This document shows, one piece after another, positions 1 through 10,146 of a stretch of DNA of 10,146 nt (the first letter of the stretch is position 1; every line of letters starts with the position of its first letter). A program made the translations under genes and the position numbers. Source of the DNA: Beijerinckiaceae bacterium (GTDB taxonomy: Bacteria > Pseudomonadota > Alphaproteobacteria > Rhizobiales > Beijerinckiaceae); contig DAIESR010000109.1 of assembly GCA_027346205.1 (NCBI GenBank), positions 1 through 10,146 on the forward strand, in the 5' to 3' direction. The notes below the pieces were generated by a model, which was not told the origin of the DNA, made no database searches, and worked only from the letters and a program-made list of their open reading frames with translations.

Positions 1-776
1 TATCTCGAAGGCTTCGAGCCGCGGCTCGAGGGATTCGACCAGGTGCCTTTGGGCGATCTCGATGCTTTGAAAGCAGCGATCGGCCCGCAGACAGGCGCGA
101 TTCTCGTCGAGCCGATTCAGGGTGAGGGCGGGGTGCGCGAGGTGCCGCCTCACCATCTCGAGGCGATGCGCCGCTATTGCGACGAGAATGGTCTCCTGCT
201 CATTTTCGACGAGGTGCAGACCGGGGTCGGGCGCACCGGTCCGCTCTTCGCCTATCAAAGGACCAGCATTACGCCGGATATCATGATGATCGCCAAGGGT
301 ATTGGCGGCGGGTTTCCGCTCGGCGCCTTTCTCGTTACGCGCGAGGCCGGCAAGGGCATGACGCTGGGCAGCCACGGCACCACTTATGGCGGCAATCCGC
401 TCGCCACGTCGATCGGCAATGCCGTGCTCGATGTGGTGCTCTCGGAGGGTTTCCTCGATCATGCCGCGCGCATGGGCCAGATCCTGAAGGAGCGGCTTGG
501 CGAGTTGCAGGGCAAGCATAGCGGCGTGATCGCCGAGGTTCGCGGCCAAGGCCTGCTGCTGGGTCTCAAGACTCACGTGCCGATCGCGGATTTCGTGGCT
601 GCCGCGCGGGCCGAAAAGATCATCATCATCCCAGCCGCCGATAATGTTGCACGACTTTTGCCGCCGCTCATCATCGGGGAGGCGGAGATCGCCGAAGCCC
701 TGCGCCGGCTCGATGCCGCCGCCGCGCATTTCGCGCGAGACTCGCAAAAGGACATGCCGTTGAGAGGAGCAGTCGG

Positions 777-780
<4 letters not shown>
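1..780 (+). CDS. argD: Acetylornithine aminotransferase, 3' part (5' end outside window)
   Basis: PLP-dependent class III aminotransferase of arginine biosynthesis. It converts N-acetylglutamate semialdehyde and glutamate to N-acetylornithine and 2-oxoglutarate in the cytosol; family members often also act in lysine synthesis. The frame is open from the first base, so roughly the N-terminal third is missing. Visible family motifs are [21 protein letters not shown] with the cofactor-contacting Asp at codon 208-210, and [13 protein letters not shown] with the Schiff-base Lys at codon 295-297. The [13 protein letters not shown] segment and the GLLLGL region near the C-terminus are also present. 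The TGA stop at 778-780 overlaps the argF start as ATGA, which implies translational coupling. The internal ATG at 43 is not a plausible start because homology continues upstream of it. Identification is strong; discrimination from succinylornithine transaminase rests mainly on the argF neighbour. Confidence 0.95.
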
Positions 781-1732
<952 letters not shown>

Positions 1733-1736
<4 letters not shown>

Positions 1737-2710
1737 CAGATTTAAAGCCGCAGACGGCGGCCGTCACGCGGCCGGTCTCGGACGAGGGGCGCGACGACCG
1801 GGTGCTGCCCTTCGCGGTCGAACCGCTGGATCTGCGCGGCCGCGTCGTGCGGCTTGGCGCCTCGGTCGATCGCATTCTTGGCCAGCATGATTATCCGGCG
1901 CCGGTCGCGCGTCTTCTCGGCGAGGCGGCTGTGCTCACCGCGCTGCTCGGATCGGCGTTGAAATTCGACGGAAGGCTGCAGCTGCAGACGCGCAGCGACG
2001 GCTTGGTCAATATGTTGGTCGTCGATTTCGACGCGCCAGATGGGCTGCGTGGCTTCGCGCGCTTTGATGCGGAAAGGCTCGCAGAGGTCGGACCAACAGC
2101 GGAGCTGCTCGGCAAGGGCCATCTCGCCTTGACGATCGAGCAGGGCAACGAGATGTCGCGTTATCAGGGCATTGTCGCGCTCGAAGGCCAGGGGCTGGAG
2201 GCGGCGGCGCATCAATATTTCCGCCAATCGGAGCAGATTCCGACTTTCGTGCGGCTGGCGGTCGCTGAAAGCCTCACCGGCGCCGGCATGGAATGGCGCG
2301 CCGGCGGCTTGATGGTGCAGTTCCTGCCGGCCTCGCGCGAGCGTCAGGTCATGCCCGATCTGCCGCCGGGCGATGCGCCGGAAGGCACGCTCGTGCCGGA
2401 AATGAAAGAGGACGATGCCTGGGTCGAAGCCAAGGCACTCGCTGCCACGGTCGAGGATCATGAGCTCGTCGATCCGACCCTGTCGAGCGAGCGTCTGCTC
2501 TATCGGCTGTTCCATGAGCGCGGCGTCAAGGTCTTCGAGACGCAGAATGTGCGGGCATCCTGCCGCTGCTCGCGCGAGCGCATCGCCAATATGCTGAAGA
2601 GCTTTACGCCGGATGAACGCAAGGACATGGTCGGGGATAATGGCAAGATCGGCGTGACCTGCGAATTCTGCTCCACTTTTCGCGAATTCGAGCCTGTGGA
2701 ATTCGACTAG
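1733..2710 (+). CDS. hslO: Hsp33 redox-regulated molecular chaperone
   Basis: Cytosolic holdase chaperone activated by oxidative unfolding. Four C-terminal cysteines bind zinc when reduced and form disulfides under oxidation plus heat, exposing the client-binding surface. The protein is 325 aa from this start, somewhat longer than the E. coli form (about 292 aa). The extra residues are mainly a charged N-terminal leader before the conserved LPFAVE segment. The zinc module is clear near the end: CRC, then 30 residues, then CEFC (CxC...CxxC). The reading frame is open upstream to 1595, but that part overlaps argF. The ATG at 1733 sits in an ATGA overlap with the argF stop, so it is the best start and implies coupling; no strong ribosome-binding site is visible. 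hslO downstream of argF is a known alphaproteobacterial arrangement. Confidence 0.95.
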
Positions 2711-2794
2711 CAGCGAAGGGTGAGGCCATTTCTTGGTCGTCACCCGCGGCGCGGCGATTGAAACGGTCTACGCCTTCTGGCGCGAGGTACGAGT

Positions 2795-3796
2795 ATGACA
2801 TCCAGTTCCCATGTCGCGACGCTTTTCTGCGATACGAGCTTTCCTGCTCTCGCCGAAAGACATCTTGCCCGCGCCGGCGAAGTCTTGCACACCAGCGAAG
2901 TCTTGGAGGCGCCGCAAGAGCCTGCTTGGCTCGATAAAGGGATCGCGGCCGATATTTCTTTTGCTTCCGCAGGCACGCTCGATTGCCGAGCGCTGGCTGA
3001 GAAGCTGCGCGGCGCGATCGCTGATCCACAGATAGATGTGATCGTCCAGCCGATCGAAGGACGAAGGAAAAAGCTGCTCTTCGCCGAAATGGACAAGGTT
3101 CTGATTGGTCAGAATACGCTCGACGAAATAGCATCAGTCATCGGTTGCGCGCCGCAGCACAATGAGATCCGCGCCAAGGTTGCCAATGGCGAGATTTCCT
3201 ATGCCGCTGGCTTGCGGGAGATTTTTGCATTTCTGCAAACCCGCAGGACGGACTGTCTTTCGCACGTGCTGGGCAAGAAAATGGCGATGACGCCCGGCGC
3301 GCGGGTGCTCGTCGAGACAATGCGCGCCCATGGCGCGACCGTGGCCTTGGCCACCTTTGGCTTTTCCTGTTTCGCGGGCCCGGTCGCCGGCAAGGCGGGC
3401 ATTACGGAAGTCATCGCGAACAAGCTCATCTTGGAGAATGATAAAATTGCGGCGCTTGCCGAACCCGTGCTCAACCCGGCCGGCAAGACGGTCTTTCTCG
3501 AGAGCTTGCTTGCGGCGCAGGTGATCGCAAGAAGCGATGTGCTCATGGTCGTCCATGACGCCGCCGATCTGCCGCTTCTCGACCATGTCGGCTGCGGCAT
3601 CGCTTTTCGTGCCGAAGCTCTGGTCACTGATGCGGCCACAGCGCGCATCGATCGTGGCGATCTCTCGGGGCTTCTCTACATCCAAGGTTATAGACGGGAA
3701 GATTTCGTGACCGAATCCAGCCGGCCGCTCGATGCCTCGGATTGGAAACGCAAATATGGCGGTTATGAAAAAGCCCATGAACGCACGCGGTTTTAG
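2795..3796 (+). CDS. Degenerate SerB-family HAD protein (phosphoserine phosphatase-like, probable pseudoenzyme)
   Basis: A 333-aa homologue of phosphoserine phosphatase (SerB). It has an N-terminal regulatory-like region (about 1-90), a HAD core (about 92-290) and the SerB tail GLLYIQGYRREDFV. The catalytic motifs are altered. Motif I, normally DMDST, reads EMDKV (98-102), so the nucleophilic Asp is Glu and the Ser/Thr pair is lost. Motif II, normally SGGF, reads TFGF (187-190). The motif III Lys is kept (K231). Motif IV, normally GDGANDL, reads VHDAADL (253-259), so the first metal-binding Asp is His254 while Asp258 remains. The Glu and Arg that bind phosphoserine in characterised enzymes appear as Asn107 and Ile143. 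The frame is intact, GC-rich and normally coded, so this looks like a retained protein rather than a decaying gene. GAGG at 2784-2787 precedes the ATG. It probably cannot make serine; a regulatory or binding role is inference. Confidence 0.85.
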   Translation: MTSSSHVATLFCDTSFPALAERHLARAGEVLHTSEVLEAPQEPAWLDKGIAADISFASAGTLDCRALAEKLRGAIADPQIDVIVQPIEGRRKKLLFAEMDKVLIGQNTLDEIASVIGCAPQHNEIRAKVANGEISYAAGLREIFAFLQTRRTDCLSHVLGKKMAMTPGARVLVETMRAHGATVALATFGFSCFAGPVAGKAGITEVIANKLILENDKIAALAEPVLNPAGKTVFLESLLAAQVIARSDVLMVVHDAADLPLLDHVGCGIAFRAEALVTDAATARIDRGDLSGLLYIQGYRREDFVTESSRPLDASDWKRKYGGYEKAHERTRF

Positions 3797-3842
3797 GGCT
3801 TTAGAGTATCCAACGCTCTAGAACGGCGAACGAACATTCAAA

Positions 3843-3952
3843 TGGAATCGGTGCTGCCGCTCTTGTCTTTTATTTTCGCACCAAACAATGAGAGCATGTC
3901 CTTTGTCGGAAAAGTCTAGCCAACTTTTCCGGGACATGCTCTGGCGATTCCA
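3843..3952. repeat. Nested palindromic intergenic repeat
   Basis: Three concentric inverted repeats are readable by eye. The outer pair is TGGAATCG (3843-3850) with CGATTCCA (3945-3952). The middle pair is AGAGCATGTCC (3891-3901) with GGACATGCTCT (3932-3942), an 11-base perfect match. The inner pair is CGGAAAAGT (3907-3915) with ACTTTTCCG (3923-3931), a 9-base perfect match around a 7-base loop. The GGAAAAGT core flanked by GAGCATG arms resembles dispersed palindromic elements widespread in rhizobial-order genomes. The RNA could fold into a long hairpin. A role as 3' processing or attenuation site for the upstream gene, or as a passive dispersed repeat, cannot be separated here. Confidence 0.75.
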
Positions 3953-4123
3953 AATGGGTGGGATGAGCTAAAGCGCGACATTTTATGGCTTAGGCCAATA
4001 TGTAGGCAGGCTCTTTTGCGCCATGTCTGGCTCAGAACCGCGGCGCACATTTTTTACTAAAAAATTAAGCTTGGCGCTTTTTTAGGCAGAGATAAAAGCA
4101 TTCTACGTGCTATAAGCAAAAAA

Positions 4124-4142
4124 CGGGCCGATAAGAGGCCCG
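4124..4142 (+). promoter_or_regulatory. Short stem-loop in the rpoN leader
   Basis: CGGGCC and GGCCCG pair perfectly around a 7-base GATAAGA loop, ending about 31 bases before the rpoN ATG. No U-tract follows, so it is not a standard terminator. It may shape the leader mRNA. Function is unproven. Confidence 0.3.
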
Positions 4143-4173
4143 GTCGGCGGGGTTGTAGACAGTTGATTTCGTA

Positions 4174-5736
4174 ATGGCGCTCACCACCAAGCTTCTCATG
4201 CGCCAGGGCCAAGCCCTGGTGATGACTCCGCAGCTTCTGCAGGCGATCAAACTTCTCCAGTTTTCCAATCTGGAACTCGCCGCTTTCGTCCAGGAGGAGC
4301 TCGAACGCAATCCGCTTCTCGAGCGGGCCGAGGACATGCCCGATCCATATGAGGCGAGCGGTGCCACGGGGCAGGACAGCGCAGCGGAGCGTATGGAGAT
4401 CGCCGGCGGTGATGATTTCAACGAGGCGAGCGAAGCCGATTGGCATGCCGACTCCTTTGCTACGGATCGTGGGAGCCTCGAGGCGAGCCTCGGCACGGAA
4501 TTGTCAAATACCTTCGACGATGATCGGGCGCCGACTCCCGGCGAACAGCACGATTATGTCGAAGGTGCGGGACTGTCGGCCACCTCCTGGTCAGGCTCGC
4601 CAGGGTCCACGGCTGACGGCGAGGCTACCAATCTTGAAGCCTATGTGGCGGCCGAGCTTGGCCTCAAGGATCATCTCGTCGCGCAATTGATGCTCGCGAT
4701 TTCCGATCCCATCGATCGCATCATCGGCCAGACGCTGATCGATTTGGTCGACGAGGCCGGTTATGTCACCGAGAGCCTTACCGAGATCGCGGGCCGGCTC
4801 GCTACGCCGATCGAGCGGGTCGAGAAGATCCTCGTGACGATCCAGACCTTCGATCCTTCCGGCATTGGGGCGCGCAATCTGGCCGAATGCCTCGCCATTC
4901 AATTGCGCGAAAAGGATCGTTTCGATCCGGCCATGCAAGCGCTCGTGGGGCATCTCGAACTCGTCGCCAAGCGCGATTTCGCGGCTCTTCGCAAAGTCTG
5001 TGGTGTCGATGATGAGGACATCGTCGACATGATCGCCGAGATCCGCCGGCTCGATCCGAAGCCCGGCCGCGCCTTCGGTGGCGCTTCCATTCAGCCAGTT
5101 GTGCCGGATGTCGTCGTCCAGTCCTTGCCGGACGGCACGTGGCATGTCGAACTGAATTCCGAGGTCCTGCCGCGTCTGCTTGTCAACCAGACCTATGCGA
5201 CAAGGGTGACGCGCAACAAGGCCAATGAGACCGACAAGAGTTTTCTCTCGAACTGCCTGCAGACCGCCAATTGGTTGACGAAGAGTCTCGAACAGAGAGC
5301 GCGCACCATATTGAAAGTGTCGAGCGAGATCGTGCGCCAGCAGGATGCCTTCTTCGCGCATGGCGTCGAGCATTTACGCCCGCTCAATCTCAAGACGATC
5401 GCCGATGCGATCGGCATGCACGAATCGACCGTCTCGCGGGTGACATCGAACAAATATATGGCGACCCCGCGCGGCCTATTCGAGTTGAAATATTTCTTCA
5501 CCGCCTCGATCGCCTCGCACAATGGCGGCGATGCGCATTCGGCCGAGGCTGTGCGTTTTCGTATCCGGCAGATGATCGATCAAGAAGATCCAGGCGATAT
5601 CCTCTCCGACGATGCGATCGTCGCGCGCCTCAAATCTTCCAATATCGATATTGCCCGCCGTACTGTCGCCAAATATCGTGAGAGCTTGCGCATCCCGTCT
5701 TCGGTCGAACGCCGCCGCATGAAGGCTGTGCATTGA
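4174..5736 (+). CDS. rpoN: RNA polymerase sigma-54 factor
   Basis: Alternative sigma factor that directs RNA polymerase to -24/-12 promoters and needs AAA+ activators; typical targets are nitrogen assimilation, nitrogen fixation and C4-dicarboxylate use. The protein is 520 aa, normal for the family. Region I is the glutamine-rich LVMTPQLLQAIKLLQ stretch (about residues 16-30) followed by ELERNPLLE. An acidic, low-conservation linker spans about 55-150. The core-binding domain follows, with TFDPSGIGARNLAECL and RRLDPKPGRAFGG. The helix-turn-helix region includes HESTVSRVTSNKYMATPRG (from residue 416). The RpoN box ARRTVAKYRE is at residues 494-503. The ATG at 4174 matches the conserved family N-terminus, yet no good Shine-Dalgarno lies before it. 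hpf and ptsN follow as in many proteobacteria; lptB, the usual upstream neighbour, is absent. Confidence 0.98.
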   Translation: MALTTKLLMRQGQALVMTPQLLQAIKLLQFSNLELAAFVQEELERNPLLERAEDMPDPYEASGATGQDSAAERMEIAGGDDFNEASEADWHADSFATDRGSLEASLGTELSNTFDDDRAPTPGEQHDYVEGAGLSATSWSGSPGSTADGEATNLEAYVAAELGLKDHLVAQLMLAISDPIDRIIGQTLIDLVDEAGYVTESLTEIAGRLATPIERVEKILVTIQTFDPSGIGARNLAECLAIQLREKDRFDPAMQALVGHLELVAKRDFAALRKVCGVDDEDIVDMIAEIRRLDPKPGRAFGGASIQPVVPDVVVQSLPDGTWHVELNSEVLPRLLVNQTYATRVTRNKANETDKSFLSNCLQTANWLTKSLEQRARTILKVSSEIVRQQDAFFAHGVEHLRPLNLKTIADAIGMHESTVSRVTSNKYMATPRGLFELKYFFTASIASHNGGDAHSAEAVRFRIRQMIDQEDPGDILSDDAIVARLKSSNIDIARRTVAKYRESLRIPSSVERRRMKAVH

Positions 5737-5746
5737 AATATGGCGC

Positions 5747-5785
5747 GCTGCCGTTTTTGGCAGGCACGGTAGCGTTAACGGCAGC
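5747..5785 (+). other. Possible stem-loop after rpoN
   Basis: GCTGCCG (5747-5753) is complementary to CGGCAGC (5779-5785). A smaller alternative hairpin, CTGCC/GGCAG, forms around a loop with a T-run. There is no T-tract after the stem, so intrinsic termination is doubtful. It could partially uncouple rpoN from hpf. Confidence 0.3.
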
Positions 5786-5872
5786 CATGGTCCCGTGACA
5801 TAGCTGCATGCTTTTAATCTTTCCATTCAATCCAGAAATGAACGATCTGCTCTAGATTTGCGAAATAGCATA

Positions 5873-5902
5873 CCAATATTGGGGCTGGCGGGTGCATATG
5901 CA
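5873..5902. promoter_or_regulatory. Two adjacent 10-base palindromes upstream of hpf
   Basis: CCAATATTGG (5873-5882) and TGCATATGCA (5893-5902) are both perfect palindromes with centres 20 bases apart, i.e. about two helical turns. They lie in the 299-base gap between rpoN and hpf. This spacing suits two dimeric regulator sites on one DNA face, but no known operator is recognised and chance is possible. Confidence 0.3.
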
Positions 5903-5941
5903 GCGCATCTAGAATGCGGTGCAACGGGTTCAAGCCGCCCA

Positions 5942-5970
5942 TTGACTTCGCGGCGAGACGCTCCTAACCC
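5942..5970 (+). promoter_or_regulatory. Weak candidate sigma-70 promoter for hpf
   Basis: TTGACT at 5942-5947 is a good -35 match. A poor -10 (around TAACCC, from 5965) follows at 17-base spacing, about 65 bases before the hpf start. The long gap after rpoN makes an independent hpf promoter likely, but this exact assignment is tentative. Confidence 0.3.
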
Positions 5971-6035
5971 TGAAATCAAATGCTCGATAAAGGGCAAGAG
6001 TTGAGGGGGCGGCGCTGCTGATTGGAGAGAAAGCC

Positions 6036-6626
6036 ATGACCTTACGCGTCTCCGGCAAGAATCTCGATATCGGGGAGTCGCTTCGCAACCATGTAGGCGC
6101 TCGCCTTGATGCTGTGGTTGCGAAATATTCCGCTGAGCCGGTGAGCGGACATGTCACCATTGAAAGAGAAGGCTCTGGCTTTCGGGCAGATTGCAGCCTG
6201 TATTTCGACTCCGGCATAATTCTGCAAGTTGAGGCGGAAGCGCAGGATGCCTATGTGAGCTTTAACAAGGCTGCGGACCGGATCGAAAATCGGCTGCGGC
6301 GCTTGAAGGGTCGTTTGCGTGATCGCGGGAGCGGCGTGGCCAATTCGTATCGCATCGTCGAAGGGTTGTCCGCCGTCACAATCGACAGCGATGTGGCGGA
6401 GCCGGAAATCACCGAGGATATAAATCCGCTTGTCATTGCCGAGTCATTTGCCAGGCTCAAGGAAATGTCGGTTTCCTCGGCGGTCCAAGAACTCGATGTC
6501 ACCAATGCGCCGGTCGTCATATTCCGCCATGCGGGGGATGGGCGCACGAATATCGTCTATCGCCGGGCCGATGGACACATCGGCTGGATCGATACAGCCG
6601 CTTCATCCGGGAGTTCTGCTCTCTGA
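6036..6626 (+). CDS. hpf: Ribosome hibernation promoting factor, long form
   Basis: Binds the 30S decoding centre in starved or stationary cells and, in its long form, dimerises 70S ribosomes into inactive 100S particles. The protein is 196 aa. The N-terminal S30AE (RaiA-like) domain spans about 1-105. It opens with the conserved MTLRVSGKNLDIGESLRNH segment and contains AYVSFNKAADRIENRLRRLK. A variable linker runs from about 106 to 135. The C-terminal dimerisation domain (about 140-190) contains APVVIFRH and YRRADGHIGWIDT. The start ATG at 6036 has GGAGAG at 6024-6029 upstream at good spacing. It sits between rpoN and ptsN, the usual place. The two-domain architecture separates it from the short enterobacterial HPF and YfiA proteins. 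Confidence 0.96.
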   Translation: MTLRVSGKNLDIGESLRNHVGARLDAVVAKYSAEPVSGHVTIEREGSGFRADCSLYFDSGIILQVEAEAQDAYVSFNKAADRIENRLRRLKGRLRDRGSGVANSYRIVEGLSAVTIDSDVAEPEITEDINPLVIAESFARLKEMSVSSAVQELDVTNAPVVIFRHAGDGRTNIVYRRADGHIGWIDTAASSGSSAL

Positions 6627-6656
6627 CAAAGGAGGGTGACGGGGGAACCCGGATCT

Positions 6657-7199
6657 ATGTCCCAGCCTCATTTTTCCACGCAGCGCATCATGACCATTTC
6701 GTCGAGCGTTCGAAGATTGGACGTGCCTCTTCCCATGCGGCTCACAGATCTTCTTCAACCCGAAGCGGTGGTGGCTTCGTTTCGTGCCAGTTCCAAGAAG
6801 CAATTGTTGCACGAGTTAAGCGAAAAGGCGGCGCATATCTCTCATTTGCCGGCGCGCCAGATTTTCGATTCCGTGCTTCAGCGCGAGCGGCTCGGTTCGA
6901 CCGGCATCGGCAATGGCATCGCCATCCCGCATGCGAAGCTCGAAAAATGCCCTTCGATCATCGGGGTTTTCGCGCGGCTCGAAAAGCCGGTCGATTTCGA
7001 GGCGGTCGACGGGACGCCGGTCGATCTCGTCTTTCTGTTGCTCGCACCTGAATCGGCGGGAGCCGATCATTTGAAGGCTTTGGCACGGATCGCGCGCGTG
7101 CTGCGCGACCCGGCCATCATCGCGAAATTGCGCGCCATTCAAGATCCGGCAGCTCTCTATGCCGTGTTGACGCAGGAGCCGACCTCGCACGCGGCTTGA
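6657..7199 (+). CDS. ptsN: Nitrogen-regulatory PTS EIIA component (EIIA-Ntr)
   Basis: Phospho-acceptor of the nitrogen PTS (PtsP/NPr/EIIA-Ntr). It transmits cell nitrogen and carbon state to targets such as potassium transport and stress regulators rather than importing sugar. The conserved domain begins at MRLTDLLQPEAVV (ATG 6735). It contains LQRERLGSTGIGNGIAIPH, in which the phosphorylated His is codon 6930-6932, then VDLVFLLLAPES and GADHLKALARIARVLRD. From ATG 6735 the protein would be 154 aa with His66, the common alphaproteobacterial size, but that ATG has no Shine-Dalgarno. ATG 6657 (180 aa) has GGGGGA at 6641-6646 and is given here as a compromise. A GTG at 6636 directly abuts a GGAGG and is too close to use it. 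It follows hpf after a short gap and is probably cotranscribed. Confidence 0.93.
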   Translation: MSQPHFSTQRIMTISSSVRRLDVPLPMRLTDLLQPEAVVASFRASSKKQLLHELSEKAAHISHLPARQIFDSVLQRERLGSTGIGNGIAIPHAKLEKCPSIIGVFARLEKPVDFEAVDGTPVDLVFLLLAPESAGADHLKALARIARVLRDPAIIAKLRAIQDPAALYAVLTQEPTSHAA

Positions 7200-7262
7200 C
7201 GGCCAAGCCGGCGCCTCGGCCGTGTTAGAGCGGCGAGGCTCGCAGAAGGAGCTTCGTTCAAG

Positions 7263-8879
7263 ATGAGTTTTCAATTCGCTCCGCTCTTCCCGCTCGGGCC
7301 GGATACGACACCTTATCGTAAGCTCACGTCGTCGGGCGTGCATGCCGAGAAATTCGGTGCGCATGAGATGCTGGTCGTCGAGCCCGAAGCGTTGCGGCTC
7401 TTGGCCGAGACCGCGATGATCGACATCAATCATCTGCTGCGGCCGAGCCATCTCGCCCAACTTGCTTCTATTCTCGAAGATCCCGAAGCGACGGAGAATG
7501 ACAAATTCGTTGCCTATGATCTTTTGAAGAACGCCAATATCGCGGCAGGTGGCGTGCTGCCCATGTGTCAGGACACGGGCACCGCCATCATTGTCGCCAA
7601 GAAAGGCCGTCTCGTCTTCACCGAGGGCGACGACGATGCTGCTCTCGCGCAAGGCATCAAGGATGCCTATGAGAAAAAGAATCTGCGCTATTCACAGCTT
7701 GCGCCGCTGTCCATGTTCGAAGAGGTCAACACCAAGACCAATCTGCCGGCGCAGATCGAAATTTATAGCGAAGGCGAAGAGGCTTATAAATTCCTCTTCA
7801 TCGCAAAGGGCGGCGGCTCGGCCAACAAGACCTTCCTCTATCAGGCAACGCCCTCGGTGCTGACGCATGACCGTCTCATGGACTTCCTCAAAGAGAAGAT
7901 CCTCACGCTCGGCACCGCCGCCTGTCCGCCCTATCATCTCGCGATTGTCATTGGTGGCACTTCGGCGGAACTGACATTGAAGACGGTCAAGCTCGCTTCG
8001 ACACGCTATTACGACAACCTGCCGACGCAGGGTGGCGCGGATGCGCATGCCTTCCGCGATCTCGCGATGGAAGCCGAGATCCACAAGCTCACACAGGATC
8101 TCGGCGTCGGCGCACAGTTCGGCGGCAAATATTTTTGCCATGATGTGCGCGTCATCCGCTTGCCGAGGCATGGCGCATCATTGCCGATCGGCCTCGGCGT
8201 CTCTTGCGCGGCGGATCGACAGGCGCTCGGCAAGATCACGAAAGAGGGCGTCTTCGTCGAAGAGCTCGAACATGACCCTGCGAAATATCTACCGCCGATC
8301 GATGAGGCGTCGCTCGTAGGCACAGTCGTGCAAATCGATCTGTCGAAGCCCATGCTTGAAATTCTGGCGACCTTGTCGAGATATCCGATCAAGACGCGGT
8401 TGTCGCTGACCGGCACGATGATCGTCGCGCGCGATCTTGCCCATGCCAAGATCCGCGAAAGACTCGAACGCGGCGAGCCCATGCCGGATTATTTCAAGAA
8501 CCATACGATCTATTATGCCGGCCCGGCGAAGACGCCGGCGGGCTATGCCTCGGGCTCCTTCGGGCCGACGACCGCTGGACGCATGGATTCCTATGTCGAG
8601 CAATTTCAGGCGGCCGGCGGCTCGCTGATCATGGTTGCCAAGGGCAATCGCTCGGCGCAAGTGCGGCGAGCCTGCGCCGAGCATCACGGCTTCTATCTCG
8701 GCTCGGTCGGTGGGGCGGCGGCGCGGCTCGCCCAGGATTGCATCAAAAAGGTCGAGGTTCTGGAATATCCCGAGCTCGGCATGGAAGCGATCTGGAAGAT
8801 CGAGGTCGAGAATTTTCCGGCCTTTATCGTCATCGACGACAAGGGCAATGATTTCTTCAAGGAATTGAATTTGGGTTGA
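7263..8879 (+). CDS. fumA: Class I fumarate hydratase, [4Fe-4S]-dependent
   Basis: Iron-sulfur fumarase that interconverts fumarate and malate in the TCA cycle. It is oxygen- and superoxide-sensitive, unlike class II FumC. The protein is 538 aa, a full single-chain form with fused alpha and beta parts. Three cluster-ligand Cys candidates are visible: C102 in PMCQDTG, C221 in AACPPYH and C315 in GVSCAADRQ. Other hallmarks are [34 protein letters not shown], and the C-terminal beta-part segments [20 protein letters not shown] and [15 protein letters not shown]. The ATG at 7263 is preceded by AAGGAG (7246-7251). It lies 63 bases after ptsN in the same direction, so read-through or its own promoter are both possible. 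Related class I enzymes acting on other hydroxyacids are less likely given length and motifs. Confidence 0.95.
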
Positions 8880-8897
8880 GTGACGGTGTGATAGCGC

Positions 8898-8924
8898 GGC
8901 TTGGCTGTCTCAGCTTGCCAAGCC
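8898..8924 (+). terminator. Stem-loop after the fumarase gene
   Basis: GGCTTGGC (8898-8905) and GCCAAGCC (8917-8924) form a perfect 8-base stem with an 11-base loop, 19 bases beyond the fumarase stop. There is no T-run, so it is either a non-canonical terminator or an mRNA 3' end stabiliser. A second short stem CCCCT/AGGGG follows at 8928-8950. Confidence 0.5.
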
Positions 8925-9007
8925 ATGCCCCTGTAGATTTCAAGTAGGGGTCTTCAGGTATTTGTCGTCGTCAGAGAAACTTCCGTATACGCCGATCCAA
9001 TCGGGGC

Positions 9008-9028
9008 TGGCCGGGATAAGCCCGGCCA
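9008..9028. terminator. Strong stem-loop between convergent genes
   Basis: TGGCCGGG and CCCGGCCA pair perfectly over 8 bases around an ATAAG loop. It lies between the fumarase gene and the convergent minus-strand gene ending at 9078, so it could end transcription from either side. No T-tract is seen. Confidence 0.5.
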
Positions 9029-9077
9029 TCACGCAGCAAACACATGCCGTAGACGCGGCCGAGCGGTGCGCATCTCT

Positions 9078-9311
9078 TCATCTCATGATCTCGCGCATTT
9101 TCTTTACTGTTGCGGCAGCCTCGGCGTCACCGGCTTCGCCTTTTTCTTCCAGGTCGGGAAAACGTAGCCAGCGCTTGGCTTCCTTGTCGTAATTATAGAC
9201 ATCGTATCCGATGTTCTCCCGGCGTGCCTGGCGCACAAGGTCGTCGACGAAAGATTCCCGCGCCCCGATGAATTTGCCATAGGCGCGGATGAAGGCATAA
9301 TCAGTGGCCAT
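9078..9311 (-). CDS. Small uncharacterised protein (77 aa)
   Basis: I do not recognise this family. From ATG 9311 (minus strand) the product is 77 aa, soluble and charged, with no signal peptide or membrane segment. The N-terminal half, ATDYAFIRAYGKFIGARESF, looks compact with alternating aromatic residues. The middle YDVYNYDKEAKRWLRF is aromatic and strand-like. The tail is rich in Glu, Ala and Lys and probably helical. A GTG eight codons upstream (9335) extends the frame. The ATG is preferred because an AAAGGA-type ribosome-binding site lies just before it on the minus strand. It is convergent with the fumarase gene. The codon pattern and clean RBS support a real gene; function is unknown. 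Confidence 0.75.
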   Translation of the reverse strand: MATDYAFIRAYGKFIGARESFVDDLVRQARRENIGYDVYNYDKEAKRWLRFPDLEEKGEAGDAEAAATVKKMREIMR

Positions 9312-9585
9312 TGCTTGGGTCCTTTCCAAACTCACCCGAAATCGATGTCTTGGTTTTAGCTTCTGATTTCATCGAATTGAAGTGCTTCTGCGCCGGCTGG
9401 CGCGCGCGATCTTGCCTGTTGGCCGCGCCCCATGCAGATTGAATGCCTGGAGCATGTCCAGGTTTCGGCCCCACCAGACTCTGGTGATCAGATTGACATT
9501 TTCATGCAACCATGAGCCGATATAGGCGTTGGCATTACGCAGTAGAATAATGATTAGTATTGCGTAGGAGCCGGGGAGCGGAATA
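9312..9585. other. Divergent intergenic region
   Basis: Upstream region shared by the minus-strand small gene and the plus-strand secreted-protein gene. It contains a 10-base GAGCATGTCC (9450-9459) identical to the arm of the repeat at 3891-3901, a palindrome at 9472-9486, a TTGACA at 9493-9498 and an AT-rich stretch around 9545-9560. No coding sequence was recognised. Confidence 0.5.
9472..9524 (+). promoter_or_regulatory. Candidate promoter with upstream palindrome
   Basis: The palindrome CACCAGA-C-TCTGGTG (9472-9486) ends six bases before a perfect TTGACA (9493-9498). A weak -10 lies at about 9517-9524 (CCGATATA), with spacing of 18-20 bases depending on alignment. This is about 60 bases before the ATG at 9586. 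The palindrome could be an operator or activator site. The -35 match is direct observation; function is inference. Confidence 0.35.
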
Positions 9586-9945
9586 ATGAGTCATTTCAAT
9601 ATTTCGATGATGATGGGAAGCATGGCGGTTGCTGGATTGCTTGCCACGGCCGTACCGGCGCAGGCGCAAGATCCACTCGATGCCTTGGGAGTTGCGGCGG
9701 GCGTTGCCGCAGGCGCTGCGGGCGTCGCGGTGGGAGCGCCTTATGTCTGGGGCGGCCGCAATTATTGCTGGTATCCCGGCGGTTGGCGCGGACCCGGTTG
9801 GTATTGGTGCGGCTACGCCTATCGGAGGGGTTACGGCTGGGGTGGCGGCGCCGGTTGGCACGGCTGGTACTACGGCGACCGTAGGGGCCATGGTAGACCG
9901 CATGGCCATCGCGGCGGACCGCATGGCGGCCATGATCACCATTAA
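9586..9945 (+). CDS. Small secreted Gly/Trp/Tyr/His-rich protein
   Basis: A 119-aa protein of unknown function. It starts with a clear Sec signal peptide: a hydrophobic MMMGSMAVAGLLATAV segment, then AQA as the likely cleavage site before QDPLDALG. The mature part begins with an Ala/Gly/Val-rich hydrophobic helix-like stretch (about 35-52). It continues into an aromatic-glycine region with two Cys (YCWYPGGW and YWCGYAYRRGYG) and ends in a His/Gly/Arg tail (HGHRGGPHGGHDHH). The two Cys could form a disulfide in the periplasm. The His tail could bind metal ions such as Ni, Zn or Cu, but this is not shown. Similar small exported proteins are common in Hyphomicrobiales. ATG 9586 has GGGAG at 9574-9578. 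Confidence 0.85.
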   Translation: MSHFNISMMMGSMAVAGLLATAVPAQAQDPLDALGVAAGVAAGAAGVAVGAPYVWGGRNYCWYPGGWRGPGWYWCGYAYRRGYGWGGGAGWHGWYYGDRRGHGRPHGHRGGPHGGHDHH

Positions 9946-9973
9946 GTGGTCTCGCCTGTCGCAATCCAAGTGA

Positions 9974-9993
9974 TGGCGGGTATAGCCCCGCCA
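9974..9993. terminator. Stem-loop between convergent genes
   Basis: TGGCGGG (9974-9980) and CCCGCCA (9987-9993) pair over 7 bases around a TATAGC loop. It lies between the stop of the secreted-protein gene and the stop of the convergent Gre-family gene (9998), so it could serve both strands. No long T-run flanks it. Confidence 0.55.
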
Positions 9994-9997
9994 TTCC

Positions 9998-10146
9998 TCA
10001 ATATTCGATCGTTACGATTTCCAGCGGTTCGATGCCCTTCGGCGTGCGGACCTCGACGACATCTCCGGCTTCCGCTTTCAATAAGGCTTTGGCGATTGGT
10101 GAGATCCAGCTGATCTCATTGCATTCGGAACGCGCCTCGTCGATGC
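9998..10146 (-). CDS. GreA/GreB-family transcription factor, C-terminal part
   Basis: Only the last 49 codons are inside the window, read on the minus strand to a TGA at 9998-10000. The segment contains EISWISPIAKALLKAEAGD, then VVEVRTPKG and the end IEPLEIVTIEY. This matches the FKBP-like C-terminal domain of GreA/GreB proteins (typically ISW-SP-ARAL-...-GD-V-V-TP-G). Such proteins bind RNA polymerase through this domain and, with an N-terminal coiled coil not visible here, stimulate cleavage of backtracked transcripts. Whether this is GreA, GreB or an Rnk-like paralogue cannot be decided without the N-terminus. Confidence 0.85.
   Translation of the reverse strand, partial: IDEARSECNEISWISPIAKALLKAEAGDVVEVRTPKGIEPLEIVTIEY

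What the first reader, a model, noticed from the sequence alone, without database searches (positions are those of the whole stretch)
2795..3796. SerB homologue with nearly all catalytic motifs rewritten: a likely phosphoserine-phosphatase pseudoenzyme
Overall similarity to SerB is obvious (MTPGARVLVETMRAHGA-like segment, FAGPVAGKAG, GLLYIQGYRREDFV), but key positions are changed. Motif I DxDST is E98-M-D100-K-V. SGGF is TFGF. GDGAND is V-H254-D-A-A-D258. The phosphoserine-binding Glu and Arg positions read Asn107 and Ile143. Known HAD chemistry needs the first Asp as nucleophile, so phosphatase activity is unlikely. The frame is intact over 333 codons with ordinary codon use, so the protein seems to be maintained. 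It could bind a ligand through the N-terminal ACT-like region, regulate the true SerB, or have a new activity. A second, canonical serB should then exist elsewhere.
Basis: partly seen in the sequence, partly recalled or inferred. Interest (0 to 1): 0.75.

Follow-up and report, generated by a model that had tools for sequence, protein, structure and literature searches.

The report
Conserved, catalytically dead-looking serine phosphatase paralogue
Some Methylovirgula soil bacteria keep an extra copy of the last serine-making enzyme whose active site has been taken apart while its sensor-like front end and its tail stay unusually constant, so it looks like a retired enzyme kept for another, still unknown job.

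Summary
Window 2795-3796 (+) encodes an intact 333-aa SerB-family protein with Glu for the nucleophilic Asp, no first motif-IV Asp, and the phosphoserine-binding Glu and Arg replaced. It is neither a one-off nor decay: 16 full-length proteins form one branch with SH-aLRT 100, and dN/dS against the orthologue in Methylovirgula sp. HY1 is 0.13, within the range of five other genes. 'Nearly all motifs' is too strong: D100, T187, K231 and D258 are kept in 16 of 16. New here: constraint is inverted. The ACT-like N-domain and the C-terminal tail are more conserved than in active relatives, the HAD domain less. HY1 also has two SerBs with canonical catalytic residues, one beside serC-serA. In the window's 86.8%-complete assembly serA is cut at a contig end and serC and canonical serB were not found, probably an assembly gap. 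Best reading: a maintained SerB pseudoenzyme that acts by binding. Activity, ligand and partner are untested. New variant of a known kind.

The parts
2795..3796 (+). pseudo-serB (working name pSerB): SerB-family protein, 333 aa, degraded HAD active site
   Evidence: ORF; TIGR00338 103 bits against a cut-off of 144.15; 16-member clade
2810..3052 (+). N-terminal ACT-like domain, residues 6-86, beta-alpha-beta-beta-alpha-beta; more conserved in this clade than in tailed active SerBs
   Evidence: AlphaFold2 model, mean pLDDT 92.9; model residues 1-310 align with M. avium SerB2 residues 93-400; conservation
3086..3100 (+). motif I, E98-M-D100-K-V102 in place of D-x-D-S-T
   Evidence: E in 15 of 16 clade members, D100 in 16 of 16
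3113..3115 (+). N107, position of the Glu that binds the phosphoserine amino group (MjPSP Glu20)
   Evidence: alignment; role from PMC6321591 passages; N 11, D 2, T 2, S 1 in the clade
3221..3223 (+). I143, position of the substrate-binding Arg (MjPSP Arg56)
   Evidence: F 9, I 3, V 2, S 2 in the clade
3353..3364 (+). motif II region T187-F-G-F190 in place of S-G-G-F; Thr in 16 of 16 of the clade
3485..3487 (+). K231, motif III Lys, kept in 16 of 16
3551..3568 (+). motif IV V253-H254-D-A-A-D258 in place of G-D-G-A-N-D; first (Mg-ligand) Asp lost in 16 of 16, second Asp kept in 16 of 16
3734..3787 (+). C-terminal helix 314-331 (segment LDASDWKRKYGxYEKAHERTR), the most conserved of the regions compared, shared with Methylocapsa/Beijerinckia-type active SerBs
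   Evidence: helix in the model at low confidence, pLDDT blocks 67, 60, 47
4174..5736 (+). rpoN (sigma-54), followed by hpf (6036-6626), ptsN (ORF 6636-7199) and a fumarate hydratase gene (7263-8879); the order pSerB-rpoN-hpf-ptsN-fum is shared with Methylovirgula sp. HY1
   Evidence: gene names are my reading of the proteins
1733..2710 (+). hslO (argD-argF-hslO block upstream); next to pSerB in the window's genome, not in HY1
   Evidence: gene names are my reading

Best explanation
It is a maintained pseudoenzyme of the phosphoserine phosphatase family. A SerB, probably of the tailed Methylocapsa/Beijerinckia type, came to lie just upstream of rpoN in one Methylovirgula sublineage, lost the phosphoserine-specific and Mg-binding residues, and was kept for a binding role. 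The most likely mechanism: the ACT-like N-terminal domain senses a small molecule (serine or a related amino acid is the obvious candidate) and mediates oligomerisation; the C-terminal helix docks on a partner; the HAD domain is a folded scaffold that may still hold an anion or phosphate through D100, T187, K231 and D258 but does not turn over phosphoserine. Shown: intact frame, clade, loss and retention of specific residues, purifying selection in one genome pair, shift of constraint to N-domain and tail, canonical SerB copies in one host genome. Predicted by model: SerB fold with an ACT-like domain. Inferred: lack of activity, ligand, partner, source of the gene, and any regulatory effect.
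Against: No biochemical data. Four active-site residues are kept in 16 of 16 and position 98 is acidic in 16 of 16 (15 Glu, 1 Asp), which a pure scaffold would not need, so some pocket function may be retained. Serine-binding residues of the N-domain were not examined; the ACT label rests on predicted topology and fold match, with no Pfam ACT hit in any of 91 rows. The tail is present in active SerBs too, so it is not specific to a new role, and the two canonical SerBs of HY1 lack it, which weakens the idea of direct mixed oligomers through it. The gene was not found in 9 of 11 genomes of the genus, three of them at least 97% complete, so it appears dispensable in the genus. The tree does not settle the source of the clade.
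Confidence: 0.6

Rival explanations
1. A new enzyme: the pocket was rebuilt for another phosphorylated or carboxylated substrate, with Glu98, Asp100, Thr187, Lys231 and Asp258 as the working set, and the substrate-selecting residues replaced mostly by hydrophobic ones (Phe/Ile/Val at 143, aromatic at 188).
For: These five positions are kept in 15 (Glu98) or 16 of 16; position 188 is Tyr or Phe in 13 of 16 and 143 is Phe, Ile or Val in 14 of 16; a clade-specific GFSCFAGPVA segment is nearly invariant.
Against: The first motif-IV Asp, an Mg ligand, is lost in 16 of 16 and replaced by H, A, N, S or Y, and positions 253, 255, 256 and 257 vary; motif IV pairwise identity is 0.48 against 0.90 in tailed active SerBs. 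No working HAD enzyme with Glu as nucleophile is known to me (recall). Constraint has moved away from the HAD domain.
Confidence: 0.2
2. It is still a weak phosphoserine phosphatase, or a phosphoserine- or phosphate-binding protein that buffers the pathway.
For: The general acid/base Asp, motif III Lys and motif II Thr are kept; Glu98 is a carboxylate; 2 of 16 have Asp at the binding-Glu position.
Against: [quoted passage not shown] roles from PMC6321591 passages).
Confidence: 0.08
3. A decaying or recently dead gene with no function.
For: Not found in 9 of 11 genomes of the genus; motif IV is drifting.
Against: 16 of 16 sequences are full length without stops; dN/dS 0.13 with dS about 1.2; N-domain and tail more conserved than in active relatives; pSerB next to rpoN in both genomes where this could be seen.
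Confidence: 0.04
4. Its partner or target is the sigma-54/PTS-Ntr block downstream (rpoN-hpf-ptsN): it tunes nitrogen- or carbon-responsive regulation rather than serine synthesis.
For: pSerB lies directly upstream of rpoN, same strand, in both genomes seen.
Against: Only two genomes could be checked. The gap to rpoN is 377 bp in the window and 241 bp in HY1, and a stretch just before rpoN looks alike in the two, which suggests a promoter of its own for rpoN. In five other genus members truA stands directly before rpoN, so in HY1 the gene may have landed there by chance.
Confidence: 0.08

Closest known systems
SerB phosphoserine phosphatase, alphaproteobacterial type (Brucella melitensis SerB, PDB 7qpl/9fq5)
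   Different: Asp nucleophile is Glu, first motif-IV Asp lost, substrate Glu and Arg lost, extra C-terminal helix; below the TIGR00338 cut-off, 103 against 144.15 bits.
Tailed SerB of Methylocapsa and Beijerinckia (for example P0018, Methylocapsa acidiphila; 34 such rows)
   Same: Up to 49% identity and the same C-terminal DWKRKYGAxEKAHERTR segment.
   Different: Asp at 98, 100 and 254 (no such row is among the exceptions printed); N-domain less and HAD domain more conserved; in the four tailed loci read (L033, L034, L036, L066) none of the window's genes lies within about 6 kb.
SerB2 of Mycobacterium (ACT-ACT-PSP)
   Different: Two ACT domains there, one here; active enzyme there.
Pseudophosphatases of the HAD superfamily in general (e.g. 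Tim50-type proteins; recalled, no call)
   Same: HAD fold kept with catalytic residues lost and a binding role.
   Different: Different HAD branch; no SerB pseudoenzyme appeared in the paper listings made here.

Membership tests
Phosphoserine phosphatase SerB (active enzyme) | SerB fold: HAD Rossmannoid core with C1 cap | tested here: met
Phosphoserine phosphatase SerB (active enzyme) | Nucleophilic Asp in DxDxT motif I | tested here: not met
   ExDxV in the window; Glu in 15 of 16 clade members, Asp in 1 (P0010)
Phosphoserine phosphatase SerB (active enzyme) | Substrate-binding Glu and Arg (MjPSP Glu20, Arg56) | tested here: not met
   N107 and I143; replaced in 16 of 16
Phosphoserine phosphatase SerB (active enzyme) | Motif III Lys and second motif IV Asp | tested here: met
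   K231 and D258 in 16 of 16
Phosphoserine phosphatase SerB (active enzyme) | First motif IV Asp (Mg ligand) | tested here: not met
   H254; lost in 16 of 16
Phosphoserine phosphatase SerB (active enzyme) | Curated equivalog score TIGR00338 at or above 144.15 bits | tested here: not met
   103 bits
Phosphoserine phosphatase SerB (active enzyme) | Hydrolysis of phosphoserine | not testable with these tools
   Needs purified protein
ACT-domain regulatory proteins | Beta-alpha-beta-beta-alpha-beta N-domain | tested here: met
   Elements E6-11 H21-33 E44-47 E51-58 H64-75 E81-86 in the predicted model; model 1-310 aligns with M. avium SerB2 93-400
ACT-domain regulatory proteins | Match to a curated ACT profile | tested here: not met
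   No Pfam ACT match up to E 0.1 in the window protein or in any of 91 aligned relatives, active SerBs included
ACT-domain regulatory proteins | Amino-acid binding | not testable with these tools
   Needs a ligand-binding assay
Maintained pseudoenzyme | Catalytic residues lost consistently in a clade of intact orthologues | tested here: met
   16 of 16 full length, one branch
Maintained pseudoenzyme | Purifying selection | tested here: met
   dN/dS 0.13 between two genomes
Maintained pseudoenzyme | Paralogue with intact catalytic residues in the same genome | tested here: met
   Two in HY1 by sequence; not found in the window's draft genome, where the serC-serB region is missing
Maintained pseudoenzyme | Absence of the ancestral activity | not testable with these tools
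   Needs purified protein
Pseudogene | Frameshifts, stops or dN/dS near 1 | tested here: not met
   No stop or truncation in 16 sequences; dN/dS 0.13

The most novel reading that the evidence does not exclude
The clade is a free-standing serine-family sensor made out of a biosynthetic enzyme: an ACT-like sensor domain and a tail helix under stronger constraint than in the active enzyme, carried on a dead HAD scaffold, that adjusts serine supply to the serine cycle of methylotrophs (or the adjacent sigma-54 circuit).
Probability: 0.25. Interest if true: 0.7.

Novelty: new variant of a known kind. Interest (0 to 1): 0.5.

Why it matters
Pseudoenzymes are well studied among kinases and some phosphatases (general knowledge). 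A bacterial one derived from a core amino-acid biosynthetic phosphatase, with a clear record of which parts were kept and which let go, is a clean case for asking what a metabolic enzyme does once catalysis is gone. The named host, Methylovirgula sp. HY1, carries soluble methane monooxygenase genes according to a pangenome paper (PMC11237726, passages); in such organisms serine is also a carrier in one-carbon assimilation (serine cycle; general knowledge), so a non-catalytic serine-pathway protein would be a plausible control point. HY1 has a complete genome and intact SerB paralogues, so tests are possible.

Tried and rejected
Rejected: decay (intact frames, dN/dS, inverted constraint). Rejected: an assembly oddity of one metagenome sequence (the orthologue is in the HY1 genome). 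Rejected: a conserved link to hslO; in HY1 the neighbours are truA and rpoN, and hslO lies elsewhere.

Not resolved: the origin of the clade. The C-terminal tail points to the tailed Methylocapsa/Beijerinckia SerBs, but the tree alone does not reject a group with Methylovirgula's own canonical SerBs (p-AU 0.39), and holding the clade together with the tailed SerBs and the G019/G083 pair gave a tree 2.4 log units better than the free one, p-AU 0.54, which shows nothing either way. Columns filled in under 70% of rows, which should include the tail, were left out of the tree. The tree used 85 selected rows (16 clade, 33 tailed, 8 genus, 28 others), quick method, SH-aLRT only.

Rfam: 0 matches at gathering scores. 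Promoter scan of 2500-4400: 0 sigma-70-like sites; 5 terminator-like sites against 2.5 expected. Tail searched in 7 genomes: apart from the SerB-family tails in 4 of them, the best match had E 0.7. Paper searches (listings only) showed no report of a SerB pseudoenzyme; they cover only the held open-licence library, and only 10 of 15 hits were listed. The paper search on strain RH AL1 (passages) was a wrong guess at the organism. The genomic context of P0001-P0014 could not be fetched, so the rpoN link rests on two genomes.

Full report
What is there. The ORF at 2795-3796 (+) is real, 333 codons with an ATG start and no internal stop. It matches phosphoserine phosphatase models (TIGR00338, E 1.7e-29) but falls below the curated cut-off, 103 against 144.15 bits, and its best solved relative is Brucella melitensis SerB. 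In the alignment to M. jannaschii PSP, E98, D100, N107, A130, Y136, I143, T187, K231, H254, A257 and D258 stand where Asp11, Asp13, Glu20, Met43, Phe49, Arg56, Ser99, Lys144, Asp167, Asn170 and Asp171 stand. Roles read in passages of PMC6321591: Asp11 takes the phosphate; Asp11 and Asp167 bind Mg; Asp13 is the general acid/base; Glu20 and Arg56 hold the amino acid part; Ser99, Lys144, Asn170 and Asp171 help to position the groups. (Met43 and Phe49 as pocket residues are recalled.) So the acceptor, one metal ligand and both substrate-selecting residues are changed; the general acid/base, motif II hydroxyl, motif III Lys and second motif IV acid are kept.

It is a clade. In two searches of 5.8 billion proteins, 14 proteins stand apart at 56-94% identity, then comes a gap to SerBs at 49% and below. 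Each search scored about 8000 candidates and listed the best 120 (of 1175 and 758); the second, with the clade's own profile, added no member. In a search of 397 genomes drawn from the family, only the window's genome and G007 score as members (611 and 616 bits; next 367, the tailed SerB of G211). With G007 and the window this makes 16; they include two near-duplicate pairs (window and P0001; G007 and P0002). All are full length, 327-344 aa. Glu98 is in 15 of 16; P0010 has Asp98 but T, F and A at 107, 143 and 254. D100, T187, K231 and D258 are in 16 of 16. In 224 of 225 rows outside the clade position 98 is Asp, the last row being a truncated fragment. The tree of 85 selected rows puts the 16 on one branch, length 0.84, SH-aLRT 100.

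Which organism. G007's second contig (278,037 bp) is identical over the 18,000 bases tested to plasmid NZ_CP073765.1 of Methylovirgula sp. HY1, whose record has the same length. A pangenome paper lists HY1 with soluble methane monooxygenase genes (PMC11237726, passages). The window's genome is in the same genus by the tool's code; it is a draft of 579 contigs, 86.8% complete.

Selection. Between the window and HY1, pSerB has dN/dS 0.135 (NG86) or 0.128 (YN00), with differences per codon position of 0.18, 0.11 and 0.48. Five other genes of the same pair (rpoN, hpf, fum, hslO, argF) give 0.053-0.187 by NG86; YN00 gave 0.033-0.206 for four of them and failed for hslO. dS is about 1.2, so the ratio is rough, but neutral decay does not fit.

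Where the constraint went. I compared 14 clade members (two near-duplicates, P0001 and the HY1 protein, left out) with 34 active-type SerBs that carry the same tail. Mean site homozygosity, clade against active: N-domain 6-88, 0.702 v 0.569 (77 sites, Wilcoxon p 5e-4); HAD 90-303, 0.620 v 0.731 (214 sites, p 7e-6); tail 310-332, 0.906 v 0.810 (23 sites, p 0.02). N-domain minus HAD is +0.08 in the clade; in 500 random 14-row subsets of the tailed active SerBs the maximum was -0.12, and in 500 subsets of the wider canonical set -0.185. Pairwise identity in motif IV is 0.48 against 0.90 (25 of the 34 tailed rows). Sites in a protein and related sequences are not independent, so the p-values are indicative; the sign change is the robust part.

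Other serB genes. HY1 has two further SerBs with canonical motif I and GDGAND: one divergent from serC-serA, one beside miaA in which SGGF reads SSGL. In the window's genome the serB model found only pSerB and one weak match (25 bits) inside a 671-codon frame, and the PF12710 search one other HAD protein on contig C179 that the serB model did not report. Its serA is cut at the end of a 5,050-base contig and serC was not found. In HY1 and in G003 the order is serA-serC-serB, so the canonical serB most likely lies in the missing part. This is inference.

Neighbourhood. In five genus members (G002, G005, G006, G008, G010) truA is directly followed by rpoN. In HY1 pSerB sits between truA and rpoN, and rpoN-hpf-ptsN-fum follows. 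In the window pSerB is again just before rpoN-hpf-ptsN-fum, but upstream lies hslO. G003, with the same rpoN-hpf-ptsN-fum order, has no pSerB. In G019 of the same family, whose SerB has Asp98 and GDGAND and only a diverged tail, that SerB lies on the opposite strand about 1.9 kb beyond fum of the same rpoN-hpf-ptsN-fum block, so a serB near this block is not unique to the clade. The gene entered, or was kept, upstream of rpoN in a sublineage, and its upstream side was rearranged in one of the two genomes. The tail shared with Methylocapsa/Beijerinckia SerBs, absent from the two canonical SerBs of HY1 and from those of G001, G003 and G004 whose ends I read, suggests the source; the tree does not settle it.

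Verdict. The finding is real and the pseudoenzyme reading is well supported by sequence, clade, selection and predicted fold. Function, ligand and partner remain to be tested, and the known distribution is narrow.

Noticed in passing
window 3890-3945: Imperfect palindrome (GAGCATGTCC...GGGACATGCTC) between pSerB and rpoN; a similar one lies between truA and pSerB in HY1 (L113). Resembles dispersed intergenic palindromes of Rhizobiales (recall); may have helped the rearrangement.
   Followed up: partly
L115:5991-6920 (Methylovirgula sp. HY1): A second canonical-type SerB with motif II SSGL instead of SGGF on a long branch (0.58): possibly an earlier stage of divergence in a genome that already has two other SerB-family genes.
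   Followed up: partly
L022 (G004:C67:1044-1928): The only SerB found in this 60%-complete draft of the genus keeps DMDST and GDGAND but has Gly at the substrate-Arg position, Val at 130 and 136 and SSSF at motif II; long branch 0.93.
   Followed up: partly
G002:C81, G004:C67, G006:C5, G009:C209: In these four genus members a serB lies convergent to hslO, whereas in G003 hslO is followed by miaA and in HY1 by another gene, and their serC-adjacent serB lies elsewhere; the region after hslO varies, and in the window it holds pSerB.
   Followed up: partly
L116 (G019) 2809-7310; L035/L213 (G083): An active-type SerB lies on the opposite strand close to fum of the rpoN-hpf-ptsN-fum block in G019, and near the fum end on a short contig of G083: possibly an older link between serB and this block.
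   Followed up: partly
window 4124-4142 (-): Terminator-like stem with T run on the minus strand between pSerB and rpoN, within the stretch that looks alike in HY1; as a DNA palindrome it may belong to rpoN's leader.
   Followed up: no
P0010 in A1/A2: A clade member with Asp at the nucleophile position (DMDKV) but T, F and A at 107, 143 and 254; nested in the clade, so probably a Glu-to-Asp change within it.
   Followed up: partly
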